From assembly GCF_004153685.1 (NCBI RefSeq), contig NZ_SDQD01000002.1:310001-374000 (forward strand): a stretch of DNA of 64,000 nucleotides. Reading direction: 5' to 3'. The notes under the pieces are model-generated. The model saw only the letters and a list, made by a program, of their open reading frames with translations, did not search any database and was not told the origin of the DNA. Shown piece by piece: positions 1-64,000 of the stretch. The position numbers and the translations under genes are program-made. This stretch comes from Pollutimonas harenae. GTDB lineage: Bacteria > Pseudomonadota > Gammaproteobacteria > Burkholderiales > Burkholderiaceae_B. Each line of letters begins with the position of its first letter. Position 1 is the first letter of the stretch.

Positions 1-206
1 AGTTCACACAAGATGCGCCCAAGCTGACCGAGTTCCTCTCCAAAGTGGCTGTGCCGCTGCCTGTCATGGATAAAGCCATGGCATATATGGAAGAAAACGA
101 GGCAGAGCCCGATGCGACCGCCCAGTGGTTTCTGAAAAACCAGGTTGATGTCTGGAGCGCCTGGGTGCCTGCCGACGTTGCCGAGCGTGTGAAAGCCGCT
201 CTTTAA
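1..206 (+). CDS. Glycine betaine/proline ABC transporter substrate-binding protein, 3' end only
   Basis: Only the last 67 codons lie in the window, in the frame starting at base 3 and ending at the TAA at 204-206. The tail reads like the end of a ProX/OpuAC-type receptor: it has a helix with the run AMAYMEENEAEPDATAQWF and then the VDVWSAWVPADVAERVKAAL C-terminus. The family binds quaternary amines in the periplasm and hands them to a ProW-type permease. The next two genes encode exactly such a permease and its ATPase on the same strand, which supports the call. The ligand and the signal peptide cannot be judged from this fragment. Confidence 0.75.
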   Translation, partial: FTQDAPKLTEFLSKVAVPLPVMDKAMAYMEENEAEPDATAQWFLKNQVDVWSAWVPADVAERVKAAL

Positions 207-297
207 CACTCGTCTTTCATTCAGCCGGCCATGGCCGGTTCCATAGACAGTGAGCCTGGCGGCTCACTGTCTTGACGAGTTTTACGGAGCTTCTTTC

Positions 298-1149
298 ATG
301 TTTCCAGAATTTATAGCGCCCCGTGCGCTGCGCGCGCCCATTGACGACTTCGTGGGTAATATTGTTTCCAACTACTCCGAACTGCTGCGCGCATTGACCC
401 AGCCTTTGCTGGATGTCCTGATCTGGATGGACCAAATCGTACGCTACTCACCCTGGTGGGCGGTAGTGCTTGTAGTCATGGGCCTGGCCTGGCTGGCCAG
501 CCGCCGCATAGGGTTCACATTTTTCATTGGTGTCATGCTGTGCCTGATCGGATTTATCGGGCTGTGGGATGCTGCCATGCAGACGCTCTCCCTCATGATT
601 GTTGCCGTGTTCATTTCCGTCGGCATAGGTATTCCAATGGGCATACTGATGGCCAGCTTCAAGTGGCTGCGCACCATCATGCTGCCGATACTGGACGTCA
701 TGCAGACCATGCCGAGCTTCGTCTACCTGATTCCGGTGGTCATGCTGTTCAATCTGGGCAAGATTGCCGCCATTATTGCAACCATTATCTACGCCGTGCC
801 GCCCGTCATCAGACTGACAGACCTGGGCATACGTCTGGTCGATTCCGAGGTCCTGGAGGCGTCACGAGCTTTTGGCGCTAACCGGGCCAAGCAGCTGTTC
901 GGCGTGCAACTTCCCCTGGCCATGCCCAATATCATGGCCGGCGTCAATCAAACGACCATGATGGCATTGGCCATGGTGGTGATTGCTTCCATGATTGGAG
1001 TCAAGGGACTCGGTTACGAGGTTTTGCAAGGCATCAACCGCTTGCAGGTTGGCCGTGGTGTTCTGGCCGGTCTGGGCATAGTGATCATTGCCATTGTGTT
1101 CGATCGCATCACGCAAGAGTTCGGGCGTCGTCAACAAAAGGGGGCCTGA
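298..1149 (+). CDS. proW: Glycine betaine/proline ABC transporter permease (ProW/OpuAB type)
   Basis: This 283-residue inner-membrane protein has about six hydrophobic segments. It carries the binding-protein-dependent permease signature in its second half: an EASRAFGANRAKQLFGVQLPLA coupling loop of the EAA type, followed by MPNIMAGVNQTTMMALAMVVIAS. It forms the channel for osmoprotectants delivered by the receptor encoded upstream. I chose the ATG at 298 because a GGAG sits about nine bases before it; an upstream GTG at 250 would add 16 residues with no membrane-protein character. The ATPase gene begins one base after the stop codon, so the two are almost certainly co-translated. The exact substrate (betaine, proline, choline) is not determined. 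Confidence 0.87.
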   Translation: MFPEFIAPRALRAPIDDFVGNIVSNYSELLRALTQPLLDVLIWMDQIVRYSPWWAVVLVVMGLAWLASRRIGFTFFIGVMLCLIGFIGLWDAAMQTLSLMIVAVFISVGIGIPMGILMASFKWLRTIMLPILDVMQTMPSFVYLIPVVMLFNLGKIAAIIATIIYAVPPVIRLTDLGIRLVDSEVLEASRAFGANRAKQLFGVQLPLAMPNIMAGVNQTTMMALAMVVIASMIGVKGLGYEVLQGINRLQVGRGVLAGLGIVIIAIVFDRITQEFGRRQQKGA

Positions 1150-1150
1150 C

Positions 1151-2416
1151 ATGAGCAAAATCGAAGTACGCAATATTTTCAAAATCTTCGGGCCCAAACC
1201 GGAACGCTGGCTGGATGCCGCCCGGAAAGGTATCAGCAAGGAAGAGTTGCTTGCCAAAAGCGGACATACGCTGGGTTTGCGAGACATCAGCCTGTCGATT
1301 GAAGATGGCAGCATTTATGTCATCATGGGACTCTCGGGTTCCGGAAAATCCACTCTCATCAGACACTTCAATCGCTTGATCGAACCCAGTGCAGGACAGA
1401 TACTGGTTGATGATGTCGATGTGGTCACGCTCAGCAAGTCGGCACTGGAAAAATTCCGCCAGCAAAAAATGAGCATGGTGTTCCAGCGTTTTGGCCTGTT
1501 CCCTCATCGTTCCGTCATCGAGAATGTGGCATATGGCCTGAAAGTGCAGGGCATGAGCAAAACAGAACGCCGTCAACGTGCACAGCACTGGCTCGAGCAA
1601 GTCGGGCTGGCAGGGTTCGAGAACCAGTATCCGCATCAGTTGTCAGGCGGCATGCAGCAGCGGGTTGGATTGGCGCGGGCGCTGGCTACCGACGCCGAAA
1701 TCCTGCTGATGGACGAAGCTTTCTCGGCACTCGATCCGCTGATACGCCGTGAAATGCAGGACCAGCTTTTGCAGTTGCAAGCGCAGCTGAATAAAACCAT
1801 TGTTTTCATTACCCACGATCTGGACGAGGCCCTGCGCCTGGGCAATCGTATCGCCATCCTGAAAGATGGTGAACTGATCCAGGAAGGCACGCCGGAAGAC
1901 ATTCTATTGGCTCCTGCCAATGATTATGTGCAGTCCTTTCTGCAGGATGTGAATCGTGGCAAAGTCTTGAATGCCGCGCATGCATGTAATGCGCCTTCGT
2001 TGACACTGACCATGCGCTCACGCCCTGCGCATGCGGCCGAACGGATGGCGGGTTTGGACTTTGACTATGCTGCGGTGCTTGATGGTAAACGGCTGGCAGG
2101 CATTCTTACCCGTTCTGCTGCTGTCCGTGCGGTGCAGGAAGGGGCGCGCGATATTGCCCGCTATGTCCAGGACATGGCATCGGTGCCTGCTACAGCGGGC
2201 CTGGACGAAGTCCTGGCCCGTTTGTTGCGCAGCACGGAACCCTTGGCCGTAACGGGCGAAGACGATGAATTCCTGGGCATGCTGTCGCGCAGCAAGGTGG
2301 TTGAGCTGGTGACGCCCGCCATTGAAGGCACGGAGCCATTCTCGAACGACGACATGGCGGAAGCCGTGGAGTCGTCCGGAACGTCGTCAGAAAATACGGA
2401 TCGCAGCGTGGCCTAG
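1151..2416 (+). CDS. proV: Glycine betaine/proline ABC transporter ATP-binding protein (ProV/OpuAA type)
   Basis: This 421-residue ATPase has Walker A GLSGSGKST at about residues 60-68, the signature LSGGMQQRVGLARAL near 163-177 and Walker B ILLMDEAF followed by SALDPLIRREMQ. The long N-terminal extension before the first strand and the MSMVFQRFGLFPHRSV Q-loop are typical of ProV/OpuAA. The C-terminal 130 residues resemble a tandem CBS region (TRSAAVRAV, DEFLGMLSRSKVVELV), which in this family senses ionic strength. That regulatory role is inferred from the family. The ATG at 1151 starts one base after the permease stop. The operon ends against the convergent MATE gene 36 bases on. Confidence 0.9.
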   Translation: MSKIEVRNIFKIFGPKPERWLDAARKGISKEELLAKSGHTLGLRDISLSIEDGSIYVIMGLSGSGKSTLIRHFNRLIEPSAGQILVDDVDVVTLSKSALEKFRQQKMSMVFQRFGLFPHRSVIENVAYGLKVQGMSKTERRQRAQHWLEQVGLAGFENQYPHQLSGGMQQRVGLARALATDAEILLMDEAFSALDPLIRREMQDQLLQLQAQLNKTIVFITHDLDEALRLGNRIAILKDGELIQEGTPEDILLAPANDYVQSFLQDVNRGKVLNAAHACNAPSLTLTMRSRPAHAAERMAGLDFDYAAVLDGKRLAGILTRSAAVRAVQEGARDIARYVQDMASVPATAGLDEVLARLLRSTEPLAVTGEDDEFLGMLSRSKVVELVTPAIEGTEPFSNDDMAEAVESSGTSSENTDRSVA

Positions 2417-2452
2417 GCAGCTGTCGACCCAATCTGGCTGTGGCTGTGCAAA

Positions 2453-3862
2453 TCAGGCGTGGCCAGTTCGCAGATAGGATCTGACGACGTGCGCATACCA
2501 GGCGAACAACAGAGTTGCCGATAGTGCCAGCCCTGACAGTGCCATCAGCCACATGCTGGCCGCCCCTATGGGCGCGCCTGGTGCAATGCGTGTCACCAGG
2601 GGCTGAAGACTGCCCGCTGCCGGACCAAAACCCAACCACCAGCCGCCTATAAGACCCAGCCCGGTAAGCGCCACAATCTGCAGTATCAGGGGGACCACCG
2701 CCACTTTGTAGGCGCGCAGCAGATAGGAGCCTATGCACTGCGTGGCGTCGAATAGATGAAACCAGGGCAATATTTGCAACAGGGCTGCTGCAACAATCGC
2801 CACCTGCATATTGTCGGTGTAAAGGCGCAGTATGGGTTGTTTGGCGACAACCAGGACAGTGGCGGTAATCGTGGCCCCCAATACGACAATGCCAATCCCG
2901 GCCCGCCCCGTCGTGCGGGCTCTTTGCAGATCACCTGCGCCTATGGCTTGTGCTGTCAACGACGCTGTTGCAATACCTATCGCCATTGGCATCATGTAGC
3001 AAAGTGCCGCCAGATTCGACATGATCTGGTGGCCGCCTGTGACGAACATGCCTTCCCGGGCGATCAGCAGTGCCATGAAGGTAAAGGCGCATACTTCAAT
3101 CAGGTAAGAGGCACCCATGGGGATGCCCAGGCGCAGCAGCTCTTTCTGGCTGGGCCAGTGCGGACGCGCCAATGTGGGTTTGAAGCGATGGTAATAGGGG
3201 TCGTGACGAATGGCCCACAAGCCTGCGATCAGTGTCATCCAGCCAACGATGGCCGTAGACAGGCCAGCTCCAACGGCTCCCAGGGCGGGAAAACCCAATT
3301 TGCCAAAAATAAGTATCCAGTTGAACAGGAACTTGAAAGCTATGCTGAGCAGATTGATCACCATGACGGTCTTGGGACGTGATACGGCCGTTCCCAAGGC
3401 ATAGATGGTGCGAAATACCAGGCTTGCAGGCAAGGCTAGCACCAGCGCACGCAAATACCAGGTGATGCCATCACGTACGATGGGATCGACTTCTCCGGAC
3501 AAAGAAAGCCACGCACCAGGAAACAGCATGGCGGCTGCACCCACTAAAGACAGGCCCAGTGCCAGCCATATGCCCTGGCCCCAGGTCTGGCCGACCTCGA
3601 GGTAGCGTCCACCACCAAAATGCTGGGCGATGATGGGGATAAGGGCATGAACCACGCCCATCAGGCCGACAAAGACGGTTATATAGATGGACGCAGCAAG
3701 CGCCATGATTTGCAGGTCGGCTGCGCTGGCATGGCCCGCCATCGCGGTGTCCATGACGCCAAAAATAATGCTGGCCCATGCGCTGATTAATACCGGCCAG
3801 CTTTGTCGCAAAATTTCACGTGCTTGCGGCCACAGAGCGGCCGACCGTGAGGAGGACGTCAC
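2453..3862 (-). CDS. MATE family multidrug/Na+ antiporter (NorM/DinF-like)
   Basis: This is a 469-residue polytopic protein with about twelve hydrophobic helices and the internal two-fold layout of MATE exporters. N-half features include the ISAWASIIFGVMDTAMAGH opening helix and LALPASLVFRTIYALGTAVSRPKT. The C-half has GIPMGASYLIEVCAFTFMALL and ALLQILPWFHLFDATQ. The family expels cationic drugs or metabolites in exchange for H+ or Na+. Translation starts at a GTG whose last three bases supply the stop of the upstream glycosyltransferase gene (4-base overlap), so the two are translationally coupled. Coupling to a lipid-modifying enzyme could suggest a cell-envelope substrate, but that is speculation. 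Confidence 0.88.
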   Translation of the reverse strand: MTSSSRSAALWPQAREILRQSWPVLISAWASIIFGVMDTAMAGHASAADLQIMALAASIYITVFVGLMGVVHALIPIIAQHFGGGRYLEVGQTWGQGIWLALGLSLVGAAAMLFPGAWLSLSGEVDPIVRDGITWYLRALVLALPASLVFRTIYALGTAVSRPKTVMVINLLSIAFKFLFNWILIFGKLGFPALGAVGAGLSTAIVGWMTLIAGLWAIRHDPYYHRFKPTLARPHWPSQKELLRLGIPMGASYLIEVCAFTFMALLIAREGMFVTGGHQIMSNLAALCYMMPMAIGIATASLTAQAIGAGDLQRARTTGRAGIGIVVLGATITATVLVVAKQPILRLYTDNMQVAIVAAALLQILPWFHLFDATQCIGSYLLRAYKVAVVPLILQIVALTGLGLIGGWWLGFGPAAGSLQPLVTRIAPGAPIGAASMWLMALSGLALSATLLFAWYAHVVRSYLRTGHA

Positions 3863-5613
3863 GGCTTGCCAAGACGCAGCAGACGGAAGATTTCATGGCG
3901 CTCGGGCTCTCGCTTGCCCATCCATAAAACCGTGCCGGTGCCGGAGTAGGCGGCGGTGCCATCCTCGAGGCTTTGCGGTGATGTTTGTTGCAAAACCAGC
4001 GTGCAGTCGGAGCTGTATGTGAAATTGATGCCGTTAAAGACCAGGAATGACGCCCGTTGGCCAGTGCCCAAGCCTTGTGCACGCACGCATTCGCCGGCTT
4101 GCTGATGAAGCTGCAGGGCGTTGTACAGTTGGCCGGATACGGTGCGATAGCTGCGCACATAGTCAAGAGCGGGCATCCATAAGGTAACCAGCAGCAGCCA
4201 GGTGACGATAAGCCCACCAGCCGACAAAACTGTGCCGCGCCAAAGCCCGGCGGGCTTGGTATGCAAGCGCCAGCGGACCAGTGCTGCCCAGGCCAGCGTG
4301 CCTAGCAGAGCCGCGATGACGGCCGGCCATGAAATATACACATCGTAACCGCGAGTCTGGCGAGCAATATTGTGCGAAATCTGTTCTGGCCAGCCTGTTT
4401 GCAGTGCGATCCAGCCCAGCCAGACGGTTGCCGTGGTGAGCGAAAAACACATCACGGCGAACCAGTCCAGGGAGTTCACAATCCCGCGGCGCAAGGTAGG
4501 CAGGGAAAAGGCAGCAAGAATGGCAGAGGGAACGGCCATCAGGGCATACTCAGGCTCGAACGAGTCAGCCAGGAATACGATGGCGACCAGGGGCCATACC
4601 GCAAACATCAGGGGCAGCCAGATGTGTGGTGCAGTCAGCCACGAACGCCAGCGCCATATGGCCAGCAATGCAAGAGGCCAAGTGGGCCAGATGAACCAGG
4701 GCAAGTCGCGTAGCGCCTTGAGGATTTCATGGTAATCGGGCCAGCCAAATGCGGTGGTGTTCCATAACAGCCAATTTTGTGTCCAGTATTCGCTGGTGTG
4801 CTTGGCAGGGATCCACCAGAGCAGAATCAGGGCCGCACTCAGCACCGCGCTGATCAGCAGCCATTTTTTCTGGCGCCACAGCACACTGCCGGGTATGAAG
4901 ATGAACAGCACAGCCAGCATGATGGGCAGGGAGCCTATCCACCCGCGAGTCAGGAATGCGGCAGCCAGAGCAAAACCCAGCGTGACAGAGCCCGATATCG
5001 GATGATCAAGCATGCGGGCAACTGAGTAGAAAGCCAGTGCCTGGAAGGCGATCAGGGCCGGAACCTCGGAGGTTTCGTGCATGCGCCAGATAATGCCTAC
5101 CGTGGCCACCAACAGCAGCAAGGCGGCATCGGCAATCATGCGGCCATAGGCGCGCTCGGTGGGTTCGCCGCCGAAAGGCAGGGCCAGCGGCTGTGGTTCG
5201 GGACGGCGCCCCAGCAGGTAAGTACCATACCAAACCGAAGCAGTCAGTAAGCCAAACCAAAGAAAATTGGGCAGTCGTGAGGCGATGATCGCGGCATCAA
5301 GCGGTGAAACGAACAGCTCGAAAAAGGGAGAGAACAACCAGATGCTGAAGGCACCTACCCAAGTGACCAGCGGGCCGTCCTGGGCATGTGCGAGGACTCC
5401 GATTTGGGGCAGCAACATGGCCTGGCCGCCTTCTTTCAAAGCGGTCAGCATGGTTGCCAGTCCAACCACGTCATCGGTTTTCCAGGGATCCCGGAAGAAC
5501 AGGCCCGCGAGAATATAGACCAGGCCTACGCCGAACAGGAAAAGTCGGGGCAGCTTGACGGTAGCCGTGGAAGTCAGGCGGGCAGGCGTGGATAAGGAGT
5601 CGCTGGATGACAC
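3859..5613 (-). CDS. GT39/ArnT-like integral membrane glycosyltransferase
   Basis: This 584-residue protein has about eleven membrane helices and a short soluble C-terminal domain, the layout of ArnT/PMT-type enzymes that transfer a sugar from a polyprenyl carrier. The first periplasmic loop contains RDPWKTDDVVGLATMLTAL, whose acidic pair corresponds to the catalytic aspartates of this family. A second conserved stretch is FLTRGWIGSLP. The likely product is a glycan-modified envelope component; acceptor and donor are unknown. The start is GTG at 5613 with a weak ribosome site, so the N-terminus is uncertain by a few residues. It heads a two-gene unit with the MATE exporter. Confidence 0.75.
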   Translation of the reverse strand: MSSSDSLSTPARLTSTATVKLPRLFLFGVGLVYILAGLFFRDPWKTDDVVGLATMLTALKEGGQAMLLPQIGVLAHAQDGPLVTWVGAFSIWLFSPFFELFVSPLDAAIIASRLPNFLWFGLLTASVWYGTYLLGRRPEPQPLALPFGGEPTERAYGRMIADAALLLLVATVGIIWRMHETSEVPALIAFQALAFYSVARMLDHPISGSVTLGFALAAAFLTRGWIGSLPIMLAVLFIFIPGSVLWRQKKWLLISAVLSAALILLWWIPAKHTSEYWTQNWLLWNTTAFGWPDYHEILKALRDLPWFIWPTWPLALLAIWRWRSWLTAPHIWLPLMFAVWPLVAIVFLADSFEPEYALMAVPSAILAAFSLPTLRRGIVNSLDWFAVMCFSLTTATVWLGWIALQTGWPEQISHNIARQTRGYDVYISWPAVIAALLGTLAWAALVRWRLHTKPAGLWRGTVLSAGGLIVTWLLLVTLWMPALDYVRSYRTVSGQLYNALQLHQQAGECVRAQGLGTGQRASFLVFNGINFTYSSDCTLVLQQTSPQSLEDGTAAYSGTGTVLWMGKREPERHEIFRLLRLGKP

Positions 5614-5661
5614 AGGGAGCGCACAGGTACTAAAAGTGGAAGATGGGGGTATCTTAAAGTA

Positions 5662-5687
5662 AAAAGGCAGCCTCGAGGCTGCCTTTT
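5662..5687 (-). terminator. Rho-independent terminator of rpmE2
   Basis: A perfect 13-bp inverted repeat with no spacer (A4-GGCAGCCTC mirrored by GAGGCTGCC-T4) lies 29 bases downstream of the rpmE2 stop. On the minus strand the stem is followed by a run of T. The symmetry would let it work in both directions, but no plus-strand gene ends here. Confidence 0.85.
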
Positions 5688-5715
5688 CGCGAGCGCGTGG
5701 GGAAACCTTGTCGGT

Positions 5716-5982
5716 TTACGAAGCCTTGCGCGTAGTGCCAGTGGTACGGGCAAAGCGGGCGCGGAATTTTTCAACGCGGCCGGTTTCAACGATACGGGTT
5801 TGCGCGCCGGTATAGAACGGATGCGATTCAGACGTAACGTCGCACTTGAACAAGGGGTAGGTCTTGCCGTCAAGTTCGATGGTTTCGCGGCTGTTCAGTG
5901 TAGAGCGCGAAATGAATTTGTTGCCGGTTTGCTGATCCAGAAATACCACTTCGCGGTATTCAGGGTGGATGCCTTCTTTCAT
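5716..5982 (-). CDS. rpmE2: 50S ribosomal protein L31 type B
   Basis: This 88-residue protein starts [20 protein letters not shown] and has the conserved SESHPFYTG stretch followed by a basic tail, the length and pattern of the L31 type B paralogue. It lacks the CxxC zinc ribbon of type A L31 and has a single cysteine (LFKC). In other proteobacteria this zinc-free form replaces the zinc-binding L31 when zinc is scarce; whether this copy is zinc-regulated is not visible. The start at 5982 is preferred over an upstream in-frame start at 6027, because the family begins with MKEGIHP. Confidence 0.95.
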
Positions 5983-6090
5983 GGTCGATTCCTGTGTTTT
6001 AAAGGGCGGGTCGCCAACCAGGCACAAATAATGCTGGCCACGTATCCAAGTAACCCGGCATTATAGTGGAGCGCAACTTGACACGCAAGC

Positions 6091-6768
6091 TTAAATTAGG
6101 CCCTGTTCGGCCAGCGATACGGCGCCTGTGCCGGTGACGATCAAGTGGTCGAGCAGGCGTATATCGACCAGCGCCAGGGCGCGCTTCAGGTGCCGGGTAA
6201 GAGACAGGTCGGCCTCGCTGGCTTCGGCTACACCCGAGGGATGGTTATGAGCCAGGATCAGCGCCGCAGCATGATGCTTGAGCCCTGACTTGATGATCTC
6301 GCGCGGGTAGACCGAGGCCTGACTGAGGGTACCACGAGCGACTTCTTCGCTAGTAATCAACCTGAGCTGGCTGTCCAGGTACAGGGCCATGCAGTGTTCG
6401 ACGGAAAGGTGTCCAAGCTTGGCGGCGCAGTAGTGTTTTACACGTTGAGGCTGATCGAGAGCCTGGCCAGTCTTCAGGCTTTCTTCCAGGGCACGGCGGT
6501 TCAGTTCGTTAATGGCCAGCAGTTCGCAGGTTTTGGCCATGCCCAGCCCGGGTATTCCCATCAGTGTTTGGGCGTCGGCCGACAGCAGGCCGCGCAGCCC
6601 GTCGAATTGCTCTATAAGGCGATGCCCGAGGCTGACTGCGTCACAGCCTTTGATACCGGTGCGCAAAATAATGGCCAACAGCTCGGGAGCGGTCAGTACA
6701 TGTGCACCATGAGCCAGCAGACGCTCGCGCGGGCGTTCGGATTTTGGGCCTGAACTGGACAGTGTCAT
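6091..6768 (-). CDS. radC: RadC/JAB-domain protein
   Basis: This 225-residue protein of the UPF0758/RadC family has an N-terminal helix-hairpin-helix region (TLMGIPGLGMAKTCELLAI, about residues 68-86) and a C-terminal JAB/MPN domain. The metal-binding signature is complete: E124 and H174-N175-H176 in AHNHPSG, with D187 about ten residues on. The historic link to DNA repair is weak, and the biochemical role of the family remains unsettled. It is divergent from the chemoreceptor gene. In related bacteria it lies directly divergent from fkpB, which here has been displaced 2.5 kb downstream. The first 26 codons are duplicated at 9200-9277. Confidence 0.92.
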   Translation of the reverse strand: MTLSSSGPKSERPRERLLAHGAHVLTAPELLAIILRTGIKGCDAVSLGHRLIEQFDGLRGLLSADAQTLMGIPGLGMAKTCELLAINELNRRALEESLKTGQALDQPQRVKHYCAAKLGHLSVEHCMALYLDSQLRLITSEEVARGTLSQASVYPREIIKSGLKHHAAALILAHNHPSGVAEASEADLSLTRHLKRALALVDIRLLDHLIVTGTGAVSLAEQGLI

Positions 6769-6873
6769 AAGGGACTCGAAGATAGGGGGAACAGGAACGA
6801 GCCTCTACGGTGACAGATTTTGATCTTTGTATCTGATTCAGTGCAAACTTTTGTCCGCCCTGATTCTTACTTA
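6691..6873. repeat. 183-bp direct repeat, copy A (5' radC, intergenic region, start of fkpB)
   Basis: This segment aligns without gaps, by eye, to 9200-9382. It contains the first 26 codons of radC (minus strand), the spacer and a truncated copy of the first 18 codons of fkpB. That copy starts with TTG at 6820, shares the peptide FVRPDSYL, and then runs into a stop after three unrelated codons. The radC half is functional here and the fkpB half is the dead one; copy B is the reverse. Scattered substitutions show that the duplication is not recent. Confidence 0.88.
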
Positions 6874-6958
6874 GTGCGGCTCTGAATAAGTTCCCTCGCC
6901 GTCTGCACCTGCGGATGGTCTGCTGCGTTGCCTGTGGGAAACCCTTAGGTCTTTTGCA

Positions 6959-6985
6959 TAAAGTTGGAAGATTTTCTGCCGTTAA
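6959..6985 (+). promoter_or_regulatory. Sigma-28 (FliA) type promoter of the chemoreceptor gene
   Basis: TAAAGTTG, an 11-base spacer and GCCGTTAA match the flagellar sigma-28 consensus (TAAAGTTT-N11-GCCGATAA) in all but two positions. The element is 44 bases before the ATG at 7029, which has an AAGGGG ribosome site. This placement fits a late-class chemotaxis gene. Confidence 0.75.
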
Positions 6986-7028
6986 GACAATTACAACACT
7001 TAGCCTTGACAATACATAAGGGGCAATC

Positions 7029-9155
7029 ATGGAGACAACAATCCAGGCGGGCGCAACGCGCACGCCTCGCACCGGCTGGCTGACCAGACGGTCTTTGGCC
7101 GTCAGGCTGTTCCTTGCCACGTCCGCAGTCACTGTCGTTGTAATGGTGCTTCTTGCCGGGATCATGGCTTGGCAGAGCCGCGCCAATGCCATCGTTGCCG
7201 TCGATCGCGAGATGTCGGCCGCCTTGCAGGGCGTCGACCAATCCTTGCAATTGGTGTTTGCTGATGCTAGCGAACGTGGCCGTGAACTTATCCCGGTCGT
7301 GCAAGAGGCCCTGGGTGGTGTGCCGGTCTTGGACGGCAGCATGATGGATAGCAACGAGGGCGGTGAAATTCCATTGCTGGTTGTCGAAGGTAACATCATC
7401 AATGGCGATACCGATACCTTGATGCAAATCAATGCCAGCACGGGAGCGGATCCGGCGATTATCGTCCGGCATGGCGATAAATGGGTGCGTGCAGCAACAC
7501 TGCTGCGCAATGCAGAGGGTGAGGCGAGGGTGGGCAGCACGGTGCAGGCCAATGACCTGCTGGCCCGCACGCTTGACAAGGGTGTGGCCTTTAGCGGCGT
7601 AGTGCAGCGCCAGGGCAAGTGGTACGCCATGAGCATAGAGCCGCTTAAGGACGAAGCCGGAAAGGTCTATGGTGGTTTGTCGGTGCGTGTCGATGTCGAT
7701 AAGCAAGTGCAGCAGTTGCTGACCTGGGTAGAGCAGGCCACGGTCGCCGAATACGGAACTTTGGGCGTGTTGCAACGTGCGCCGGACGGCAAGGGCTGGA
7801 TGCGGATCGCAGGGTCGCAGGGCAAGCGTGGCGGCAATCTGGCGTCGGAGGTGTCCAGCACCGACCTGGTCACGTTACAGGCGCTATACGAACAGCCTGA
7901 AGGATTTGCTCAGATTACTCTGGGCGAAGGCGACAATGCCGGTGACCAGTTCGTTGCCTGGAGCACAGTAAAGGGTTGGAATTGGCTGACGTACGGCATG
8001 GGAGATCAACATGCCTTTCTGATGCAGAGTTACAAGCAGCTGGCGTACCAGTTGGGTCTGATGCTGATCGGCACTTTGCTTATTTCTTTGCTGGTAGGCT
8101 GGCTTGCCGCCAGAACCTTGCGGCCGGTAAAGCAGGTTATCGAGGGTATGGAGCGACTGGGCCAGGGCGACTTGAGCGCCCGCATCGCCGATGCGCCGCC
8201 AGCCAGCAAGAACGAGGTTCACACCTTGTTGGCCAATTTGCGACGCACGCAGCTGAATCTGTCGCGTACGATTGCAACTGTGCGGGCCAGTGTCGAAGAG
8301 ATCAATATCGGCTCCAGCGAGATCGCCACTGGCAATAGCGATCTTTCCAGCCGTACCGAAGAGCAGGCTGCGTCCCTACAGGAAACCGCGGCCAGCATGG
8401 AGCAACTGGCCGCCACCGTCCAACAAAACACGGATCACGCACGTCAGGCTAATATTTTGGCTGCCGCCGCTTCCAGCGTTGCACAACGGGGCGAAGTCGC
8501 GGTCACCGATGTGGTTCACACCATGCAGCGTATTTCCGGCAGCTCTGGCAAGATAGGCGAGATCGTCACTGTCATAGACAGTATTGCCTTTCAAACTAAT
8601 ATTCTGGCCTTGAATGCGGCGGTTGAAGCTGCCAGGGCGGGTGAGCAGGGCAAGGGGTTTGCCGTGGTTGCCTCCGAAGTTCGCTCTCTCGCGCAGCGCA
8701 GCGCCGAGGCGGCCAAAGAGATCAAAAAGTTGATCGAAACATCTCTGTCGGAGATTGATGCTGGATCACGTCAGGTCTCCGGAGCAGGCGACACCATGCA
8801 AGAGCTGTTGTCCTCGGTTCAGCGGGTAACCGAGATCGTAAAAGAGATCGCCGCGGCATCAGAAGAGCAGTCCAGCGGCATTGATCAGGTCAATGTGGCT
8901 GTATCGCAAATGGATGAAGTGACCCAACAGAATGCGGCACTGGTGGAGCAGGCGGCCGCAGCGGCGGGATCATTGCAGGAACAGGCTCGACAGCTGGCAC
9001 AGGCCGTGGCGGTGTTCAAAATTGCCGCTAGCGCGAATGTGGTGCTCGATATACAGGACGCAGCACAGCCACAACAAGGTCAGGCCGAGGCCTACTCATC
9101 GGATCACGAGGCGGATACTCTTTCGAGCGCCAATCTGCGTCTGGCATCCACCTGA
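7029..9155 (+). CDS. Methyl-accepting chemotaxis protein
   Basis: This 708-residue transducer has a first membrane helix at about residues 28-49 and a large periplasmic sensor of the Cache_3-Cache_2 type (about 55-335, opening [19 protein letters not shown]). The second helix is at about 343-362, a HAMP linker follows, and the cytoplasmic MA domain carries the invariant hairpin tip [20 protein letters not shown] near 518-537. It relays ligand binding to CheW/CheA. No C-terminal NWETF-type pentapeptide for CheR/CheB tethering is present. Cache sensors often bind carboxylates or amino acids, but the ligand is unknown here. It is a lone gene flanked by 183-bp direct repeats, apparently inserted between radC and fkpB, and is preceded by a sigma-28-like promoter. 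Confidence 0.95.
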
Positions 9156-9199
9156 TGGCCACCGGTGTTCAGTTCGTTGGTGGCCTGTCGCCCGGGCGA

Positions 9200-9277
9200 G
9201 GTCAATATGTGGGCTCGGTGGGCCAGCAAACGCTCGCGCGGGAGTTCGGATTTTGGGCTTGCGCTGTACAGTGTCAT
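9200..9277 (-). pseudogene. Truncated radC 5' fragment
   Basis: Reading the minus strand from the ATG at 9277 gives MTLYSASPKSELPRERLLAH and then RAHILTSP. This matches the first 28 residues of the intact RadC at 6768 with a handful of changes, then diverges at 9200. No JAB domain follows. It is a by-product of the junction duplication and is not expected to make a functional protein, although the radC promoter region is duplicated with it. Confidence 0.8.
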
Positions 9278-9382
9278 AAAGGGCTCTAAAATAGGGGGAA
9301 CAGTAACGATCCTCTACGGTGACCGATTTTGACCTCCGCATCCGATTCAGTGAAAGCCTTTGTCCGCCCTGATTCCTACTTA
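9200..9382. repeat. 183-bp direct repeat, copy B (5' radC remnant, intergenic region, start of fkpB)
   Basis: This is the second copy of the radC/fkpB junction, in the same orientation and of the same length as 6691-6873. Here fkpB is intact and reads on, while radC is cut after about 26 codons. The pair brackets the chemoreceptor gene exactly, leaving about 155 bases on the left and 45 on the right. Confidence 0.88.
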
Positions 9383-9805
9383 ACCCTGCATTACCGCATC
9401 GAGCTCGTCTCGGGTCCGGCTGCCGGTTCCATTTTTGCCAACACGTTTGATGGCCGGCCAGCTACCCTGCAAATGGGGGCAGGGCAGTGGGCGCCTGGCA
9501 TGGAGCAGGTCCTGCTTGATCTCGAAGAAGGCAGCCGCCATACCTTCGAGCTACCTGCAGCGCAGGCCTACGGTGATCGCAATCCCGATCTGCTGCAGCG
9601 GGTAAGCCGGACCATGCTGACCGAGCATACCGACCCGGAAACACCTCTCGTGCCCGGCGATATGGTGGAGTTTTCTGCACCCAATGGCGGGCGCTATTCA
9701 GGAGTCTTGAAAGAGTTGGGTGAAACTTCCGCTCTATTCGACTTCAATCATCCCCTGGCAGGGGCCGACTTGCGGATCGAAGTCTCGATACTGGGGGTCC
9801 TTTAA
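9329..9805 (+). CDS. fkpB: FKBP-type peptidyl-prolyl cis-trans isomerase (SlpA/FkpB-like)
   Basis: This 158-residue single-domain FKBP has the insert-in-flap layout of SlpA. Recognisable parts are LTLHYRIEL (first strand), [21 protein letters not shown] and the active-site loop [15 protein letters not shown]. The family accelerates proline isomerisation and chaperones small cytoplasmic clients. I used the TTG at 9329 because the reading frame and the duplicated copy upstream both support it. No ATG occurs before the conserved first strand. The stop overlaps the ispH start by one base (TAATG), the usual fkpB-ispH pairing in proteobacteria. Confidence 0.88.
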
Positions 9806-10773
9806 TGTCAGTCCAGCATCCCGCTCAAGATGAGATCGAAGTCGTCCTGGCACAGCCCCGGGGTTTTTGCGCAGGCGTGGACCGTGCGATCGATATCGTT
9901 GAAAGAGCGCTCGAACTGCATGGGGCACCTATCTATGTGCGACATGAAATCGTGCATAACCGTTATGTAGTCCAGGACTTGCGTGAGAAGGGCGCCATAT
10001 TCATCGACGAGCTGAGCGAAGCACCAGCCGGCGCCATCGTGGTGTTTTCAGCCCATGGTGTAGCCAAGACGGTGCGTGCCGAGGCCGAACAGATGGGCCT
10101 CAAGGTATTTGATGCAACTTGCCCTCTGGTCACCAAGGTCCATATCGAAGTGGCCAAGATGCGTGCAGCGGGGCGCGAGATCATCATGATTGGTCATCGC
10201 GGGCATCCCGAGGTCGAAGGAACCCTGGGGCAGGCACAAGATGGCATGTATCTGGTCGAAACGCCTGAAGACGTCGCCGCCTTGCAGGTCATCGACCCGG
10301 AAAACCTGGCTTTTGTTACGCAGACCACGCTGTCGGTGGATGACGCCGCCGTCGTCGCCCAGGCCTTGCGCACACGCTTTCCTACTATTGTCGAGCCCAA
10401 GAAAAGCGATATTTGCTACGCGACGCAGAATAGGCAGGATGCCGTCAAGATCATGGCGCCTGCCTGTGATCTCGTATTGGTGGTGGGTAGTCCCAATAGC
10501 TCCAACTCCAATCGCCTGCGCGAGGTTGCCGAGCGCAAGGGCGCAGCCGCCTACCTGATCGATACCCCTGACATGATAGACCCGGCCTGGCTGCAGAACA
10601 GTAAACGAGTAGGCGTCACCGCCGGTGCTTCGGCCCCCGAAGTATTGGTCAGTCAGGTCGTAGAACGGCTGAAAGAGCTGGGTGCCGTCTCGGTGCGCAC
10701 TCTGGATGGCACTCCAGAAAACGTGGCGTTTCCGCTGCCCAAGGAATTATCCAGAAAAACCCGGGAGTCGTGA
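9805..10773 (+). CDS. ispH: 4-hydroxy-3-methylbut-2-enyl diphosphate reductase
   Basis: This 322-residue enzyme catalyses the last step of the MEP isoprenoid pathway, reducing HMBPP to IPP and DMAPP with an oxygen-sensitive iron-sulfur cluster. All three cluster cysteines are present: C22 in [11 protein letters not shown]106 in [11 protein letters not shown] and C204 in [10 protein letters not shown]. The substrate-binding signatures [15 protein letters not shown] and [12 protein letters not shown] are also intact. It is translationally coupled to fkpB, and its stop overlaps the start of maiA (TGATG). The length is normal. Confidence 0.97.
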
Positions 10774-11420
10774 TGAAACTATATGGCTATTTTCGCAGTT
10801 CGGCTGCCTATCGCGTTCGTATCGCCCTGAATCTCAAAGGGCTGGCCTACGATGCCGTATCGGTGCATTTGTTGAAAGACGGTGGCCAGCAGTTTGCCGA
10901 CGATTACCTGTCAATGAATCCGACGGCGCTAGTGCCTACGCTGCGTGATGGCACTGAAGCCATCGGGCAATCCATCGCCATTATCGAATATCTGGAAGAA
11001 ACTCATCCTTCGCCTGCATTGCTGCCGGTTGATGCTGTAGCACGCGCACGTGTGCGCGCCATTGCTCAAACCATCGCTTGCGACATCCACCCGCTGAATA
11101 ATCTGCGCGTCTTGAAGTATTTGAAGCACGACATGAAGCTCAGCGAGCAAGACAAAGATACCTGGTACAGGCATTGGATCAGTGTGGGGCTGTCTGGTAT
11201 TGAAGCCATGCTGGCCAATAGCCCCGCCACCGGACGTTTTTGCCACGGTGATCAGCCTACGCTGGCCGACCTTTGCCTGGTGCCGCAGCTGTACAACGCG
11301 CGCCGCTTCAACTGCGATGAAAGTGCATTTCCGACCATCGTTCGTATTGATGCTGCATGCGCTGAGCTCGACGCTTTCAGCTTGGCCGCACCCGAGCAGC
11401 AGCCCGACTACGTGGCCTGA
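10773..11420 (+). CDS. maiA: Maleylacetoacetate isomerase (zeta-class glutathione transferase)
   Basis: This 215-residue GST-fold protein has an N-terminal thioredoxin-like domain ([20 protein letters not shown]) and an all-helical C-terminal domain. SSAAYRVRIAL corresponds to the zeta-class SSCSxRVRIAL active-site motif, with serine in the glutathione-activating position and alanine where many members have cysteine. QTIACDIHPLNNLRVLKYL is characteristic of the class. The enzyme isomerises maleylacetoacetate to fumarylacetoacetate in tyrosine/homogentisate breakdown, or maleylpyruvate in the gentisate route. No other gene of either pathway is nearby, so the physiological substrate is open. 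ATG at 10773 was chosen over the adjacent GTG at 10770. Confidence 0.85.
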   Translation: MKLYGYFRSSAAYRVRIALNLKGLAYDAVSVHLLKDGGQQFADDYLSMNPTALVPTLRDGTEAIGQSIAIIEYLEETHPSPALLPVDAVARARVRAIAQTIACDIHPLNNLRVLKYLKHDMKLSEQDKDTWYRHWISVGLSGIEAMLANSPATGRFCHGDQPTLADLCLVPQLYNARRFNCDESAFPTIVRIDAACAELDAFSLAAPEQQPDYVA

Positions 11421-11428
11421 AAACGGGT

Positions 11429-12028
11429 CTAGCTCTTTTGCTGCAGCCAGCGCCGAATATGATCGAAGCGATCAAAGCCCCAGAAAGACTCGCCATCGAC
11501 AATCATAAAGGGTGAGCCAAATACACCACGGGCCATGGCGTCGTTCACTTCTTGTTTGAGCTGCGCCTTGATATCGTCCTGGGCGATGCCGTCCTGCAGT
11601 TCGGCGGCCGATAGTCCGACCTCTTCGGCGACAGCCAGTGTGACCTCGGTTTTGCCGATGTTTCGGCCTTCGGCAAAATAGGCGTGGTACAGGCGTTTGG
11701 CCAGCTCGGAGGCCTGACCGGCATTCTTTTTCTGCAGATATAGCACTGCACGCGCAGCGCTCACGGTGGCAATGGGGAAAGGGTCGGGCTGCTTGAAGGG
11801 AATGTTGAACAGTTCGGCTGTGCGACTCATGTCGTGCAGCGAATACTGCCCCTTGACGGGTATGTCAACCAGCGGCGCAGAACCTGTGGCCTGGAACATG
11901 GGGCCCAGCAAGATGGGATGCCACTTTACTTGCCGCTGGAATTCTGCCGCCAAAGCCTCGATTTGGGTGCTGGCGAAGTAGCCATAGGGCGATGAAAATT
12001 CAAAGTAGAAATCTATATGGTCGGCCAT
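11429..12028 (-). CDS. DsbA-family 2-hydroxychromene-2-carboxylate isomerase-like protein
   Basis: This 199-residue thioredoxin-fold protein of the kappa-GST/HCCA isomerase family opens with IDFYFEFSSPYGYFASTQIE. In it, serine replaces the CxxC of true disulfide oxidoreductases, and GVFGSPFMIVDGESFWGFDR closes the fold. Characterised members isomerise hydroxychromene carboxylate in naphthalene breakdown using glutathione. No aromatic-ring pathway is present here, so the true substrate is unknown. It is convergent with maiA, the stops being eight bases apart. Confidence 0.8.
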   Translation of the reverse strand: MADHIDFYFEFSSPYGYFASTQIEALAAEFQRQVKWHPILLGPMFQATGSAPLVDIPVKGQYSLHDMSRTAELFNIPFKQPDPFPIATVSAARAVLYLQKKNAGQASELAKRLYHAYFAEGRNIGKTEVTLAVAEEVGLSAAELQDGIAQDDIKAQLKQEVNDAMARGVFGSPFMIVDGESFWGFDRFDHIRRWLQQKS

Positions 12029-12122
12029 GGTTTGGGGCTGCCTTTTCGGGTGTTGTGACGATGTATATCGTACCGGCTTTCATGTTTAAATGACACGATC
12101 AATTTTATATGGGCATGAAGCA

Positions 12123-13574
12123 ATGAAGAAAAGTACAAGAGTGCTGGGTATAGTCGTCATTCTGGGGGTAGCCTATGTAGGGGCCAGCTGGTATGTGGGC
12201 AAGCAAGCACAGCAAACCATCGAGGCGGCCGTCGCGCAGGCCAATGAGCGCATGGCCGCAATGCTGGCAGGCGCAGCAGCAGGAGAGCTTGCGCGCAGCA
12301 CGGCAAGGCTCGACATAGACGACTACCAGCGCCGCATTTTTTCATCTGATGTCTTGTATACCTTGCGCATGAAAGATGGCGAAGGCCGTCCCATCGATAT
12401 TGCATTGACCGATCATTTGCAGCATGGCCCTTTTTCCCTGAATGCTTTGCGCGACGGGCATTTCATACCTTTGCTGGCCTACAGCAGGGCAAAGCTTGTT
12501 GCAACGCCAGCTACACAAGCCTGGGTCGATAGTCAGAAAGGCGAGTCACCGCTCCTGATCAATACTCGTGTGGGTTTTGGCGGAGCCGGGCACTCCAGCT
12601 GGAATTTCCAACCTGTAGAACTGGCTACCGAAGATGTAAAAGTCAGCTTTTCGGGCGGCACCATCGAGATGGATTTCAGCAACCATTTCAAGAACAGTAC
12701 GTCCGAGGGTCAGTTCCAGGACCTCGCTGTCAACGATGCGCAAGCCGGTGAAAGCCTGCAGGTCAAAGATCTCAAGATCACCAGCCAGACACAGGGCACG
12801 GAAGACAAGCTCACCCAGAGCCAAACTACCGCCACCATCGCCTCGCTGGTCATGGGCAGCGCCGAAGCTGAAGACGTTAGTCTCGAGCAGATACAGCTGG
12901 CCCTCGAAGGCGAGCAGTCAGGCAGTATTGTGGGTGGCTCCCTGCGCTATGATTTTGGCCGTATAGCGGTGGGTACGGCTGATCTGGGCAGTCTCTTGAT
13001 CGCCGGGCGTATACAGCAACTCAATACAGCAGCCCTGGCTGCACTGGCAACCGATTACGAAAAGATTGCCGCCAAGCATGGCGGTGAAATCGGCCAACAA
13101 GAGGCGTTAAGCCGTGAAGACAATCAATTGCTGCGCGACCGCCTGGCTGCTGTCCTGGCCTCCGACCCTTCGATAGCCATCGAGTCCTTGGTCTGGAAAA
13201 ATGCCAAGGGTGAAAGCAAGGCCAGCCTGCAGGTGAACATGTCTGCTCCTGACGACGACAGCGCACAGACTGTCGATGACTTATTCATGCAAGGTTTCAA
13301 GCAGGTCAAGTTTGATCTTGATTTGTCCAAGCCCATGTTTATTCAAGCATTCAGTCAGGCAGAAAGCCAGGCCGACAAAAAAATGCAAATGGAAATGCTG
13401 GGCGCGATGATCTACGACCAGTACGTCAACCGTTTGAAAATGGCAGGCTTGATCAAACAAGTGGGAGACGATGCAGCTGCTTCTGTTGTTTATGAACAGG
13501 GCAGTGTGAATGTGAACGGACAAGTCATGTCTGTTCCCGAGTTCATACAGCGCGTCTTCAGTGTTGCCATGTAA
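12123..13574 (+). CDS. DUF945 (YdgA-like) family protein
   Basis: This 483-residue protein has a single N-terminal hydrophobic anchor (VLGIVVILGVAYVGASWYV, about residues 7-25). A helical segment rich in alanine and glutamine follows, then a long region with repeating beta-strand patterns, as in E. coli YdgA. It is expected to sit in the inner membrane with the bulk in the periplasm. The function of the family is unknown. The ATG at 12123 gives the lysine-rich start MKKSTR typical of an anchored protein; an in-frame upstream start at 12090 would add 11 residues. It stands alone, and a stem-loop follows the stop. Confidence 0.75.
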   Translation: MKKSTRVLGIVVILGVAYVGASWYVGKQAQQTIEAAVAQANERMAAMLAGAAAGELARSTARLDIDDYQRRIFSSDVLYTLRMKDGEGRPIDIALTDHLQHGPFSLNALRDGHFIPLLAYSRAKLVATPATQAWVDSQKGESPLLINTRVGFGGAGHSSWNFQPVELATEDVKVSFSGGTIEMDFSNHFKNSTSEGQFQDLAVNDAQAGESLQVKDLKITSQTQGTEDKLTQSQTTATIASLVMGSAEAEDVSLEQIQLALEGEQSGSIVGGSLRYDFGRIAVGTADLGSLLIAGRIQQLNTAALAALATDYEKIAAKHGGEIGQQEALSREDNQLLRDRLAAVLASDPSIAIESLVWKNAKGESKASLQVNMSAPDDDSAQTVDDLFMQGFKQVKFDLDLSKPMFIQAFSQAESQADKKMQMEMLGAMIYDQYVNRLKMAGLIKQVGDDAAASVVYEQGSVNVNGQVMSVPEFIQRVFSVAM

Positions 13575-13587
13575 TGCTCAAGGAAGT

Positions 13588-13618
13588 GGGCCACGATGAT
13601 GTCAAGTCAACGTGGCCC
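13588..13618. terminator. Stem-loop between convergent genes
   Basis: GGGCCACG and CGTGGCCC form an 8-bp perfect stem with a 15-base loop, 13 bases after the DUF945 stop and 13 bases from the end of the DUF4168 gene. There is no long T run on either side, so it could be a weak terminator or an mRNA-stabilising hairpin. Confidence 0.4.
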
Positions 13619-13630
13619 TGCTGATGGCTT

Positions 13631-14014
13631 TTACTGTGCTATTTTCTGAACCCGTTTCACCAGATTCGGATCCTGCTGCAGTGATTGGTTGATGCCGTTG
13701 AACTGATCGACGGTCATGCCTTCATCGTGCACGGCCTTGACCATTTTCTGGTCGGCCTCTTCAAATATTTTTTTCTGGGTTGTTTCGTCTTTGCTGGCTT
13801 GCAGCTTAGGGGTGTATTCCTGGGAAATCATCGCTACTTTTTCCGAGGCGCTGACGAAGCGTTCCAGCTGAGCATCCGAATAGTCGGGCGTAGGTACGGT
13901 CATGGGTGCTTTGGGCTGCGGCTGTGTGGAAGGCTGCTGAGCCATCGCCACGCCACCCGTGATGCCAATGGCAAGCAGGCCGGTCGAAATCGCGGTAGTG
14001 ATCCGTTTGTGCAT
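13631..14014 (-). CDS. Secreted DUF4168 protein
   Basis: This 127-residue protein has a classical signal peptide ending at about residue 25 (VAMAQQ), a proline/glutamine-rich linker and a helical DUF4168 domain. Typical features are YSDAQLERFVSASEKVAMIS and the closing QDPNLVKRVQKIAQ. It should be exported to the periplasm; its function is unknown. A strong AAAGGAG ribosome site lies five bases before the ATG at 14014. It is monocistronic. Confidence 0.8.
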   Translation of the reverse strand: MHKRITTAISTGLLAIGITGGVAMAQQPSTQPQPKAPMTVPTPDYSDAQLERFVSASEKVAMISQEYTPKLQASKDETTQKKIFEEADQKMVKAVHDEGMTVDQFNGINQSLQQDPNLVKRVQKIAQ

Positions 14015-14534
14015 GCAATCTCCTTTCTATTGCCATGAATGAGCTTTCATCATGACAGCATTAGAGCGGAGTACAAGCGCATTCTGTCGGTAGACTTATC
14101 GAGGGGATACGATGGGTAACGACGAGCTGGTCATTTCTAGCTCATGGGTCGGAATTCGGCATATTTATTACGTTTCGGCAACATGCTCCAGGCTTATGCT
14201 CAGGGTTATGCACAGTTGATGTGGATAAGGTGGTGAGCTTGTTTTCTGGCGTGCTCAATCCCTGCGTCAATCAAATATTCGGTTTGTGCCATTGACCCAG
14301 TCGGTGTCATTGCCGGCAGTAATCTGTGTCCTTGCTGTCCATCCGGCGAGTTCGCGCACGCCCTGGCTGAAGCCGAATGCATGGGAAATCCCGTCGTAGA
14401 CGGGATCGCAGCGATTCGAGCCTCACTGGCCTGAAGCCTCTCCTGCACAGCCTCAAGAACCAGTGACCGCCCGACGCGCGTATACAGATGACCACGCATC
14501 GGCACAGTGCGCCAATGTGCATGGCAAACACTAT
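14015..14534. other. 520-bp intergenic region without a supportable gene
   Basis: I find no convincing gene here. A 99-codon minus-strand frame (14206-14505) has no recognisable family, no good ribosome site and a composition unlike its neighbours. The stretch does hold three DnaA-box-like nonamers at 14194-14228 (listed separately) and an inverted repeat around 14390-14410 (ATCCCGTC / GACGGGAT) that could act as a terminator for the gene at 14535. The rest looks featureless. Confidence 0.6.
14194..14228. promoter_or_regulatory. Cluster of DnaA-box-like nonamers
   Basis: TTATGCTCA (14194-14202, one mismatch), TTATGCACA (14206-14214, matches TTATNCACA) and TGTGGATAA (14220-14228, exact inverse of TTATCCACA) lie within 35 bases. 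The last two face each other across five bases. An AT-rich stretch lies about 30 bases to the left. No dnaA, dnaN, gidA or rpmH gene is near, so this is not evidence for the chromosomal origin. It could be a DnaA titration or regulatory site. Confidence 0.45.
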
Positions 14535-15083
14535 TCAGAAATGCGCCTTGATGGTCGCCTCGAAAGCCTGCTCGGCCGACATCCCTTCACGCATCAGCTT
14601 GCTGATCTCTTGCGAATGCTTGGTAATCTCGTCGGGCAGATACTCCCGGTTGGCTTTGAAGTAAGCGTATTTGTCTTGCTCAATGGTATCGACAGGCGCG
14701 GCCGGCGCTGTACTGCGGCTGCTCGATGCTCTTGGCGAACTGCCGCGGGAAGAGGGTGAAGTGCTGCGTGCGCTGCCACGGCTGGCTGTCTTGCGCCCAT
14801 CATTGGCAAGCGCTGCCTTGATGGCCTCTAACGTGTAAGCCGTACTCATCTCATCGCCGACATTGCCCGCGTCGTTCAGACGCATCAGCAAATGCCTGTT
14901 GTCGAATCCCATTTTCATGTCACGTGCATTGATGACCTGATAGCTGGGCGTACGGGCCTTGGTAGGCATTTCGAACTGAATCCTGTCGCCATAAGAATTC
15001 ATTTTTTCGATGACTTCCTTAAGAAAGTCCGGCGTTAGCGAACTCAGTTCGCCATTCCAACGTTTGCTTCTATTCGTGCTCAA
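14535..15083 (-). CDS. Hypothetical protein with Ser/Arg-rich linker
   Basis: This is a 182-residue soluble protein I do not recognise. The N-terminal 95 residues look folded (SLTPDFLKEVIEKMNSYGD, then INARDMKMGFDNRHLLMRLN). A low-complexity stretch of serine, arginine and alanine covers about residues 98-128. The last 50 residues form charged helices (KYAYFKANREYLPDEITKH, ISKLMREGMSAEQAFEATIK). There is no signal peptide or membrane helix. The basic linker could be disordered and bind nucleic acid, but that is only a guess. It is divergent from the pirin gene, with 159 bases between them. Confidence 0.6.
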   Translation of the reverse strand: MSTNRSKRWNGELSSLTPDFLKEVIEKMNSYGDRIQFEMPTKARTPSYQVINARDMKMGFDNRHLLMRLNDAGNVGDEMSTAYTLEAIKAALANDGRKTASRGSARSTSPSSRGSSPRASSSRSTAPAAPVDTIEQDKYAYFKANREYLPDEITKHSQEISKLMREGMSAEQAFEATIKAHF

Positions 15084-15242
15084 GATACTTCTGCTTCCGG
15101 TGATTGTGTATGAAACGGCGAAATTGTACTGCTCTTCTTATTGCTTGTATAAATGGAATAATAAATCCCATTCTTAGATCTTGGTTTCAAAAATGGTAGA
15201 TAACTATAATCAATATCAATCAGTCAGTTCTAGGAGCTTCTC

Positions 15243-16121
15243 ATGGCTACACCCGTTTCTTCCCTCAATGCAGCAACCATCACACAGACTCGTGCGGTGG
15301 AGCGCATCATCCAGGGCCAGGCTACTTCCGATGGTGCGGGTGTCAAGCTGACCCGCGTGCTGACGCGCGACCTGCAGCACAGGCTGGACCCCTTTCTGAT
15401 GCTGGACAATTTCGGTACGGATAATCCCGAAGACTATATCGGTGGTTTCCCCGATCATCCGCATCGCGGCTTTGAGACCATCACTTATATGATCGATGGC
15501 CGCATGCGTCATCGCGACAGCGGCGGCAACGAGGGCCTGTTGCAAAACGGTGGTGTGCAATGGATGACCGCAGGTCGTGGTTTGGTGCATTCCGAGTTGC
15601 CCGAGCAGGAAGAGGGCCGGATGGAAGGCTTTCAGCTATGGCTGAATCTGCCCGCCAAGGACAAAATGTGTGAGCCGGGATACGTAGACATACAAAGTAG
15701 CGATATTCCAGAGCTCGATCTCGGTCAGGGGGTCGTGGCAAGACTGATCGCCGGTAGCAGCCATGGGCGGGCGGCGGCCATGCAGCGTGATGTCACCGAG
15801 CCGCTCTATATTGATGTGCACTTCGATGGCGAAGGCGAGTTTGCCCAGACCTTGCCCGCAGCACACAATGCTTTTGTCTACGTGTATCGTGGTGAGGTGG
15901 AGGTAGGTGGGCAAACCATCGGCCTGCATCGCATGGGCATCCTGAAGAATGATCCTGATGCAGATGGAGTGATCATACGCAGCAAAGGGCCGGCGCGCGT
16001 GCTGTTGATCGCAGGCCGGCCGCTCAATGAGCCCATTGCACAGCACGGTCCTTTCGTCATGAACACGCAGCAAGAGCTGTTTCAGGCTGTTGCCGATTAT
16101 CAGGCAGGCAAGTTCGCCTGA
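15243..16121 (+). CDS. Pirin family protein
   Basis: This 292-residue two-cupin protein has the pirin metal site intact: H72 and H74 in FPDHPHRGFET, then H116 and E118 in RGLVHSELP. GFQLWLNLPAKDKM is the usual link to the C-terminal cupin. Pirins are non-haem iron proteins; some have quercetin 2,3-dioxygenase activity and others act as redox-sensing regulators. AGGAG lies seven bases before the ATG. It is a single gene, and nothing around it points to a flavonoid pathway. The family assignment is firm; the function is not. Confidence 0.9.
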   Translation: MATPVSSLNAATITQTRAVERIIQGQATSDGAGVKLTRVLTRDLQHRLDPFLMLDNFGTDNPEDYIGGFPDHPHRGFETITYMIDGRMRHRDSGGNEGLLQNGGVQWMTAGRGLVHSELPEQEEGRMEGFQLWLNLPAKDKMCEPGYVDIQSSDIPELDLGQGVVARLIAGSSHGRAAAMQRDVTEPLYIDVHFDGEGEFAQTLPAAHNAFVYVYRGEVEVGGQTIGLHRMGILKNDPDADGVIIRSKGPARVLLIAGRPLNEPIAQHGPFVMNTQQELFQAVADYQAGKFA

Positions 16122-16184
16122 GGGCTAGGGTAAAGCAGACGACGGTAGCAATCCGCCATCTGCCTTGTCGACTGGCCTTGGTGT

Positions 16185-19100
16185 TTAAACCTTGGCCTCG
16201 CCATATCCACCACCTCCGGGGGTTTCAATGACGAAGACGTCGCCGGGCTGCATGTCGGCTGACCCCGTAGCGCCCAGTTCGGTTTGGCTACCGTCGATGC
16301 GTTGCACGTAGGTACGTCCCAACTGACCGGGTGATCCGCCATGGAGTCCAAAAGGCGGGATACGACGTCGGTTGGCCAGTATGGACGCTGTCATGGGCTC
16401 CAGAAAGCGCAGCCGGCGTATACCGCCATTACCACCGTGAGCCTTGCCCGCTCCGCCGCTGTTGGGCCGGATTTCGTAGCTTTCCAGCAGTACCGGAAAA
16501 CGCCACTCCAGCACCTCGGGGTCGGTCAGTCGCGAGTTGGTCATGTGGGTCTGTACGGTATCGATGCCATCGAAATAGACGGGCTGGCCGTCCTTGCCCT
16601 GCAGCAGGCCTGCCCCCGAGCCGCCGGCGATGGTTTCGTAGTATTGATAGCGCTCGTTGCCAAAGGTGAAATTATTCATGGTGCCTTGCGCCGCAGCCAT
16701 GACACCTAGCGCGCCATACAGCGCATCGGTAATGCACTGTGATGTTTCCACATTGCCCGCTACGGTTGCGGCGGGAGGGAGCGGATTCAGCATTGACCCT
16801 ACCGGTATGACGACTTGCAGTGGTTTCAGGCAGCCGGCATTCATGGGTATTTCGTCGTTCACCAAGGTGCGGAATACGTAAAGCACAGCTGCCATGCATA
16901 CGGCCGATGGTGCATTGAAATTATTGGCCAATTGCATGGATGTGCCAGTAAAGTCGATAACGGCACTGCGTTCGGCAGTATTGACACGCACGGCCACCTG
17001 GATGATGGCACCGTTATCCAGTTCGTACGTAAACTCGCCATCGTTCAGCACGCCGATAACACGGCGCACGGCTTCCTCGGCATTGTCCTGTACGTGGTTC
17101 ATGTAGGCATGCACTATGTCCAGGCCAAACTCCCTGACCATGCGGCGCAGTTCTTGCACACCTTTTTCGTTGGCGGCAATCTGGGCGCGCAAGTCGGCAA
17201 TATTCTGTTCGGGATTGCGGGCAGGATATTGGGCTCCGGTCAGAAGCTCGCGCAGCTCGGCCTCACGCATACGGCCGTTTTCGATCAGCTTGAAGTTATC
17301 GATCAGGACGCCTTCTTCGTGCACGGTCTTGCTGTTGGGCGGCATGGAGCCAGGGGTGATGCCGCCTACATCGGCGTGGTGTCCGCGTGAGGCCACGAAA
17401 AAGAGGATGTCCTGGCCGCTGGTGTCGAAGACCGGGGTGACGACAGTAATGTCGGGCAGATGTGTGCCGCCGTTATAGGGGTCGTTCAAGACATAGCTGT
17501 CGCCTGCACGCATGGTGCCAGCATTTTTACGCAGCACAGCCTTGATGCTTTCCCCCATCGAACCCAGATGCACTGGCATGTGAGGCGCATTGGCGATCAG
17601 GTTTCCGTCGGCATCGAATAGGGCGCAGGAAAAGTCCAGACGCTCTTTGATGTTGACTGAGAAGGCGGTATTGGCCAGCGTGGCACCCATTTGCTCTGCA
17701 ATCGACATGAACAGATTGTTGAAAATCTCGAGCATGATGGGATCAACGTCTGTTCCGATGGCGTGCCGGCCAGCCTTGGGTACGGCGCGGCTAAGCAAGA
17801 GCTCGCCACCTGTCAGGATCTGCATTTGCCATTCAGGTTCAATAATGGTGGTGCCGTTTGCATCGCACACAATGGCCGGCCCTTGCAGGAGGGCACCGGC
17901 TTGCAGGGCATCGCGCTGATACACGGGCGTATCATGATGCTTGCCATTGGAGTACAGCGCAATAGTGGCTTGTGCCGAGGGTTCGTCGACTGTTGCATTG
18001 GCCGGCTCGGCCCCAGCCTGAGCTTGCTCGGCGCTCATGCCTATGGCTTCGACCGATACGGCTTCGATGACCAGGCGTTTGTCGGGCATTAGGAAGCTGT
18101 AGCGCTGTGAATAAGTGTCTTCGAAGCGCGCCTGCATTTCAGAGACCGACCCATACGCCACGACCAGCGCGGCATCGGTGCCTTCGTAGCGCAGGTGCGC
18201 ACGCTGCACGAGCTTGATGCGCTCTGCGGCCACGCCCTGATGGGCTACTTGTTCGTAAGCGGCCTGGCCTATGGTGGCCAATACCTGCTCGCACTGCGTC
18301 AGCTGGCTTTCTTCCAGTACAAGTTCTACGCTGGCCTCGCGCATGGCGGTGATGTCGGCCAGACCCATGCCGTAGGCTGACAGTACACCAGCCAAGGGAT
18401 GTATGAGTGCACGAGTCATGCCCAGCGCATCGGCAACCAGGCAGGCATGCTGCCCGCCCGCGCCACCAAAAGAGACCAGCGTGTATTTGGTGACGTCGTA
18501 GCCACGCTCGACCGATATTTTCTTGATGGCGTTGGCCATATTGGCCACGGCAATATCAATAAAGCCTTCGGCCAGCGCTTCGAGTGTGCTGGCATGTCCG
18601 GTGTCTTGCTCGATGGTTCGGGCCAGATCCGTGAACTTGTCGCGCACGGTCTGCAGGTCTAGCTCTTGATTGGCCTCGGGGCCAAATATTTTGGGAAAGA
18701 ATTCGGGTTGCAGCTTGCCCAGCATGACGTTGCAGTCTGTCACGGTAAGGGGGCCGCCATTGCGGTAGGCGGCGGGTCCCGGGTTGGCGCCTGCCGAATC
18801 TGGCCCAACGCGCATACGGGTTCCGTCGAAGTGCACAATGGAGCCGCCACCGGCTGCCACGGTATGAATATTCATCATGGGCGCGCGCAAGCGGACGCCG
18901 GCTACTTCGGTTTCGAAGGCGCGCTCGAATTCGCCGTTGTAGTGTGACACGTCGGTTGAGGTGCCGCCCATGTCGAAGCCTATCAGGGCGCCGTAGCCTA
19001 CGGACTGTGCGGTGCGAGCCATGCCGACGATACCACCGGCGGGGCCCGAGAGTATGGAGTCCTTGCCCTGGAACTGCTCGGCTGCGGTGAGGCCACCGTT

Positions 19101-19853
19101 GGACTGCATGAACATTAGGGGCACGCCCTGCATCTGGCCAGCCACGCCATCGACGTAGCGGCGCAAGATGGGAGATAAGTAGGCATCGACGACAGTCGTG
19201 TCGCCACGGCCGACCAGCTTCATCATGGGGCTGACTTCGTGCGAAACCGATACCTGTGTAAAGCCGACTTCGCGTGCCAATATGGCCACTTCATTTTCGT
19301 GAGCCGGGTAGCGATAGGCATGCATCAGCACAATTGCTATGGAACGAAAACCTGCCGCATAGGCTTCTTGCAATTGGCGACGCACCTCGTTTTGATCGGG
19401 TGCTTGCAGCACATTGCCCTGGGCATCGACCCGTTCGTTGACCTCGTCTATGCGCTCGTACAGCAGTTCGGACAGCACGATGCGCAGATCGAACAGGCGG
19501 GGGCGTTCCTGATAGCCTATACGCAGCGCATCACGGAAGCCGCGCGTGGTAAACAGCACGGTGCGGTCGCCCTTGCGTTCCAGCAAGGCGTTGGTAGCGA
19601 CCGTCGTGCCCATCTTGACGGCTTCAATCAGGTGGACCGGAATCGCTGCGTCTGGCGCAATGCCCAGCAGCTTGCGTATGCCCGCCAGAGCGGCGTCGGC
19701 ATACTGTGCGGGGTTATCAGACAACAGTTTGTGGGTGACGAGCGCGCCATCGGGGCTACGGCCCACAATATCAGTAAAGGTGCCGCCGCGATCCACCCAG
19801 AATTGCCAGCGTGGGTCGTCAGTCGGCGTGTGACTTGCAGTGTGTACATCCAT
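16185..19853 (-). CDS. Fused 5-oxoprolinase/hydantoinase (HyuA-HyuB)
   Basis: This 1222-residue protein joins a hydantoinase A half and a hydantoinase B half. The A half opens with [19 protein letters not shown] and continues through the ATPase-like [14 protein letters not shown] and [17 protein letters not shown]. The B half runs from about residue 720 ([20 protein letters not shown]) and ends with a glycine-rich tail. Single-chain members of this size are usually ATP-dependent 5-oxoprolinases, which open pyroglutamate to glutamate. Relatives hydrolyse N-methylhydantoin or caprolactam. ATG at 19853, 13 bases after the aminotransferase stop, gives the family N-terminus; an in-frame start at 19982 would overlap that gene. 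It is the last gene of the IclR-linked operon. Confidence 0.88.
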
Positions 19854-19866
19854 ATTTCTTTTCTGC

Positions 19867-21228
19867 CTACAGTGTTTTATGCACTTCATCCAGGGTTGTG
19901 ACAAAGCGCTCCACAATATCACGCACTTGGGCTTCCGTGATGATAAGTGGTGGGCAGAATGCGATGCTGTCTTGTATGCCACGAACGATCAGGCCGTGCT
20001 CGTGCGCGCGCTCATAGACGGCGGCGCCGACCGAACCTAGTGGATCGAAGGGCCGGCGGCTGTCCTTGTCGGCCACGAGCTCGACTGCGGCAATCAGGCC
20101 TGTGCCACGCACTTCGCCTACCAGAGGATGATCGCTCAGTTCGCGCAGCGCCGATTGCAGGACTTGGCCGGTACTTGCTGCATTCTGGACCAGACCTTTT
20201 TCCTGAATGATGTTCAGATTTTCAATGGCGACGGCGGTGGTGACAGGGTGACCGCTGGCTGTGTAGCCATGACCGAAGGTGCCCAGCTCGCCACTTTGGC
20301 GGGTAATGACGGAATTGACCTTGTCATTCAGCAGAACAGCCGCCAGTGGGAGATAAGACGAGGTGATTTGCTTGGACAAGACCATGATGTCCGCTTTGAT
20401 GTTGTACTTTTCCGATCCGAAAAAAGTACCGAGTCGACCAAAACCTGTGATGACTTCGTCGGCAACCACCAGTATGTCGTATTTGCGGCATACCGCCTGG
20501 ACCTTGTCCCAGTAGGTATTGGGTGGCACGATGACGCCGCCAGCGCCCATGACGGGCTCGCCAATGAAGGCCGCAACAGTATCGGGGCCTTCGCGCAGTA
20601 TCAGGGCCTCGAGTTCATTGGTCATGCGGGTGGCGAAGTCTTCTTCGCTTTCTCCTGGCAGGCCTTCACGATAGTAGTGCGGGCACAGCGTGTGCTTCAT
20701 GGTGGGCAGGGGCAGGTCGAAACCGCGATGATTGGGCGTCAGGCCAGTCAGGCTGGCCGACGCTACGGTGACGCCGTGATAGCCGCGGTTGCGAGCAATG
20801 ATTTTCTTCTTGTCGTGGCGACCCAGGGCATTGTTGTAGTACCACACCATCTTGATGACTGTGTCATTGGCCTCGGAACCCGAGTTGGTGAAGAACGCGG
20901 TGCTCATTTGCCCCTGCGTGGCCTGGACCAGGCGCTCGGCCAATTCAATGGAGGGCGTATGCGTCTTGTGCGTGAAGGTGTGATAAAAGGGCAGCTTTTG
21001 CATCTGACGATGCGCGGCATCGACGAGTCGCTCTTCATTGAAGCCGACCGCCACGCTCCAGAGGCCCGCCATGGCTTCTATATACTGCTTGCCCTGATCG
21101 TCATAAACATAAATGCCTTCGCCGCGCTCGATGATGCGCGGCCCGATCTGGCGATGCTTGACAGCATTGGTATAGGGGTGCAACTGATAGGTAATATCGC
21201 GATGCTGTGCCGTACTGAGTGTGGTCAT
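19867..21228 (-). CDS. Class III (omega) aminotransferase
   Basis: This 453-residue PLP enzyme has [16 protein letters not shown] (phosphate-binding region), D257 in [14 protein letters not shown] and the Schiff-base lysine K286 in [17 protein letters not shown]. The family moves amino groups from omega-amines or beta-amino acids, typically to pyruvate. The closest named types are beta-alanine, putrescine or taurine aminotransferases, and the substrate cannot be fixed from sequence alone. The ATG at 21228 has a GGAAAAA ribosome site; an in-frame upstream start at 21297 would run into the preceding gene. Next to a lactam- or oxoproline-opening enzyme, it could process the released omega-amino acid. 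Confidence 0.88.
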
Positions 21229-21280
21229 GGCGGTTTTTCCTGAAAGAAGGCTGGTGTCCAGTGTAAATTCGTGGGCTTGA

Positions 21281-22828
21281 TTAAATAAGGGCTTCAATCA
21301 AAAACGGGCCTTTGCGAGCAATTGCCGAGCGCAGGATATCGATGAAGCTATCCAGGGTACTTGCGCGGGCAGCCTCGACTCCGGCAGCCTGTGCCATGTG
21401 AACCCAGTCGATGGCAGGGTGATCAAGATCGAGCATGCGTCGGGCATTGTGGCCCGGCTCGCCGGCACCCACCATTTTCAACTCGTTATGCAGGATGGCA
21501 TAGCTGCGGTTGGCGAAAATAATGGTGACTACATCGAGCTGTTCGCGAGCCTGCGTCCATAAGGCTTGTGGGGTATACATGCCGCTGCCATCGGCTTGCA
21601 TCAAAATGACTTTTCGGTCGGGGCAAGCCACCGATGCGCCAGTGGCCAAGGGAATGCCTATGCCGATGGCTCCGCCCGTAATTTGCAGGAAGTCGTGTGG
21701 GGCAGAGCCGAAAGTGGATTTGAAGGAGTCGCGGCCAGAGCTCACCGATTCATCACAGATGATGGCGTTTTCAGGGCTGAGTACTCCGATGGCCTGGATG
21801 ACGGACGCCGCGTTCAAGCTACCGGTAGGTAGCGTGGTGGCGTTACGCTCGGCTGTCGTGATGGGACTTGCCCGGTCAGCGCCGACGGCATCGGCCAGTT
21901 CGTGCAGGGCTTGTGGTAAATCATTGCCAGGCTGAGTGAGTGCGATGACTTCGCAGTTTTCTGGAATGAGTACGCTGGGTTTGTTGGGATAGCCAAAGAA
22001 AGCAACGGGGACACGAGATCCGACCAGAATGAGTTGCTCAGTGCCTTCCAGGGCCTTGACCGCCAAGTCGACATTGAAGGGAACCCGGTCGATCATGACA
22101 CGGCCTGCGCCGCGTTCAATACGGCTATTGGCTTGCTGTGCCAGCAGGCGGGCGCCGGTTTTGGCGGCAATACGGCTTGCTGTTTCCAGCGCTCCGCTGC
22201 GCAAGGCTTTGCCTGACAGCAAAATAACAGTTTTGCGCCCATTGCCCAGGGCAGTGCTGGCCGCTTGAAGCGCTTGGGTGTCCAGCGCGGTTGCTGGGAT
22301 GGGCTTGGCGTGCTGTATGGCTTCCGGTGCTTCCGTCCAGGCTGCATCGGCGGGCAGAATCAGTGTGGAGATACCGCCCGGATTCTGGTTGGCAGCTTCG
22401 ATGGCCGCGGCGGCAGCCGGCGATACATTGGCTGCAGACTCAATACGATGCAGCCAGTCTGACATAGGCCGGGCGAGACTTTCGATATCGCTGGTCAGGG
22501 GGGCATCGTACTGAATGTGATAGCTGGCGTGCTCACCCACGATGTTGATCATGGGGGTGTGGGCACGGCGGGCATTATGCAGGTTGGCCAGGCCATTGGC
22601 CAGGCCGGGACCCAGATGCAGAAGCGTTGCGGCAGGCTTATCGGCCATGCGCCCGTAGCCGTCGGCAGCACCGGTGACTACGCCTTCGAACAGGCCAAGG
22701 ATGCAACGCATTTGGGGCTTTTTGTCGAGCGCAGCAACAAAATGCATTTCGGATGTGCCGGGGTTGGCAAAGCACACGTCGACGTTATTGGCCAATAAGG
22801 TGTCGCAAAGACTATCTGCACCGTTCAT
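21281..22828 (-). CDS. ThDP-dependent enzyme of the acetolactate synthase/benzoylformate decarboxylase group
   Basis: This 515-residue protein has the three-domain layout of ThDP decarboxylases. The catalytic glutamate lies in LGLFEGVVTGAADGYGRM (about residue 49) and the diphosphate/Mg motif is MQADGSGMYTPQALWTQARE (GDG replaced by ADG, with the NN motif read as NRSYAIL). It is shorter than biosynthetic acetolactate synthase (about 570 residues), and no small regulatory subunit is nearby. The group decarboxylates or ligates 2-oxo acids. Its place downstream of the aminotransferase substrates suggests it acts on a 2-oxo acid from the same pathway, which is an inference. Confidence 0.82.
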   Translation of the reverse strand: MNGADSLCDTLLANNVDVCFANPGTSEMHFVAALDKKPQMRCILGLFEGVVTGAADGYGRMADKPAATLLHLGPGLANGLANLHNARRAHTPMINIVGEHASYHIQYDAPLTSDIESLARPMSDWLHRIESAANVSPAAAAAIEAANQNPGGISTLILPADAAWTEAPEAIQHAKPIPATALDTQALQAASTALGNGRKTVILLSGKALRSGALETASRIAAKTGARLLAQQANSRIERGAGRVMIDRVPFNVDLAVKALEGTEQLILVGSRVPVAFFGYPNKPSVLIPENCEVIALTQPGNDLPQALHELADAVGADRASPITTAERNATTLPTGSLNAASVIQAIGVLSPENAIICDESVSSGRDSFKSTFGSAPHDFLQITGGAIGIGIPLATGASVACPDRKVILMQADGSGMYTPQALWTQAREQLDVVTIIFANRSYAILHNELKMVGAGEPGHNARRMLDLDHPAIDWVHMAQAAGVEAARASTLDSFIDILRSAIARKGPFLIEALI

Positions 22829-22848
22829 GGATAAAACCTTTTAAGCGA

Positions 22849-22865
22849 GCGCCCTGACAGGGCGC
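22849..22865 (-). other. Intercistronic hairpin
   Basis: GCGCCC-TGACA-GGGCGC forms a 6-bp G+C stem with a 5-base loop between the Bug receptor gene stop (22887) and the start of the ThDP enzyme gene (22828). There is no T run, so it may attenuate or stabilise the mRNA rather than terminate it. This could make the receptor transcript more abundant than the enzyme transcript. Confidence 0.4.
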
Positions 22866-22886
22866 GTTAAACAAATGGGGAAGAAT

Positions 22887-23882
22887 TTACTGCTTTGTAA
22901 TGTTGCGCTCTTGGATGAGTGTGCTCCAGCGTTTGCGTTCTGTTTTTTCGAAGGCTTTCAGGTCATCACCGAAAAGTGTGCCGGCCTGCGCGCCCAAAGT
23001 CACAAACTTGGCTTGCAGCTCAGGTGTGTTCAAGGCTTGTTTGGCTGCCTCTATCAGCTTGTCCTTCGCGTCTTTGGGTGTGCCTTTGGGTACGTACAAG
23101 GCAAACCAGGCGGTGACGTCCATGTTTTTAAGACCGCTTTCGGCAACGGTGGGGATGTCGGGAATGGACGGCGAGCGTTCTGCCGAAGTGATGGCAATGC
23201 CGCGAATCTTGGAACCATCTTTGACCTGGGACAGGGTGCTGGGCAGATTGTCCATCAAGATATCCACCTGGCCGCCTATGAGTGCAGGTAAAGAGCCTGA
23301 AACACCTTTGAACGGTACGTGCAGCATATCGATACCGGCGACTTGTTCCAGGTAGGCTCCCGTCAAATGTACCGATGAGCCCACGCCTGGCGAGGCATAG
23401 CTCAGTTTTTCATCGCCTGATGCTTTAGCTGCGGCGATAAGGTCATCCATGTTCTTGATCTTGGACTCTACGTTGACGGCGATGATGTTGGGTGTAGTCA
23501 TGACGAGCGCAATAGGCTCGAAATCTTGTTCGGGGTTGAAGGGCAGGTCTTTGTACAAAAACTGGTTGATGGTTTGAGTGCCTATCGTACCCATGCCGAG
23601 GGTGTAGCCGTCGGGTTTGGCTCGTGCTACGTAACCCATGCCTATGCTGCCGCCTGCACCTGCGCGATTTTCGACAACAATGGTCTGGCCCAGGCTGGCT
23701 TCCATAGCTTGAGCGATGGTACGCGCGGCGATGTCGGTGGTGCCGGCAGGTGGGTAGGGTACAACCAGAGTAACGGGATGGTCGGGAAAACCGGCGGCCT
23801 GAACGGTTGCAGCCATGGCCAGGCTAGCCAGGCCGGTACATGCATAGTGGGCCCAGGCGCTTTGAAAACGTATTTTGATCAT
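22887..23882 (-). CDS. Bug-family periplasmic solute receptor (TctC-like), first copy
   Basis: This 331-residue protein has a signal peptide ending near residue 28 (VQAAGFPDHPVTLVVPYPP) and the Bug/TctC fold. The two ligand loops are YPPAGTTDIAARTIAQAM and GYVARAKPDGYTLGMGTIGT. Bug proteins capture carboxylates such as glutamate, aspartate, nicotinate or pyroglutamate. They usually serve a TctAB-type membrane pair, which is absent from this window. The ATG at 23882 has GGAGA ten bases upstream. It lies in the operon between the gamma-glutamyltransferase and the ThDP enzyme. Confidence 0.9.
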   Translation of the reverse strand: MIKIRFQSAWAHYACTGLASLAMAATVQAAGFPDHPVTLVVPYPPAGTTDIAARTIAQAMEASLGQTIVVENRAGAGGSIGMGYVARAKPDGYTLGMGTIGTQTINQFLYKDLPFNPEQDFEPIALVMTTPNIIAVNVESKIKNMDDLIAAAKASGDEKLSYASPGVGSSVHLTGAYLEQVAGIDMLHVPFKGVSGSLPALIGGQVDILMDNLPSTLSQVKDGSKIRGIAITSAERSPSIPDIPTVAESGLKNMDVTAWFALYVPKGTPKDAKDKLIEAAKQALNTPELQAKFVTLGAQAGTLFGDDLKAFEKTERKRWSTLIQERNITKQ

Positions 23883-23916
23883 CGTTGTGTCTCCTAGTGG
23901 GTAAATCGTTACAGCG

Positions 23917-25512
23917 TCAGAAACCGACGGCCTGGCCGTCTCGGCGAGGATCGGATGCGCCAATGTAAATGCCATTATCCTGACGAAGTATGAGTTGTGC
24001 AGCGCCAAAGTCAAGGCTGTTTGGGCTTTGCAGTTCGACCTTGTGGCCGTACGCCTGCAGTGCGGCGGCCAAGTCCGCCGGGGCGTGTGCTTCAAGCATG
24101 ACACGTGGGCCGGCTTCGACCCGGAAACGCAGTGCGTCGACCGCTGCTTGAGGATTACGGCCCAGGTCGATCAGTTGTTGCATCATCTGGACGTGGCCTT
24201 GTGCCTGCATGTTTCCGCCCATGACGCCAAAGCTGGCAAAAGGTTGGCCCTGACGGGTGATGAAGGCCGGGATAATCGTGTGCATGGGGCGTTTGCCTGG
24301 GCCTACCTGGTTTCTATGTCCTGGCTTCAGTGAAAAACCACGGCCCCGGTTATGCATGGCAATACCGGTTTCCGGCACGACGACGCCGGAGCCGAAGCCC
24401 TGGTAGTTGGACTGTATGAACGACACCATCATGCCGCTGCTGTCGGCGGCTGTCAGATAGACTGTTCCGCCTTGCGAAGGCATGCCCGCTGACGGTGTGC
24501 GCGCAATAGCGGGATCGATAAGCTTGGCCCGCTCGTTCAGGTAGCTGCGGTCCAGCAGCTGTTCCGTCAACTTGCCCATATTGGCCGGTTCGCCCACATA
24601 CTCGTGCAGGTCAGCAAATGCCAGCTTGACTGCCTCGATGGGCAGGTGGAAGAGATCGAGCGGCTGATCGGGGCGGGGAGGTTCGAAGCTGTCCAGCATG
24701 CCGAGTGCCATCAAGGCGGCAATGCCCTGGCCGTTAGGCGGTATTTCGTGCAAGGTGTATTCGCCCCGATATGGCATGGAGAGCGGCTCCACCCATTCGC
24801 AGCGATGGGAGGCCAGGTCGGCGGCTGTCAGGGCTCCGCCGGTACTGGCGGCAAAGGCAGCGATCTTATCGGCTAATTCACCTTCATAAAAGTCGCGCCC
24901 CAGACTGCTGGCAATGCGCTCCAGTGTGCGTGCTTGTGCTGCGCAGCGCCAGACTTGACCGGCCTTTGGGGTTGAGTTGTCGGGAAAGAACGTGCTGGCA
25001 AAGCCAGGCTGATCTTTAAGCAGTGGTGCCTGCGACGCCCATTGGCGGGCGATGATAGGGGTAACCGCAAAGCCCTCGGCAGCGTAGGCGATGGCTGGCT
25101 CAAAGAGCGTTGCGAAAGGTAGTTTGCCAAACCGCTGGGACAGCTCTGCCCATCCTGCTATCTGGCCTGGCACCGTGACGGTGTCCCAGCCCATTTGAGG
25201 CATGGCCTCTAGTCCTGCAAAATGCTCTGGCGTCCAGGCTTGAGGTGCACGGCCTGAAGCGTTCAGGCCGTGCAGTTTGCCTTGGTCCCAGATCAGAGCA
25301 AAAGCGTCGCCGCCCAGGCCGTTCATGACGGGTTCGACAACCGTAAGAGTAATGGCAGCAGCCAGGGCGGCGTCGACAGCATTACCGCCGGCAAGCAGCA
25401 TGCGCAGGCCGGCCTGCGCTGCCAAGGGTTGTGTGGTGCTGACGACGTTGGCGGCCAGTACAGGCATGCGCTGGCTTGTGTGGGGAAATTCCCAGAACGA
25501 ATTGGCGGACAC
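23917..25512 (-). CDS. Gamma-glutamyltransferase family Ntn-hydrolase
   Basis: This 531-residue protein has the gamma-glutamyltranspeptidase fold. The nucleophile is T350 in SQGGTVYLTAADSSG, where self-cleavage would release the small subunit. GLGGDAFALIW and the downstream FGSGVVVPETGIAMHNRG are typical of the YwrD/YwrD-like branch. No signal peptide is visible, so it is probably cytoplasmic, unlike E. coli Ggt. The family hydrolyses or transfers gamma-glutamyl groups, and some members act as acylases. It lies between two Bug receptors and upstream of an oxoprolinase-type gene, which suggests gamma-glutamyl compound use. The glutathione activity itself is not proven. Confidence 0.88.
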   Translation of the reverse strand: MSANSFWEFPHTSQRMPVLAANVVSTTQPLAAQAGLRMLLAGGNAVDAALAAAITLTVVEPVMNGLGGDAFALIWDQGKLHGLNASGRAPQAWTPEHFAGLEAMPQMGWDTVTVPGQIAGWAELSQRFGKLPFATLFEPAIAYAAEGFAVTPIIARQWASQAPLLKDQPGFASTFFPDNSTPKAGQVWRCAAQARTLERIASSLGRDFYEGELADKIAAFAASTGGALTAADLASHRCEWVEPLSMPYRGEYTLHEIPPNGQGIAALMALGMLDSFEPPRPDQPLDLFHLPIEAVKLAFADLHEYVGEPANMGKLTEQLLDRSYLNERAKLIDPAIARTPSAGMPSQGGTVYLTAADSSGMMVSFIQSNYQGFGSGVVVPETGIAMHNRGRGFSLKPGHRNQVGPGKRPMHTIIPAFITRQGQPFASFGVMGGNMQAQGHVQMMQQLIDLGRNPQAAVDALRFRVEAGPRVMLEAHAPADLAAALQAYGHKVELQSPNSLDFGAAQLILRQDNGIYIGASDPRRDGQAVGF

Positions 25513-25542
25513 GTTGGCCTCTTGTATGTGATTGAGAATGAA

Positions 25543-26511
25543 TTACTGGACGACTATGCCTGCGCGTTTGACCAGCGCCTCGATAATGGGCTTTTCAGTC
25601 TTGATTTGTGTGGTCAGCGCTTCGGCGGACCCATCACCCGGTTCCAGCCCCATATTCAACATCTGGTCATGAATCTTTGGGTCTTTCAGTGCGGCTTGCA
25701 GTGCCTGGCGCAAAGTGCTGGTAACGTCTGATGGTGTATTCGGTGGTGCGACCAGAGTGAACCATGCCGTGATTTCAAATCCTGGATAGCCTGCTTCGCT
25801 GATGGTGGGCAGTTTGGGCAAGGAAGATAATCGGTTTTTGCTGGTAATGGCCAGCACATCGACCTTGCCGGCGTCGACTTGAGGCATGCCTGTAGAGACC
25901 ATGTCGAAAAATACATCGACGTCCCCGTTGATCAGCTGTGGCAGCGCCTGGGTTGAGCCTTTGAAAGGCACATGCAGCATATCGATGTCTGCCACTTGCT
26001 GGAAGTATTCGGCGGCCAGGTGTGACGAGGTACCTGCGCCGAAGGATGCGACGCTGAGCGCACCGGGTTGCTTCTTGGCAAAGTTGATGACGTCCGCCAC
26101 AGACTTGAAGTCATGTTTTTTTGCGCTGAGCAGCACCATGGGGCCTATGCCTATCATGCCTATGGGCGTGAAAGCGTCAGGATCGTAGGACAGTGTTTTA
26201 AATAGATAGCGATTGGTGACCAGGGTGGAGTTGGTGGCCAGAAGTATGGTGTAGCCGTCGGGTTTTGCCCGTGCCGCATACGAGGCGCCTATGGTTGTGG
26301 CTGCTCCGGCCCGATTCTCGACGACCATGGACTGCCCCAGTGTTTTGCTCATGTGTTCTGTCAGAACCCGGGCCAGGGCGTCGGTGGCCCCGCCTGCCGG
26401 AAACGGTGTCACGACGGTGACTGCACGCTCGGGATAGTTCGCTGCTGAGGCAAGTGTGACCAGGCTGCTGAGCAAGCCTGCTGCAATGATGCGGGTGCAC
26501 GTTTTTAACAT
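25543..26511 (-). CDS. Bug-family periplasmic solute receptor (TctC-like), second copy
   Basis: This 322-residue receptor has a signal peptide ending near residue 23 (TLASAANYPERAVTVVTPFP) and the loops FPAGGATDALARVLTEHM and SYAARAKPDGYTILLATNST. It is clearly paralogous to the receptor at 22887 but well diverged, so the two probably bind different ligands or different forms of one ligand. The ATG at 26511 follows GGAGACCTC. It is the first gene of the operon, transcribed away from iclR. The receptor-first order is common where binding protein is needed in excess. Confidence 0.9.
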   Translation of the reverse strand: MLKTCTRIIAAGLLSSLVTLASAANYPERAVTVVTPFPAGGATDALARVLTEHMSKTLGQSMVVENRAGAATTIGASYAARAKPDGYTILLATNSTLVTNRYLFKTLSYDPDAFTPIGMIGIGPMVLLSAKKHDFKSVADVINFAKKQPGALSVASFGAGTSSHLAAEYFQQVADIDMLHVPFKGSTQALPQLINGDVDVFFDMVSTGMPQVDAGKVDVLAITSKNRLSSLPKLPTISEAGYPGFEITAWFTLVAPPNTPSDVTSTLRQALQAALKDPKIHDQMLNMGLEPGDGSAEALTTQIKTEKPIIEALVKRAGIVVQ

Positions 26512-26550
26512 GAGGTCTCCTGCGGGATTTTGGGTGGGTTCTGTGAACTT

Positions 26551-26601
26551 GTTTGTACAAAATGGTTTGAACAAAATGACTTAATTCCGTAGAATGGAAT
26601 T
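26551..26601. promoter_or_regulatory. Repeats in the iclR/operon divergent promoter region
   Basis: A 14-base unit GTTTGTACAAAATG is followed directly by GTTTGAACAAAATG (26551-26578). The core TTTGTACAAA of the first unit is a perfect palindrome. Five bases on, AATTCC and GGAATT form an inverted repeat with a 7-base spacer (26583-26601). The elements lie 40-90 bases upstream of both divergent genes, the position expected for IclR binding. Which element is the operator cannot be told. Confidence 0.6.
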
Positions 26602-26644
26602 CAGTTCCTGTTTTTAGATTCAATATAAGAGCTTCATCTAATAA

Positions 26645-27496
26645 ATGCAAACCTTTTCCCGTCGTCCCGGCTCTTCAGAAAGCCACCAGTCCGCCTCATC
26701 GGCTTCACGCCGTCCAGCCAGGCGCAAGCGTCAGCCGGACCATGCGGGTGCGGCCTCGCCGAATTTTGTTGAAGCGCTGGCTCGAGGACTGCAGGTGATG
26801 CGTTGTTTTGATCCCAGCGTGGAGTCATTGGGCAATCTTGAGCTGGCCGAGCGTACGGGCTTGCCCAAGTCTACGGTCAGCCGTATTGTCTACACGCTGA
26901 CCACGCTCGGGTATTTGCGCTATCACACCGATACCGGACGTTACTCACCCAGCTATGGTGTATTGGCCCTGGGCTTCGCATGTCTGGCCAACCAAGGGGT
27001 ACGCCAACTGGCCCGCCCGCTCATGGAGGCGCTGGCCCAGACAACGGGCGCCGCTGTCGCGCTGGGTGCTTTCGATGGCGAGGCCATGACCTACATCGAG
27101 GCTGTTCATGGCTCATCCGCCTTATATCTGCGCTTGCCAGTGGGCTATCGTGTCGGAATGAACAGCACCATGGGGCGCGCCTATCTGGCCAGTTTATCGT
27201 TGCCGGAGCGTACAGCGCTTCTTCAAACGCTGGAACCCGGGCTGGTATCGTCCACAAAGATATCCAAAGCTTGTCGAGAGCTCAAAGCCACTGGTTGCTG
27301 TTTTGGTATCGGGGACTGGCAGCCTGGCATACATGCCGTGGCAGCTCCGTTCGCCACATTGACCGGCGAGGGCACTTTTGTACTGAGCTGCGGCGGGCCG
27401 GCCAACATCCTGCCTCAAGAACGCTTGCAGACTGTCGTTGCCGACAGTCTGAATGAAATAGTGCGCCAGTTGGCGCCGCCCTTGTCTGGGCGTTGA
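26645..27496 (+). CDS. IclR-family transcriptional regulator
   Basis: This 283-residue regulator has a basic N-terminal tail (about 35 residues rich in R, S and K), then a winged helix-turn-helix (ELAERTGLPKSTVSRIVYTLTTLGYLRY, about residues 59-86) and the IclR effector domain. The effector domain includes LGAFDGEAMTYIEAVHGSS, GMNSTMGRAYLASL and the closing AAPFATLTGEGTFVLSCGG. It is divergent from the Bug/GGT/oxoprolinase operon and is its probable regulator. The effector is likely a small acid of that pathway. IclR proteins may repress or activate, and the sequence does not show which. Confidence 0.92.
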   Translation: MQTFSRRPGSSESHQSASSASRRPARRKRQPDHAGAASPNFVEALARGLQVMRCFDPSVESLGNLELAERTGLPKSTVSRIVYTLTTLGYLRYHTDTGRYSPSYGVLALGFACLANQGVRQLARPLMEALAQTTGAAVALGAFDGEAMTYIEAVHGSSALYLRLPVGYRVGMNSTMGRAYLASLSLPERTALLQTLEPGLVSSTKISKACRELKATGCCFGIGDWQPGIHAVAAPFATLTGEGTFVLSCGGPANILPQERLQTVVADSLNEIVRQLAPPLSGR

Positions 27497-27531
27497 TGCG
27501 TGGGCGCGCTCTTAGGCGGTCGCTGTCATGC

Positions 27532-28233
27532 TCAATTGCCGGGAATCTGCAGGCCTTTTGCCACGGCTTCGCGTTCAACAAACGCCTGCAAGACGCGTTT
27601 GACGTTCAAGAACCGGTCAATTTCCACCAGATCGCCTGCTTCGTAGAAGCCAGCAAGGTTACGTACCCAGGGTAGGGTCGCGATATCGGCAATGGTGTAG
27701 TCGTCACCCATGATCCACGCACGGTCGGCCAGGCGGCCGTCAAGCACGCCCAGCAAACGTTTGGACTCGGCTACATAGCGGTCGCGTGGGCGCTTGTCTT
27801 CATAGTCCTTGCCGGCAAACTTGTGGAAAAACCCCAGTTGCCCAAACATTGGCCCTATGCCGCCCATCTGGAACATCAGCCATTGAAGGGTTTCGTAGCG
27901 CAGGGCGGGGTCTTGCGGTAGAAGCTGGCTGGTTTTTTCGGCCAAATAGATGAGAATGGCGCCTGATTCGAACAAAGCCAGGGGTTTGCCATTGGGGCCG
28001 TTGGGATCCAGTATGGCGGGAATCTTGTTGTTGGGATTCAGTGACAGGAATTCCGGCGACATTTGATCGTTGGTTTCAAAGCCCACCCGATGTGGCTCGT
28101 AAGGCAGGCCGGTTTCTTCAAGCATGATCGATACCTTGACGCCGTTAGGGGTGGGCAAGGAGTAGAGCTGGATGCGATCAGCGTGTTGGGCCGGCCATTT
28201 GTGGGTAATGGGAAAGCTCGATAAGTCAGTCAC
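27532..28233 (-). CDS. Glutathione S-transferase (nu/YfcG-like)
   Basis: This 233-residue GST has a thioredoxin-like N-terminal domain (IQLYSLPTPNGVKVSIMLEE) and the glutathione-binding NPNNKIPAILDP and LFESGAILIYLAEK. The C-terminal helical domain has GDDYTIADIATLPWVRNL. PTPNGVKVSI is the active-site form of nu-class enzymes such as YfcG/YghU, which have disulfide reductase activity towards glutathione disulfides. It starts at GTG 28233 with an AAAGGACG ribosome site and is convergent with iclR. Its closeness to a gamma-glutamyltransferase and oxoprolinase makes a glutathione theme plausible but not certain. Confidence 0.9.
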   Translation of the reverse strand: MTDLSSFPITHKWPAQHADRIQLYSLPTPNGVKVSIMLEETGLPYEPHRVGFETNDQMSPEFLSLNPNNKIPAILDPNGPNGKPLALFESGAILIYLAEKTSQLLPQDPALRYETLQWLMFQMGGIGPMFGQLGFFHKFAGKDYEDKRPRDRYVAESKRLLGVLDGRLADRAWIMGDDYTIADIATLPWVRNLAGFYEAGDLVEIDRFLNVKRVLQAFVEREAVAKGLQIPGN

Positions 28234-28258
28234 TGTACGTCCTTTGAAAAGAGTTGAG

Positions 28259-28279
28259 AGGACTGCGCAGGGCAGTCCT
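28259..28279 (-). terminator. Stem-loop between ykgJ-like and GST genes
   Basis: AGGACTGC and GCAGTCCT form an 8-bp perfect stem with a 5-base loop in the gap between the two minus-strand genes. A short T run follows on the minus strand after about ten bases. It is a possible weak terminator of the upstream gene. Confidence 0.4.
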
Positions 28280-28314
28280 GTCTCCCGTCTATCGTACCAG
28301 CACCAGGCAAGATG

Positions 28315-28797
28315 CTAGGCGGCGATATCGCCGCGCCGCGGAGGTGTATGAGTGGGCGTCTCATCATCGTCATGAGGACGGGGCGGCAGGGCTGGCAAGC
28401 CAATACCCTTGCGTACACGCTGGCAATCGGGGTTGGGCTCGCCATGCTCCAGCCAGGGGGAAAATTCCCGGCAAGGCGATGGCCGCTGCTCGTAGATGGC
28501 GCAGTGAATACCGCTATGACCAAGTTCGCCGCGCAGTGCAACACAGCGCTTGCCGCCGTATTCCGTGCCCTGCATACAGGCTCGCAAAGGGCCTACCTGG
28601 GTTACCAGTTCTGGCGGGACCGTGCCGCCGCTCTCGCCAGCGACTTCGCCGCAATAGAAGGACACACGAAAATGGGCGCAGCAGGCGCCGCAGCTCAGGC
28701 AAGGGTTATAGGCGGTGGTGTCGTTGGTTGCCGGCTGGCGTGTGGTGGCGCCATGAGGCGCGAGTACATGCGCAGAAAGTGCGCGCGTGGGTTTCAT
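28315..28797 (-). CDS. YkgJ-family cysteine-cluster protein
   Basis: This 160-residue protein has the CxxCxxCC core as CLSCGACC (about residues 33-40), then GGKRCVALRG and CAIYEQRPSPCREFSPW, the cysteine set of the UPF0153/YkgJ family. These cysteines probably bind zinc or an iron-sulfur cluster. The function is unknown. The C-terminal 35 residues are acidic and proline-rich and are probably disordered. It is upstream of the GST gene on the same strand, separated from it by a stem-loop. Confidence 0.85.
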   Translation of the reverse strand: MKPTRALSAHVLAPHGATTRQPATNDTTAYNPCLSCGACCAHFRVSFYCGEVAGESGGTVPPELVTQVGPLRACMQGTEYGGKRCVALRGELGHSGIHCAIYEQRPSPCREFSPWLEHGEPNPDCQRVRKGIGLPALPPRPHDDDETPTHTPPRRGDIAA

Positions 28798-28951
28798 GAT
28801 GGGGCTGGCCCCTGTGAAAATCGGGACGTAATTTTAAATCAATTCCTATTTGAAAGATGCTGATTTCTCTTAAGGTTTTGGCAAGTGAGCATTAATGCAG
28901 TTAGTATGTATTCGTAACCTAACATGTCTGTTTTGCAAACGGAGGGGCAAT

Positions 28952-29746
28952 ATGAAGGGCATTGCTTATCTTTTACCCCTGTGCCTGGGCGCGATCATCC
29001 CTATGCCGTGCCTGGCCGAGGCATCCGGCGAGCCGGGCTTTTACATGGGCGTGTTCGGTGGCCTGGGTTCGGCGGCGTCAGCCAGCATGCAGCAAAAGGG
29101 CGCGGTCCACCTCAATCAGCACTTGTCGCTGCCCATCAATGCGCGTGGTGCCACCGGCGATACGCGTGTTGGGATGGGCGGTGTCCAGGCTGGCTACGAC
29201 TGGGGGCGCCGGGGCTTGGGTGGGGGCAAATGGGGCCTGAAACCCGCCGTCGAAATAGAAGGGTTTTACATAGCCAGGCATACGGCCGTGGGAGAAATGC
29301 CCGTCACGCCCCGTTTCCTGGGTACTCAATACGTGTACTTTCCCACGTCGACGGGGGTGGTGCTTGCCAATGCCGTGCTGACGTTCAAGACCCCTTATTC
29401 AGACAAGGTCTTTCCGTATCTGGGCGTCGGGGCAGGAGCGGCCTTTATCTCGGTCAAGAACAGTGATTCGGCCAATCCTTCCGAGCCGGGCATCAACCAC
29501 TTCAACTCAGACCCGGATGCCTCCAGCACGGCTTTTGCCATGCAGTTCAAAGTGGGCGTCAAAGGCCAGCTGTCCAGGCATCTATATTTGTTTACCGAGT
29601 ATCGTTACCTGTCCATCAGCTCCACCAGTTATACCTTTGGGCCCACAGATTACCCCGGCCTGCATCTGCCTACGGCATCCTGGGACGTAGGGCTGGGGCG
29701 TCAGCGCTACAGCTTTGTGGTGGCGGGCCTGCAGTATAAATTCTAG
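28952..29746 (+). CDS. Outer-membrane beta-barrel protein (opacity/OmpW-like)
   Basis: This 264-residue protein has a signal peptide cut near residue 22 (PCLAEASGEPGFYMGVFGG), alternating amphipathic strands and a C-terminal phenylalanine (YSFVVAGLQYKF), the mark of BAM-inserted barrels. An eight-strand count fits. The loops FLGTQYVYFPTSTGVV and SDSANPSEPGINHFNSDPD would face outwards. I cannot name a substrate or partner. The ATG at 28952 has GGAGGGG five bases upstream. It is monocistronic, with two hairpins downstream. Confidence 0.75.
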   Translation: MKGIAYLLPLCLGAIIPMPCLAEASGEPGFYMGVFGGLGSAASASMQQKGAVHLNQHLSLPINARGATGDTRVGMGGVQAGYDWGRRGLGGGKWGLKPAVEIEGFYIARHTAVGEMPVTPRFLGTQYVYFPTSTGVVLANAVLTFKTPYSDKVFPYLGVGAGAAFISVKNSDSANPSEPGINHFNSDPDASSTAFAMQFKVGVKGQLSRHLYLFTEYRYLSISSTSYTFGPTDYPGLHLPTASWDVGLGRQRYSFVVAGLQYKF

Positions 29747-29822
29747 GTGCCGTCGATTCCTTGAACGTGTTCTTGAACCAAAAGTCCCAGGGTTTACCCG
29801 AGGTTACGTTTGTTAGAAACCC

Positions 29823-29888
29823 TAGCTTTTACAAAAGCTAATTGCCCCCAGTGAGCCTGCTACTTACACTGGGGTACAGTTTTTTTTG
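29823..29888 (+). terminator. Tandem hairpins with T run after the outer-membrane protein gene
   Basis: First comes TAGCTTTT-AC-AAAAGCTA (29823-29840, 8-bp perfect inverted repeat). Next is CCCCAGTG with CACTGGGG (29846-29874, 8-bp stem, 13-base loop), followed six bases later by eight T residues. The second hairpin with its T run is a good rho-independent terminator, separating the barrel gene from the liv operon. Confidence 0.8.
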
Positions 29889-29982
29889 CCGCCAGGCCGC
29901 CTTAAGGTAAAAAACGTCCCTCGTGGGGCAGAAAATCGGGGCGCAGCATGGGGGTGTTTTTTGTAATTCCCGAGGAAAGTCC

Positions 29983-30888
29983 GTGTTTTTTAACATTCTG
30001 CCACTGGCTCTGGTTGATGGTATCGCCTACGCGTGCTTGTTGTTCCTGGTGTCCATGGGTCTGACGCTGATTTTCGGCGTCATGGGTATTTTGAACGTTG
30101 CACATGGGGCGTTCTACGCCTTTGGCGGCTATGCTGCCGCATCGTTCATCATCATGATCGCGCCAGCCACCGAGTCTGCCTGGGTTCCCCTCATTTCACT
30201 CTTTCTGGTCGCCATCGTGGTAGGTACAGTGCTGGGTGGCTTGATGGAGTTCTTGCTGATACGCCGCACTCAAGCCTACGACCCCATTCTGAAGCTGTTG
30301 CTTACTTTCGGAGCGCTTCTCATGCTGGAAGACATCCAGCGTCTGATTTGGGGCGCTCAGCCCTATAGCGCCAGCGAAGTGGTCAATCGGCTGGGCAATA
30401 TCGAACTGGGCAACATTACCTATACCACCTATCAGCTTGTTGTCGTACCGGTGACGGCGCTGGTGGCGTACGTAGGCCTGGAGTATTTTCTGCGCCGCAC
30501 CAATCTGGGCAAGCAGATGGTGGCTGTCACACACCACCGTGAAGTCGCGATTTCCCAAGGTATCAATGCGAGCAAGATAGGTTTGATCACCTTCATAATC
30601 GGCGCTGTGCTTGGTGTACTTGGCGGTGCGCTTGCCTCGCCGACCACGTCGCTGGTCCCTGGGGTGGGCGCCGACATGATTGTGTTGTCGTTTGCCGTGG
30701 TGGCTACCGCCGGGTTGGGGCAGATCACGGGGGCACTGGTCGCCGCATTGCTGATCGGCATTGTCCGCTCAATATCCGTTTACATGGCACCCGAATTCGA
30801 GGTTGCCGTACCCTACATCATCATGTGTCTTGTATTGCTTGTTCGCCCGCACGGCCTGTTTACTGTTGCCCAGGCGAGGACCATCTAA
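29983..30888 (+). CDS. livH: Branched-chain amino acid-type ABC permease (LivH)
   Basis: This 301-residue inner-membrane permease has about eight hydrophobic helices. The family signature GLTLIFGVMGILNVAHGAFYA is in the first third, and MVAVTHHREVAISQGINASKIGL is the ATPase-coupling loop. It forms half of the channel for a Liv/Urt-type importer. I chose GTG at 29983 because GAGGAAAG precedes it; a frame start at 29923 would add 20 non-membrane residues. The stop overlaps the livM ATG (TAATG). The enzymes further down the operon argue for a ligand other than leucine. Confidence 0.88.
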   Translation: MFFNILPLALVDGIAYACLLFLVSMGLTLIFGVMGILNVAHGAFYAFGGYAAASFIIMIAPATESAWVPLISLFLVAIVVGTVLGGLMEFLLIRRTQAYDPILKLLLTFGALLMLEDIQRLIWGAQPYSASEVVNRLGNIELGNITYTTYQLVVVPVTALVAYVGLEYFLRRTNLGKQMVAVTHHREVAISQGINASKIGLITFIIGAVLGVLGGALASPTTSLVPGVGADMIVLSFAVVATAGLGQITGALVAALLIGIVRSISVYMAPEFEVAVPYIIMCLVLLVRPHGLFTVAQARTI

Positions 30889-31811
30889 TGATTTACGCAA
30901 TTGGAATTATTGGCGCGGTAGTGGCCCTGGTTACTGGCTACTTTGTGTCCTGGATCATCACGCCCATCATCATCGGCATCACTTATGCCATTGCAGCACT
31001 GGGTGTTTCCGTCATGATGCGGGCGGGTCAAGTGTCTTTCGGCCATGCCATGTATGCGTGTATTGCAGCCTACACGGTGGCGTTCCTGGCCCGTGCCTAT
31101 CCAGGCCTGGATGTCGTCGTGCTGGTACTGGCCGGTGTGTTGGCCGCCGGTATCGCCAGTATGGTGATTGGTGTGTTCGTGGCGCGCTATCGCGGCATTT
31201 TCTTTGGCATGCTTAATCTGGCGCTCAGCATGGTGTTGTTTGCACTGCTGGGTAAGCTGTATCACATCACGGGTGGCACCGACGGCCTGCGCATCGAACG
31301 GCCCAGCATCCTGGGCATGGAGCTCGAACGCGCGCCTTACGAATTCGTCCTGTTGGTGGTTACGCTATTCATCGCGCTTTTGCTTGCGTGGTGGGTACAG
31401 CGCTACTTTCGCTCCGGCAATGGCGAGGCCCTTGCTGCCATCAAGACCAATGAAACACGTCTCGAATACCTGGGTTTTTCGGCCTACTCGGTCATGTGGC
31501 GTGGTTATCTGATTTCGGCCATTGTGGTGGGCTTCTCAGGCAGCATGCTTGCGCTCATACAAGGTCTGGTCACACCAGAAATCGGTTTGTGGCTGCGCTC
31601 GGGCGAGTACGTCTTCATTGCCATTCTGGGCGGTGCCGGCCATGTTATTGGTGCTTTCCTGGGCGCGCTGGTATTCGAGGCGGTCAAGCTGGTGTCGACT
31701 GCTTACTTTCCGGGCCTGTGGCAATTCATATTGGGCTTGACGCTTATCATCGTGATCTTCCTGTTTCCCAGGGGCATCGTCGGCGAGCTGTCCAAGCGTA
31801 TCAAACTCTAA
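30888..31811 (+). CDS. livM: Branched-chain amino acid-type ABC permease (LivM)
   Basis: This 307-residue permease partner of LivH has the LivM hallmarks: ALGVSVMMRAGQVSFGHAMYA early, RYRGIFFGMLNLALSMVLFALL in the middle and ALAAIKTNETRLEYLGFSAY as the coupling loop. LALIQGLVTPEIGLWLRSGE, ILGGAGHVIGAFLGALVFE and a hydrophobic end follow. About nine membrane helices are visible. It is translationally coupled to livH and followed after 13 bases by livG. Liv-type permeases also carry urea, short amides, aromatic acids and bile acids, so the substrate is open. Confidence 0.88.
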   Translation: MIYAIGIIGAVVALVTGYFVSWIITPIIIGITYAIAALGVSVMMRAGQVSFGHAMYACIAAYTVAFLARAYPGLDVVVLVLAGVLAAGIASMVIGVFVARYRGIFFGMLNLALSMVLFALLGKLYHITGGTDGLRIERPSILGMELERAPYEFVLLVVTLFIALLLAWWVQRYFRSGNGEALAAIKTNETRLEYLGFSAYSVMWRGYLISAIVVGFSGSMLALIQGLVTPEIGLWLRSGEYVFIAILGGAGHVIGAFLGALVFEAVKLVSTAYFPGLWQFILGLTLIIVIFLFPRGIVGELSKRIKL

Positions 31812-31824
31812 GGGGGCCGAAGCA

Positions 31825-32565
31825 ATGCAAGCTTTAGTCAAAACCACCGGCCTGAATCTGACATTCGGCGCGGTCATGGCTGCCGACAATATCGACTTTG
31901 AACTGCATAGTGGCGAAAGCCTGGCAGTTATCGGCCAGAACGGTGCGGGTAAAACCACGTTCATCAATATCTGCACGGGGTATTTGACACCCGCTTCCGG
32001 CAAAGTCTACTTCGATGGCCAAGACATCACTGCGATGACGCCACGCAAGATTGTGCGGCTGGGCCTGGGCCGTTCCTTTCAGCTTCCGCAACTGTTCACT
32101 GAGCATACGGTGCGCGAGTGCATACAGCTTTCGGCGGCCCGCCAGAATGCGCGTTTAAGCATGTTCAAGCCATTGGCCGCCACGCTCGATAGCCACGAAG
32201 TAGAAAGTACGCTGGAGTTGGTCGGGCTCAAAGAAGATGCCAATGTCTTGTCAGCCGACTTGCCTGAAGGCAAGCGTAAGCTGCTCGACGTGGCCATGGC
32301 GCTGGCCTTGCGCCCCAAGCTGCTCATCATGGACGAGCCCACCAGCGGCGTGGCCTCCGAAGACAAGCACGGTTTGATGCAAACCGTCATGAATGCACTT
32401 AAAGAACGCAAGGTCACCAGCTGGTTTGTCGAGCACGACGTCGATATCGTCGAGCAATACGCTACGCGTGTGGCAGCCTGGATCAACGGTGCCATCGTGG
32501 CCGATGGCACGCCCCAGGAAGTGCTGAACAACCCGAAAATCAAGAGCGAAGTATTGGGAACCTGA
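31825..32565 (+). CDS. livG: Branched-chain amino acid-type ABC ATPase (LivG)
   Basis: This 246-residue ATPase has Walker A GQNGAGKTTF at about residues 37-46 and Walker B LLIMDEPTSGV near 171-181. The signature is the divergent LPEGKRKLLDVAMALAL, lacking the usual LSGGQ core; LivG proteins often vary here, but this one is unusually far from consensus. WFVEHDVDIVEQYATRVAAW is the H-loop region. It pairs with LivF to drive the permease. LivF begins three bases after its stop. Confidence 0.9.
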   Translation: MQALVKTTGLNLTFGAVMAADNIDFELHSGESLAVIGQNGAGKTTFINICTGYLTPASGKVYFDGQDITAMTPRKIVRLGLGRSFQLPQLFTEHTVRECIQLSAARQNARLSMFKPLAATLDSHEVESTLELVGLKEDANVLSADLPEGKRKLLDVAMALALRPKLLIMDEPTSGVASEDKHGLMQTVMNALKERKVTSWFVEHDVDIVEQYATRVAAWINGAIVADGTPQEVLNNPKIKSEVLGT

Positions 32566-32568
32566 CAT

Positions 32569-33234
32569 ATGCTTAAGTTAACCGGTGTCAATGTCGACCT
32601 TGCGGGTAATCGAATTCTGCGCGACATTCATTGCAATTTTGTAGCGGGCTCCACAGTGGGGATTGTGGGCCGCAACGGAGCGGGCAAAACGACTTTATTG
32701 CGCTCCATCATGGGCCTGGTCAAGTTGCGTTCGGGCGAAATCATGCTCGATGACGTGAATCTTGCCGCCTTGCCCGGACATGCCCGTGCGGGCCTTCAAA
32801 TAGGCTACTCCCCCGAAGACAGGGTAATCTTCCCGACCATGTCCGTAGAGGAAAACCTGCGTTTGCCTTGTGCTTCCCTGAAGCAATCGCGTCAGGCCAT
32901 TGATCAGCGCCTCGAGGTAGTGATCGAGGCAGTCCCCGACCTGAAGCCTCTGCTCAAACGCTCGGGCTCGGCCTTGTCGGGCGGTCAGGGCAAGATGGTG
33001 GCGCTCGGTCGCGCCCTGATGGTGGGTACTCGCCTGTTGCTGCTTGATGAGCCCTACCAGGGCCTGGCGCCCAAGCTGGGCTTGATCTATACCCAGGCAC
33101 TTGGCCGGCTCAAAACCATGCAGCCAGATTTGTGTGTTGTCATTACCGAATCAAATATCAAATTGTTGGGCGATATCCCTGACCGGATATGGTCCATCGA
33201 GCGGGGCTCCATCGAGCTTCAGAAAACTTTGTAA
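32569..33234 (+). CDS. livF: Branched-chain amino acid-type ABC ATPase (LivF)
   Basis: This 221-residue ATPase has Walker A GRNGAGKTTLL, the LivF-type Q-loop GYSPEDRVIFPTMSVEENL, signature LSGGQGKMVALGRALM and Walker B LLLLDEPYQGLAPKLG. Many LivF proteins are about 235 residues, so this is slightly short, but no motif is missing. With LivG it forms the ATPase dimer of the importer. The aldehyde dehydrogenase start follows 14 bases after the stop, so transport and oxidation are encoded on one message. Confidence 0.9.
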   Translation: MLKLTGVNVDLAGNRILRDIHCNFVAGSTVGIVGRNGAGKTTLLRSIMGLVKLRSGEIMLDDVNLAALPGHARAGLQIGYSPEDRVIFPTMSVEENLRLPCASLKQSRQAIDQRLEVVIEAVPDLKPLLKRSGSALSGGQGKMVALGRALMVGTRLLLLDEPYQGLAPKLGLIYTQALGRLKTMQPDLCVVITESNIKLLGDIPDRIWSIERGSIELQKTL

Positions 33235-33248
33235 GACAGGAAAGTGCT

Positions 33249-34685
33249 ATGACTCAAATGATTATCGACGGCCAGAAAACGGATGCCGCCAGCAAGCAAA
33301 CCATTGACGTCGTCGCTCCCAGCGATGGCAAGGTTTTTACTACCATTCCCCGAGGCGACGCTGCCGATATTGACCGTGCCGTCAAGGCCGCCCGTAAGGC
33401 TCTGACGAGTAACTGGGGTAAGGTTCCGGCATTCGAGCGTGGTCGTCTCTTGTTCAAACTGGCCCAGGCCGTGTTGGATAACCACGAAGAACTGGCGCAG
33501 CTTGAGTCCAAAGATACCGGCAAGCCTATTTCTACTTCCCGTGGCGACATCACTGTACTGGCACGTTATTTTGAGTTTTATGGTGGTGGTGCCGACAAGA
33601 TCCATGGCGAGACCATTCCCTTCCTGAACGACTATTCCGTCGAAGTGGTGCGCGAACCCCTGGGCGTCACGGCGCACATCATTCCATGGAACTACCCGGC
33701 GCAGATGTTTGGTCGTAGTGTTGCGCCCGCCCTGGCCATGGGTAACGCGGTGGTGGTCAAGCCTGCCGAAGATGCATGCCTCTCCATCGTACGTATTGCA
33801 GAGCTGGCCCTCGAAGTCGGCTTCCCCGCTGGTGCGCTTAATGTCGTGACCGGCCTGGGCGAAGAGGCCGGTGCGGCGCTGTCCAAGCATCCTGGCATCA
33901 ATTTCGTTTCGTTCACTGGCTCGAACGAGGTCGGTGTGCTGGTCCAGCAGTCGGCAGCACTCAATGCCGTGAAATGTGTGCTCGAGTTGGGTGGCAAATC
34001 GGCTCATGTGGTTTTTGACGATGTCGATTTCAAGAAGGCCATTCCAGCCATTGTGCGCGGTATTGTCCACAATGCCGGACAAACCTGCACGGCCGGCAGC
34101 CGCCTGCTCTTGCAGAAGGGCGTGCACGACGAATTCCTGAAGGCATTGGCCGAGGAGTTTTCCAAAACTCGTGCGGGCACCCCAGAAATGGACCTGACTT
34201 GCGGCCCTGTGGTCAACAAGACCCAGTGGGAACGTATCAATCGTTATATCCAGAAGGGCAAAGATGAAGGCCTGGTGGTGGTGGCTCAAGGCGCAGTCGC
34301 CGACGGCGTACCCGAAGGCGGCTATTTTGTGACCCCCACCATTTTTGGCGCCAAGAACCACGACAGCGACTTGCTGATGGAAGAAATCTTCGGCCCCGTA
34401 CTGGTAGTGGTGCCCTTCGAAACTGAGGCACAAGCTATTGAGCTGGCCAATGCAACCGAATACGGTCTGATGGGGGCTGTCTGGTCCGAGAACGGTGGAC
34501 GTCAGCAGCGCGTGGCCAGGTCCATGCAAGCCGGTCAGATTTACATCAACAGTTTTGGTGCGGGTGGTGGCGTCGAGCTGCCTTTCGGCGGCGTCAAGAA
34601 GAGCGGTCACGGCCGCGAAAAAGGATTTGTTGCGCTCGAAGAAATGAGCACCACCAAAACCATTGTCCATTTCCACGGTGAATAA
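33249..34685 (+). CDS. NAD(P)+-dependent aldehyde dehydrogenase
   Basis: This 478-residue ALDH-superfamily enzyme has catalytic C280 in NAGQTCTAGSR and general base E246 in VLELGGKSAHVVF. The cofactor-binding stretch is IIPWNYPAQMFGRSVAPALA and the late motif is EEIFGPVLVVVPF. It oxidises an aldehyde to the acid. The size and motifs fit the betaine-aldehyde/gamma-aminobutyraldehyde/vanillin-type branch, but I cannot fix the substrate. ATG at 33249 is preferred over an in-frame GTG 60 bases upstream that lies inside livF. It sits between livF and an SDR, so the aldehyde is probably made from the imported compound. Confidence 0.9.
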   Translation: MTQMIIDGQKTDAASKQTIDVVAPSDGKVFTTIPRGDAADIDRAVKAARKALTSNWGKVPAFERGRLLFKLAQAVLDNHEELAQLESKDTGKPISTSRGDITVLARYFEFYGGGADKIHGETIPFLNDYSVEVVREPLGVTAHIIPWNYPAQMFGRSVAPALAMGNAVVVKPAEDACLSIVRIAELALEVGFPAGALNVVTGLGEEAGAALSKHPGINFVSFTGSNEVGVLVQQSAALNAVKCVLELGGKSAHVVFDDVDFKKAIPAIVRGIVHNAGQTCTAGSRLLLQKGVHDEFLKALAEEFSKTRAGTPEMDLTCGPVVNKTQWERINRYIQKGKDEGLVVVAQGAVADGVPEGGYFVTPTIFGAKNHDSDLLMEEIFGPVLVVVPFETEAQAIELANATEYGLMGAVWSENGGRQQRVARSMQAGQIYINSFGAGGGVELPFGGVKKSGHGREKGFVALEEMSTTKTIVHFHGE

Positions 34686-34698
34686 GGAGTAGAGCAAA

Positions 34699-35451
34699 AT
34701 GGGACAACTAGAAGGTAAGGTCGCGCTGATTACTGGCGCCGGTAGTGGTTTCGGCGAAGGTACCGCCAAGCTGTTCGCTCGTGAAGGCGCCAAAGTGGTT
34801 ATTGCCGATCTTAACGAGCAGGCAGCTAATCGCGTGGCCTCTGAAATCGGCAGCAGTGCGCTGGCGCTCAAAGGCGACGTCTCCAAGCGTGACGACGTGC
34901 AGGGCATGGTCGATGCCAGTATCAAGGAATTCGGTTCATTGGACATCGTTATCAACAATGCAGCCATCACCCACAAGAATCAGCCCATGCTGGAAGTGGA
35001 TGAAGCCATGTTTGACCGCATGTTCGATGTCAACGTGAAGTCCATTTTCCACATGAGCAACGCTGTAGTGCCGGTCATGCGCAAGCAGGGCAAGGGTGTG
35101 ATCATCAATATCGGATCCACCGCCGGCATTCGTCCCCGGCCCGGTCTGACCTGGTACAACGCTTCAAAGGGCGCAGTCAACCTGCTGTCCAAATCGATGG
35201 CGGTCGAGCTCGGTCCTGACAATATCCGGGTGAATGCCATTTGCCCCGTCATGGGTGTAACCGGCATGTTCGAGTTGTTCATGGGAGCGCCAGATACCCC
35301 CGAGAACCGTGCCAAGTTCCAGTCCACTATTCCGCTGGGCCGTTTCTGCCAGCCGTCGGATGTGGCTGCCGCCGCACTGTATCTGGCCAGTGATGCCGCC
35401 GAGTTCATTACCGGGGTCGAATTCCCCGTTGATGGTGGCCGCACTATTTAA
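34699..35451 (+). CDS. Short-chain dehydrogenase/reductase
   Basis: This 250-residue classical SDR has the cofactor motif TGAGSGFG (residues 12-19), NNAAIT, and the catalytic set S140, Y153 and K157 in TWYNASKGAV. D37 after the second strand (VVIADLN) favours NAD(H) over NADP(H). The C-terminal AEFITGVEFPVDGGRTI is the FabG-like ending. It would interconvert an alcohol and a ketone or aldehyde. It starts 13 bases after the aldehyde dehydrogenase stop with a GGAG ribosome site. The substrate is unknown. Confidence 0.9.
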   Translation: MGQLEGKVALITGAGSGFGEGTAKLFAREGAKVVIADLNEQAANRVASEIGSSALALKGDVSKRDDVQGMVDASIKEFGSLDIVINNAAITHKNQPMLEVDEAMFDRMFDVNVKSIFHMSNAVVPVMRKQGKGVIINIGSTAGIRPRPGLTWYNASKGAVNLLSKSMAVELGPDNIRVNAICPVMGVTGMFELFMGAPDTPENRAKFQSTIPLGRFCQPSDVAAAALYLASDAAEFITGVEFPVDGGRTI

Positions 35452-35478
35452 GTACTAAGTATTACCGAGGACAATGCT

Positions 35479-36603
35479 ATGAAAACCCGCGCTGCATTAT
35501 TGCGAGAAATGGGGGTCGCTGGCCCTTATGCCGAATCGAAGCCGGTGGTAATTACCGACGTCGAGCTGGACCCGCCAGGTCCTGGTGAAGTGCTTATCAA
35601 GATCAAGGTGGCAGGGCTCTGCCACTCTGACTTGTCGGTCATCAATGGCGACCGTCCTCGGGCGTTACCTATCGTGCTGGGTCACGAATCATCTGCCGAA
35701 GTGGTCGAAGCAGGCGAGGGGGTCGATGATCTGCGCGCCGGCGATCACGTGGTGATGGTGTTCGTGCCCAGTTGCGGCTGCTGCTTCCCGTGCATGAAGG
35801 GCCGGCCTGCACTATGCGAGCCGGGCGCAAAAGCCAATGGTCAGGGTACGCTGCTTTCAGGCGAGCGTCGCCTGCATATAGGCGAGGAATATCTCAACCA
35901 TGCCACGGGCGTATCCTGCTTTGCCGAATACGCTGTCGTGTCGCGCCGTTCCTGCGTAAAGATCAATACCGACATCAGCCATCGCGAGGCAGCCTTGTTC
36001 GGTTGCGCAGTCCTGACCGGCGCAGGTGCAGTGCTTAACCGTGCCAGCCTGCGGGCGGGTGACACCGCCGCGGTCGTAGGCCTGGGTGGCGTGGGCTTGA
36101 GTGCCTTGTTGGCCGCTGCCGCAACAGGGGCACGACGCATCGTCGCCGTCGACCTGTCCGATGAAAAACTGAAGCTGGCCAAAGAGCTCGGCGCAACCCA
36201 CCTCGTCAATCCACGCAATATCACCAGTGATGCCGACTTGCTTGAGGCAGCCGGCGGGCCGGTCGATTACGGATTCGATATGGCGGGTGCTGTGCCGGCA
36301 TTCGAAACAGCCTACAAATTGACCGGCCGTGGTGGTTCCACCATCACATCGGGTTTGCCTAACCCTGGGGCGCGTTTCCAGCTGCCGCTGGCGCAAATGG
36401 TGGGCGAAGAGCGCGAAATACAAGGCAGTTACCTGGGTTCGGGTGTGCCGGCCGTTGATATCACGCGTTATATCGATCTGTACAAGAACGGTCGACTGCC
36501 GGTCGACAAGCTTTTGGGCAAAACCTTCACACTTGATGAAATCAATGAAGGTTTTGATCACCTGGCGTCGGGCAGCAGCCTGCGTGACGCTATTGTTTTG
36601 TAG
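35479..36603 (+). CDS. Zinc-dependent alcohol dehydrogenase
   Basis: This 374-residue medium-chain dehydrogenase has catalytic zinc ligands in GLCHSDLSV and GHESSAEVVE. A structural zinc lobe is present as CGCCFPCMKGRPALC, and the Rossmann motif is VVGLGGVGLSALLAA followed by D in IVAVDLSDEK (NAD-type). The size and lobe resemble class III/AdhB-like enzymes that take primary or aromatic alcohols. Together with the SDR and aldehyde dehydrogenase, it gives the operon two possible alcohol-oxidising steps and one aldehyde-oxidising step. It starts 27 bases after the SDR gene. Confidence 0.9.
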   Translation: MKTRAALLREMGVAGPYAESKPVVITDVELDPPGPGEVLIKIKVAGLCHSDLSVINGDRPRALPIVLGHESSAEVVEAGEGVDDLRAGDHVVMVFVPSCGCCFPCMKGRPALCEPGAKANGQGTLLSGERRLHIGEEYLNHATGVSCFAEYAVVSRRSCVKINTDISHREAALFGCAVLTGAGAVLNRASLRAGDTAAVVGLGGVGLSALLAAAATGARRIVAVDLSDEKLKLAKELGATHLVNPRNITSDADLLEAAGGPVDYGFDMAGAVPAFETAYKLTGRGGSTITSGLPNPGARFQLPLAQMVGEEREIQGSYLGSGVPAVDITRYIDLYKNGRLPVDKLLGKTFTLDEINEGFDHLASGSSLRDAIVL

Positions 36604-36625
36604 TATGTTCCTCTGGAGACAATCC

Positions 36626-37927
36626 ATGCATTTGAAGAATAAAGTTGCCGGCCTTGCTGCCGCAATGGTGCTTGCCGCGGGCAGCACAGCCGTATTTGCC
36701 GCCGACAAACCAGCCGAGCTGAATGTTGGCATTTCCACTTATCTGTCGGGTTCTGCTTCCGTCTTTGGTGTTCCCGCCAAAGAAGCAGCCGATATCCTTG
36801 TCGCCGATATGAACGCCAAGGGCGGTATTGGCGGCGTGCCTGTCAAGGTGACCTACATCGACGAAGGTGGTGGCAGCGAGAAATTGCTGTCTGAATACCG
36901 TCGTCTGGCCGAAGGCGGAACCAAGGTCATGCTCTCTGCCATTTCCAGCGGCCACTGCGGTATTGTGGCGCCTGTGGCCGAAGACCTGAAAATCCTGAAC
37001 ATTCTTTGGGATTGCGGTACACAGAAAGCACTGGAAGAAAAAGAGCTGAAGTATGTGGTCCGCACTGAAGCCAACGCCACTACTGAAATGATTGCTCAGG
37101 TCATCTACCTGATGAAGAAGCACCCTGACTTCAAGACCCTCGCCATCGTCAATCAAGACTATGCCTGGGGCCGCGATTCGCGTGACATCTTCCTGGCTGC
37201 CCTGAAGAAATTCAAGCCTGATGTCAAAGTTGTTGCCGAAATGTTCCCCAAGTTTGGCGCCGCAGATTTCTCAACCGAAATCAGCCGTTTGCAAGCCTTG
37301 CGTCCGGACGTGATTCTTTCCACCTCATGGGGTGGTGACCTCGACAACTTCGTGCGCCAGGCTTCGCAGCGTAATCTGTTCAAGAACTCGACTTTTGTGT
37401 TGTCGCTGGCAGAAAGCTCGCTCGAGCGTTTGGGTGATGCCTTGCCTGAAGGCGTAATCATCGGTGCCCGTGGTGATCACTACTGGCAGCATCCTGAAAC
37501 CAAGGATGATCCTGCTCACAAGGAATTCATCAAGAAATTCCATGACAAGACCGGCGCCTATCCGATTTACTCGGTGTACCACATGGCACAGGCTTTGAAT
37601 GGCTTGAAAGCTGGCTACGAGAAAGCCATTGCCGACAACAATGGCGAATGGCCCACCATCGAGCAGGCCGCTGCCGCCATGCACGACATCACCTTCAAGG
37701 GCTTTGGCCGCGAAGTCACTATCAATCGTCCTGACGGCCAAGGTCTGGAAGCTCAGCTGTTCGGCATCACCACGTCTTCTCCTGACCATTCCTTCAAGGT
37801 CCTGAAAGACATGATGATTATCCCAGCCGAATTGGTTACGCCTCCTTCCGGTGTAAACACCTTCGACTGGATCGAGAAAAACCTGACGCCTGACGTCTTG
37901 AACAGCGATAAGCTGGCTACGTTCTAA
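36626..37927 (+). CDS. Liv-type ABC transporter substrate-binding protein (LivK-like)
   Basis: This 433-residue periplasmic protein has a signal peptide ending AVFAADKP (near residue 25) and a two-lobe receptor fold of the Peripla_BP_6 type. It includes VGISTYLSGSASVFGVPAKE, LSAISSGHCGIVAPVAEDL and ILNILWDCGTQKALEE. At over 400 residues it is longer than the leucine-binding proteins (about 370), which fits receptors for non-amino-acid ligands. CTGGAGACAA precedes the ATG. It is the last gene of the operon, unusual since the receptor commonly comes first. Its stop overlaps that of the convergent dehydrogenase gene by four bases. Confidence 0.9.
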   Translation: MHLKNKVAGLAAAMVLAAGSTAVFAADKPAELNVGISTYLSGSASVFGVPAKEAADILVADMNAKGGIGGVPVKVTYIDEGGGSEKLLSEYRRLAEGGTKVMLSAISSGHCGIVAPVAEDLKILNILWDCGTQKALEEKELKYVVRTEANATTEMIAQVIYLMKKHPDFKTLAIVNQDYAWGRDSRDIFLAALKKFKPDVKVVAEMFPKFGAADFSTEISRLQALRPDVILSTSWGGDLDNFVRQASQRNLFKNSTFVLSLAESSLERLGDALPEGVIIGARGDHYWQHPETKDDPAHKEFIKKFHDKTGAYPIYSVYHMAQALNGLKAGYEKAIADNNGEWPTIEQAAAAMHDITFKGFGREVTINRPDGQGLEAQLFGITTSSPDHSFKVLKDMMIIPAELVTPPSGVNTFDWIEKNLTPDVLNSDKLATF

Positions 37928-38865
37928 GGCAGTTTGTCGGCGCTTGCCTTGAGTTTGAGCAGGGTAAGCAATAGGTCATCGCGCTGGGCAACCATACTGC
38001 CCTGATCGGTGGCCTTCAGTTCCTGATCAACCCCGTCTATAAGCTGTTTGTTCAGCTCGGGGTTGAGCTTGACCTGGCCCAGGTCAGCCCACCACTCCTC
38101 CATGGGTGGGCCTAAGTGATCCAGTAAATGACTGATGCCACCGGCTCCGCCCGACAGGTGCAGATTCAGAAATGGGCCTAGCAATGCCCAGCGCAAACCT
38201 GGTCCATGGGCAATAGCGGTATCAATATCGCTGACCGAGGCCACACCTTCTTCGACCAAATGAAAAGCCTCGCGCCATAAGGCCGCTTGCAGGCGGTTGG
38301 CGACATGCCCCTTGACCTCGCGGCGGATATGTATGGGCTTCTTGCCTATCGACAGATAAAAGTCCATGGCTTTCTGGATAGCATCGGGGGAAGTCAGACT
38401 CCCACCCACGACTTCGACCAGTGGGATCAAATGCGGTGGGTTGAATGGATGACCGATCAAGACACGCTCCGGGTGCTGGGCGGCATCCTGAATTTGGCTG
38501 ACCGGTATGCCAGATGAGCTGGTGGCGATCAGCGCATCGGCTGGCGCGGCAGCACTGATTTGCGCCATGGTTTCACGCTTGATGTCGACACGTTCGGGGC
38601 CGCTTTCCTGTACAAGCATTGCGCCTTCTACAGCAGCGGCCAGATCTTCATGAAAGCTCAGGCGTGCCTTGGATGCGCCTTCAGCCAGACCCATGCGTTC
38701 CAGCATAGGCCAATAGGTGTCAACCAATTCATGCAATCGGGCCTGGGCACCGGGCGCTGGATCGGTGGCAGCCACGTCAAAGCCATTAGCAAGAAAACAT
38801 GCGGCCCAGCTGGCGCCGATGACACCGGTTCCGACGACAGCTATTTTTTTGTTGGAATGATTCAT
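37924..38865 (-). CDS. 3-hydroxyacyl-CoA dehydrogenase / L-carnitine dehydrogenase-like protein
   Basis: This 313-residue NAD-dependent enzyme has the Rossmann start IAVVGTGVIGASWAACFLANG and VQESGPERVDIKRE. The catalytic-histidine segment is LIGHPFNPPHLIPLVEVVGG, and the C-terminal helical domain begins RREVKGHVANRLQAALWREA. A lone 3HCDH domain of this size matches carnitine dehydrogenase, lambda-crystallin/gulonate dehydrogenase and fadB-like relatives. The substrate is therefore a 3-hydroxy acid or its CoA ester. ATG at 38865 gives the family start (MNHSNKKIAVVG); an in-frame extension to 38931 adds no conserved residues. It is convergent with the liv operon, and a functional link is possible but unproven. 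Confidence 0.85.
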   Translation of the reverse strand: MNHSNKKIAVVGTGVIGASWAACFLANGFDVAATDPAPGAQARLHELVDTYWPMLERMGLAEGASKARLSFHEDLAAAVEGAMLVQESGPERVDIKRETMAQISAAAPADALIATSSSGIPVSQIQDAAQHPERVLIGHPFNPPHLIPLVEVVGGSLTSPDAIQKAMDFYLSIGKKPIHIRREVKGHVANRLQAALWREAFHLVEEGVASVSDIDTAIAHGPGLRWALLGPFLNLHLSGGAGGISHLLDHLGPPMEEWWADLGQVKLNPELNKQLIDGVDQELKATDQGSMVAQRDDLLLTLLKLKASADKLP

Positions 38866-38897
38866 GATTAAGTCTCGGGCCCTGCGGAGGGCATTTT

Positions 38898-39488
38898 TTA
38901 AGAAAGAAATTCGTAGTATTGAACAATCCAATAGACTTGCACAATCAGTATGAGCGCCACAAATGCATAATGGAAGGCTCGGTGCTTGATGAACATGGCC
39001 AGCAAGGCAAGGACGATGACCATGCTCTGACGCACAAGGTATAGCGTGCCAAGCTCATGGAAATGGTCTATGCCTTTCCACAGGGTGTCAACCACGTCTA
39101 CTGCAAACAGCAAGGCCAGTAGCCCATAGAACCACTTCTGGCGTGAGTGAAAATAGTCGGCAAAGCTAACGTATTCTTGCGTGTTGTCCGGACACAGCAA
39201 TGTACAAGTAAAGTAGTACAGGGCTGAATAGCAAAGCAGGAACAGGTATAGGCCGAAACTCCAGCGTGATACGTTGTGCAAGTAAAACTGGAACCACCAG
39301 AAGTGAATGACGGCCGAGAGAAGAAAAATAATCCAGCCAAGATGTACAAGGTATATAGGCTCACGGCCCGGGTGTTGAACAAACCGCGCAAGCCCCGAAA
39401 GCAGGCGGGTCAGGCTAAGCCCCATAATGACGCCCAGCATGATGCGGATGTGTACGAGCTGATCGGGATGTGGCGTAGCAACGTCCAT
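38898..39488 (-). CDS. Hypothetical six-helix membrane protein
   Basis: This is a 196-residue protein of unknown family with about six hydrophobic helices and no signal peptide. Features include IRIMLGVIMGLSLTRLLSGL, the aromatic-rich HFWWFQFYLHNVSRWSFGL and a histidine-containing loop DTLWKGIDHFHELGTLY. Similar small proteins occur without assigned function in Alcaligenaceae and rhizobia. It lies upstream of the hydroxyacyl-CoA dehydrogenase gene on the same strand with a 32-base gap, so it may share its transcript. Start choice is uncertain. Confidence 0.6.
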   Translation of the reverse strand: MDVATPHPDQLVHIRIMLGVIMGLSLTRLLSGLARFVQHPGREPIYLVHLGWIIFLLSAVIHFWWFQFYLHNVSRWSFGLYLFLLCYSALYYFTCTLLCPDNTQEYVSFADYFHSRQKWFYGLLALLFAVDVVDTLWKGIDHFHELGTLYLVRQSMVIVLALLAMFIKHRAFHYAFVALILIVQVYWIVQYYEFLS

Positions 39489-39677
39489 GGGGATCGAGTC
39501 TGATGGTTTTTATTAATGATGATGATACCTGTGTTGCTTGCACTGTGACAGATGTCATGTGCGGCTGCCATGCATTTATTTTTAACGGTAATGAGAAGCG
39601 CCGTTATGATCTTGCGGCCATCGATAGCCACTCGAATGAGAGCAGCTGTCACTTCAGTTTTCCCCACGTATTCTTTT

Positions 39678-40349
39678 CTAAAAGTGTGCCGTTGACAGGG
39701 TGTCGCGCCGTTTGATGGCCCGGGTAATGGCGTTCAGGGCAACACCATACATGGGCACAAACAGCAGTAGGCTGACAGTCAGTTTAATGACGTAGTCGAC
39801 CACGGCTATTTCTCCCCAGTGCGCGGCCATGAAGGGGTTGGTGCTGCGCCAGAAGGCAATGCTGAAGAACGCGGCGGTGTCCAGAGCTTGCCCGAACACA
39901 GAGGCTGCGGCCGGTGCTATCCACCATTGCACGTAGTTGCGGCGCATGCGGTCGAATACTTGAATGTCCAGCAACTGACCCAAGGCATAGGCGGCGAAGC
40001 TGGCGAAGGCAATGCGAAATACAAAGCTGTTGAACTCGCCCAGTTCTCCCAGGCCATTGAAGCGGCCCTCATGGAACAGTACCGATACGATGTACGAGGC
40101 GATCAGCGCCGGCACCATGGCGCGCGTGATGACACGGCGTGCTTCGTTCTTGCCAATCAGACGCACGGTCAGGTCGGTGGCCAGAAAAATAAACGGAAAG
40201 CTGAAGGCGCCCCAGGTGCTGTGAAAGCCGAACAGGTCTATGGGCAACTGCACCAGGTAATTGCTGGCAATGATGATGAAGATGTGAAATGCGACCAGCA
40301 GGGCAAGATAGAATGAAGCGCCCGATCGAGGAGCGGATACCGATGTCAT
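39678..40349 (-). CDS. yhhQ: YhhQ/VUT-family queuosine precursor transporter
   Basis: This 223-residue polytopic protein has about six membrane helices and the family motif FPFIFLATDLTVRLIGKNEARRVI near residues 51-74. GQLLDIQVFDRMRR and GQALDTAAFFSIAFW follow. Characterised members take up the queuosine precursors preQ0 and preQ1 across the inner membrane. No queuosine-synthesis gene is nearby. The 5' leader has a short hairpin (40368-40386), but no complete preQ1 aptamer was recognised. It is divergent from the pseudouridine synthase gene. Confidence 0.88.
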   Translation of the reverse strand: MTSVSAPRSGASFYLALLVAFHIFIIIASNYLVQLPIDLFGFHSTWGAFSFPFIFLATDLTVRLIGKNEARRVITRAMVPALIASYIVSVLFHEGRFNGLGELGEFNSFVFRIAFASFAAYALGQLLDIQVFDRMRRNYVQWWIAPAAASVFGQALDTAAFFSIAFWRSTNPFMAAHWGEIAVVDYVIKLTVSLLLFVPMYGVALNAITRAIKRRDTLSTAHF

Positions 40350-40437
40350 GATGAGCCTTTTTGACTGATGGGGTTAGGGAACCCATGAAGAAAACCTGGT
40401 GCCGTTAGAAGGCAGTTAAGTAGTGTAACCTATTCGA

Positions 40438-41163
40438 ATGACTGACTCCGTACGCCTAAGCAAATATCTTGCAGCCCGATTTTTCTGTTCGCGCCGCGAG
40501 GCCGAGAACTATGTGAAAGGTGGTTGGGTGCGAGTGGATGGGCAGGTTGTTGAAGAGCCCGGTGTGCGCATCGAATCACATCAAGAGGTCGAGTTGGCCA
40601 AGAATGCGCGCCCTGATGATCACAAGCCGGCTACGATTTTGCTGCACAAGCCCAAGGGTTATGGCAGCGGCCCGGACGGGCGTTCAATATCGGACTTGAT
40701 CGTACCCGAGAATCAGGTGCCAGATGATCGGTCGGGCCGTCATTTTGTGAAGATCGATTTGAAAGACCTGGAACTGTTCATGCCCTTGGCCGTAGATACG
40801 TGCGGGCTGATCGTCTTGACGCAAGAGTACGGCATAGCCCGCAAGCTTGCGGATGATGCAGCCAAGATCGAACAGGAATACATCGTTGAGGTTGCCGGGA
40901 CGTTGTCACAGAGCGGTTTGAAGAAATTGAATCATGGGCTGTCCTGGCAGGGTGTGCCTTTGGCACCCATCAAGGTCAGTTGGCAGAATGAAACCCGCTT
41001 GCGATTTGCACTTAAGAATCCGCCGCCCGGCTTGATTGCAGATATGTGCCAGCAGGTGGGTTTGCTGGTATTAGACGTCAAGCGCATACGCATTGGCCGT
41101 TTGCCTTTAGCGGGCCTGCCCGTCGGTCAATGGCGTTATCGTTTGGCTTACGAACGTTTCTAG
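40438..41163 (+). CDS. 23S rRNA pseudouridine synthase (RluF/RsuA family)
   Basis: This 241-residue enzyme has an N-terminal S4 RNA-binding domain (VRLSKYLAARFFCSRREAENYV, about residues 5-26) and a RsuA/RluB/E/F-type catalytic domain. The catalytic aspartate is D120 in LAVDTCGLIVLTQ, where the family consensus is GRLDxxTxGLLLLT, so the preceding G and R are changed. RluF-like proteins modify U2604 of 23S rRNA and tRNA-Tyr, but the target here cannot be assigned. It is convergent with the large flavoprotein gene downstream. Confidence 0.85.
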   Translation: MTDSVRLSKYLAARFFCSRREAENYVKGGWVRVDGQVVEEPGVRIESHQEVELAKNARPDDHKPATILLHKPKGYGSGPDGRSISDLIVPENQVPDDRSGRHFVKIDLKDLELFMPLAVDTCGLIVLTQEYGIARKLADDAAKIEQEYIVEVAGTLSQSGLKKLNHGLSWQGVPLAPIKVSWQNETRLRFALKNPPPGLIADMCQQVGLLVLDVKRIRIGRLPLAGLPVGQWRYRLAYERF

Positions 41164-41190
41164 AGGCGCTGAATAAGTTCTGCTGAGTGC

Positions 41191-44100
41191 TTAGGCCAGT
41201 GCACGAGCCAGTACGCAGGCCACGTGCTCGGCCTGCCTGCCAGCTCCGTCAGCGATCTGGTGGCGGCAACTGGTGCCATCAGCGACGAGCAAAGTATCGG
41301 TTTCGGCCTTGCGCACGGCAGGCAGCAGTGACAGTTCGGCCATTTGCATCGATACGTCGTAGTGTGAGGCCTCGTAGCCAAAGCTGCCGGCCATGCCGCA
41401 GCAGCTGGACTCGATCAGACCCACATTCAGTTCCGGGATCAATCCCAGGACCGTCTGCACCGGCTTGACTGCGTCGAAGGCTTTTTGATGGCAATGGCCG
41501 TGCAGCAACGCTTTTTTCTGGGGCAGGGGTTTGAGCGCCAGGTGCAGGGTGCCGGCGGCGTGCTCGCGCTCAAGGAACTCTTCGAATAAAAAGGACAGAC
41601 GCGCGAGGCTGCTCGCGTCTTCGCCCAGTCCCATGACAAGGAACTCATCGCGTAGCGACAGCAGGCACGAAGGTTCCAGGCCGACGATGGGGACACCCCG
41701 GGAGATGAAAGGACGCAGGGCCTGTACCACGCGACGGGCCTCGGCCTTCGCCTCGTCAATCAGGCCGGCGGACAGGTAGGTGCGCCCACAGCATAGGGGC
41801 CGGTCTTTTTGCGTATCCTGGGAGTCGGCGCGCGCGATGTGAACCTTGTAGCCTGCGGCCTCCAGTACGGTCAGGGCGGCGCGGGCATTTTCTGATTCCA
41901 GGTAGTTGTTGAAGGTATCGGCAAACAGGACGACGTCGGCGTCTTTTGTATGGTCCGAATGCGCCGTAGCCAGGAAGGTGTCGCCTCGCCACTGGGGCAG
42001 CGAGCGACGCGCGGACAGGCCCAGCAGGCGCTCCGACAGCCACGCGGCCCCTGGCAAGGTGTCGCGCAGGTTGAATAGCCACGGCAGGCGCGCCGCCCAC
42101 GGCGCCCAGCGGGGCATGGTGGCGATGAGCTTGTCCTTGAGGCGCAGGCCGTGTTGCTTCTGCCACTGGTACAGAAACTCGATTTTCATTTTGGCCATGT
42201 CCACCCCCGTGGGACACTCGCGCTTGCAGCCTTTGCAGCTGACACAGAGGTCCAGGGTCTGGTGCACCTCGTCGGAAGTAAAGGCGTCAGGACCCATCTG
42301 GCCTGAAAGCGCGAGACGCAGGGTGTTTGCACGGCCCCGCGTGAGGTGTTGCTCGTCGTGTGTCACGCGGTAGCTGGGACACATCGTGCCGGCGTCGAAT
42401 TTGCGGCAGTGGCCGTTGTTGTTGCACATCTCGATGGCTTTGGCAAAGCCATGGGCGGGATCATTGCCCGTGCCCGGCGCGCTGGTGGTTTGTGCAGCGG
42501 CATTGCCGGTGACATTCCAGGCGGACCAGTCCAGTGCGGGCTCGAGGGGCAGGACCTGGTAGGTGGGCTTGAATCGAAACAGTGAGGTTTCATCCATCTT
42601 GGGGCTGCGCACAATCTTGCCGGGATTCATGAGGCCCTGCGGATCGAACAGATCCTTGATGTCTTCGAAGGCCTGTGTCAGCCGTGGGCCGAACTGCCAC
42701 GAAACCCATTCGCTGCGCACCAGGCCGTCGCCGTGTTCGCCGGAGAACGCGCCCTTGTATTCGCGCACCATGGCGCTGGCCTCCTCGGCGATGGCGCGCA
42801 TCTTGGCCGCACCGTCGGTGCGCATGTCCAGGATGGGGCGCACGTGCAAAGTGCCCACCGAGGCGTGGGCGTACCAGGTGCCGCTGGTGCCGTGCTTGTG
42901 AAAAATCTCGGTCAGGCGGCTGGTGTATTCGGCCAGGTGCTCGAGCGGTACGGCGCAATCTTCGATGAACGAGACCGGCTTGCCGTCCCCGCGCATGCTC
43001 ATCATGATGTTCAGGCCTGCCTTGCGCACTGACCATAACGCCTGTTGCGCGGCAGGTTCCGGCATTTCCACGACGCTGTTGGGCAGGCCCAGATCGCCCA
43101 TCAGTTCCACTAGCTGCCGTAGCCGGGCGGCCTGTTCGTCTTGTGTTGTGCCGGCGAACTCGACCAACAGGACGGCCTGGGGTTCATCGATCAGTGCCCG
43201 TTCGATGGTGGGCCCAAAGGCCGGGTTGTTGCGCGCCAGATCGATCATGGTGCGATCCACCAACTCGACTGCTACCGGTCCCAGCTTGACGATGTGCTGC
43301 GCCATGTCCATGGCTTGGTAGAACGTCGGGAAATTCACCACCCCCAGCATTTTGTGGGTTGGCAGTGGCGCAAGCTGTAGTGTGAGCAGGCGCGTGATTG
43401 CCAGCGTGCCCTCGCTGCCCACGAGCAGGTGCGCGAGGTTCGGGCTGTTGTCCGGAGTATAGGGGCGTTCGCTTTGCGGATTGAAAATATCGAGGTTATA
43501 ACCGCCGACCCGGCGCAAGACCTTGGGCACGGTCCGGGCGATTTCATCGTGCTCGCGCACGGCGATTTCTTGCAGACGGCGCACGATGGCGGCCAGGCGC
43601 GTTTGGTCTGTTGGCATGGTCGACAGGGGTCCAAACCGGCCCTCGGCGCCATCGGCCAGCAGGGCGTCGATGGCAAGCACGTTGTGCACCATGTTGCCGT
43701 ACTGGATGGAACGCGAGCCACAGGAATTGTTGCCCGCCATGCCTCCAAGCGTGCACTGGGCCGAGGTACTCACGTCTACAGGGAACCAGACGCCGTGTGG
43801 CTTGAGCCAGGCATTGAGGTGATCGAGCACGATGCCCGGTTCCACCGTTACCGTCATGGCCTCGCGATCGAAATCGATGACGCGGTTCAGGTATTTGCTG
43901 TTGTCCAGGATCAGGGCCGGCCCCACGGTCTGGCCGCATTGGGAGGTTCCGCCGCCACGTGCCACAAACGGTGCACGCAGTTCGGCACAGATGGAAGCCG
44001 CCGCACGCACGTCGTCAAAGGTCTTGGGGACCAACACTCCGATCGGATCGGCCTGATAGATCGAGGCGTCTGTCGCGTAGCGGCCCCGGTCCCCCCGGCC

Positions 44101-44199
44101 AAATAGGATTTCGCCCTGGACCTCGCGTGCGAGGCGCTCGGAGAGCTCGTTGCGCTGCTGGCCGGCGTGTATGACTTTTGAGGGTAGGGGCGCATTCAT
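41191..44199 (-). CDS. FAD/Fe-S D-2-hydroxyacid oxidoreductase (YdiJ-like)
   Basis: This 1002-residue fusion has an FAD-binding PCMH domain (FVARGGGTSQCGQTVGPALIL, about residues 98-118; GNNSCGSRSIQYGNMVHN) and a flavo-oxidase C-terminal cap. Two 4Fe-4S motifs follow: CNNNGHCRKFDAGTMCP near 590 and CVSCKGCKRECP near 645. Two cysteine-rich CCG domains come last: CCGRTYLSAG near 805 and CCGMAGSFGYE near 933. This matches YdiJ and related GlcD-GlpC fusions that oxidise D-lactate or D-2-hydroxyglutarate and feed the quinone pool. It starts 7 bases after the gntR stop and is probably co-transcribed with it. A role in the island's oxidation of a 2-hydroxy acid is likely. Confidence 0.88.
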   Translation of the reverse strand: MNAPLPSKVIHAGQQRNELSERLAREVQGEILFGRGDRGRYATDASIYQADPIGVLVPKTFDDVRAAASICAELRAPFVARGGGTSQCGQTVGPALILDNSKYLNRVIDFDREAMTVTVEPGIVLDHLNAWLKPHGVWFPVDVSTSAQCTLGGMAGNNSCGSRSIQYGNMVHNVLAIDALLADGAEGRFGPLSTMPTDQTRLAAIVRRLQEIAVREHDEIARTVPKVLRRVGGYNLDIFNPQSERPYTPDNSPNLAHLLVGSEGTLAITRLLTLQLAPLPTHKMLGVVNFPTFYQAMDMAQHIVKLGPVAVELVDRTMIDLARNNPAFGPTIERALIDEPQAVLLVEFAGTTQDEQAARLRQLVELMGDLGLPNSVVEMPEPAAQQALWSVRKAGLNIMMSMRGDGKPVSFIEDCAVPLEHLAEYTSRLTEIFHKHGTSGTWYAHASVGTLHVRPILDMRTDGAAKMRAIAEEASAMVREYKGAFSGEHGDGLVRSEWVSWQFGPRLTQAFEDIKDLFDPQGLMNPGKIVRSPKMDETSLFRFKPTYQVLPLEPALDWSAWNVTGNAAAQTTSAPGTGNDPAHGFAKAIEMCNNNGHCRKFDAGTMCPSYRVTHDEQHLTRGRANTLRLALSGQMGPDAFTSDEVHQTLDLCVSCKGCKRECPTGVDMAKMKIEFLYQWQKQHGLRLKDKLIATMPRWAPWAARLPWLFNLRDTLPGAAWLSERLLGLSARRSLPQWRGDTFLATAHSDHTKDADVVLFADTFNNYLESENARAALTVLEAAGYKVHIARADSQDTQKDRPLCCGRTYLSAGLIDEAKAEARRVVQALRPFISRGVPIVGLEPSCLLSLRDEFLVMGLGEDASSLARLSFLFEEFLEREHAAGTLHLALKPLPQKKALLHGHCHQKAFDAVKPVQTVLGLIPELNVGLIESSCCGMAGSFGYEASHYDVSMQMAELSLLPAVRKAETDTLLVADGTSCRHQIADGAGRQAEHVACVLARALA

Positions 44200-44205
44200 G
44201 GGGAT

Positions 44206-44943
44206 TCAGCTGCTTTTAGTGAGGGGAAATGAGATCACAGGAGGGCTGTCAGTCGGGTTGTACTCCTTGCCTAGGCCTTCGATCGCTGCTTCGCATTTGC
44301 GTTGTAGATGCTCGCGCATCAAGCGGCCAAGTTCGATCCCATCGCGTTGGGCGAGCGCATCGGCCATGGCAATGTGCTCGCTCATGGCTCTCTTCCATTT
44401 GTCGGGGTTCAGGTTGGAACGAAACCGCAGGTTCTGGACGCGCTGGTTCAGGGTGGAGTAGACCTGCACCAGCAGGCGGTTGTGAGCCGCCTGGTTGATG
44501 CAGTTGTGGATCTCGCGGTTGATCCGATAGTAAGAGGACAGGTCCTGCCTGGCATGACAGGCTTGCATTTCGAAGGTAAGCGCCCGGATTTCGGAGATCT
44601 CTTTGTCGGTCGCATGTTGACAGGCCAATTCGCCCGAGAGCGCTTCCAGTCCCCCCAGCACCGCGAAACTTTCCCGGATGTCGTTCTCGGAGAGGACTGT
44701 GACCCTTGCGCCGCGATTGGGTTGAATGTCGACCAGCCCCTCGGCGGCCAGCAGGCGGAACGCTTCGCGCAAAGGTGTGCGAGAGACACCGAGGCGTTCG
44801 CACAAGGCGCGCTCGTTGAGCCGGCTGCCGGCCGGCAGTTCGCCCTCGATGATGAGTTCGCGTAGTCGTTCGGCAGCGACGGCCGGAAGGGTGCGCCGAT
44901 CGATCGTGTCGTCGACGAGACTGGAGGCTGGAGTACTGGCCAT
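44206..44943 (-). CDS. GntR-family (FCD) transcriptional regulator
   Basis: This 245-residue regulator has an N-terminal GntR winged helix (LRELIIEGELPAGSRLNERALCERLGVSRTPLREAFRLL, about residues 28-66) and an all-helical FCD effector domain. The FCD metal/ligand histidines lie in RINREIHNCINQAAHN and AMSEHIAMADALAQRD. FadR-type members respond to organic acids and usually repress. It sits divergently from the aminotransferase/amidase/TRAP operon, with a 12-base repeat next to both start codons, the arrangement of a self-regulated local repressor. Confidence 0.92.
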   Translation of the reverse strand: MASTPASSLVDDTIDRRTLPAVAAERLRELIIEGELPAGSRLNERALCERLGVSRTPLREAFRLLAAEGLVDIQPNRGARVTVLSENDIRESFAVLGGLEALSGELACQHATDKEISEIRALTFEMQACHARQDLSSYYRINREIHNCINQAAHNRLLVQVYSTLNQRVQNLRFRSNLNPDKWKRAMSEHIAMADALAQRDGIELGRLMREHLQRKCEAAIEGLGKEYNPTDSPPVISFPLTKSS

Positions 44944-44951
44944 AGGTTAAA

Positions 44952-44966
44952 TTTTGTATACCATTA
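44952..44966. promoter_or_regulatory. GntR operator candidate, gntR-proximal copy
   Basis: TTTTGTATACCATTA lies nine bases upstream of the gntR start codon. Its core TGTATACC centres on the palindrome GTATAC. The same 12 bases TTTTGTATACCA recur at 45119-45134. It sits where a bound repressor would block gntR transcription. Binding by this GntR is inferred from position, not from a known site. Confidence 0.6.
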
Positions 44967-45118
44967 AAGATTATATTATAGCGACCAGACAGAGGGGCAT
45001 GAGTTAAATACATTGGATTTCCCCTTGAATGAAGCTTGCCTATACTATTGTTTATGGTCTATGGGGAGAAACTCTCCTTGTCGGAGCGGGAAAGGGGGCG
45101 TACTATGCACTAATTGTA

Positions 45119-45134
45119 TTTTGTATACCAATTA
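45119..45134. promoter_or_regulatory. GntR operator candidate, operon-proximal copy
   Basis: TTTTGTATACCAATTA is 17 bases before the ATG of the aminotransferase gene. It repeats the element at 44952, and both lie in the same orientation on the plus strand. Together they frame the 207-base divergent promoter region. A possible -10 hexamer overlaps or lies beside it, so binding would interfere with initiation. Confidence 0.6.
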
Positions 45135-45150
45135 TTGATAGGGCTTAGAT

Positions 45151-46365
45151 ATGCTTCGACTCAGCTCGCACCCTTCAGGTCGCCATTTTCTCCAGATTCC
45201 AGGTCCCACCAATGTGCCGGATCGCGTGCTGCGTGCCATAGATAACGTCACGATCGACCATCGCGGCCCCGAATTCGGGGAGTTGGGCAAGTCGGTGCTC
45301 GCCGGCCTGCAAAAGGTATTCAAGACCGACAGTCACGTTGTCATCTATCCGGCGTCGGGTACCGGCGCCTGGGAGGCGGCCTTGGTCAACACCCTGTCGG
45401 TCGGCGATTTGATTCTCATGGCCGAGACCGGGCATTTCGCCACCTTGTGGAAGAAAATGGCCACTGAGTTGGGTTTGCGCGTCGAGTTCCTGCCCGGCGA
45501 CTGGCGGCGTGGCGTCGACCCAGCGGCGATCCAGGCTCGCCTGACATCCGACGCAAATCATGAAATCAAGGCAGTGTGCATCGTGCACAACGAAACGGCC
45601 ACCGGGGTTGCCAGCAACGTCAAAGGCGTGCGTGCGGCGATCGACCAAGTGGGGCATCCGGCCTTGCTGATGGTAGACACCATTTCATCATTGGGCTCGG
45701 TCGATTACCGCCACGATGAATGGGGTGTGGACGTGACGGTGGCGGGCTCCCAGAAAGGCCTGATGCTGCCCCCGGGCTTGTCTTTCAATGCAATCAGCGC
45801 CAAGGCTTTGGCGGCCAGTGAACACGCCTCCCTGAGGCGTTCGTACTGGGATTGGCGCGCCATGATCGCCAGCAACGCCACTGGCTATTTTCCGTATACG
45901 CCGGCCACTAATTTGCTTTACGGCTTGCATGAGGCCCTGGAGATGTTGTTTGACGAAGGACTTGACACGGTCTTCGCCCGACACCAGCGCCACGCCGAGG
46001 CGACCCGACTGGCGGTGCGGGCCTGGGGTCTGGAGATCCTCTGCGCTGACCCGAACGAATATAGTCCGGCGCTGACCGCGGTGATCATGCCCGAAGGCCA
46101 CAGCGCCGACGCGTTTCGCAAGATTGTTCTGGATCATTTCAATATGTCGCTGGGCCAGGGTCTTTCAAAACTCAAGGACAAGGTCTTTCGTATTGGGCAT
46201 CTGGGTGACATCAACGATTTGTCTCTGTGTGGAACCCTTGCCGGCATCGAGATGGGCTTGGTGCTGGCTGGTGTACCGCATGAAAAGGGCGGCGTGCAGG
46301 CCGCCATGGAATACCTGACGCAAAAGGCCGAGATTCGGTCCAGCCTCGCAGACTCACGGTCCTAA
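45151..46365 (+). CDS. Class V aminotransferase (serine/alanine-glyoxylate type)
   Basis: This 404-residue PLP enzyme of the SgaA/AGXT group opens with HFLQIPGPTNVPDRVLRAID. MVDTISSLGSVD carries the PLP-aspartate, and the Schiff-base lysine is in VTVAGSQKGLMLPPGLSF (about residue 202). Members convert serine plus glyoxylate to hydroxypyruvate plus glycine, or handle ureidoglycine or other small amino acids. Next to an amidase, a TRAP transporter and CoA enzymes, a role with an amide-derived amino acid is possible. It is the first gene of a seven-gene operon; a GATAGGG lies upstream of the ATG. Confidence 0.88.
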   Translation: MLRLSSHPSGRHFLQIPGPTNVPDRVLRAIDNVTIDHRGPEFGELGKSVLAGLQKVFKTDSHVVIYPASGTGAWEAALVNTLSVGDLILMAETGHFATLWKKMATELGLRVEFLPGDWRRGVDPAAIQARLTSDANHEIKAVCIVHNETATGVASNVKGVRAAIDQVGHPALLMVDTISSLGSVDYRHDEWGVDVTVAGSQKGLMLPPGLSFNAISAKALAASEHASLRRSYWDWRAMIASNATGYFPYTPATNLLYGLHEALEMLFDEGLDTVFARHQRHAEATRLAVRAWGLEILCADPNEYSPALTAVIMPEGHSADAFRKIVLDHFNMSLGQGLSKLKDKVFRIGHLGDINDLSLCGTLAGIEMGLVLAGVPHEKGGVQAAMEYLTQKAEIRSSLADSRS

Positions 46366-46376
46366 CAACGAAATCA

Positions 46377-47888
46377 ATGACTTCACGCGTAGTCCGTCCA
46401 GACGATATTGTTGACGAAGCAACCATAGAGGACTTGCAAAGGGGGCTGCTGGCCGGCGAGTTTAACTGTGTGGCGCTGGTTGACGCGTATCTGGGGCGCA
46501 TTGCACGCTGGGATAAAAGAGGGCCCATGCTGCGCGCCGTGCTGGCATTGAACCCGGCTGCGCGCAAGCTTGCAGCCAATCGGGACGCCGCATTGGCTGC
46601 CGAGGGCCGGTTTTCAGGCCCACTGCATGGCGTTGTTGTTGCACTCAAGGACAATTGCAACACGACCGACATGCCCACGACCGGCGGATCTCTCTCATTG
46701 CAGGGCATTGTGCCTACGATCAACAGTACAGTGTCGCGAAAACTCAGTGACGCGGGGGCGATTGTGCTGGCTAAAACAAACTTGCATGAGTTCGCCCTGT
46801 CGGGCACCACGGTGAGTTCGCTGGGTGGCCAAACCCTCAATCCTTACGACCTTACTCGCACGCCTGGAGGTTCTAGCGGTGGCTCGGGGGTGGCGGCGGC
46901 CATGAGTTTCGCGACGGTGGCCATCGGTACGGATACGGTCAACTCCATACGGTCACCGGCATCGGCCAATTGTCTGGTTGGGCTGCGGCCCACGCGAGGC
47001 TTGATTAGTCGTGCGGGTGTCATGCCCGTGTCTCAAACGCAGGACTCGATAGGGCCGATGGCCCGAACGGTGAGCGACGTAGCGCGCGTCCTGGAAGTGC
47101 TCGCGGGTTACGACACCGATGATCCGGTCACTGCGCGTGCAGTGGGCCGGATCCCGGCGTCCTATTACGCATCCCTGGACCACAAGGCCTTTGAAGGCAG
47201 ACGCATAGGGGTTTTGCGTAGGTTGTTAGGTGACGAACCTCGGCATCTAGAGGTCAATACCGCCATGGCTCGGGCTGTGCAGACCATGCGCGATGGCGGC
47301 GCACAGGTGCTTGAGGTCGACGATCCCTGCATTAACGCGGATGCTTTACTGCGTGACGGGGACGTACAGAAATGGGAGTTCAAGCCTTTGTTCGAGGCCT
47401 ATCTACGAGCCTTGCCACAAAATGGTGTGCGAACCTTGGGCGATGTGTTGGCCTGCGGCGCCTACCATCAGGAAACTTTGCACGAGTTCCTAGTCCAGTC
47501 CAACGATACTGTCGATTCCGAGCACGATTGCGGATATCTGGGTCGGCTTGCCGCACACGATCGCCTGCGGGATCGTGTGCTCGGTCTCATGGCCGAGCAC
47601 GCACTCGATGCTTTGGCCTACCCCTTGCAGAAATGTCTGGTCGTGCCTGTAGGCGCGGGTGGCCAAGCCGAGCGCAATGGCATCTTGGCTGCCCTTACTG
47701 GGTTTCCTGCCTTGAATGTACCTATGGGGTTTTCCACCCCCGATCTCAACGCACCCTTGGGCGTGCCCATGGGAATGGATTTGCTGGCCCGGCCTTTCGA
47801 TGAACCCTTGCTGCTTGGGCTGGGATACGCCTTCGAGCAGCGCGCTCGTGTTCGAAAACCGCCTTTGCACACCTTATGGCCCGATTAG
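46377..47888 (+). CDS. Amidase signature-family hydrolase with variant motif
   Basis: This 503-residue amidase has catalytic K91 in VVALKDNCNTTD, the cis-serine region GGSSGGSG (S166/S167) and a nucleophile segment GTDTVNSIRSPAS with S190. The usual GG before the nucleophile (GTDTGGSIR) is V188-N189, which would reshape the oxyanion hole. The fold and the other conserved stretches (HGVVVALKDN, LVGLRPTRGLISRAGVMP) are intact. It should hydrolyse a carboxamide or related ester. It begins 11 bases after the aminotransferase stop. Confidence 0.88.
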   Translation: MTSRVVRPDDIVDEATIEDLQRGLLAGEFNCVALVDAYLGRIARWDKRGPMLRAVLALNPAARKLAANRDAALAAEGRFSGPLHGVVVALKDNCNTTDMPTTGGSLSLQGIVPTINSTVSRKLSDAGAIVLAKTNLHEFALSGTTVSSLGGQTLNPYDLTRTPGGSSGGSGVAAAMSFATVAIGTDTVNSIRSPASANCLVGLRPTRGLISRAGVMPVSQTQDSIGPMARTVSDVARVLEVLAGYDTDDPVTARAVGRIPASYYASLDHKAFEGRRIGVLRRLLGDEPRHLEVNTAMARAVQTMRDGGAQVLEVDDPCINADALLRDGDVQKWEFKPLFEAYLRALPQNGVRTLGDVLACGAYHQETLHEFLVQSNDTVDSEHDCGYLGRLAAHDRLRDRVLGLMAEHALDALAYPLQKCLVVPVGAGGQAERNGILAALTGFPALNVPMGFSTPDLNAPLGVPMGMDLLARPFDEPLLLGLGYAFEQRARVRKPPLHTLWPD

Positions 47889-47964
47889 ACATGTAATTAG
47901 CCCATTTCAGAGTCGTGCGCAGTCCGGGTGCGCGGCGCAATTCACAACCGGACCACAGGAGATA

Positions 47965-48993
47965 ATGATGATATATACAGCTTCAATCCCTCAGTCCCGT
48001 AGTTTGCGTCGACGTATAGTGGTCTTGCTCGCCGCGCTAGGCGCGGCGGCAGCGCTGGGAGCGCCGAGTATTTCCCAGGCGCAGATCGAACTGAAACTTG
48101 GCCACGTCGGTAACCCGGGTTCACTGTTCCAGTTAAGCGCCGACGAGTTCGCCAAACGCGCCAACGCCAAATTGGGCGATGAATACAAGGTTGTGGTGTT
48201 TGGTTCCAGCCAGTTGGGTGGAGACAAGGAAATGTTGCAAAAGCTCAAGCTCGGCACCATAGACATGGTGCTGCCCTCGACCGTGATGTCCTCCGAGGTC
48301 GATTTGTTCGGTCTTTTCGAGATGCCCTACATCGTCAAGGATCGCGAGCACATGAAGCGCATCGAAAAAGAGATTTTCTGGCCCAAGATCGCACCCGCAG
48401 CGGAAAAGAAAGGCCTGACGATACTGGCAGTCTGGGAAAATGGATATCGCCATATAACCAATAACAAGCATCCCATCGCCAAGCCCGAGGACTTGCATGG
48501 CATCAAGCTGCGCACGCCCAAGGGTAAATGGCGCGTCAAGATGTTCCAGGAGTATGGCGCCAACCCCAGCCCCATGAGTTTTTCAGAGCTGTTCAGCGCC
48601 CTGCAGACGGGTGTCATGGACGGCCAGGAGAACCCCTTGACCCAGATCTATTCGGCCAAGCTGCAGGAAGTACAAAAATACCTATCCCTGTCCGCCCACG
48701 TCTACACGCCGGCCTACCTGACCGTAGGCACGAAGCGTTACGCCAAGCTGCCGGAGAACGTGCGCAAGATACTCGAGGATGTGGCTCGCGAGAACCAGGC
48801 CTATGTTTACGAGCAGGCCGCCAAGGCGGACGATGAACTGCTGGGCAAGCTCAAGGACGCCGGCATGCAGGTTAACGAGGTCGACAAAGAGGCCTTCATC
48901 GCGGCCAGCAAGCCCATCTATGAGGAATTCGGCCAAGAGGTCGACGGCGCGCAGGAACTTATCGCGCGTGCAATTGAACTTGGCAAACAATAG
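47965..48993 (+). CDS. TRAP transporter solute receptor (DctP family)
   Basis: This 342-residue periplasmic receptor has an arginine-rich signal peptide cut near residue 38 (ISQAQIELKLGHVGNPGS). The DctP signatures are FGSSQLGGDKEMLQKLKLGT, ILAVWENGYRHITNN and GIKLRTPKGKWRVKMFQEYG; the arginine in KLRTP is the usual carboxylate-binding residue. The ligand is probably an organic acid. GGAG lies eight bases before the ATG at 47965; a second in-frame ATG follows at once. The membrane subunits follow directly. Confidence 0.9.
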   Translation: MMIYTASIPQSRSLRRRIVVLLAALGAAAALGAPSISQAQIELKLGHVGNPGSLFQLSADEFAKRANAKLGDEYKVVVFGSSQLGGDKEMLQKLKLGTIDMVLPSTVMSSEVDLFGLFEMPYIVKDREHMKRIEKEIFWPKIAPAAEKKGLTILAVWENGYRHITNNKHPIAKPEDLHGIKLRTPKGKWRVKMFQEYGANPSPMSFSELFSALQTGVMDGQENPLTQIYSAKLQEVQKYLSLSAHVYTPAYLTVGTKRYAKLPENVRKILEDVARENQAYVYEQAAKADDELLGKLKDAGMQVNEVDKEAFIAASKPIYEEFGQEVDGAQELIARAIELGKQ

Positions 48994-49007
48994 GCGAGGT
49001 AATCCTT

Positions 49008-49550
49008 ATGGACGCAGTCACACCGGTACGACCCAGCAATCCCATGCATCGCTTTCGCCATGGTTACGGCAAGGTGCTGGAGTGGGTGGTGGGCACACTA
49101 ATGATCATACTGGCCATCGAGGTGACGATAGGGGTCGTCTTTCGATGGTTAGGAAACTCATTGGTCTGGTATGACGAAACAGCATCCCTGCTGCTGGCGT
49201 GGCTGACCTTTTATGGGTCAGCCCTTGCATCAGTGCGCCGCGCCCACATCGGCTGCCCCGAGGTGGTGGAGTCTCTGGGCCCCCGGGGCCGACGCTATTT
49301 CAATATCGTTGCACAGTTGCTCGTTATTGCGTTCTTTGCCCTGCTGGGGTGGATGGGCCTGGAAATCATGCCCATCCTCGCGGGGGACACCTTGGTGAGC
49401 CTGCCGTGGGTGCCCGTCAATTTCGTGCATTCGGCCATTCCTATTTCGGCCGCGCTGATTCTGATCGCCGAGGTGATGCACCTCATCGACCTGATTCGGA
49501 CACCGGATGATGAAAATACGGCGTCGGCCCTGTCCGATGGCCTGATCTGA
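49008..49550 (+). CDS. TRAP transporter small membrane subunit (DctQ family)
   Basis: This 180-residue protein has four hydrophobic helices. The first begins near residue 23 (GKVLEWVVGTLMIILAIEVT), and the conserved RWLGNSLVWYDETASLLLAWLTF stretch and RRAHIGCPEVVE loop follow. DctQ is the small membrane subunit that pairs with DctM in the inner membrane. It begins 14 bases after the receptor gene and ends 14 bases before DctM, forming a standard PQM set. The extension before the first helix is short and basic. Confidence 0.9.
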   Translation: MDAVTPVRPSNPMHRFRHGYGKVLEWVVGTLMIILAIEVTIGVVFRWLGNSLVWYDETASLLLAWLTFYGSALASVRRAHIGCPEVVESLGPRGRRYFNIVAQLLVIAFFALLGWMGLEIMPILAGDTLVSLPWVPVNFVHSAIPISAALILIAEVMHLIDLIRTPDDENTASALSDGLI

Positions 49551-49564
49551 CCGGAGGAACTCTC

Positions 49565-50848
49565 ATGATCATGCTAGGCTTGTTTGGCGCCGTACTGTTG
49601 CTGGTCCTTATCAATGTACCGATTGCCGTGTCGCTGGGTATTGTTGCAGTCGTTGCCATGGTGGCTAGCCAAGGCACGGATATCCTGCCCAATGTTGCGC
49701 TGGTGACCTTCAATGGTGCGACCAATTTCCCACTGCTCGCAATTCCGCTGTTCATCCTGGCTGGCGCCATCATGAACGCCTCGGGAATCTCGCACAGGCT
49801 CATTGCGTTCGCGTCCTCACTTTTTGGCTGGATACGGGGCGGATTGGCGCACGTGTCTATCGGCTCGTCATTATTCTTCGCCGAGATATCCGGCTCGGCA
49901 GTGGCCGATGTGGCTGCCCTGGGATCCATCCTCATCCCGGGGATGAAAGAGAAGGGCTATCCGGCGCCGATGGCAGCGGCCGTCATGTCTTCGGCTTCGA
50001 CTCTGGCCATTATCATCCCGCCCTCCATTCCCATGATTCTGTATGCGGTGATGGCGGAAACCTCGGTGGTGCAGATGTTCGTGGCCGGCATTGTGCCGGG
50101 AATACTGGGCGGTGCAGGGTTGATGTGTGTCGCATCATTCCTTGCGCGTCGCTACAATCTGCCGCGCGACGAGGCATTCTCGATAAAGCGTGTGGCGCAC
50201 ACCGCACGCCAGGCGCTGTGGGCCTTCCTGCTGCCCATCATCATCCTGGGAGGCATCTTTGGCGGTGTGGTCACCGCCACCGAGGGCGCGGCGCTGGCGG
50301 TGGTGGCGGCTCTCGTTGTCGGCTTGTTCATCTACCGTCAACTCAACCTCAAGGAGCTAAAGAAAGCCATACTTGAGGGGGGCATACAGACTGCCATCGT
50401 TATGTTGCTGGTCGCTACCAGCGCCTTGCTGGGTACTTATCTGTCCGAGGTCCAGGCGCCCCAGGCGCTGGCCCAGGCGGTCAGTGATTTCACGTCCAGC
50501 AAATGGGTAGTGCTGGCGCTGCTCAATGTGCTGTTCTTGTTTCTGGGCATGTTCCTGCATTCGGCGGCGGCCATTATTCTGGTCATTCCCGTGGTGATGC
50601 CGCTGGTCCACCTGGTGGGCATAGACCCCATCCAGTTCGGGCTCATAGTGACGATCAACCTGGGTATCGGCCAGCAGACCCCGCCGGTTGCCAGCGTATT
50701 GATGGTGGCGTGCTCGATTGCCAAGTCCTCGGTGTGGGAAGTCACGCGGGTAAATCTCTGGTTTATCAGCATACTCGTCGCCGTGTTGCTGCTGGTGACG
50801 TATGTCCCGATCACCGGCTTGGCCCTGGTTGATGTCTTTTATCGTTGA
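49565..50848 (+). CDS. TRAP transporter large membrane subunit (DctM family)
   Basis: This 427-residue carrier has about twelve membrane segments. DctM marks are FPLLAIPLFILAGAIMNASGI, VSIGSSLFFAEISGSAVADVA, SASTLAIIIPPSIPMILYAV and LGIGQQTPPVASVLMVACSI. The large subunit carries the sodium-coupled transport path for the DctP ligand. It has the usual length and no missing motif. GGAGG precedes the ATG. The enoyl-CoA hydratase gene begins 21 bases downstream, in the same operon. Confidence 0.93.
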   Translation: MIMLGLFGAVLLLVLINVPIAVSLGIVAVVAMVASQGTDILPNVALVTFNGATNFPLLAIPLFILAGAIMNASGISHRLIAFASSLFGWIRGGLAHVSIGSSLFFAEISGSAVADVAALGSILIPGMKEKGYPAPMAAAVMSSASTLAIIIPPSIPMILYAVMAETSVVQMFVAGIVPGILGGAGLMCVASFLARRYNLPRDEAFSIKRVAHTARQALWAFLLPIIILGGIFGGVVTATEGAALAVVAALVVGLFIYRQLNLKELKKAILEGGIQTAIVMLLVATSALLGTYLSEVQAPQALAQAVSDFTSSKWVVLALLNVLFLFLGMFLHSAAAIILVIPVVMPLVHLVGIDPIQFGLIVTINLGIGQQTPPVASVLMVACSIAKSSVWEVTRVNLWFISILVAVLLLVTYVPITGLALVDVFYR

Positions 50849-50869
50849 TGCGACCGTACAGGAGCTCAC

Positions 50870-51649
50870 ATGTCCGATCTGATACTGGTGCAACACAATG
50901 GCTCGATCGCCACTGTCGTGTTGAACCGTCCCGACAAGCTCAATGCCATGACGCGCCCCATGTGGCAGCAACTAGGCGAGGCGATTGAGCAGTTGTCCGC
51001 CGATGATGCGGTGCGCTGCATTATCGTGCGCGGCGCGGGTGAAAAATCATTTTCCCCTGGTAATGACATTTCCGAGTTCGAGACAGAGCGCTCCAACAAG
51101 GTGCAGGCCATTGAATATGGGCGTCTTATGCACAGTGCTGTACAAGCCTTGACGCAATGCAGGCATCCCTTGGTGGCGCAAATCCATGGGATCTGCGTAG
51201 GCGGAGGCCTGGAGATCGCCGCCCTTTGCGATATACGCATTTGTGGGGAGTCCAGCCGGTTCGGTGCGCCGATCAAAAACCTGGGGCTGGTGATGGCCTA
51301 CCAGGAGCTGGAGTCCATCGTGCGGCTGACCGGGCCGGTTATTGCACTGGAGATCCTGCTCGAGGGCAGGATTTTCGGGGCGGCGGAGGCCAAGGAAAAA
51401 GGCCTGGTTACGCGTGTCGTCTCCGACAAGCAGGTTGCCGAGCAGGCACAGGCAGCGGCACGGCGCATTGCAGAAGGGGCGCCGCTGGTGGCACGCTGGC
51501 ACAAGAAATTCGCCCGTCGCCTGGGCGACAGCACGCCGATCTCGGACGCCGAGCGCGAAGAGTGCTTTGATTGTTTCGATACCGAGGACTTTCGCATTGG
51601 TTATGCCGCGTTCCTCGCCAAGCAGACGCCCGCGTTTCGCGGGAAGTAA
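50870..51649 (+). CDS. Enoyl-CoA hydratase/isomerase family protein
   Basis: This 259-residue crotonase-fold protein has the oxyanion-hole stretches EKSFSPGNDISEFE and HGICVGGGLEIAALCDIRI. The catalytic-acid region FGAPIKNLGLVMAYQELESI differs from the canonical PEINLGLIPGAGGTQRL, so hydratase chemistry is not certain. Members also isomerise, hydrolyse or decarboxylate CoA esters. It lies between the TRAP transporter and the CoA-transferase, consistent with an imported acid being carried as a CoA ester. Confidence 0.9.
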   Translation: MSDLILVQHNGSIATVVLNRPDKLNAMTRPMWQQLGEAIEQLSADDAVRCIIVRGAGEKSFSPGNDISEFETERSNKVQAIEYGRLMHSAVQALTQCRHPLVAQIHGICVGGGLEIAALCDIRICGESSRFGAPIKNLGLVMAYQELESIVRLTGPVIALEILLEGRIFGAAEAKEKGLVTRVVSDKQVAEQAQAAARRIAEGAPLVARWHKKFARRLGDSTPISDAEREECFDCFDTEDFRIGYAAFLAKQTPAFRGK

Positions 51650-51663
51650 TTCCAGGAGGCGTA

Positions 51664-52872
51664 ATGGTTGATACACGAACCCACAGTGGACCGCTGGTTG
51701 GTGTGCGGGTACTGGAGCTGGCCCAGATCATGGCCGGGCCCACGTGCGGAATGATGCTGGCCGACATGGGCGCCGATGTTGTCAAGGTCGAGAAGCTGCC
51801 GGGTGGCGATGACTCACGCAGTTATAGCGAGCCTCGGGTGAACGGGGTGTCGGCGCCCTTCATGATTTTAAACCGCAACAAGCGGGGTATGGCGCTGAAC
51901 CTGAAGCTGCCCCAGGGTCGAGATATCTTGCTGCGCATGGTGCGCGATGCCGACGTGTTGACCGAGAACTATCGACGCGGCACGCTGGAAAAGCTCGGTC
52001 TGGGCTACGATGTCTTGTCAAAGGTCAACCCGGGTCTGATCTATTGCGCGGTGTCTGGCTATGGGCGCGACGGCCCCTATGGCGATAAAGCCGGCTTCGA
52101 TCTCATTGCCCAGGGTTTCTCTGGCTTGATGTCTATTACCGGCGAACCAGGGCGCCCGCCGATGAAGACGGGTAATTCAATTGCCGACATTAATGCCGGA
52201 ATCCTTGCTGCGGCAGGTATCATGGCCGCCTATATCCATAAACTCAAGACCGGCCAGGGTCAGGTGGTCGATACCTCGCTGATGGAGGCTGCGATTCAAC
52301 AGACTTACTGGCATGCGGCCTCGTACTTTGCCACCGGCGAGTCCGTGGGGCCTACGGGTTCTGCCCATTTATTGACCGCTCCTTATCAGGCCTTTCGCAC
52401 ACGCGATAGCTGGATCAACATCGGCGGAGCGAATCAGGCAAACTGGGAACGCATTGCCGAGGTCATGGGCCATCCCGAATGGCTTGAGGATGCCCGCTTT
52501 GACACCAATAGCGACCGGATGGCCAATCTGGAGGCTCTGGTTGCGCTGATGGACGCAGTCTTGCAAGAACAAGATACTGCGTACTGGATCGGGGCGTTTG
52601 ACGCGGCAGGCGTGCCGGCGGGGCCGGTACACACCATTGGCCAGGCGCTCTCGCACCCCCAGACGTTGGCGCGCAATATGGTGATCGACCTTGATCACGT
52701 GCAGGCAGGTCCGACCAAGGCTCTGGGGTGTCCAATTCATTTCTCTCGGACGCCGACCCAGGTGCGTCGACCTGCACCCGTATTAGGGCAACATACCCGT
52801 GAGCTATTGCGCGAGGCCGGTTATGCCGATACCGACATCGACGGCTTTGTTGACCAGGGTGTAGTGGCATAA
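51664..52872 (+). CDS. CaiB/BaiF-family CoA-transferase
   Basis: This 402-residue class III CoA-transferase has the CoA-binding start VRVLELAQIMAGPTCGMMLADMGADVVKVE, GYGRDGPYGDKAGFDLIAQG and the probable catalytic aspartate D175 in NSIADINAGILAAAG. It should activate an organic acid by moving CoA from another thioester. GGAGG sits before the ATG at 51664. It is the last gene of the operon; the enoyl-CoA hydratase homologue acts on its likely product. Succinyl-CoA or acetyl-CoA donors are typical for the family, but the acceptor is unknown. Confidence 0.9.
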   Translation: MVDTRTHSGPLVGVRVLELAQIMAGPTCGMMLADMGADVVKVEKLPGGDDSRSYSEPRVNGVSAPFMILNRNKRGMALNLKLPQGRDILLRMVRDADVLTENYRRGTLEKLGLGYDVLSKVNPGLIYCAVSGYGRDGPYGDKAGFDLIAQGFSGLMSITGEPGRPPMKTGNSIADINAGILAAAGIMAAYIHKLKTGQGQVVDTSLMEAAIQQTYWHAASYFATGESVGPTGSAHLLTAPYQAFRTRDSWINIGGANQANWERIAEVMGHPEWLEDARFDTNSDRMANLEALVALMDAVLQEQDTAYWIGAFDAAGVPAGPVHTIGQALSHPQTLARNMVIDLDHVQAGPTKALGCPIHFSRTPTQVRRPAPVLGQHTRELLREAGYADTDIDGFVDQGVVA

Positions 52873-53002
52873 GATCGCGGTGCCTCGTCGCGCTGGAATA
52901 CGAATGCCGCACCGTATCGATATCAACGGACAAAAATGGTATGGTCTCAATCCTGAGTTTATATTGCAGGCGCCATGGTGCCTGGGACAACATGGATCAA
53001 AG

Positions 53003-53258
53003 ATGAGTACATTGCCGCCCCTGTCCCGAATGCCAGTCTGCATATACCTACGAAGATGGCGACTTGCTGGTCTGTCCGGAATGCGCGCACGAATGGTCTG
53101 CACAGGTGGTTGCCACAGCTGAAGAGGCCGGTAAAGTTTACCGCGACGCGGTCGGGAATGTCTTGCAGGATGGCGATGTCGTTACCGTGATCAAAGACCT
53201 GAAGCTCAAAGGATCGGGGGGGGCGTCAAGATCGGTAGGCATCTGGCATGAGCTCTGA
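53003..53258 (+). pseudogene. Frameshifted, truncated phnA/yjdM zinc-ribbon gene
   Basis: The peptide CPECQSAYTYEDGDLLVCPECAHEW with DGDVVTVIKDLKLKGSGG is the start of a PhnA/YjdM zinc-ribbon protein. Two changes break it. The ATG at 53003 (MSTLPP) is out of frame with the first CPEC because of an extra C in the run at 53018-53021. At the run of eight G (53216-53223) the frame leaves VKIG, which is read instead as ASRS. After that the usual 40-residue C-terminal domain is absent. Both shifts lie in homopolymers, so sequencing error is possible for each. The missing end is not explained that way. Confidence 0.7.
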
Positions 53259-53579
53259 AAACTATTCCTGGAATTCCAGGAACTTGTAGAGCCATCTTGA
53301 ATTATTCATATGTGACCGCAGTGGCCTGCTGTCCGAAGTGAGGGAATGACCTGCCTGCTCTAAGCGAAGGTGGTCTCAGTATAAGCGGTCAGTAGTTTCG
53401 TTATGGTGATGATGGCAGTAGTTGGGGCGACCGCTCCATACACGGCAGCTACAGCACGCACTTCTGTGAATGGCTTGAATACTGCCTCGTAGTTGCTACC
53501 TATATGCTACCTAGGAAAATTTCAGTCAAAATCAACAGGCAAAAAAATACCCCAAATCATTGATTGATAAGGGGAATCT
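53259..53579. other. 321-bp gap between the phnA remnant and tRNA-Thr
   Basis: No supportable gene. It contains an 18-bp perfect palindrome at 53265-53282, paired TGCTACC repeats at 53494-53500 and 53505-53511, and a 29-codon plus-strand frame without a family match. Position beside a tRNA 3' end and the broken neighbour suggest a decayed insertion, but no integrase fragment was recognised. Confidence 0.5.
53265..53282. repeat. Perfect 18-bp palindrome
   Basis: TTCCTGGAA is followed directly by its exact inverse TTCCAGGAA with no loop. It lies seven bases after the phnA remnant. It may be an operator, a restriction/modification hot spot or a relic of a terminator; no T run follows. Confidence 0.8.
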
Positions 53580-53655
53580 TGGTGCCGATGAGAGGAGTCG
53601 AACCCCCGACCTTCTCATTACGAATGAGCTGCTCTACCAACTGAGCTACATCGGC
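53580..53655 (-). tRNA. tRNA-Thr (anticodon CGT)
   Basis: On the minus strand the gene folds into a full cloverleaf: acceptor GCCGATG with CATCGGC, D-arm GCTC-AGTTGGTA-GAGC, anticodon loop TTCGTAA giving CGT, and T-arm GGGGG-TTCGACT. The CCA end is encoded (53580-53582). The sequence follows E. coli tRNA-Thr(CGT) closely. A G-A mismatch ends the anticodon stem, as in that tRNA. The reading direction is towards the phnA remnant. Confidence 0.95.
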
Positions 53656-53796
53656 TTTTTATTGGTCTACCGGCCAAAACGGCGCAGTGCCAAAAACGGA
53701 AAGACTGTTTCCGTCAAGCCCGCTATTATACATATTTTGCTTTGAATGGTATGCGCAAGGCGGCGCAGGCCACCTCTTCTGTAGTGGGGTGTATCT

Positions 53797-54183
53797 ATGA
53801 GTACGATTGCGTGGCTTTTATTGATTGCAGCCCTGCTGCCTATTATTGCTGCCGCAGCATCCAAGGCCGGTGGCAAAGCATACAATAACAATGATCCTCG
53901 GTTGTGGCTGGCACGACAACAAGGGTGGCGGGCAAGGGCTAATTCGGCGCAGGAAAATCTGTTCGAGGGTCTGCCATTCTTTTATGTGGCGGTCTTGTTT
54001 GCTTTGTACAGTCAGGCCGAGCAGGGTTGGCTGGCCAGCATGATGATGACCTGGCTGGCCTTAAGAATGGCTTACCTAGCGATGTACATAGCCGGCTACG
54101 GTACCATGCGCAGCATTGTCTGGGGGCTGGCCTTTGCGGTGAATGTCATCATCTTGTTGTTCAGTCTTCCTGGTTCAGCTTGA
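53797..54183 (+). CDS. MAPEG-family membrane protein
   Basis: This 128-residue protein has four membrane helices. The family loop NNNDPRLWLARQQGWRARANSAQENLFEGLPFF follows the first helix, and AYLAMYIAGYGTMRSIVW follows the third. Human relatives use glutathione in eicosanoid metabolism; the roles of bacterial ones are largely unknown. The last 23 bases overlap the 3' end of the convergent AI-2E permease gene. It is a single gene with no obvious partner, although several other glutathione-linked genes occur in the window. Confidence 0.88.
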   Translation: MSTIAWLLLIAALLPIIAAAASKAGGKAYNNNDPRLWLARQQGWRARANSAQENLFEGLPFFYVAVLFALYSQAEQGWLASMMMTWLALRMAYLAMYIAGYGTMRSIVWGLAFAVNVIILLFSLPGSA

Positions 54184-55222
54184 TGGCCGACGGGAACAAG
54201 TCCCAACATGCGATGAACAGGGCGGCAAACAGAGGGCCGATAACAAAGCCATTCAGGCCAAATACGGCCAGGCCACCCAGCGTTGAAACCAAAATTACGT
54301 AGTCAGGAATCTTGGTGTCTTTGCCTACCAGCAAAGGGCGCAGGATATTGTCGACCAGGCCTATGACAAGCACGCCAAACAAGACCAGGGTGATGCCTTC
54401 CCACATGGCGCCAGTTACCAGGAAGTAGACAGCAACGGGCACCCAGATAATGGCGGCTCCGACGGCCGGCAACAGCGATAGGAAAGCCATCAGCACTCCC
54501 CACAGCAAGGCGCCTTCTATGCCCAGAAACCAGAACATCATGCCGCCCAGCGTGCCTTGCGTGGCCGCGACCACAATATTGCCCTTGACGGTGGCGCGCA
54601 CCACGGTGGCGAATTTGCGGAACAGGTGCTGCTTGTGGCCTTCGCTAAGGGGGATCAGGCTTTTGCTGTGGCGGGCCAGATTGCTGCCGTCGCGCAGCAG
54701 GAAGAACAGCAAATACAGCATGACGCCCATGCCGATCAAGAATTGAAACGTGTTTTGGCCTACGTTGACCGCCTGAGACGCCAGGTATTTGCTGCCTTGC
54801 AAGGCCATGGTCGACAGTTTTTCACGAAGACTGAATACGTCGCCTACGCCAAAGCGCAGCAATATATCGTGCACGGACTTGGGCAAGGCATTCATGATTT
54901 GTTCGAAGTAGGCGCCCAGATTGAACTCGCCCGAGCTGATGCGCTGGTAGACTTCTGCTCCTTCGCGTAACAACGATGCTGTGATCAATATGAGCGGAAT
55001 AATGACGATCAGAATAATGATCAGCAGGGTTGTTAGTGCGGCCAGATTGCGCCGGCCATGCATTTTGTCCAGCAGGCTGCGGTTCAAGGGCATGAAAATA
55101 AGGGCCAGGATCGCGCCCCAGAAGATAGCCCCGTAGTAGGGCAGCAGTATCCAGATGAATGCTACGCTGACTGCAGCCAGCAGCAGCAGGAAGGAGCGGA
55201 AATATAGATTGGAATTGTCCAT
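54161..55222 (-). CDS. AI-2E-type permease (PerM/YdiK family), second of two
   Basis: This 353-residue inner-membrane protein has about eight helices and the family core MMFWFLGIEGALLWGVLMAFLSLLPAVGAAIIW, then LRPLLVGKDTKIPDYVILVSTLGGLAVFGLNG. It has the full family length. The name AI-2E comes from E. coli TqsA, which exports autoinducer-2; other members are Na+/H+ antiporters or have unknown function. It lies downstream of a paralogue (55282-56484) on the same strand with a 59-base gap. Convergent overlap with the MAPEG gene is 23 bases. Confidence 0.88.
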   Translation of the reverse strand: MDNSNLYFRSFLLLLAAVSVAFIWILLPYYGAIFWGAILALIFMPLNRSLLDKMHGRRNLAALTTLLIIILIVIIPLILITASLLREGAEVYQRISSGEFNLGAYFEQIMNALPKSVHDILLRFGVGDVFSLREKLSTMALQGSKYLASQAVNVGQNTFQFLIGMGVMLYLLFFLLRDGSNLARHSKSLIPLSEGHKQHLFRKFATVVRATVKGNIVVAATQGTLGGMMFWFLGIEGALLWGVLMAFLSLLPAVGAAIIWVPVAVYFLVTGAMWEGITLVLFGVLVIGLVDNILRPLLVGKDTKIPDYVILVSTLGGLAVFGLNGFVIGPLFAALFIACWDLFPSAIKLNQED

Positions 55223-55281
55223 CCAGTACTCAAGATGTGGGGCGCCAGGCGCAAGGTACCCATTCTATGCGAAAAAGTCGC

Positions 55282-56484
55282 TTAGTCACCAAGCAGTTCG
55301 GCTATGGGTTCCAAGTCTTCTATATGCTGTGACACCACTTTTATAACCATAACGATGGGTACGCACAACAACATACCCCATACACCCCACAGCCAGGTGC
55401 CAAATAAGAGGGCGACGAAAACGGCTGCAGGATTCATTTTGGCAATGCGCCCGGTCACCCAGGTAGCAACCAGCATGCCGACAAAGCTGGCGATACCCAG
55501 TGCAATCGCGGCCACCAGCAGCATCATGGAAAAGGAGTCGAACTGCATGAATGCTGCAAACCCTGTGGCTGCGGCAGCCAGCAGCGAGCCAAAATAAGGG
55601 ATGATATGCAGCAGAGCGCCGGCAACGGCCCAGGCACCCGGGTTTTCAAGACCGATAAGATGCCAGACGGCCCAGCTGATCAGGCCCAGCAAGACGTTGG
55701 TGACGAGTAGCATCAGCATGTATTTCTGGACTGAGCTGTTGATATCGTCCAGGATTTGCACGGTGATTTTCTTGCGCGATAGCGATGGCCCGGTCAGCTT
55801 GACCAACTTGCGCTTGAATGTATTGCCCGACAGTAGCGCAAAGAATGACAGTAAGAGCACCATGCTCATTTGGCCCAGAAAAGCTGCAGCGCTTAGCGAT
55901 CCCGTCCATAGCCAGTCGTTCAAGTTGATAGCGGGTACGGAGGGTACAGTAGGGGCCGCTGGCATTTTGCCGGCAGTTTGCGAGTCAGGTGCTGCCGGAA
56001 TGGCAGCTTCTTTGAGTGTGTTGGCCGCGCTCCTGAGTTTGTCCAGGGTACCCAGCTCACCATTGTTTATGCGTTTGAAGGCGTTGGCCAGTTTGTAGGT
56101 GGCGGTAGGCAGCTCGTCCATAATGGCGTCTGCCTCGTTGTAGACCGAAACGGCCACCATGGCGCTGGACCCGAGCAGCGCCAGCATGACCAGGCTGGTG
56201 GCCATGATACGCGGCAAGCGCAGGCGCTCCAGCCAACTTACCAAGGGGTTCAATGTAAAGGCAATCAGTATGCCCAGCACCAGCGGTATGAAAAAGCCCT
56301 TGGCCCATTGCAAGGTAAAAACCAGGGCGATGGTTGCCAATATGGTCAAAGGCAAGCCACCTACAGATGTTCGGCTGGAAAGCTCGGGTACGATGTCGCT
56401 TAGCGGAACCGGGTCCGGCTGATCAGGATTCTGTTCAGCTTCGTCTGTGTTCGTGCTGACTGCAGCTGGTTTCATCGGATCCAT
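55282..56484 (-). CDS. AI-2E-type permease (PerM/YdiK family), first of two
   Basis: This 400-residue permease has about eight helices, with the core WAVAGALLHIIPYFGSLLAAAATGFAAF and RIAKMNPAAVFVALLFGTWLWGVWGMLLCVPI. Residues 1-45 form an acidic, proline-rich cytoplasmic tail not seen in its neighbour, and a 40-residue loop rich in proline and alanine (about 165-200) breaks the first half. ATG at 56484 has AAGG five bases upstream; an in-frame GTG lies two codons earlier. It is clearly paralogous to the next gene but diverged, so the two probably differ in substrate. Confidence 0.85.
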   Translation of the reverse strand: MDPMKPAAVSTNTDEAEQNPDQPDPVPLSDIVPELSSRTSVGGLPLTILATIALVFTLQWAKGFFIPLVLGILIAFTLNPLVSWLERLRLPRIMATSLVMLALLGSSAMVAVSVYNEADAIMDELPTATYKLANAFKRINNGELGTLDKLRSAANTLKEAAIPAAPDSQTAGKMPAAPTVPSVPAINLNDWLWTGSLSAAAFLGQMSMVLLLSFFALLSGNTFKRKLVKLTGPSLSRKKITVQILDDINSSVQKYMLMLLVTNVLLGLISWAVWHLIGLENPGAWAVAGALLHIIPYFGSLLAAAATGFAAFMQFDSFSMMLLVAAIALGIASFVGMLVATWVTGRIAKMNPAAVFVALLFGTWLWGVWGMLLCVPIVMVIKVVSQHIEDLEPIAELLGD

Positions 56485-56559
56485 CCACACCTTGTATTGT
56501 TGGAATACTTATTAGCTGCCGAATTGTCGCCGTGAACAGCTGAGTCAGTGTAGCCGAGG

Positions 56560-57234
56560 CTAGCAGTCTTCTGTGTAGGGGGCAAAGCGGCCTGTTTCGG
56601 GGTCGCGGATAAACAGCACACCGGTACCTACGCCAAAGTAGGCACCATGCAAGGTCAGTGTGCCCGCTTCCACGTCCTCACGCACTGCAGGAAAAGTCAT
56701 TAGATTTTCCAGGCTGTACTCGACGACCGCCCACTCCAGTTTTTGTATCCAGCCTTGGCGATCATCGGTGGGCGGGCCGATGCGCTCGGCAACTGGTGCG
56801 ATTTGCGACATCCACTTGCCGATGAAATCGCGCTTGGACAAGGGCGCAGCATTGTTGGCAAAGGCGGCAACGCCGCCGCAACTGGCATGGCCTAGCACTA
56901 CGATATGCTTAACCTTCAAGGCGTTTACACCGAACTCAATGGCGGCGCTGGTGCCGTGGAATGATGTTTCAACGTCGGTTTCGCAAGGGGGGACAAGGTT
57001 GGCAATATTGCGGACCACAAATATTTCGCCGGGGCCTGCATCAAAAATGGTTTCAGGTGCTACGCGCGAATCCCCACAGCCTATGACCATGATTTCAGGG
57101 TGTTGTCCGGAAGCGGACAGTTCTTCGTAGCGTGCGCGTTCGCGGGCAAGCCTGCCATTTAAAAATGACTGGTAACCAGAAGTCAGCCTGGATGGAAACA
57201 CGTGCATTCCTTTTGTTATTTGAGACGGAAGCAT
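56560..57234 (-). CDS. Beta-class carbonic anhydrase
   Basis: This 224-residue beta-carbonic anhydrase interconverts CO2 and bicarbonate in the cytoplasm. The zinc ligands are C53 (CGDSR), H116 and C119 (GHASCGG), with D55 and R57 forming the catalytic dyad. The segment FDAGPGEIFVVRNIANLVPP is the usual dimer core. A second in-frame ATG (residue 10) would give a 215-residue protein; the ribosome site does not decide between the two. It lies alone between the AI-2E genes and maf. Confidence 0.92.
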   Translation of the reverse strand: MLPSQITKGMHVFPSRLTSGYQSFLNGRLARERARYEELSASGQHPEIMVIGCGDSRVAPETIFDAGPGEIFVVRNIANLVPPCETDVETSFHGTSAAIEFGVNALKVKHIVVLGHASCGGVAAFANNAAPLSKRDFIGKWMSQIAPVAERIGPPTDDRQGWIQKLEWAVVEYSLENLMTFPAVREDVEAGTLTLHGAYFGVGTGVLFIRDPETGRFAPYTEDC

Positions 57235-57291
57235 TTTACTCTTGCAGCGGCTACGCTGCCGGGACGCGTGCCGCTATCTGCTGGATAGCCC

Positions 57292-57891
57292 CTAAGAATT
57301 TACTGCGGCCAGCAGTTTTCCGGTTTCGAAAACCGGTAGTCCCATCACGCCGGTATAGCTGCCGGCAATATGCTCTACAAAGAATCCGGCCCTGCCCTGT
57401 ATGCCGTAGGCGCCGGCCTTGCCCATGGGCTCGCCGCTAGCGCAATAAGCCTCGATTTCGGCGTCTGTCAGTGGTTTGAATCGCACCTCGGTGATTGATA
57501 GCGCTTCATGCAGTGTGCCCGCATATGCCATCACGACAGCGGTATGCACGGCATGGTTGCGCCCCGATAGCTTGCCCAAAATGCGGCGGGCATCTTTGAG
57601 ATCGGCTGGTTTGCCCAGGACGTCATCATCCAGGATGACGGTGGTGTCGGCCGACAGAACAGGCCGGTTGCGATCCATGGCGGTTTGTGTCTCGAGCCAT
57701 CGCACGGCCTGTTCAGCTTTTTCCCTTGCTGTGCGCTTTACGTAATCTTGCGGTGCTTCGTTGGCCAGACGTGGCTCGTCTTCGCCGGGTGGGGCGGGTA
57801 CATGCAGTACTTCGTGCACCACACCCATTTGCAGCAGTATCTCGTGGCGGCGCGGGCTGGCTGAGGCCAGGTAGATAAAGGGAAAGTTCAT
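57292..57891 (-). CDS. Maf-family nucleoside triphosphate pyrophosphatase
   Basis: This 199-residue protein has the Maf signature SASPRRHEILLQMG at residues 10-23, SADTTVILDDDVLGKPAD near 80-97 and GKAGAYGIQGRAGFFVEHI, which hold the substrate-binding arginines and glutamates. Maf proteins hydrolyse dTTP, UTP, CTP or modified nucleotides and may act in cell-division control. The DDDVLGKP and GEPMGKAGAYGIQG forms fit the dTTP/UTP-acting YhdE branch. It follows pyk by 11 bases and may share its transcript. In many betaproteobacteria maf follows rlmH directly; here pyk separates them. Confidence 0.92.
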   Translation of the reverse strand: MNFPFIYLASASPRRHEILLQMGVVHEVLHVPAPPGEDEPRLANEAPQDYVKRTAREKAEQAVRWLETQTAMDRNRPVLSADTTVILDDDVLGKPADLKDARRILGKLSGRNHAVHTAVVMAYAGTLHEALSITEVRFKPLTDAEIEAYCASGEPMGKAGAYGIQGRAGFFVEHIAGSYTGVMGLPVFETGKLLAAVNS

Positions 57892-57902
57892 ACCGCAATA
57901 GC

Positions 57903-59342
57903 CTATTTCACCTTCAATATCTTCATGCCATTGGTCCCGCCACTATTGCTGTAGAAGTCACCCTTGGTCAGTATGATCCAGTCGCCTTTCTTGAGCAAAT
58001 TTCGTTCCTTCAGCTTGCTTATGGCCTGGTCGCTGACCTGTGCGGGATCTATGCCCGCGGCATCGAAGGGTATGGTATACACGCCGCGGAACATAGCCGC
58101 GCGTCGCTGTGTACGGGGGTGGCGGGTGTAGCAGTATATGGGTACGCCCGAACGTATGCGCGACATAATCAATGGTGTGTGCCCGCTTTCGGTCAGGCTG
58201 ATAATAGCCTTGACGCCCGGAAAGTGGTTGGCGGCGTACATGGTGGCCAGGGCTATGGTTTCGTCGCAGCGGGTAAAGGTTTCACCCAGGCGGTGTTGCG
58301 ATCGCGTGGTGGTGGGTTCTTGTTCAGCGCCCAGGCAAACACGGGCCATGGCCTCTACGGCTTCCACCGGGTACTGGCCCGAGGCGCTTTCGGCCGACAG
58401 CATGACTGCGTCGGTGTAGTCGAGCACAGCGTTGGCCACGTCCGACACCTCGGCTCGGGTGGGCAAGGGGCTGCTGATCATGGATTCCATCATCTGCGTG
58501 GCGGTAATGACCAGCTTGTTGTGGGTACGGGCATGCTGGATGATGCGTTTTTGTATGCCGACCAAGCGGGCATCGCCCACCTCGACACCCAGGTCGCCGC
58601 GGGCGACCATGACGCCGTCGCTGACCTTGATGATGGCGTCCAGCGCCCGGTCATCGGCTACGGCTTCGGCGCGTTCTATCTTGGCAATAATCCAGGCTTT
58701 GCTGCCGGCTGCTTGAACCAGCTTGCGTGCTTCCTGGATGTCGCTGCCATAGCGTGGAAACGAAACAGCCACGAAGTCCATCTCGAGCTTCGCAGCCAGC
58801 ATGATGTCTTCACGGTCTTTGTCGGTCAGGCTGGGTGCTGAAATGCCGCCGCCGCGTCGATTGATGCCTTTGTTGTTGGATAAAGGCCCGCCCACGGTCA
58901 CAATGGTGTGTACCTCGTGTTCTTCAACGTGGTCTACTTGCAGTACAACGCGGCCATCATCCAGCAGCAGTTCGTCGCCCCGATGGCAATCTTGCACCAG
59001 GCTGGGATAGTCGATACCGACGATGCTTTCGTCGCCGGCTTCGGAGGGGTGGGTTTTGGACAGAATAAAAGGCTGCCCTGCTTGCAAGACGACTTTGTCG
59101 TGGGTGAAGCGGGCGATGCGGATTTTGGGACCTTGCAGGTCTCCCATAATCGCTACATATTTGCCATGCTTCTCGGATAATGATCGGACCAGTTCAGCAC
59201 GCTGGCGGTGATCGTCGGCCTTGCCATGTGAAAAATTCAGGCGCGCTACATCCATGCCGGCCAGGATGAGTTGCTCGATTTTTTCGGGGCTGGAGCTGGC
59301 GGGTCCTAGTGTGGCAACAATTTTGGTTCGACGTATGCTCAT
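57903..59342 (-). CDS. pyk: Pyruvate kinase
   Basis: This 479-residue enzyme catalyses the last step of glycolysis, phosphoenolpyruvate plus ADP to pyruvate plus ATP. Key parts are IVATLGPASSSPEKIEQLI, RLNFSHGKADDH, the metal/PEP site IIAKIERAEAV with MVARGDLGVEVGDARLVGIQ, and the K+/active-site strand VMLSAESASGQYPVEA. The C-terminal allosteric domain is present. Length and motifs match single-copy betaproteobacterial Pyk. It starts 12 bases after rlmH, so it is part of the operon. Confidence 0.97.
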   Translation of the reverse strand: MSIRRTKIVATLGPASSSPEKIEQLILAGMDVARLNFSHGKADDHRQRAELVRSLSEKHGKYVAIMGDLQGPKIRIARFTHDKVVLQAGQPFILSKTHPSEAGDESIVGIDYPSLVQDCHRGDELLLDDGRVVLQVDHVEEHEVHTIVTVGGPLSNNKGINRRGGGISAPSLTDKDREDIMLAAKLEMDFVAVSFPRYGSDIQEARKLVQAAGSKAWIIAKIERAEAVADDRALDAIIKVSDGVMVARGDLGVEVGDARLVGIQKRIIQHARTHNKLVITATQMMESMISSPLPTRAEVSDVANAVLDYTDAVMLSAESASGQYPVEAVEAMARVCLGAEQEPTTTRSQHRLGETFTRCDETIALATMYAANHFPGVKAIISLTESGHTPLIMSRIRSGVPIYCYTRHPRTQRRAAMFRGVYTIPFDAAGIDPAQVSDQAISKLKERNLLKKGDWIILTKGDFYSNSGGTNGMKILKVK

Positions 59343-59354
59343 GTGCTTTCTCTT

Positions 59355-59825
59355 TCAGGCCCGATGATAAGGGTGGCCTGTCATGATAGCCCAAGCCCTA
59401 TATAGTTGTTCGGCCAGCACCACGCGCACCATGGGGTGAGGCAGTGTCAGCGACGAAAGCCGCAGTTTGCCGTGACAGGATTGCTTGAGGGCAGGGTCCA
59501 GCCCGTCGGGGCCGCCCACAAGAAATACCACGTCGTGTCCGTCGCCTCGCCATTTTTCCAGCTCTGTGGCGAGGCCCATGGTGCTGATGTCCTTGCCGCG
59601 CTCGTCGAGCGCGATGCGCAGGGCATGGCTGGGCAGGGCGGCCTCGATGCGCTTGGCTTCGGCCTGCATCATCTGTGCGGGTGTCTTGCCCGAGGTGCGG
59701 GGTTCGGGCTTGATTTCTTTCAGTTCCAGCGAGCAATCGGCGGGCAGCCGCTTGGCATAGTCGCGCCAGGCCGTTTCCACCCAATCCGGCATGCGCAGGC
59801 CAACGGCAACAACGATGAGCTTCAT
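59355..59825 (-). CDS. rlmH: 23S rRNA (pseudouridine-1915-N3) methyltransferase
   Basis: This 156-residue SPOUT methyltransferase has the family core [46 protein letters not shown], which includes the SAM-binding knot. The N-terminal start is [20 protein letters not shown]. It methylates pseudouridine 1915 in helix 69 of 23S rRNA after 70S assembly. It begins 15 bases after rsfS, the usual pairing. Confidence 0.96.
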
Positions 59826-59840
59826 GGGCCAGGCCTGCTA

Positions 59841-60236
59841 TCAGTCGTCGTCGAAGTCGTAGGACTCGGGCATGCTGGGCTGGGTCGATTGCGGCAACAA
59901 CTTGACGCGCACGGGCTTGCCACCCCAGATTTCTTCCAGGTTGTAATACTGGCGCACCATGGGCTGCATGCAGTGCACGACGATATCGCCCAGGTCTATC
60001 AGCACCCATTCGCCGGTGTCATCGCCTTCGTAGGCGATGATGGGTACTTTTTGCTTACGCGCGGCATCGGCCACGCTGGACGCAATGGCACGGGTTTGCC
60101 GGTTTGAGGTGCCGCTGGCAATGACCACGCGGTCAAACAGACCGGTAATGTGCGTGGTGTTGAAGACTTTGATGTCTTGCGCCTTGACGTCTTCAAGAGC
60201 GTCTATGACCAAGCGTTGTAGTTTTTGAATATCCAT
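59841..60236 (-). CDS. rsfS: Ribosomal silencing factor
   Basis: This 131-residue protein has MDIQKLQRLVIDALEDVKAQDI at its start, then FDRVVIASGTSNRQTRAIAS and GWVLIDLGDIVVHCM-type segments (here EWVLIDLGDIVVHCMQP). RsfS binds ribosomal protein L14 and blocks joining of the subunits when nutrients fall. ATG at 60236 gives the family start; an in-frame start at 60317 would overlap nadD and add 27 residues. It lies between nadD and rlmH, the standard order. Confidence 0.95.
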   Translation of the reverse strand: MDIQKLQRLVIDALEDVKAQDIKVFNTTHITGLFDRVVIASGTSNRQTRAIASSVADAARKQKVPIIAYEGDDTGEWVLIDLGDIVVHCMQPMVRQYYNLEEIWGGKPVRVKLLPQSTQPSMPESYDFDDD

Positions 60237-60258
60237 GGTGTGACTATACCGTGAGACT

Positions 60259-60861
60259 TTAGGCGGAAGGGGCTTGATACAGCCCTTTTTGTTGAATGTA
60301 TTGCTCGACAGCAACATCGAGCATGCCGGTGGTTGATTCGCCCGCAGCCAGGCGCTGCCGAATCTCGGTGGCTGATATCGGTGTGGGTTCGAACGGCAGA
60401 GGGATCAGGCTGCGCCCCAAGACATGCAGGTGCGTGGTCAGGGCGGCAGGCGCCTGCAGTATGGCACCGGGCCGCTGGGCAACCGCCAGGTGTGCCAGAC
60501 GACTGATGTCTTCCCACGACTCCCAGGTACAGAAATTTTCCAGCTGATCGGCGCCCAGTATCCAGTAGTACTCGGGGCCGGCCGGTAACTGACGCAGCGT
60601 GGTGATGGTGTAGCTGGGGCCACCCCGGTCGATTTCGATGGTGTTGATGCGCAGATGGGAATACTTGCGTATAGCGATATCGAGCATGGCGAGCCGCTGG
60701 CTGGCGCTGGCGGCCAGCGGCTCGCGCTGCCAGGGGTTGGCGGCCGGTATCAGCTGTACATGGTCCAGTCCCAAAGCCTGCCAGGCTGTGACTGCCAGGC
60801 CGACATGGGCCAGGTGTATGGGGTCGAAACTACCGCCAAGCAGGCCGATCTTTACAGCCAT
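60259..60861 (-). CDS. nadD: Nicotinate-nucleotide adenylyltransferase
   Basis: This 200-residue enzyme makes nicotinic acid adenine dinucleotide in NAD synthesis. The nucleotidyltransferase signature is [18 protein letters not shown] (residues 7-24), and the closing [14 protein letters not shown] carries the ISxTxIR motif. It overlaps the hemF end by ten bases on the same strand. Length and order are normal for betaproteobacteria. Confidence 0.95.
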
Positions 60862-61760
60862 GTGCGTGGTTTCAGGAAGTCGGGCAGAGCTGCTTCGGGC
60901 GTGTCTGGCTCAGGTGTCCAGTTATAGCGCCAGTTGGCGTTTGGAGGCATGGACAGCAGGATGGACTCGGTACGGCCGCCTGACTGCAGGCCAAACAGAG
61001 TGCCGCGGTCGAAAACCAGATTGAATTCTACGTAGCGGCCTCGACGGTAAGCCTGGAAGTCGCGCTGTGTATCGGTATAGGCCATGACGCGGCGCTTTTC
61101 GACGATGGGCATGTAGGCATCCAGGAAACAGTCGCCTACCGCGCGTGTCAGGGCGAAGCTATGGTCAAAGCTTTGCTCATTCAGGTCATCAAAAAACAGG
61201 CCACCCACACCGCGGGTTTCGTCGCGATGCTTGAGGTAGAAATATTCGTCGCACCATTTCTTGTAGGCCGGGTATTTGTCGGCTCCGAAAGGTGCCACGG
61301 CGTCGTGGCAGACCTGGTGGAAGTGGCGGGCGTCTTCTTCGTAGGCGTAATAAGGCGTCAGGTCGAGGCCACCGCCAAACCAGAACACGTCGTCGTCACC
61401 GCTGCCGGGCGTAGCGTGGGCGACAAACAGACGCACGTTCATATGGGTGGTCGGAATATATGGGTTGCGCGGATGCAGCACCATGGACACACCCATGGCT
61501 TCCCAGGGCCGGCCCGCCAGCTCTTTGCGGTGCGCGCTGGCCGAGGGCGGCAAGGTCTTGCCTTGCACATGGCTGAACAGCACACCTGCGCGTTCGAGTA
61601 GCTGGCCGCCTTCCAGGTAACGTGAAATGCCGCCACCGCCCTCGTCGCGTTGCCACTGATCGGTTTGGAAGCTTGTGCCACCGGCCTCTTCGAGAGAGGC
61701 GACGATGCGTGCCTGCAAGTCCAGGAAGTAGTCGTAAGCGGTGGAAATGGGTACCGTCAT
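60852..61760 (-). CDS. hemF: Oxygen-dependent coproporphyrinogen III oxidase
   Basis: This 302-residue enzyme converts coproporphyrinogen III to protoporphyrinogen IX in haem synthesis with O2. Typical stretches are [62 protein letters not shown] and [30 protein letters not shown]. The stop overlaps the nadD start, and its ATG overlaps the purD stop by four bases, so all three are co-translated. Confidence 0.97.
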
Positions 61761-63043
61761 GCCGAGCCTTTGGGTAGGGCGCGCCAGCCTATATCACGGC
61801 GGTATTGCTGACCGTCGAAGTGGGTTTGAGCCACAGCGGCGTAGGCGGTAGCCTGGGCGCGCTTGACCGAGTCACCCAGTGCGGTGACGCACAATACACG
61901 TCCGCCTGATGTTTTCAGTTCGGTGCCATCGAGGCGGGTGCCTGCGTGAAATATCACGCATTCGTCGGTATCGTCGGGGATTCTGATGGCATCGCCCGTG
62001 CGGGGCGTAGCCGGATAGTCTTGGGCAGCCATGACCACACCTAGCGCGGTGCGACGGTCCCACTCGATGCTGGCCTCGTCCAGGCGGCCATTGACGGCCA
62101 GCTCAAAGACTTCGGTCAGGTCGTTTTTGATACGCATCATGATGGGTTGGGTTTCAGGGTCGCCCATGCGGCAATTGAACTCCAGGACCTTGAGTGAGCG
62201 CGTGGCATCAGGGCCTGGCCCTATCATCAGGCCGGCGTAAAGAAAGCCGGTATAAGGCAGGCCGTCTTTGGCCATGCCCGCCAGAGTAGGGTTGATGACC
62301 TCACGCATAATGCGATTGTGCAGGGCAGGGGTGATGACCGGCGCAGGCGAATAAGCCCCCATGCCGCCCGTATTGGGCCCCTGGTCCTCGTCTTTCAGGC
62401 GTTTGTGATCCTGGCTGGTGGCCAGTGCCAGTACATGCTGGCCGTCGCTCATGACGATGAAGCTGGCTTCTTCGCCCATCAGGCACTCTTCGACCACCAC
62501 CCGCGCACCGGCTGCACCGAAGGAGCCGTCGCCGAGCATCATGTCGATGGCTTCATGCGCCTGCACCAGATCGGTTGCCACAACGACGCCTTTGCCCGCT
62601 GCCAGCCCGTCGGCCTTCACCACAATGGGCGCGCCTTTCTGAGTGATATAGGTCTTGGCCTGTTCGGGGTCGGTAAAGGTTTGATAGGCAGCCGTGGGAA
62701 TGCGATGCCGCACCATGAAGGCCTTGGCGTAATCCTTGGAGCTTTCAAGCTGCGCGGCTGCTTTGTTTGGGCCGAAAATCTTCAGCCCGGCGCTGTGGAA
62801 GGCATCGACCATGCCGGCTGCCAAGGGGGCTTCAGGGCCCACCACGGTATAAGCGATTTTTTCTTGCTTGGCGAAGGCAATGAGCTCTTCAGTGGAGCTG
62901 ATGGCCAGGTTCTGCATGTTATCGGCCAGGGCGGTACCGCCATTGCCCGGTGCAAGATATACCGTTTGTATGCGTGGAGATTGCGCCAGGCGCCAGGCCA
63001 GTGCGTGTTCCCGGCCACCGCCGCCGATTACGAGTAGTTTCAT
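61757..63043 (-). CDS. purD: Phosphoribosylamine-glycine ligase
   Basis: This 428-residue ATP-grasp enzyme joins glycine to 5-phosphoribosylamine in purine synthesis. Motifs are [19 protein letters not shown] at the start, ATP-grasp [38 protein letters not shown] and the conserved [26 protein letters not shown] at 63043 gives the family start [10 protein letters not shown]; an in-frame start at 63127 overlaps the yebC end. It is followed directly by hemF (4-base overlap). Confidence 0.97.
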
Positions 63044-63083
63044 GTTGTGGGTGCTTGAACGCTCAGGTGAATATAAAAAATGG

Positions 63084-63827
63084 CTACTCGTCGATGTCGT
63101 TGGACTCGTCGAAGGTGGCTGTGGCATAGACTTCCTGGACGTCGTCCAGGCTTTCGAGCATGTCGAGCATTTTCTGCATTTTGACCGCGTCGTCGCCAGC
63201 GAGCTCGGTTTCGTTCAGGGCCTTCATGACGACACCTTGCACCTCGGGTGTGAGTGTGGCCTGTTCGAAAGCGGTCTTGACGGCGGCGTAGTCGGCGGGG
63301 GAGGTGATGACTTCGATCATGCCTTCCTCGTCGGTCTGGATGTCTTCGGCGCCGGCTTCCAGGGCGGCTTCCATGACGGCTTCTTCAGAAGTGCCAGGCG
63401 CAAACAGGAACTGGCCGCAGTGCTGGAACATGAAGGCTACAGAGCCTTCTTGCCCCAGATTTCCGCCGTGCTTGCTGAAGGCGTGGCGTACTTCGGCCAC
63501 GGTGCGCATGCGGTTGTCGGTCATGCAGTCGACGATAACGGCTGCACCGCCCACGCCATAGCCTTCGTAGCGGATTTCTTCGTAGTTGGCACCGTCGGCT
63601 GCGCCCGCGCCGCGCTGTGTGGCGCGCTGGATGTTGTCTTTGGGCATATTGGCTGCGGTTGCCTTGTCCCAGGCCATCCGCAGGCGCGGGTTGGTGTCGG
63701 GGTCGGCGCCGCCGGCACGTGCCGCAACGGTGATTTCACGAATGATTTTTGTCCAGAGCTTGCCTCGCTTGGCATCTTGGCGACCTTTACGGTGCTGGAT
63801 ATTCGCCCATTTACTATGACCGGCCAT
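63084..63827 (-). CDS. yebC: YebC/PmpR-family regulatory/translation factor
   Basis: This 247-residue protein of the TACO1/YebC family has the hallmark start [23 protein letters not shown], then [14 protein letters not shown]-type core (here [20 protein letters not shown]) and [20 protein letters not shown]. The family has been described as a DNA-binding regulator and more recently as a factor that relieves ribosome stalling. It is the first gene of the minus-strand purD-hemF-nadD block. Confidence 0.96.
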
Positions 63828-63946
63828 AACTGTATTGAATAATTCCGAGTAAAGAAGGTAATTCCTTCTATTTTAACGCGTGCAGTCAGGAAGGCATCGA
63901 ATTACACTTGGGCTTCTCTTCTTTAGCTACTTGCGGAATGATAAAA

Positions 63947-64000
63947 ATGGCCGAACCCATCGTTATTGCAAAAAATAAACAGGTACAGACCAGCTTATTG
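63947..64000 (+). CDS. Start of a possible DUF853/YjgR-type ATPase (partial)
   Basis: From ATG 63947 the frame reads MAEPIVIAKNKQVQTSLL and runs off the window. This resembles the opening of YjgR/HerA-like ATPases, which begin with a short MSEPLLIA-type strand before a glycine-rich P-loop. A second in-frame ATG lies at 63938, and GCGGA precedes both. Only 18 codons are visible, so the call is tentative. Confidence 0.4.
   Translation, partial: MAEPIVIAKNKQVQTSLL

Follow-up and report, generated by a model that had tools for sequence, protein, structure and literature searches.

Results

Two copies of the radC/fkpB junction flank a chemoreceptor gene

The locus lies within a 64,000-nt stretch of Pollutimonas harenae DNA, referred to here in its full length as the window. 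On the minus strand stands an intact radC (6091..6768) whose 225-aa product belongs to the RadC/UPF0758 family (PF04002 at 3.1e-42, PF20582; NF000642 and TIGR00608 over cut-off). It is followed on the plus strand by an intact gene for a methyl-accepting chemotaxis protein of 708 aa (7029..9155) and by an intact fkpB (9329..9805), which encodes an FKBP-type peptidyl-prolyl isomerase of 158 aa (PF00254 at 4.1e-8; NF011676 below cut-off) with an inferred TTG start and full-length orthologues in relatives.

The receptor gene is bracketed by two copies of the radC/fkpB junction. Copy A (6691..6873) comprises the radC 5' end, the divergent spacer and the first 18 or so codons of fkpB, and copy B (9200..9382) a dead radC 5' end, the spacer and the live fkpB 5' end. 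The preliminary description had claimed that these segments align without gaps and share all three parts, and our alignment confirms both points, with 153 of 183 positions identical (83.6%; 30 differences). A repeat search extends the pair to 6672-6873 and 9181-9382 (202 nt, 82%, spacing 2509). The next-best ungapped match to copy A elsewhere in the window reaches 39.3% identity, and copies A and B are the only matches in their own genome at E 0.001; since they differ by 16%, they are not an assembly double. The reciprocal fates first described also hold: radC is intact and fkpB dead as a protein at copy A, whereas at copy B fkpB is intact and only about 26-30 codons of radC remain. The fkpB fragment in copy A is nevertheless probably not inert DNA. 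An Rfam search of 5500-14500 found no match up to E 1.

The receptor retains its sensor (Cache_3-Cache_2; PF17201 at 1.4e-21), HAMP (PF00672) and MCP signalling (MCPsignal; PF00015 at 1e-52) domains; none of its 11 NCBIfam matches reaches cut-off, which leaves the receptor without a named type. Upstream lies TAAAG-N14-GCCGTTAA (6959..6985, plus strand), which by eye resembles the sigma-28 consensus, and a similar promoter-like sequence was seen by eye before the receptor orthologues that genomes G005 and G030 carry in the old slot described below. With its own sigma-28-like promoter the gene presumably encodes a working chemoreceptor.

The receptor had been described as all that lies between the copies. 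It is the one intact gene and the sole gene recognised there, no recombinase being seen, but the interval also holds the receptor's upstream region and what is left of a palindromic, MITE-like element of 167 bp, a truncated half (6880..6931, plus strand; 72-80% identical to elements in G204, G031 and G172). A whole copy occurs in the congener G003 (167 bp, 86%), and the half at 6880-6931 is the only trace found in its own genome; the element was absent from the preliminary description. An inverted repeat, GGCCACC...GGTGGCC (9157..9185, plus strand), was seen by eye just past the receptor stop codon, with copy B directly after it; a terminator scan did not call it.

The receptor is a displaced neighbour of fkpB

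For comparison we used 89 loci (L050-L138), some of them redundant and most shown up to 10 kb on each side. In 12 non-redundant loci (L051, L053, L054, L056, L059, L061, L062, L065, L068, L071, L130 and L131) the receptor orthologue comes after the run fkpB-ispH-maiA-(hcca)-DUF945 and shares its strand, about 4-5 kb downstream of fkpB in most and about 7 kb in L056, indicating that the receptor is a displaced neighbour and not a stranger. The corresponding slot in the window (13575..13630) is reduced to a hairpin-bearing spacer of 56 nt that separates DUF945 from a DUF4168 gene; because it is populated in relatives and empty here, the receptor has evidently been relocated by about 4-5 kb. Its orientation is unchanged, and the sequence preceding it resembles by eye the old DUF945-receptor spacer. 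A truncated fkpB lies before it and a truncated radC behind it; remnants of ispH, maiA, hcca or DUF945 were not noticed beside it on simple inspection, nor was an intermediate with both duplicate parts noticed in the 89 loci, viewed through the best hit per gene.

A single-copy junction in relatives, as the preliminary description had anticipated, is present in the congener G001 (181 bp at 82% identity with copy A). This empty radC-fkpB site exists, but it does not prove the ancestral state: a short spacer similar to that in the window occupies the old slot in G001, G002 and G003 (by eye), so that the slot is closed in all four genus genomes examined and G001 may itself have lost the receptor. 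The same pattern implies either that an in-lineage duplication predates the genus and was followed by later losses, or that the receptor returned from outside.

A parallel case is found in L052. This locus has a single hcca, a gene normally downstream of maiA, and there it separates radC from fkpB with its orientation unchanged; a truncated fkpB start, weakly matched at p 0.025, precedes it. The sister locus L053 has a 22-residue hcca remnant between the same two genes. Not all split junctions fit this pattern. Some hold genes that look unlike the downstream neighbours, namely transporters in L051 and urease in G002 (both named by eye). The gene inserted in L102 has a counterpart 5-8 kb downstream in the L052/L053 loci, oriented the opposite way. 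An insertion in L061, and one in L058, seems to have shifted radC away from an intact junction.

Candidate control boxes differ between the two junction copies

Comparison of split junctions points to candidate boxes on each side. Beside radC these are TTTTGTCC (GGACAAAA read towards radC; 6849..6856), which lies 80 nt from the radC start in former fkpB coding sequence, and CTACGGTGACAG (6805..6816). In 10 of 17 split junctions the latter matches at 9 or more of its 12 letters and stands 44-45 nt away from the next box; it is not kept in the five Bordetella loci or L064. On the fkpB side a consensus scan finds the promoter-like site TGTACA-16-TAAAAT (9265..9292, plus strand), its first box in former radC coding sequence. 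Copy A has GAAGAT (6778..6783, plus strand) in place of the -10-like TAAAAT that copy B and relatives carry; on the fkpB side TAAAAT is exact in 18 of 19 split junctions examined and matches at 5 of 6 letters in the remaining one. In promoter scans each junction gave a weak site or two, from which no radC promoter could be named.

The TTTTGTCC motif and the cut-offs were chosen after the sequences had been seen. It is kept beside radC at at least 7 of 8 letters in 10 of 11 non-redundant loci, the window included, in which the radC start and TAAAAT are at least 200 nt apart, and its distance from radC across loci is 69-81 nt. We counted a junction as expanded when no in-frame radC start lies within 60 nt of TAAAAT, a rule set after a first out-of-sample pass had counted 11 expanded junctions, 2 with the box, on extrapolated radC starts. 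Under this rule 25 of 88 loci of the first set are expanded, 18 of them with the box; leaving out misplaced starts (L127, L096, L107) and duplicates (L132, L133), the box is kept at at least 7 of 8 letters in 17 of 20 non-redundant expanded junctions. Permuted motifs average 5.5 at the radC side against 7.6 for TTTTGTCC; 10 of 2000 permutations reach its score, about the number expected to be the motif itself, and no other letter order did as well.

An alignment search for a second fkpB start covered 28 loci with a gap of at least 95. The second start is clear in L131, L053, L102 and L051 (plus the duplicate L132) and in the window, weak in L052, L056 and L059, and weak and out of register in L069; it is not significant in L064 or G002, nor in any of 16 loci with gaps of 101-187.

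Scoring both sides of 19 loci, TTTTGTCC averages 7.26 of 8 letters at the radC side and 5.79 at the fkpB side (p 0.0015), and TAAAAT 5.95 of 6 at the fkpB side and 3.47 at the radC side (p 5e-5), both motifs being post hoc. With L058 added and loci pooled into 13 lineages, the TAAAAT contrast stays at p 1e-4, while that for TTTTGTCC is p 0.11, the radC side scoring better in 10 of 13. Substitutions specific to copy A favour columns less conserved in other loci (p 0.015; 0.039 without anchor columns), and none of 14 falls in the two strict boxes (p 0.04). Because the columns were anchored on TTTTGTCC, its column conservation of 0.97 is an overestimate, and a p of 7e-4 for 'extended' stretches was left unused as circular, their limits having been drawn with the substitutions in view. 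An out-of-sample set of 74 further loci comprised 43 new loci, 30 duplicates of the first set and one without radC in its stretch (L198, the same place as L056). Six junctions in it are expanded: TTTTGTCC stands next to radC in two, is preserved at 7 or more of its 8 letters on the fkpB side in three, and is seen on neither side in L245.

Discussion

We propose that the receptor was relocated by local duplication followed by loss, at a junction that could not simply be cut and whose copies then specialised, a reading to which we give a probability of roughly 45%; its rival is that a relative supplied a syntenic segment, and local duplication and loss remains the best explanation. The duplicated segment would have begun about 26-30 codons into radC, taken in fkpB...DUF945 and stopped shortly beyond the receptor. 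Its first copy would then have lost fkpB to DUF945, with the deletion ending at fkpB codon 18 and perhaps aided by the palindromic element of which half is still present, and loss of the receptor from the second would leave the order junction-receptor-junction-fkpB.

Why the junction was kept twice may lie in its control signals. From the comparison of loci we infer that a radC control element overlaps the fkpB start, reaching into the first 18 fkpB codons, and that fkpB control reaches back towards radC. With such overlap the divergent genes would be separable only if the junction were duplicated and its copies then specialised. Copy A keeps the two boxes and lacks TAAAAT and copy B keeps TAAAAT, as would be expected of copies serving one gene each, and the copy beside radC is probably more than a scar. 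More tentatively, at odds somewhat short of even, the radC/fkpB junction of Alcaligenaceae may be indivisible in general: it would have been split by duplication in several lineages, each copy losing the other gene's signals, and relocated neighbours (receptor, hcca) as well as other operons (urease, peptide transporters) would have landed there repeatedly.

The rival that we take most seriously, though we would bet against it, is that the receptor had disappeared from the genus and came back into this lineage on a syntenic segment, donated by a relative near G005, joined by one crossover at the junction and then trimmed; copies A and B would then be the junctions of two species, a partial double and no in-place duplicate. 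The closed slot in all four genus genomes fits such an import, as does the only palindromic-element trace, which sits at the left end of the insert. The receptor tree groups the window with G005 at bootstrap 100 and rejects two tested alternatives (AU p <1e-6); species data place G005 elsewhere but are still compatible with the window-G005 grouping (AU p 0.16-0.18). Despite this tree, a recent transfer from the G005 lineage was rejected: fourfold sites of the receptor are hardly more like those of G005 (139 of 308, 45%) than are those of 11 neighbouring genes (370 of 865, 43%). The receptor's G+C and third-position G+C also lie within its neighbours' range, and the trimming would still require duplication and loss. 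Over 6685-6873 copy B differs from G001 at 19 positions and from copy A at 31, again as import would have it. The dead radC part of copy B differs from G001 at 10 of 78 positions against 30% expected had it been dead since the G000-G001 split (p 3e-4), and is thus too like G001 for death at that split, which speaks against duplication within the lineage. The junction tree resolves nothing by site patterns or constrained trees, the tested topologies lying within about 0.6 log units, and neutral-decay estimates give different answers for the two dead parts.

Other origins fare worse than duplication and loss. The insertion with junction duplication first suggested stands as far as the duplicated junction and the receptor between its copies go, and loss of the receptor by recombination between repeats A and B is possible. 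Its other part, single-crossover integration of a foreign circular molecule of about 2.5 kb carrying the junction and the receptor, is very unlikely and was dropped as the main reading. Direct repeats have the right shape for it, and a rough mosaic, with copy A nearer G001 at the repeat's left end and copy B further right, would fit, but decay after duplication predicts the same mosaic. Among 72,556 plasmid records none matches the junction, and the receptor protein meets only distant chemoreceptors there (34-38% identity among the best 10 of 4193 records). A phage collection searched with 6600-9500 returned 12 matching records, the best 10 of which match only the receptor signalling region (about 8300-9017), and a native neighbour in relatives leaves an incomer on a circle unsupported. 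Site-specific integration into the fkpB 5' end by an element bringing a new fkpB start appears most improbable of all: in six loci from five lineages, L052 being a weak case, matches of the radC-side copy to fkpB do stop at +51 to +54 of fkpB, yet radC-side conservation also ends near this point, two of the inserts are native neighbours, and inspection by eye of the insert reading frames listed revealed neither an integrase nor a recombinase. Compatible with each history, finally, is a reading in which the fragment next to radC is dead DNA that survives by chance or because little time has passed. Several copy-A substitutions in its fkpB part alter an amino acid, many C-to-T changes occur, as decay would produce, and the lineage-pooled TTTTGTCC contrast is p 0.11; we nevertheless consider a neutral scar unlikely given the position of TTTTGTCC at 69-81 nt from radC across loci, its advantage over permuted motifs and the avoidance by window substitutions of columns conserved elsewhere (p 0.015-0.039).

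The steps of gene-order shifts in bacteria are rarely visible since the remains vanish. If duplication and specialisation are the right reading, one junction shows, across several relatives, how divergent genes with overlapping control part by duplication and complementary decay; duplication-and-loss as an engine of gene order, stated but little tested, would become testable at one small locus, and such repeats should not be labelled inert insertion scars. A literature search joining radC with fkpB and ispH found nothing.

In duplication-degeneration-complementation (subfunctionalisation), duplicated control regions divide functions between copies, much as each junction copy here would keep the needs of one gene and lose those of the other. 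The unit present twice here, however, is a divergent bacterial junction containing no whole gene, and overlap of control with coding sequence would enforce the division. The SXT element integrates at the prfC 5' end and replaces it, which likewise leaves an intact gene at one end and a displaced 5' fragment at the other; unlike at prfC, no recombinase was recognised here and some contents are displaced native neighbours. Related, too, is the SNAP hypothesis, in which gene order is altered by segment duplication and complementary gene loss from the copies (Brandis and Hughes 2020, PMC7055797). The duplications treated there are selected and span tens to hundreds of genes, whereas our unit would be about 7 kb and is not known to hold a selected gene; the receptor has no second copy, and segment import remains a rival. 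What the two would share is a change of order through a duplicated segment with complementary loss in its two copies, and the paper proposes that pseudogenes with matching active copies be sought as traces of old duplications.

The repeated junction and its contents

The two copies of the radC/fkpB junction, copy A beside radC (6691-6873) and copy B beside fkpB (9200-9382), are identical at 153 of 183 bases without a gap, against 39% for the next best ungapped match to copy A in the window; the gapless alignment claimed in the preliminary description is thus borne out and the repeat pair is real. A repeat search extends the pair to 202 nt (82%). The only other direct repeat of at least 50 nt that it reports in the window is one of 93 nt (74%; 23601-23693 and 26248-26340), lying within two minus-strand reading frames that are probably paralogous genes. 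No third junction copy was found in the same genome at E 0.001. As had also been described, radC is whole at copy A and fkpB at copy B. The interval between the copies holds a chemoreceptor gene (7029-9155, plus strand; 708 aa) whose product has Cache, HAMP and signalling domains. At 6880-6931, next to copy A on its right and at the left margin of the relocated segment, lies one half of a palindromic, MITE-like element of 167 bp, which occurs whole once in a congener (G003:C4:105543-105709, locus L189) and in more copies in other genera; further traces of it were not found in the genome under study.

Displacement of the receptor gene

We read gene order across 89 loci, some of them redundant. 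In 12 non-redundant loci the order is radC (reverse), fkpB, ispH and maiA (forward), hcca (reverse, not always present) and DUF945 (forward), followed on the same strand by the receptor, although in L056 ~3.5 kb separates DUF945 from the receptor orthologue. In the window this old slot lacks the receptor, and DUF945 and the DUF4168 gene lie 56 nt apart. The slot is also empty, with a similar short hairpin spacer, in three other genomes of the genus, in which no receptor match was found elsewhere at E 1e-150, a level reached in 32 of 268 genomes of the family. Compared by eye, the sequence upstream of the window receptor is similar to the old spacer and shares with it a sigma-28-like promoter, judged against the sigma-28 consensus. 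Because orthologues occupy the old slot, the slot is empty in the window and the upstream sequence resembles the old spacer, we conclude that the receptor moved ~4-5 kb to the junction. The preliminary description therefore had the shape right, a receptor inside a doubled junction, but the gene is a displaced neighbour rather than the passenger of a circular molecule. Between maiA and hcca, L064 has receptor-like sequence spread over two reading frames (13529-14277), possibly a decaying chemoreceptor gene.

Such a move could have occurred if a segment starting within radC and ending shortly past the receptor was duplicated and complementary parts were then lost. Duplication and loss yields exactly the order seen in the window, where the receptor follows a broken fkpB and precedes a broken radC. 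The model is supported by a second displaced neighbour, hcca: L052 has it in the radC-fkpB interval (9287-9892), oriented as usual and preceded by a truncated fkpB start, and in the sister L053 a 22-residue remnant alone remains at that place (9822-9887). L102 is a less clean third case: its intervening gene (9221-9778) matches, in opposite orientation, a gene 5-8 kb downstream of fkpB in L052 and L053. Truncated fkpB starts beside radC also occur in other genomes with extra DNA between the two genes; tested against shuffles, they are clear in the window and in L131, L053, L102 and L051, weak in L052, L056 and L059, and by that test reach no significance in L064, in the congener G002 or in any of the 16 loci whose gaps measure 101-187 nt. 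To judge from L058 and L061, radC can also be parted from a junction that stays intact. In L061 and L133 the gap is widened by short GGGGTCAGACCCC-type repeats, found elsewhere in the same locus too. In G002, ~12 kb within the junction (L033 3346-15174) reads, by eye from protein starts, as a urease cluster; another congener, G003, has ~120 nt extra there, which may be the scar of that cluster.

One objection to the model concerns age. All examined genomes of the genus have the old slot closed, so the duplication would be old, yet the dead stretch of radC in copy B seems young: 10 of 78 positions differ from the congener G001, where 30% would be expected (p 3e-4). The fkpB stretch in copy A (12 of 52) does not deviate in this way. 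Copy B is also nearer to G001 (19 differences) than to copy A (31). The segment may be native, or may have come from a relative. In the receptor tree the window groups with G005, a genome of another genus (AU p <1e-6 for two tested alternatives); the species data do not favour this grouping but are compatible with it (p 0.16 to 0.18). Recent transfer from the G005 lineage is opposed by fourfold sites, alike at 139 of 308 in the receptor and 370 of 865 in 11 neighbouring genes, and the junction tree decides nothing between histories. Either origin, native or imported, needs duplication and trimming.

Conserved boxes in split junctions

When split junctions were lined up from the radC start, TTTTGTCC (at least 7/8) was common to 17, at 69 to 81 nt, and CTACGGTGACAG (at least 9/12) lay 44 to 45 nt from it in 10 of the 17, being absent from five Bordetella loci and L064. 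Permuted TTTTGTCC scored a mean of 5.5/8 in the same windows versus 7.6 for the motif; 10 of 2000 permutations reached its score, roughly the number in which shuffling should reproduce the motif itself. In compact junctions TTTTGTCC belongs to the coding part of fkpB (mean 6.69, 55 loci). In split junctions the non-coding radC-side copy scores 7.59 versus 5.65 for the fkpB coding copy (17 loci), or 7.26 versus 5.79 across 19 loci. The fkpB -10-like box TAAAAT scores 5.95/6 on the fkpB side and 3.47/6 on the radC side; copy A has GAAGAT in its place. None of the 14 substitutions particular to copy A falls within the two strict boxes (p 0.04), and the nine in the aligned stretch hit columns less conserved elsewhere (0.52 vs 0.67, p 0.015; p 0.039 without anchor columns).

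These values apply to a motif and cut-offs picked after the alignments were seen, with TTTTGTCC read off radC-side copies and the loci interrelated. Over 20 loci, L058 now included, the TTTTGTCC contrast between sides gives p 0.009; pooled to 13 lineages it gives p 0.11, with a higher radC-side score in 10 and a tie in 1, whereas the TAAAAT contrast still gives p 1e-4. A strict rule classes 25 of the 88 first-set junctions as expanded, and 18 of these have TTTTGTCC (at least 7/8) beside radC. The proportion is 17/20 after removal of three misplaced starts and two duplicates, and 10/11 at distances of at least 200 nt. Among 43 further loci, six are expanded, with TTTTGTCC beside radC in two, at least 7/8 on the fkpB side in three and neither in one. 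A consensus promoter scan of the junction was weak and named no radC promoter, and Rfam gave nothing for the region up to E 1. These sequence comparisons favour reading the doubled junction as a divided control region over reading it as a dead scar.

Among the papers listed by our literature searches, none dealt with a split of the radC/fkpB junction. Of published frameworks the SNAP hypothesis (PMC7055797), which asks for remains of this sort, comes closest.
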